NCBI GenBank assembly: GCA_021789095.1
Contig: JAJYJX010000078.1
Coordinates: 1-10,975 of the forward strand
Length of the DNA stretch: 10,975 nt
Source: a bacterium
GTDB taxonomy: Bacteria > JAMCPX01
Direction: 5' to 3'
Made by a program: the position numbers and the translations under genes
Part shown: positions 1 through 10,975 of the stretch, in pieces
Layout: every line of letters starts with the position of its first letter
How positions within the stretch are numbered: the first letter of the stretch is position 1
Notes under the pieces: generated by a model
Told to the model about the DNA's origin: nothing
What the model saw: only the letters and a program-made list of their open reading frames with translations
Databases searched by the model: none

Positions 1-852
1 ATTATAATAAAACCAATGACGACGGGCAAAGGCGTACTTAAATTCCCCATGCCAAAACATGAATTATTCCCCTTAAAAAGATACTGGATGCCCTTTATTA
101 CACATCATCCGTTCACAAGTGTTCTTACTGTTTATGGATGCCCTTATACCTGTGCTTATTGCAACAGCGGTACGAATACGCTCGGGCTCAGAGTAGGAGA
201 TATTGAAGATGTTATTGAAGAGATAAAATATGTTAAAAAACTCGGTGTAAAACATATCTTTATAAAAGATATGACCTTTGGCGTGCCGCGAAAGCATGCG
301 GTTGAGCTATGCAATGAAATCATAAATCAGAAGCTTAATATAACATGGCACTGCTATAGCAGGACGGATGTGATTGATGAGGAACTCTTGCATCTCATGA
401 AAGATGCAGGCTGCACCATGATCCAGTTCGGGGTTGAAACAGCAAATGAATCCACCCTTTTGGGACAGAAAAAGCATATATCGGTTGATTCAACAACAAA
501 GGTATTTGATATGGCGCATAGACTGAGCATACTTGCAGGCGCACATTTTATATTTGGGCTGCCGGGCGACAGTATTCAGGACATGGAAGCCACTATCGAA
601 TTAGCCAAAAGACTGAAACCTGCTTATGCATCATTTAACATAGCCACGCAGAGATACGGTACGTTCCTAAGAGGTGTACAACGAAAAGATATAGATAAAA
701 ATTATGAGCTCAATAGTCTTGTAAAAAAAGCATATTTTAAGTTTTATATGAGACCGGAGTATATAATAAAGCTATTAGAGCAGTTAAAAACGATTACACA
801 ATTAAGGTCTATTCTGAGAGAAGGACTGGGTATACTTGATATGATCCTATAA
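1..852 (+). CDS. Radical SAM protein, B12-binding-type family, 5' end cut by window
   Basis: This is the catalytic part of a radical SAM enzyme. Counting from the first in-window ATG at 16, a CX3CX2C motif (C42, C46, C49, in GCPYTCAYC) binds the 4Fe-4S cluster that cleaves S-adenosylmethionine. A strand motif FIKDMTFG, a Q-F-G-V-E-T segment and a G-A-H-F-I-F-G-L-P-G segment follow in the order typical of the BchE/HpnJ-like cobalamin-dependent group. The stretch before the cysteines (P-x-H-E-L-F-P-L-x-x-Y-W-M-P) normally lies between an N-terminal B12-binding domain and the barrel. The frame is open to base 1 and the ATG at 16 has no ribosome binding site, so the gene very probably starts upstream and the B12 domain is outside the window. 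The gene is convergent with the yfhO-like gene, 17 bp away. The substrate cannot be told; lipid, hopanoid or cell-envelope methylation or rearrangement are possibilities. The family call is firm, the cofactor subgroup less so. Confidence 0.88.
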   Translation: MIIKPMTTGKGVLKFPMPKHELFPLKRYWMPFITHHPFTSVLTVYGCPYTCAYCNSGTNTLGLRVGDIEDVIEEIKYVKKLGVKHIFIKDMTFGVPRKHAVELCNEIINQKLNITWHCYSRTDVIDEELLHLMKDAGCTMIQFGVETANESTLLGQKKHISVDSTTKVFDMAHRLSILAGAHFIFGLPGDSIQDMEATIELAKRLKPAYASFNIATQRYGTFLRGVQRKDIDKNYELNSLVKKAYFKFYMRPEYIIKLLEQLKTITQLRSILREGLGILDMIL

Positions 853-869
853 ATATATCCAACAAAAAA

Positions 870-3182
870 TTATTGAGAGAACCTGATATACCGTACGAGC
901 AAAAATAAACAGATTAAACCGCACAACCCCAGCCATAAACCTATCATGAAGCTCAATGGTCTGTATTTCAAAACAACGATATGTTTGCCGCCTTGCAGGA
1001 ACACGCCGTCAAATGCAAAATCTGTCCGTATGAGTTTTGATTCTTTGTTGTCCACATATGCCTTCCAGCCGGGGAAGTATGCATTGCTGATTACCAGCAG
1101 ACCCGGTGACGGGGTGTCAACCTCCATCTCAATGGAGGAGGGATGATAACTAACGAACCTGATTTCTCCGTGGTTGTTTGTTCGTAAACTATCTGGGTTA
1201 AAAGAGGCATACTGAATATCTTGATTCGGGATGACAGCTAGATTGCGGAGCTGTGCCGCATAATTAAGTGTCAATTTGAGAAATTCATCGTCGGTATGAG
1301 CTATCCTGTAGGCATAAACCATAAAAGCCCTGTTAAAAGCCGAGAGGTTTTTATACAGAACATATCCGTTATCTTCAGCCATAAACTCTACATCAAAAGG
1401 AGGTGGCAGTATACCGTCTTTGTTGAGGACTATATACTTTACATTTGCGAGATTTAAAAAGTCAGGGCTTGGCATTGTTCTGTACAGGAGTTCATACCAT
1501 TTTATTCCAAGTACATCGAAACCTCTTAAGTCTTCTATTGTATAATATGTATTTATATCCGCATCCCATGCGGCCCACTGAGAGAGATGTGAAATAATAG
1601 GAAAAGCTCTGAATGGGGGCGGCTCGCTTTTAAGGATTTTGATTATCTTGTTTTGAGGATATAAATATGCGGGTTTTATTGCTGTCTCATAGTGCATCAT
1701 GGGCAAAGCTGTTTGTGAGAAAACCAGCAATAGCAGAAGATAAGATTTAAGATTCGTATTGCGTACCTTTAATACACCTACTGTGGCTGACAGAAATAGA
1801 AACGTTATCACTACGTCCAGTACAGTATAAAAATAAAATTCTTTTAAAACAAACGGGTCTATATGAACATTGATTGAGAAAAGATATACAACCAGAAGGA
1901 TGACTGTAATGAGTATAATAATTAATATCGAGTACTTTACAAGGCCGGATTGTATGTTATTCTCAAAAAATGAATTCATGGCCATGAGTGCAATCAGTAT
2001 GACAAAGATATTGGAGCATCCGAACATCCAGGTATTTGCACTGACACGGAATATTGGAAGAAGTGTTATAAAATTGTGCAGTATTGGTACATGAAACGCA
2101 ACAATTCCTATGTAAAATAGGATTGCCGTAAAAAACAAAGCCAGGGTGTTTTTATAAAACCTAAACAATCCTATTACAAAAAATAACAACATGGTTATTC
2201 CAACATAGCCCAAAGGCAGAGGGAACCCGCTCATAATCACGTTAATATTAATAATATCCGGTTTCAGAAAAGCACTCAAAAAATCGGGTACTATACTAAT
2301 AAACATAACAGCAGATGGAACATAATAAGCATTAACATGTGAAGATCTTAACATATAAATGTAACTGTAATAAAGGTATTGCAGAAATGGGAGCCATTGA
2401 ACAGCAGAGATTAACACCGCTATGAATATAAAAAGGGATGTTCTAAGAAGAATTGTTTTTGTATATCCTCTTGCTCTGTTTTGAAATAGTCTGAAGATAA
2501 AGTAAACTACGAGAATTGATGCCTCATAAAACAGCATCTCCGGATGTCCGCCGAAAACAGCTACGATAGAACCTATGGATAATAATAAATATCCTTTAAC
2601 ATTATTCGGCGTATCTACTATGAGTTCTGTTGCCAGCATTCCGAGCGGCAGGTAAAAAGCAAGATTTGTCTGAGTCCAGTAAAGAAAAGCCGTATTGAAT
2701 CCTGCAAACATAAGTGCACAAGAGCCTGTGACAGAGAGCTCATGTTTTATACCTATCTTACGGGTGTACAGGTACATAAAGATCCCTGCAAAATACAGCT
2801 TGAAGAAATACAAAAAGAACAGCCCCCATTTTAATCCAAACAGGTAAACAAAAAAGTTAAGCGGATAGAAAAAAGCAGATAGTATGTTGGCAATATCAGG
2901 TAGGCCGCAAGCCTGGTACGGGTTCCAGAAAGGCAAATGCCCTTGTTCCAATGATGCTTTATTAAATGCAAGATATGGAATGAAGCCAAGAACCGGATCT
3001 GTAAGATATGCATTCTGTGGATAGGGAGATAATCCCTTTTCTTTGAAAAAGGGATATGTTTGTAGTATATCAGAAGGGACCTGTATTCTATCAGTAAAAA
3101 GAGGGCGGTAAAAAAATATCATCAATGACAGTATCAGAATCAGGTTTGCATGAAGGAATCTCTTATCTTTGACTAATTTCAT
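870..3182 (-). CDS. YfhO-family polytopic membrane protein (GT-C-like glycosyltransferase)
   Basis: This is a 770-residue integral membrane protein. One transmembrane segment near the N-terminus (about residues 10-29) is followed by a conserved loop with D-P-V-L-G-F and L-P-F-W-N-P-Y-Q-A-C-G-L-P (about 62-95). Many further hydrophobic helices run to about residue 490. A soluble region of about 200 residues comes next, then a final helix before the basic end R-Y-I-R-F-S-Q. The C-terminal P-G-L-L-V-I-S-N-A-Y-F-P-G-W-K-A-Y-V-D motif is characteristic of YfhO-like proteins, which are thought to transfer sugars from a polyprenyl-phosphate donor outside the membrane. The donor and acceptor here are unknown. 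The length fits the family. The ATG at 3182 is supported by the matching N-terminus of the decayed neighbour copy (R-R/K-R-F-L-H-A-N-L). No convincing ribosome binding site precedes it. It begins 10 bp after the stop of the upstream paralogous fragment, so the two may once have been co-transcribed. Confidence 0.85.
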   Translation of the reverse strand: MKLVKDKRFLHANLILILSLMIFFYRPLFTDRIQVPSDILQTYPFFKEKGLSPYPQNAYLTDPVLGFIPYLAFNKASLEQGHLPFWNPYQACGLPDIANILSAFFYPLNFFVYLFGLKWGLFFLYFFKLYFAGIFMYLYTRKIGIKHELSVTGSCALMFAGFNTAFLYWTQTNLAFYLPLGMLATELIVDTPNNVKGYLLLSIGSIVAVFGGHPEMLFYEASILVVYFIFRLFQNRARGYTKTILLRTSLFIFIAVLISAVQWLPFLQYLYYSYIYMLRSSHVNAYYVPSAVMFISIVPDFLSAFLKPDIININVIMSGFPLPLGYVGITMLLFFVIGLFRFYKNTLALFFTAILFYIGIVAFHVPILHNFITLLPIFRVSANTWMFGCSNIFVILIALMAMNSFFENNIQSGLVKYSILIIILITVILLVVYLFSINVHIDPFVLKEFYFYTVLDVVITFLFLSATVGVLKVRNTNLKSYLLLLLVFSQTALPMMHYETAIKPAYLYPQNKIIKILKSEPPPFRAFPIISHLSQWAAWDADINTYYTIEDLRGFDVLGIKWYELLYRTMPSPDFLNLANVKYIVLNKDGILPPPFDVEFMAEDNGYVLYKNLSAFNRAFMVYAYRIAHTDDEFLKLTLNYAAQLRNLAVIPNQDIQYASFNPDSLRTNNHGEIRFVSYHPSSIEMEVDTPSPGLLVISNAYFPGWKAYVDNKESKLIRTDFAFDGVFLQGGKHIVVLKYRPLSFMIGLWLGLCGLICLFLLVRYIRFSQ

Positions 3183-3192
3183 ATTGTGTTTA

Positions 3193-4819
3193 CTATATAT
3201 ACCGTATCAGCAAAAATAAACAAATGAAACCGCCCACTGCCATCCATACACTGATAGTAAAGACGAAAGGTTTGTATGTTAGGATAACCGTGTGCGTGCC
3301 GCTCTGCAGGAACACACCGTCAAACGCGAAATCCGTCCGTATGAGATTCGATTCTTTGTTGTCCACGTACACCTTCCAGCCGGGAAAGTAGGCATTGCTG
3401 ATTATCAATAAGCCCGGTGACGGGGTATCAACCTCCATCTCAATGGAGGAGGGATGGTAACTGACGAACCTGATTTCTCCGTGGCGGTCTATTCCAGAGC
3501 TATCTGCACTAAAAGAAGCATAACGAACATCCTGGTTCATGATGACGGCAAGATAGCGAAGCTGGGCAGCGTATTGAATGGTAGATTTGAGGGATTCTTC
3601 GTCATTATCAACCGGTATGTAATGATACACCATGAACGCCCTGCTGAAAGCCGAAAGGTTCTTATAGAGAACAAAACCATTGTCTTCAGCCGTGGGTTCC
3701 AAATCAAGAGAGGGCGGAGCTATATCGTCTTTACGAAAAACTATATACCTTACATTTGTTAGATTTAAAAAGTCAGGAATCGGCATTGTTCTGAACAAAA
3801 GTTCATACCACTTTATGCCGAGTATATCGTAATTTCTCAGGTCTTCTATTCCATAATATGTGGTTATGTCCTCGGGCCATGCGGGTTTCTGCGAAGGGTT
3901 CGAACTAAAAGGGAAAACCCTGAACGGAGGCGGCTGACTTTTCATGATCTCAAAAATCTTGTTCTGAGGATACAGGTATTCGGGCGGTATTGCTGTTTCA
4001 TAGGGTATCATGGGTAAGGCAGTCTGGGAAAAAACCAGCAGGAACAGAAGATAACCTTTGACACTGGCATTCCGTATTTTTAATACCAGCACGGTAGCTA
4101 ACAAGAACAGACAGGTTATACCTACGTCCAGTGCGGTATAAAAATAGAATTCCTTTACAACAAATGGGCCTACAGACGTATTTGTTGATGAAAGATATAC
4201 AACCAAAAGAATGACTGTAACGACTGTAATAATAACTATCGCATACGTTATGGAACCGGATGGTGTCTTATGTTCGAAGAATGCCTGCATGGCCGTAAGT
4301 GCAATAAGTATCACAAAGATATTGGAACATCCGAACATGAAGGTATTTGCGCTTACACGGAATACCGGGAGCAGTGTCAGGAGATGATGGAGCACCGGGA
4401 CATTAAACGCCGCAATCCCGATAACCAACAGGATTATCGTAAAGAACAGGGTGAGTGCGTTTTTATAAAACCTGAGCAGACCTGTTACAAAAAACAAGAA
4501 CAGGGTTATCCCGACATAGCCCATGGGCAGGGGTAAAATATTACCGAATACATTCAGGATATCTGTTTTCAGGAAGGCACTGAAAAAATCGGGTACTACA
4601 CTGATAAAGAGGATAAAGGATTGTAGATAATAGAAATTATGGACATACGATCTCTGCAAATAATTATAACTATAATACAGGTATTGCAGGAACGGGAGCC
4701 ACTGAAGGGCAGAGATTAATACCGCTGTCAGTAAAAAGAGGACGGTAAAAAAATAGTATCAATGATATTATCAGAATCAGGTTTGCATGAAGGAATCTTC
4801 TGTTTTCGGCTGATTTCAT
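3193..4819 (-). pseudogene. Decayed tandem copy of the YfhO-like gene, internal deletion plus frameshift
   Basis: The first codons from the ATG at 4819 read M-K-S-A-E-N-R-R-F-L-H-A-N-L-I-L and continue to F-Y-R-P-L-F-T-D, matching residues 1-31 of the adjacent intact copy. The sequence then jumps to the counterpart of residue 255 (A-V-L-I-S-A-L-Q-W-L-P-F) and stays collinear to the end. Compared with the intact copy about 668 bp are missing, which is not a multiple of three. The N-terminal frame therefore stops at a TAG soon after the junction, while the C-terminal part lies one frame over. That part is an uninterrupted frame of over 500 codons ending at 3193, including the A-Y-F-P-G-W-K-V-Y-V-D motif. 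The only candidate internal start is a TTG at 4659 without a ribosome binding site. The missing part holds the conserved loop expected to carry the active site, so a transferase function is unlikely. The C-terminal portion might still be expressed, but decay is the simpler reading. Confidence 0.8.
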
Positions 4820-5081
4820 ATACAATTTATTTACAGGAATAAAAGGGAAACCTCAAGATAAAAGGTTCCGGTGCTTTGTTATTTATTTATTTTAGTGCGT
4901 AGTAGAAACCCACTGCCTTGCAGGCTGTATCACAATGGTCATTGCGAGAGAGTAAAACGACCGAAGAAATCTTTAACCCATCGAAAAACAATAGATTGCC
5001 ACGCTCCCTCTGGTCGCTCGCGTAGACAAAAAAAGGATGATGAGACAGTCTATTTGTCGGTGGTTGTTCACTTATATTATT
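4820..5081. other. Gene-free stretch between decayed yfhO-like copy and DUF35 gene
   Basis: No credible gene lies here. Open frames across it overlap the palindromic repeat or neighbouring genes and have no family features. The left part is AT-rich, with short TTAT tandem units near 4878-4893. The right part contains the palindromic repeat described separately. No stem with a following T run was found that would serve as a terminator for the thiolase operon. The T7 on the minus strand near 5030 lacks an adjacent stem. Confidence 0.6.
4938..5027. repeat. Dispersed palindromic repeat (CATTGCGAG type), degenerate
   Basis: The left end reads GTCATTGCGAG and the right part reads AGATTGCCACGCTCCCTC followed by TGGTCGCTCGCGTAGAC. 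The reverse complement of the right arm (GTCTACGCGAGCGACC...) aligns imperfectly with the left arm, which also carries GACCGAAGAAATCT opposite AGATTGCC. From memory, many delta-proteobacterial and Nitrospirota-type genomes hold hundreds of copies of such an element, with outer ends CATTGCGAG and CTCGCAATG and an inner GCAATCT/AGATTGC. This copy has mutated ends and an unpaired centre. It sits downstream of the thiolase operon, a usual intergenic location for REP/MITE-like elements. Confidence 0.65.
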
Positions 5082-5531
5082 TTATATCAACTGGAAATGT
5101 GACAGGTCTGCAAGTGCACCGCTGGTCGTATCCTTCCACACGACCTTTACCCGCATACCCTCTCGTACGCTGTGCCATTCTGTCCAGCCTTCGAGGGTAC
5201 CCATAAGAAATGAATCAGATCCGTCAAGTTTTACCGTGCATGTAATAAATGGATTTTCTACAGGAATGCCGCGTACATCTGCAAGATTAACGGTAAATGC
5301 ATCGAGTACGCCTTCCTGACTTACTTCAACCACCTGATCAATATCTATGAGGCACTTTCTGCAATACGTGGGTCCTGGCACATAAACTGTACCGCATTGA
5401 TGGCATTTCCTGCCCAATATTTTCTTGTCCTTTGTCCCCTTTATGAATAGATTCAGTGCATCAGCCTCGATCTTAAACTGATATGCTGTAAGGTCCCATG
5501 TGCTTTCTATTGTCCTCGTTTCCTGAGTCAT
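5082..5531 (-). CDS. DUF35 Zn-ribbon/OB-fold protein 1 (thiolase partner)
   Basis: This 149-residue protein has the DUF35 layout. An N-terminal helical segment (about 17-38) is followed by a rubredoxin-like zinc ribbon with C43, C46, C57 and C60 (K-C-H-Q-C...Y-C-R-K-C). A C-terminal OB-fold from about residue 70 ends in V-K-V-V-W-K-D-T. Proteins of this family bind thiolase-fold enzymes. In the archaeal thiolase/HMG-CoA synthase complex they shuttle acyl-CoA. In BbsA-BbsB and in the ChsH2-Ltp2 steroid aldolase they complete or stabilise the active complex. It is the last gene of the four-gene operon. Its ATG follows the thiolase A stop by 10 bp, and the purine run AAGGGGG overlapping that stop is its ribosome binding site. 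It has exactly the length of the DUF35 protein that opens the operon and aligns with it through the ribbon, so the two are paralogues. The family call is firm; the precise substrate is unknown. Confidence 0.9.
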   Translation of the reverse strand: MTQETRTIESTWDLTAYQFKIEADALNLFIKGTKDKKILGRKCHQCGTVYVPGPTYCRKCLIDIDQVVEVSQEGVLDAFTVNLADVRGIPVENPFITCTVKLDGSDSFLMGTLEGWTEWHSVREGMRVKVVWKDTTSGALADLSHFQLI

Positions 5532-5541
5532 AATATCCCCC

Positions 5542-6789
5542 TTATGATTTTACAGGCGTTTTACCTAATACTGTTACGGTAACAAACTGGAATAATCCAC
5601 CCCAGCCATGTGCAACCACGTTTTCAATTTTTCGCTGGACCTGATGTCCTCCCTCAGCAAGCCCCATAACCTGTAATGCAGCCTCACCCACCCTTACCAT
5701 TGCCGATGCACCTATTGCATTTGTACTCGTTACGCCGCCTGAAGGATTGATCGGTATCTCACCGTCAATTGCAAATGCACCTTTATCAAGCATCTTAGGC
5801 GATGCGCCTTCCTCAACAAGACCGAGTCGTTCAGGCCACATAAGGTCCTGGTGAGAAAAACCGGAATAAACCTCTGCCATCTGAATATCCTTTTTCGGAT
5901 CCTTGATGCCAGCCATACTGTATACCTTCTTAGCAACTATTTTGCATATCTGTTGCTCAGCAGGGTCAGTGATCTGTCCCTCAATGAGATTACCTGTTGT
6001 GGCGTCTGATGTGCCTGAACCAAGTCCTTTGATCCATGCAATCCGGTCCGTTAGACCGAACTTCTTTGCTTTTTCCTCAGATACCAGGATCATGGCTATG
6101 GCTCCGCATGATGTAGGGCATGTGTGACCAAATCGTAGCGGATAAGATATAATAGGAGTTTTTGCTATGTCTGCTTCTGTGCACCCGGGTTGCTGAAGAT
6201 GTGCATAAGGGTTTTTTGCCGCATTCGATCTCATCATTGCTGCAACCCTATCAATGTGTTCGATACCTGCATTGGCCTTTGCAAGATAGGACATTGCCTG
6301 AAATGCCGCACCTCCTGTAGAGCCACCGCCGCCAAGACCTGCTATGCCGCGATCCGTGCTCGTGTCAGGCCCAAAATGAAACAATGAAAATGCCTCCGGA
6401 AGTAATATGCCCATTAAGCCTACCTGGGAGTCTCCTTCATCCTGTTTTTCCCATCCTATTGCCATAACAACGTCGTAAAGCCCGGATGCTACATGATAGT
6501 AAGCCGCTTGATACACAGATGCCCCTGTTGTACCTCCGGTTGCGATTCTCATCACTGGCTTCATGTTGCCGTTGAAATGTTCGCTTGCCCACAGGTGCGG
6601 CTGGTTTACTCCTTCAAATGTATGCATATTACCGACGACATATGCATCGATATCTTCAGGTTTGAGCCTTGTTTTACCCAGCGCATTGGTGACGGCAGGC
6701 TGTATGAGCTCGGGTATGTTGACGTCCGGCCTTTTGCTTACGAACCTGCCGTTATAACCAACGCTTATGATTGCAACATTGCGCTTCAT
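5542..6789 (-). CDS. Thiolase-like protein A lacking catalytic Cys (possible aldolase)
   Basis: This 415-residue protein has the thiolase fold, nearest to the SCP-x/SCP-2 type. It shows an N-terminal A-I-I-S-V-G-Y strand, a G-L-Y-D-V-V-M-A-I-G-W-E-K segment (about 103-115), N-P-S-G-G (348-352) and a closing H-G-W-G-G (394-398). Counting back a family-constant 17 residues from G103, the nucleophilic cysteine position is Gly86 (G-T-T-G-A instead of C-x-S-G). The GHP motif is T-N-A (about 356-358), and the N-E-A-F or H-D-x-F site reads E-V-Y-S-G-F-S with Y308. With neither cysteine nor GHP histidine, classical thiolysis is improbable. Cys-less relatives working with DUF35 partners, such as Ltp2-ChsH2, cleave beta-hydroxyacyl-CoA by retro-aldol chemistry, which is the best analogy here. 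The start is set by AGGAGG five bases upstream, inside the last codons of thiolase B, so the two are probably translationally coupled. Cytoplasmic; substrate unknown. Confidence 0.85.
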   Translation of the reverse strand: MKRNVAIISVGYNGRFVSKRPDVNIPELIQPAVTNALGKTRLKPEDIDAYVVGNMHTFEGVNQPHLWASEHFNGNMKPVMRIATGGTTGASVYQAAYYHVASGLYDVVMAIGWEKQDEGDSQVGLMGILLPEAFSLFHFGPDTSTDRGIAGLGGGGSTGGAAFQAMSYLAKANAGIEHIDRVAAMMRSNAAKNPYAHLQQPGCTEADIAKTPIISYPLRFGHTCPTSCGAIAMILVSEEKAKKFGLTDRIAWIKGLGSGTSDATTGNLIEGQITDPAEQQICKIVAKKVYSMAGIKDPKKDIQMAEVYSGFSHQDLMWPERLGLVEEGASPKMLDKGAFAIDGEIPINPSGGVTSTNAIGASAMVRVGEAALQVMGLAEGGHQVQRKIENVVAHGWGGLFQFVTVTVLGKTPVKS

Positions 6790-6791
6790 GC

Positions 6792-7937
6792 TTACCTCCT
6801 TATAACAAAAACAGTGTTTGACTGGGCGCCTGGTCCGTCCTGGGCATGAACAACAGCGGTTTTTGCACCTTTGATCTGGTTTTTCCCCGCCTCTTTCCTG
6901 AGCTGTGCGCTTGCCTCTGCAAGCCGTATCAGGCCGGTCGCATTTACAGGGTTTGCACCAAGAGGTCCTCCTGACGGGTTTACGGGTATTGAGCCGCCAA
7001 TCCTGCTCTCACCGTTCTTTACAACATCCTTTGCACTGCCGGGCTTGAACAGTCCCATTGCCTCTGTAAACACAGGTTCTTCTGAAGCAAAGTTTGTATG
7101 GAGTTCTGCAAGGTCAATCTCTTTTCTTGGGTTCTTTATGCCTGCCATTTTGTATGCCTTTTTTGCAGCACCTGCAAGGCTGTCCATCTTTAATAAGTCC
7201 CTGTCGCCGATGTAATAGGTGTCCATCAAATGGCCGACACCATCTATCCATACAGGCTTGTCGGTAAATTTCCTGGCCATTTTCTTCGAAGACAGTACAA
7301 CGGCACATGCACCGTCGGCATAAGCAGAAACATGCGCCTGCCTGATCGGCGTATACAAAAGTTTAGACCCCAAGACTTTATCAACAGATGCATCCGGTTC
7401 CTTTCTTGCCGAGTAAGGGTTGTTGTTTGCGTTCTCGAGGTTTTTTACGGTAAGGGCTGCGAGGTCCTCTTCCGTGAACCTGTATTTTTTCATGTATGCC
7501 CCCGCCTGAAGTGCAGCGGCCGAATAATAATTGATGAGGGCTCGCGGTCTTTCATAAGCAGGATCCATGGTGTACGCCTGCGTGAGCGGGACTCTGAACT
7601 CGGACCCGGACATACTGAATCCGATAACGAGTGCTGTATTGTAAAGCCCGGAGAGGATACGCATATAAGCGTATAATGCAGCGTTGAGCCCGTCTGCCTC
7701 GACCTTTGTCTCGTCCTTCATGTATGCGCCTATCCTCGGAACAGTGAATACTTCGGAGATCGTTCTGCCGTCCGTAAAATCATTGCTTGCAAGTATGAAC
7801 GTATCAATATCGTCCTTTGTAATGCCCATGTCCTTGTATAAGGACTTTACCAGCTCGTAGATTATCCTTTCTCTCGCAACAGGGCTTTCGAATGTATGTT
7901 TCGTTTGTTTATAACCCACTAGAGCGACCTTTTCCAT
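6792..7937 (-). CDS. Thiolase-like protein B lacking catalytic Cys
   Basis: This 381-residue protein is a second, diverged thiolase-fold member. Its N-terminal K-V-A-L-V-G-Y strand, L-S-G-L-Y-N-T-A-L-V-I-G-F (about 95-107), Y-A-D-G-A-C-A-V-V-L-S segment, N-P-S-G-G (320-324) and H-A-Q-D-G-P-G near the C-terminus mark the fold. The position of the nucleophilic cysteine is Glu80 (E-A-D-G-L-N-A-A in place of C-G-S-G-L-x-A). The GHP site reads A-N-P (328-330). The H-D-x-F-like site is L-H-T-N-F with H280. It is therefore unlikely to be a standard acyltransferase. It may be a structural or regulatory partner of thiolase-like A, or a separate lyase paired with the upstream DUF35 protein. The ATG lies 11 bp after the DUF35 stop, with TAA directly followed by AGGAGG and a 5-base spacer. 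Its own stop is 2 bp from the thiolase A start. The family call is strong; the function is not known. Confidence 0.82.
   Translation of the reverse strand: MEKVALVGYKQTKHTFESPVARERIIYELVKSLYKDMGITKDDIDTFILASNDFTDGRTISEVFTVPRIGAYMKDETKVEADGLNAALYAYMRILSGLYNTALVIGFSMSGSEFRVPLTQAYTMDPAYERPRALINYYSAAALQAGAYMKKYRFTEEDLAALTVKNLENANNNPYSARKEPDASVDKVLGSKLLYTPIRQAHVSAYADGACAVVLSSKKMARKFTDKPVWIDGVGHLMDTYYIGDRDLLKMDSLAGAAKKAYKMAGIKNPRKEIDLAELHTNFASEEPVFTEAMGLFKPGSAKDVVKNGESRIGGSIPVNPSGGPLGANPVNATGLIRLAEASAQLRKEAGKNQIKGAKTAVVHAQDGPGAQSNTVFVIRR
6795..6800 (-). promoter_or_regulatory. Shine-Dalgarno of thiolase A, inside thiolase B tail
   Basis: AGGAGG on the minus strand encodes the two last arginines of thiolase B (AGG AGG, then TAA). 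It lies five bases before the thiolase A ATG at 6789. It fixes the thiolase A start and implies that ribosomes ending on B reinitiate on A. Confidence 0.85.
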
Positions 7938-7942
7938 ACGTG

Positions 7943-7948
7943 CCTCCT
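7943..7948 (-). promoter_or_regulatory. Shine-Dalgarno of thiolase B
   Basis: AGGAGG starts immediately after the TAA of the upstream DUF35 gene and lies five bases before the ATG at 7937. It supports that start and coupled translation. Confidence 0.8.
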
Positions 7949-8398
7949 TTATACAGGTTCAAAATACGCAAGGTCGTTGTAATCACCCCGAGTTGTGTCC
8001 TTCCACACAGCCCTTACCTTCATGCCGGTTTTTACAGCGCCGGGAGATGATGCCTTGATAACTGCCGACAGCAGGCTTGAAGCACCCTTCAGTTTTATCA
8101 AACCTATTACATAGGGTTCCTGTGTGTCCTTGATCTCCCCGTTTATTATATTTACATATGCTACGGTAAAACTTTTCAGTACGCCCTGTTGATCAAGCTC
8201 TATAATATTATCAAGGAGCTTATGGCATTTGCCGCATACAGTGCGGGGCGGGACATACACTTTTTTGCATCTGGGACATTTTGCACCGACGATCTTTTTT
8301 CCCTTAAGTCCGTTGATGTATGTTTCGAGTGACCGGCCCACCCTGTTTTTATACATAAAAGTAATCGGAACAGAGGTTTTTACAATCTCGCCTGCCAT
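7949..8398 (-). CDS. DUF35 Zn-ribbon/OB-fold protein 2 (first gene of operon)
   Basis: A 149-residue DUF35 protein with an N-terminal helix (about 16-38) and zinc ribbon cysteines C41, C44, C55 and C58 (K-C-P-R-C...V-C-G-K-C). The OB-fold includes L-K-S-F-T-V-A-Y-V and ends V-R-A-V-W-K-D-T. In characterised systems this family docks on thiolase-fold enzymes through the ribbon and helix and contributes to acyl-CoA handling. It is the promoter-proximal gene of the four-gene operon and directly precedes thiolase-like B, its most likely partner. The start is well set: AGGAGG with a 5-base spacer before ATG. Compared with the terminal DUF35 gene it keeps the G-K/D-K-K-I-V/L-G...K-C and V-Y-V-P motifs but differs elsewhere, consistent with each member serving its own thiolase-like subunit. 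Confidence 0.9.
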   Translation of the reverse strand: MAGEIVKTSVPITFMYKNRVGRSLETYINGLKGKKIVGAKCPRCKKVYVPPRTVCGKCHKLLDNIIELDQQGVLKSFTVAYVNIINGEIKDTQEPYVIGLIKLKGASSLLSAVIKASSPGAVKTGMKVRAVWKDTTRGDYNDLAYFEPV

Positions 8399-8403
8399 AG
8401 CTC

Positions 8404-8409
8404 CCTCCT
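8404..8409 (-). promoter_or_regulatory. Shine-Dalgarno of DUF35 protein 2
   Basis: AGGAGG lies five bases before the ATG at 8398, preceded by an A/T homopolymer stretch. It decides the start of the operon's first gene. Confidence 0.8.
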
Positions 8410-8418
8410 TTTTTTAAA

Positions 8419-8447
8419 AACATACCGACAAAAGGTATGCATTGCAA
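8419..8447 (-). promoter_or_regulatory. Candidate sigma70-type promoter of the DUF35/thiolase operon
   Basis: On the minus strand TTGCAA (8447-8442) and TATGTT (8424-8419) are separated by exactly 17 bases. Each matches four of six consensus positions. Initiation would fall near 8412, leaving a short leader of about 13 bases with the ribosome binding site inside it. The fit is moderate and the region is AT-rich, so chance matches are possible. Confidence 0.4.
8421..8439. promoter_or_regulatory. 6-bp inverted repeat over the operon promoter (possible operator)
   Basis: CATACC and GGTATG form perfect 6-bp arms around a 7-base centre. The dyad covers part of the predicted -10 and most of the spacer of the minus-strand promoter, a position where a bound repressor would block transcription. 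It could equally be a small hairpin; no T run follows on either strand at terminator distance. Confidence 0.4.
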
Positions 8448-8450
8448 GCA

Positions 8451-8470
8451 TTTTGATTATTTAATCAAAA
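8451..8470. promoter_or_regulatory. 9-bp-arm palindrome upstream of the operon promoter
   Basis: TTTTGATTA and TAATCAAAA are perfect 9-base arms with the two bases TT between them. It ends a few bases from the predicted -35 of the thiolase operon and lies about 60 bp before the era start. Its length and near-perfect symmetry suit a dimeric regulator site. AT-rich palindromes also arise by chance, and no regulator gene lies in the window. Confidence 0.45.
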
Positions 8471-8531
8471 TAATAATAACCATGACAAAGCCTTGCAAAC
8501 TTACATAAATATGCTTTTAATCATAGATATT

Positions 8532-9416
8532 ATGAAGTCAGGTATTATTGCTGTTATAGGCAGGCCCAATGTCGGTAAGTCTACATTATTAAACAGGCTT
8601 ATAGGAGAGAAGCTTACCATTGTTTCTCCGAGACCGCAGACGACATGGCAGAGACTGCACGGTATCCTGACAACGGAAGACGCGCAATTTGTGTTCATTG
8701 ATACGCCCGGACTGGAAACCGATAAGAATTCGCAGTTTATATCCGCATTAAAAAAGACAACACTCTCGGCGGTGAATGACGCAGACATAATCCTTCATAT
8801 TGTAGAACCATTTATAGCAGATAAGGAAAAGTACATAATAGATGAGCTTAAGAAGCTTAAGGATAAGCCGAAGATGCTGCTTATAAACAAGATCGACCTT
8901 AAAAAAGATAAGCAAATTTTATTACCTGTTACAGACTGGTATGCAGATCTGGCCATGTACAGCGACATAATACCGATATCTGCAATAACGGGTGACGGGA
9001 TTGACATCCTGCTGCATGAGCTGAAGAAATATCTGCCAACGGAGGGTATGTTGTACAGTGAAGATACGATAACAGACAAGTATGAGAAAGAGCTTGCAGC
9101 AGAAATTATAAGGGAAAAGATGTTTTATTCCACAAGGGATGAAGTACCCTATTCAGCAGTCTGCGTTGTGGACAGATTTGATGAATCACAGCGGGACAGG
9201 ATAATAAGGATATACGCTACAATTTATGTGGAAAAGGCATCGCAAAGGGGTATTGTTATAGGCAGCCATGGTTCGATGATTAAGAAGATTGGTACCTCCG
9301 CCAGGATAGATATGGAGAAACTGCTCGGAACAAAAGTGTACCTTGAACTCTACGTGAAGGTCAGAAAAAACTGGAAAAAGGACAAAACATTTCTGAAAGA
9401 AATAGGGTTGAAATAA
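8532..9416 (+). CDS. era: GTPase Era (16S rRNA/30S assembly)
   Basis: Era is an essential GTPase that binds the 3' end of 16S rRNA and aids 30S subunit maturation. From the ATG at 8532 the protein has 294 residues, the usual size. It shows G1 G-R-P-N-V-G-K-S (10-17), G2 around P-Q-T-T, G3 D-T-P-G, G4 N-K-I-D and G5 S-A-I-T-G. A C-terminal KH domain carries G-I-V-I-G-S-H-G-S-M-I-K-K-I-G, and the tail V-R-K-N-W-K-K-D-K-T-F-L-K-E-I-G-L is typical. Two starts further upstream (TTG at 8493, ATG at 8511) would add 13 or 7 non-conserved residues. The 8532 start gives the normal M-K-S-G-I-I-A-V-I-G opening and is preferred, although none of the three has a clear ribosome binding site. The second Thr of P-Q-T-T is followed by Trp where Arg is usual. 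The stop abuts the der start with no gap. Confidence 0.95.
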   Translation: MKSGIIAVIGRPNVGKSTLLNRLIGEKLTIVSPRPQTTWQRLHGILTTEDAQFVFIDTPGLETDKNSQFISALKKTTLSAVNDADIILHIVEPFIADKEKYIIDELKKLKDKPKMLLINKIDLKKDKQILLPVTDWYADLAMYSDIIPISAITGDGIDILLHELKKYLPTEGMLYSEDTITDKYEKELAAEIIREKMFYSTRDEVPYSAVCVVDRFDESQRDRIIRIYATIYVEKASQRGIVIGSHGSMIKKIGTSARIDMEKLLGTKVYLELYVKVRKNWKKDKTFLKEIGLK

Positions 9417-10730
9417 ATGAACGCTCTCGTAGCAATAGTGGGAAGACCCAATGTCGGTAAATCAAGGCTGTTCAACAGGATGGCATCAAAGAGAAAATCC
9501 ATCGTGCTTGATCTCATCGGGACAACAAGGGACACCATATATGATACCGTGGAATGGAACCGCATATGCTTTGATATTGTCGATACGGGCGGACTGACGG
9601 AAGAGAAGAATAATATTCACTTCAGGATAAATAAAAGGGTGGAGGCTGTTGTAAAAGAAGCGTCTGTTGTAATTCTGGTGTGTGATTACAAAACAGGGGT
9701 CTTGCCATACGATGCCGAAATATCCAAATGGCTGAAGAAAACGGGCAAGCCTGTATTTGCGGCTGTTAATAAGATAGACAAACCTTATGAGCCGTCGGCT
9801 GTTGCAGATTTCTACCAACTGGGGTTTCAGGATGTTTTCGGCATATCAGCCGAGCATGGATACGGTGTTGATCAGGTTATGGATGCAGTAACAGACTATT
9901 TGAAGGAACACGCTGCTGATCTTAAAGGAATGCAGGAGGACAGCTCATTACGTTTAAAGCTTGTATTTGCAGGCAAGCCGAATGCCGGCAAATCAAGCAT
10001 GATAAACTATATAATAGGTAATGAGATAATGCTTGTTGATGATCAACCTGGCACTACACGGGATGCAGTTGAATTAAAGGTAGAACTGAACAAGAAACCC
10101 ATGATCCTTATTGACACAGCCGGCTTAAAAAAAAGCAGGAGCAGTACAGCAGTAGAAACTATAGCAAGCATAAATGCAAAAACTGCTGTACAGAGGGCGG
10201 ATATAGCCGTACTCGTGATTGATGCTTCACAGGGTGTCACAGGTTATGATAAAAAGCTTGTCAGCATGATCAGTGAGCAGGGCAAGGGATGCATAATAGC
10301 CCTTAACAAATGGGATGTTATCCGTAGGGAACAGCGAAGTGTTTTACTGAAACAGATAGCGGGCATGCTGAATTTTGTTCCGTATGTTCCCGTTGTACCT
10401 ACATCAGCCCTGACCGGTGAAGGAATTAAGAAGCTTATAAACGTGGTTATAAATGTAGCGCATGCATACGAATACAGGATCTCGACAGCGGAACTGAACA
10501 AATTTTTCAGGGCGGCACTTGACGAGCACCAGCCGATATCCAGTAACGGTAAATTGATCAAGCTTTACTACCTCGTTCAAACCGCTGTAAGACCTCCGGT
10601 ATTCGTCATCTTTACGAATAACAGGGTGGGTATAAAGGAAAATTACAGCCGTTTTATTGTTAACAGGATCAGGGACGTATTCGGGTTTAAGGGAGTTCCG
10701 GTAAAAGTTATATTCAGGGGTAAGGGCTGA
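9417..10730 (+). CDS. der: GTPase Der (EngA), 50S subunit assembly
   Basis: Der is a GTPase with two tandem G domains and a C-terminal KH-like domain, needed for 50S subunit maturation. Domain 1 has G-R-P-N-V-G-K-S (9-16), D-T-G-G (56-59) and N-K-I-D (118-121). After a short linker (about 165-180) domain 2 has G-K-P-N-A-G-K-S (186-193), D-T-A-G-L (233-237) and N-K-W-D (297-300). The KH-like part runs from about 345 to the end, with the usual finish V-P-V-K-V-I-F-R-G-K-G. At 437 residues the length is normal. The ATG directly follows the era stop (TAA ATG), so the two are co-transcribed and probably translationally coupled; only a weak AGGG lies upstream. In the first switch region the usual P-G-T-T-R-D reads I-G-T-T-R-D, a mild deviation. 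Confidence 0.96.
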   Translation: MNALVAIVGRPNVGKSRLFNRMASKRKSIVLDLIGTTRDTIYDTVEWNRICFDIVDTGGLTEEKNNIHFRINKRVEAVVKEASVVILVCDYKTGVLPYDAEISKWLKKTGKPVFAAVNKIDKPYEPSAVADFYQLGFQDVFGISAEHGYGVDQVMDAVTDYLKEHAADLKGMQEDSSLRLKLVFAGKPNAGKSSMINYIIGNEIMLVDDQPGTTRDAVELKVELNKKPMILIDTAGLKKSRSSTAVETIASINAKTAVQRADIAVLVIDASQGVTGYDKKLVSMISEQGKGCIIALNKWDVIRREQRSVLLKQIAGMLNFVPYVPVVPTSALTGEGIKKLINVVINVAHAYEYRISTAELNKFFRAALDEHQPISSNGKLIKLYYLVQTAVRPPVFVIFTNNRVGIKENYSRFIVNRIRDVFGFKGVPVKVIFRGKG

Positions 10731-10736
10731 AGTAAG

Positions 10737-10843
10737 CCCCGTTAGAAAAGACGCGGATTCACCCTGTTAGAAATATATTGTATGAAGAGGCATTTTTATA
10801 ATAATATTATTCCCGCCATAAATGCTGGGGTTTTCTAACGAGG
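10737..10843. repeat. 107-bp element bounded by 13-bp inverted repeats
   Basis: CCCCGTTAGAAAA (10737-10749) and the reverse complement of TTTTCTAACGAGG (10831-10843) agree at 12 of 13 bases. An internal CCTGTTAGAAA (10763-10773) is a third, directly oriented partial copy. The centre is AT-rich, with a small AATAATATTATT palindrome. The element fills almost the whole gap between der and the next gene. It resembles a small non-autonomous (MITE/REP-like) element or a regulatory leader; no coding capacity is seen. Confidence 0.5.
10840..10843 (+). promoter_or_regulatory. Ribosome binding site of yihY-like gene within repeat arm
   Basis: GAGG lies five bases before the GTG at 10849 and is the last part of the right inverted-repeat arm. 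If the two arms pair in RNA the site would be partly covered. It supports GTG 10849 as the start. Confidence 0.55.
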
Positions 10844-10848
10844 TAAAC

Positions 10849-10975
10849 GTGAATAGTAAAAAATCGCTCATTACAACTACCATTGACAAGTTTATATCAG
10901 ATACGTGCATGTCTCATGCAGCAGCGCTTTCTTTTTATGTTATACTGTCCATTATTCCTCTTCTCTTTGTTTTGA
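10849..10975 (+). CDS. YihY/BrkB-family membrane protein, 3' end cut by window
   Basis: The frame from the GTG at 10849 is open to the right edge, giving 42 codons: M-N-S-K-K-S-L-I-T, then F-I-S-D-T-C-M-S-H-A-A-A-L-S-F-Y, then V-I-L-S-I-I-P-L-L-F-V-L. The H-A-A-A-L-S-F-Y-x-x-L-S-x-x-P-L-L segment is the N-terminal signature of the YihY/BrkB family, once misannotated as ribonuclease BN. These are inner-membrane proteins with about six helices and an unsettled role, possibly transport. The cysteine before M-S-H-A-A-A fits the family consensus. The start is supported by GAGG at 10840 and by the position of the signature about 20 residues in. Only the beginning of the first membrane helix is in view, so the family call rests on this motif. 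Confidence 0.75.
   Translation, partial: MNSKKSLITTTIDKFISDTCMSHAAALSFYVILSIIPLLFVL

Follow-up and report, generated by a model that had tools for sequence, protein, structure and literature searches.

A widely conserved operon of two Cys-less thiolase-fold proteins and two DUF35 proteins, probably encoding a heteromeric acyl-CoA aldolase distantly related to Ltp3/Ltp4

The window analysed here, a stretch of 10,975 bp that makes up one whole contig of a 2.15 Mb genome (92% complete, 203 contigs), carries four genes in the order D1-A-B-D2 (Table 1). The near relatives of this genome are MAGs filed as 'bacterium' or 'Deltaproteobacteria'. An earlier note on this DNA had described a compact four-gene operon of the type DUF35-thiolase-thiolase-DUF35. 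The open reading frames agree with that description in their positions, as do the gaps of 11, 2 and 10 bp between successive genes and the Pfam domains, namely Thiolase_C_1 in A and B, and zf-ChsH2 together with OB_ChsH2_C in D1 and D2. The letters are used here the other way round from that note: its A is our B, the 415-aa protein, and its B is our A, the 381-aa protein. Each of the four ATG codons is preceded by an AAGGAGG/AAGGGGG-like (Shine-Dalgarno-like) element. The operon is flanked by the divergent era and der genes upstream and by two yfhO-like genes downstream, and scans for promoters and terminators gave signals no better than those of shuffled sequence. A and B share 26% identity, and D1 and D2 share 37.5%. 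The PDB relatives of D1 are 3irb (SSO2064), PhlB, ChsH2 and Shy-DUF35; a search of the literature on the Sulfolobus genes adjoining SSO2064 yielded nothing usable.

Table 1. Genes, active-site codons and upstream region of the operon, in positions of the window
Feature	Position	Strand	Remarks
D1, DUF35 protein, 149 aa, first gene of operon	7949..8398	-	zinc ribbon Cys41-x2-Cys44, Cys55-x2-Cys58 and OB fold
A, 381 aa, thiolase fold, probably the inert partner (Ltp4-like)	6792..7937	-	nucleophile loop 3 residues shorter
B, 415 aa, thiolase fold, probably the catalytic subunit (Ltp3-like)	5542..6789	-	
D2, DUF35 protein, 149 aa, last gene	5082..5531	-	zinc ribbon Cys43-x2-Cys46, Cys57-x2-Cys60 and OB fold
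Gly86 codon of B	6532..6534	-	site of thiolase nucleophilic Cys
Tyr308 codon of B	5866..5868	-	His of thiolase HDCF = Tyr of Ltp2 YDHF / Sal YDCY
Asn357 codon of B	5719..5721	-	site of thiolase GHP His
Glu80 codon of A	7698..7700	-	shortened nucleophile loop
Intergenic region up to divergent era-der pair, probable operon promoter region	8399..8492	.	up to 8531 if Era starts at internal Met

Linkage of the four genes was followed across genomes by a homologue search seeded with A alone, which returned 80 loci, each of which was scored for B-like and DUF35-like neighbours. Testable loci were defined as those in which the A-type gene had at least 1.3 kb of sequence upstream and 3 kb downstream, and 50 loci qualified. 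The neighbourhood check proposed in the earlier note came out in favour of co-occurrence, as all four genes were present in 46 of these 50 loci, from bacteria as well as archaea, and a Tyr-type B lay on the same strand within 5 kb of A in 49 of them. One of the four exceptions to four-gene linkage (L049) has masked sequence in B. An apparent fusion of B with a DUF35 gene in another locus (L043) was ruled out, the junction being a masked run of N/X. Within the window's own family, each of the 9 genomes sampled has B with A adjacent, and era/der adjoins the operon in several relatives of that family also. The bacterial hosts belong to Actinomycetota, Chloroflexota, Desulfobacterota/Myxococcota, Kiritimatiellota, Zixibacteria and Planctomycetota, and the archaeal hosts to Bathyarchaeota, Loki-, Thor- and Jordarchaeia, Thermoplasmatota (Thermoplasmata) and Nitrososphaeria. 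Gene order varies, from D-A-B-D in the window to A-B-D-D in most archaea. The four-gene operon is thus real and widely conserved, beyond chance. The suggestion that D1, A, B and D2 form a single complex is supported by this four-way synteny and by the fused double DUF35 genes of actinobacteria described below, which also support both DUF35 proteins serving one complex.

The thiolase fold of both A and B is supported by their AlphaFold models, which have pLDDT values of 92 and 84, respectively. The highest structural Z scores were obtained with the archaeal acetoacetyl-CoA thiolase 6esq (51.7 for A, 51.4 for B) and other SCP2-type thiolases, BbsAB (7pxp) being among the highest; B gave a Z score of 47 with PhlC and 43.3 with Ltp2 (6ok1). 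Similarity of fold leaves the type of reaction undecided. The active sites were compared in an alignment of 170 thiolase-fold proteins from the loci, which fell into three kinds. Of the 170, 16 keep the Cys, the HDCF/HDAx motif and the GHP His, and most of these are ordinary neighbouring thiolases of Bathyarchaeota. In B-type proteins the site of the nucleophilic Cys is occupied by Gly in 78/78 sequences. Tyr and Asn were counted in 73 of them, leaving out 4 other Cys-less proteins with HDAF/HDAY and 1 masked sequence; all 73 carry Tyr where HDCF begins and Asn in place of the GHP His. Tyr308 of the window protein aligns to the His of the SCP2 thiolase HDCF; its motif reads YSGF, the third position of which (Gly310 in the window) is Pro, Gly or Ala across the family. 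None of the 34 non-redundant B sequences, bacterial and archaeal, departs from Gly86, Tyr308 and Asn357, a second alignment gives the same result, and no other invariant Cys or Ser was found near the nucleophile site in these 34.

A-type proteins, on the other hand, all have a 3-residue deletion in the nucleophile loop, show Asp, Ser, His, Tyr or other residues at the position of Tyr308, and are without any conserved catalytic residue. The loss of the nucleophilic Cys that had been read from the window, as Gly86 in the 415-aa protein and at Glu80 in the 381-aa protein, is upheld, the latter being a loop deletion around Glu80, and so is the loss of the GHP His, which is Asn in both window proteins. 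A Cys concealed by misalignment was ruled out by the Gly in 78/78 B sequences and the loop deletion in all A. In the absence of this nucleophile, a thiolase reaction by either protein is unlikely. The invariance of Tyr308, Asn357 and Gly86 in B, at positions where A varies, is the pattern expected of selection on an active site. The two subunits thus differ in kind: an ordered, altered active site has been kept in B and not in A. As judged from the alignment, only B carries a candidate catalytic signature (Tyr308/Asn357/Gly86), and A, the site of which has been dismantled, is probably an inert partner subunit. It is in this asymmetry that the earlier reading chiefly needs correcting.

Among systems of which the function has been studied, the nearest is Ltp3/Ltp4 with Rv3521, which has itself received little study. 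In M. tuberculosis the gene order is Rv3520c, Rv3521, Rv3522 (ltp4), Rv3523 (ltp3) (PMC6429209), and ltp3 and ltp4 have been described as aldol lyases for C24-branched sterols, after Wilbrink et al. 2012 (PMC6593523, PMC7807495, PMC10398937). Ltp3/Ltp4 with an Rv3521-type double DUF35 occurs in Mycobacterium, Rhodococcus and Nocardia, in the KstR sterol regulon. Among plasmid-collection records, those of Streptomyces clavuligerus, Tsukamurella, Nocardia and Nonomuraea have two DUF35 units fused in one gene, after which come an A-like and then a B-like gene. The fused double OB_ChsH2_C was confirmed in all four, and in all four pairs the signatures of A and B are exactly those of the window family. 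The three pairs scanned against NCBIfam (Streptomyces, Tsukamurella and Nocardia) passed the cut-offs of both PRK07937 (A-like) and PRK08313 (B-like). In Nocardia the gene preceding the set is F420_Rv3520c, above cut-off, and this set of F420_Rv3520c, double DUF35, A-like and B-like genes therefore matches the published order Rv3520c-Rv3521-ltp4-ltp3. The equation of PRK07937/PRK08313 with Ltp4/Ltp3 rests on this gene order, and not on the M. tuberculosis sequences.

The window proteins are homologous to this pair. Both systems have an adjacent asymmetric pair in which a loop-deleted A/Ltp4 is followed by a Gly/Tyr/Asn B/Ltp3, and in both the thiolase pair is accompanied by two DUF35 units; here one DUF35 gene lies on either side of the thiolases, whereas there a single fused gene precedes them. 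Identity to the Ltp4-like and Ltp3-like proteins is 28-32% for A and 33-36% for B. In a quick IQ-TREE tree, window A groups with Ltp4-like proteins (SH-aLRT 97) and window B with Ltp3-like proteins, the latter at a weak node (SH-aLRT 80). In the same tree, the A and B proteins of most archaea branch apart as sisters of each other, so that a heteromeric state may have more than one origin. The NCBIfam scores fall below the curated cut-offs, at 353 bits against 514 for B with PRK08313 and 210 bits against 419 for A with PRK07937. Unlike the actinobacterial system, the window operon has no sterol, ligase or F420 genes near it, and no sterol-degradation regulon was seen around it, its neighbours being era-der and the yfhO-like genes. 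Scores below the cut-offs and the lack of a sterol locus mark the set as a divergent relative, not Ltp3/Ltp4 proper. The set is not wholly 'unrecognised', as the earlier note had it, since the proteins of its closest studied relative have been reported as aldol lyases; the literature searched on archaeal Cys-less thiolase pairs and on mutase linkage contained no description of the four-gene set itself.

Comparison with other thiolase-fold/DUF35 systems bears on the chemistry. The catalytic base of retro-aldol cleavage is the Tyr of Y294DHF in Ltp2 and of Y302DCY in Sal, mutagenesis exists for the Tyr equivalent to Tyr308 of B, the Gly at the nucleophilic Cys site of Sal precludes thiolysis, and in the Sal system DUF35 and an aldolase dimer make up an alpha-beta-beta-alpha complex (PMC12329534). 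Like Ltp2-ChsH2 (6ok1), B is a Cys-less thiolase fold with Tyr at the first position of a YxxF motif and a DUF35 partner, but Ltp2 forms homodimers and has a single kind of DUF35, supplied as part of the hydratase subunit ChsH2, and it has YDHF and Tyr344 (placed at the GHP His position by residue spacing) where B has YSGF with Gly310 and Asn357. Sal-Shy (9myr) likewise combines a Cys-less thiolase fold having a Tyr base and Gly at the Cys site with DUF35, but Sal is a homodimer, the DUF35 of Shy is fused to a hydratase, and the acid Cys304 of YDCY stands where B has Gly310 and its family Pro, Gly or Ala. Lacking the second catalytic residue of either (Tyr344 of Ltp2, Cys304 of Sal), B is neither Ltp2 nor Sal. 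The BbsAB benzoylsuccinyl-CoA thiolase (7pxp) and the archaeal thiolase/HMG-CoA synthase/DUF35 complex (6esq) share the SCP2-type fold and a DUF35 subunit. These thiolases are Cys-dependent and of a single thiolase type, whereas the nucleophilic Cys, HDCF and GHP His are absent here, replaced by Gly86/Tyr308/Asn357 in B and by the deletion in A. The PhlACB Friedel-Crafts acylase (5m3k) also encodes an active thiolase-superfamily subunit, an inactive partner and one DUF35 in one operon (PMC2954200), but PhlC has a catalytic Cys and the composition differs, with inactive PhlA and a single DUF35.

By its signature, the operon most likely encodes a heteromeric acyl-CoA aldolase that is a divergent relative of Ltp3/Ltp4. 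We put the probability at roughly 60% that its products make up one heteromeric thiolase-fold acyl-CoA retro-aldolase in which B is catalytic, A probably non-catalytic, and D1 and D2 are caps. Acyl-CoA lyase is thus the best of the three roles that had been offered for the set (lyase, condensation enzyme or scaffold), with only the 415-aa protein having a candidate catalytic signature. In the proposed complex, A, a paralogue of B, would take the place that a second identical protomer has in ordinary thiolase dimers, and the zinc-ribbon/OB proteins D1 and D2 would cap both thiolase folds as in known DUF35 complexes and shape the CoA/acyl cleft, all through presumed interfaces. Tyr308 of B would take the beta-hydroxyl proton of a beta-branched 3-hydroxyacyl-CoA, the putative substrate class, and cleavage between C-alpha and C-beta would yield a ketone (or aldehyde) and a CoA-thioester enolate, which would then pick up a proton to become acetyl- or propionyl-CoA. 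The thioester may be bound with the aid of Asn357 and the backbone of Gly86. Since B has neither Tyr344 of Ltp2 nor Cys304 of Sal, its proton donor is not given by the known second residues, and could be supplied by A or a DUF35.

The genomic context of relatives bears on the pathway. The statement that no dehydrogenase, CoA ligase or hydratase lies beside the operon is true of the window, where no beta-oxidation genes adjoin it, but fails in many relatives, near the cluster of which we found acyl-CoA dehydrogenase genes in 16 loci, acyl-CoA ligases in 10 and the large subunit of an MCM-type mutase in 13. The mutase is usually accompanied by its own B12 subunit and MeaB, and a CobA adenosyltransferase is present in 7 loci; in archaea the clusters often adjoin such B12-dependent acyl-CoA mutase genes. 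Most of these mutases have Phe at the MCM Tyr position, and those of the L041 type read Gln for the MCM Arg, which we take to be the isobutyryl-CoA-mutase pattern; in Zixibacteria (L087) the mutase keeps the Tyr and a biotin-carboxylase gene is close by. Identification of the archaeal mutase as 2-hydroxyisobutyryl-CoA mutase, suggested by 4r3u as the best PDB match, was not adopted, given Phe in most pockets, Gln in the L041 type and Tyr in L087. A deltaproteobacterial relative (L042) carries a fusion of SCP2 lipid-binding domains with a zf-ChsH2 zinc ribbon. In the genome of the window there are 16 acyl-CoA dehydrogenase matches, 8 proteins above the Thiolase_C_1 cut-off, 6 zf-ChsH2 matches and 2 mutases. 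The context of relatives and this genome content are compatible with branched acyl-CoA catabolism, and name no substrate.

Aldol reactions are reversible, and several archaeal operons have next to them a divergent gene pair for a Cys-containing thiolase and a DUF35 protein, and the MCM-type B12 mutase, not a full beta-oxidation set. Both points would suit a synthetic role, in which a beta-hydroxyacyl-CoA synthase joins a ketone or aldehyde with the enolate of an acyl-CoA by aldol addition, or a decarboxylase works via the same enolate chemistry; TbSLP, which shares the Tyr, is weakly active as a malonyl-CoA decarboxylase (PMC12329534). However, the studied relatives Ltp2, Sal and Ltp3/Ltp4 are all degradative, Sal is without malonyl-CoA decarboxylase activity (PMC12329534), and the dehydrogenase and ligase genes are often near relatives. 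We consider a synthetic role rather unlikely. A non-catalytic scaffold, or an acyl-CoA binding or regulatory complex of two pseudoenzymes, would accommodate the absence of the thiolase Cys and GHP His from both A and B, the missing second catalytic residues of known aldolases and a window without pathway genes, but it is made improbable by the three residues invariant in all 34 non-redundant B sequences and variable in A. A Claisen-type condensing enzyme or acyltransferase of the thiolase, BbsAB or PhlACB type, using a different nucleophile, is very improbable despite the top Z scores with 6esq and other SCP2-type thiolases, the value of 47 with PhlC and the similar active/inactive pairing with DUF35 in PhlACB (PMC2954200), as Gly or a deletion occupies the nucleophile site, an invariant Cys/Ser substitute was not found near it, and likeness of fold is silent on the reaction.

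Returning to the retro-aldolase reading, a more specific version can be put forward tentatively, and we hold it with low confidence: the operon may represent a widespread bacterial/archaeal branch of heteromeric acyl-CoA aldolases, with a Tyr-Asn site of its own completed by the partner, that would cleave beta-branched (e.g. isoprenoid) 3-hydroxyacyl-CoAs to a ketone and acetyl-/propionyl-CoA with no carboxylation step beforehand, and that would in archaea supply a B12-dependent acyl-CoA mutase. The models that fit these genes bear the names thiolase or acetyl-CoA acetyltransferase. Should the gene products prove to be aldol lyases, an overlooked means of C-C cleavage beside branched carbons, where beta-oxidation stalls, would exist in many bacteria and archaea. 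The title of Wilbrink et al. 2012 reportedly calls ltp3 and ltp4 both essential. The asymmetry proposed here, of one catalytic and one inert subunit, would, if true, provide a testable framework for the need of both Ltp3 and Ltp4.

In Bathyarchaeota (L041, L044, L047, L050, L052, L055 and L063), the four-gene set is flanked on one side by a divergent, Cys-containing thiolase/DUF35 pair and on the other by a B12 mutase-MeaB-CobA operon. In the window's own genome, a further pair (locus L098, contig C148), comprising DUF35 and a Cys-less thiolase with HDAY, directly adjoins the gene for the B12-binding small subunit of acyl-CoA mutase, and this adjacency recalls the archaeal operons with their linked mutase genes. 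A separate class of Cys-less thiolase-fold proteins, with Gly at the nucleophile position but HDAF and the GHP-type His retained, was observed in the same genome at L002 and L003 (contigs C190 and C105), each accompanied by its own DUF35 gene.

Features of the window and of compared loci
Feature	Location	Remark
yfhO-like gene, first copy	window 870-3182	
yfhO-like gene, second copy	window 3193-4827	broken tandem duplicate of first copy
Era start as listed	window 8493 (TTG)	stretch in question 8493-8531
Fusion of two SCP2 sterol-carrier domains and DUF35 zinc ribbon	L042 3292-4446	
Variant set	L100 8095-11679	Rhodococcus qingshengii plasmid pLP1
DUF35/Cys-less thiolase pair	L098 1-2082	

Among the genes flanking the set in the window, the second yfhO-like copy lacks residues ~32-247, and its N-terminal remnant lies at ~4727-4819 in a different frame. 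The Era match starts at a Met at ~8532; the listed start is probably too early.

In the Rhodococcus variant set, two MaoC genes and a single DUF35 accompany a B-like thiolase and an A-like protein of 304 aa that carries a hypothetical-protein annotation. The catabolic operon to which this set belongs also encodes acyl-CoA dehydrogenases and mycofactocin-coupled SDRs. In the deltaproteobacterial relative (L042), the fusion gene immediately follows the A-B pair, which suggests that the substrate is hydrophobic.
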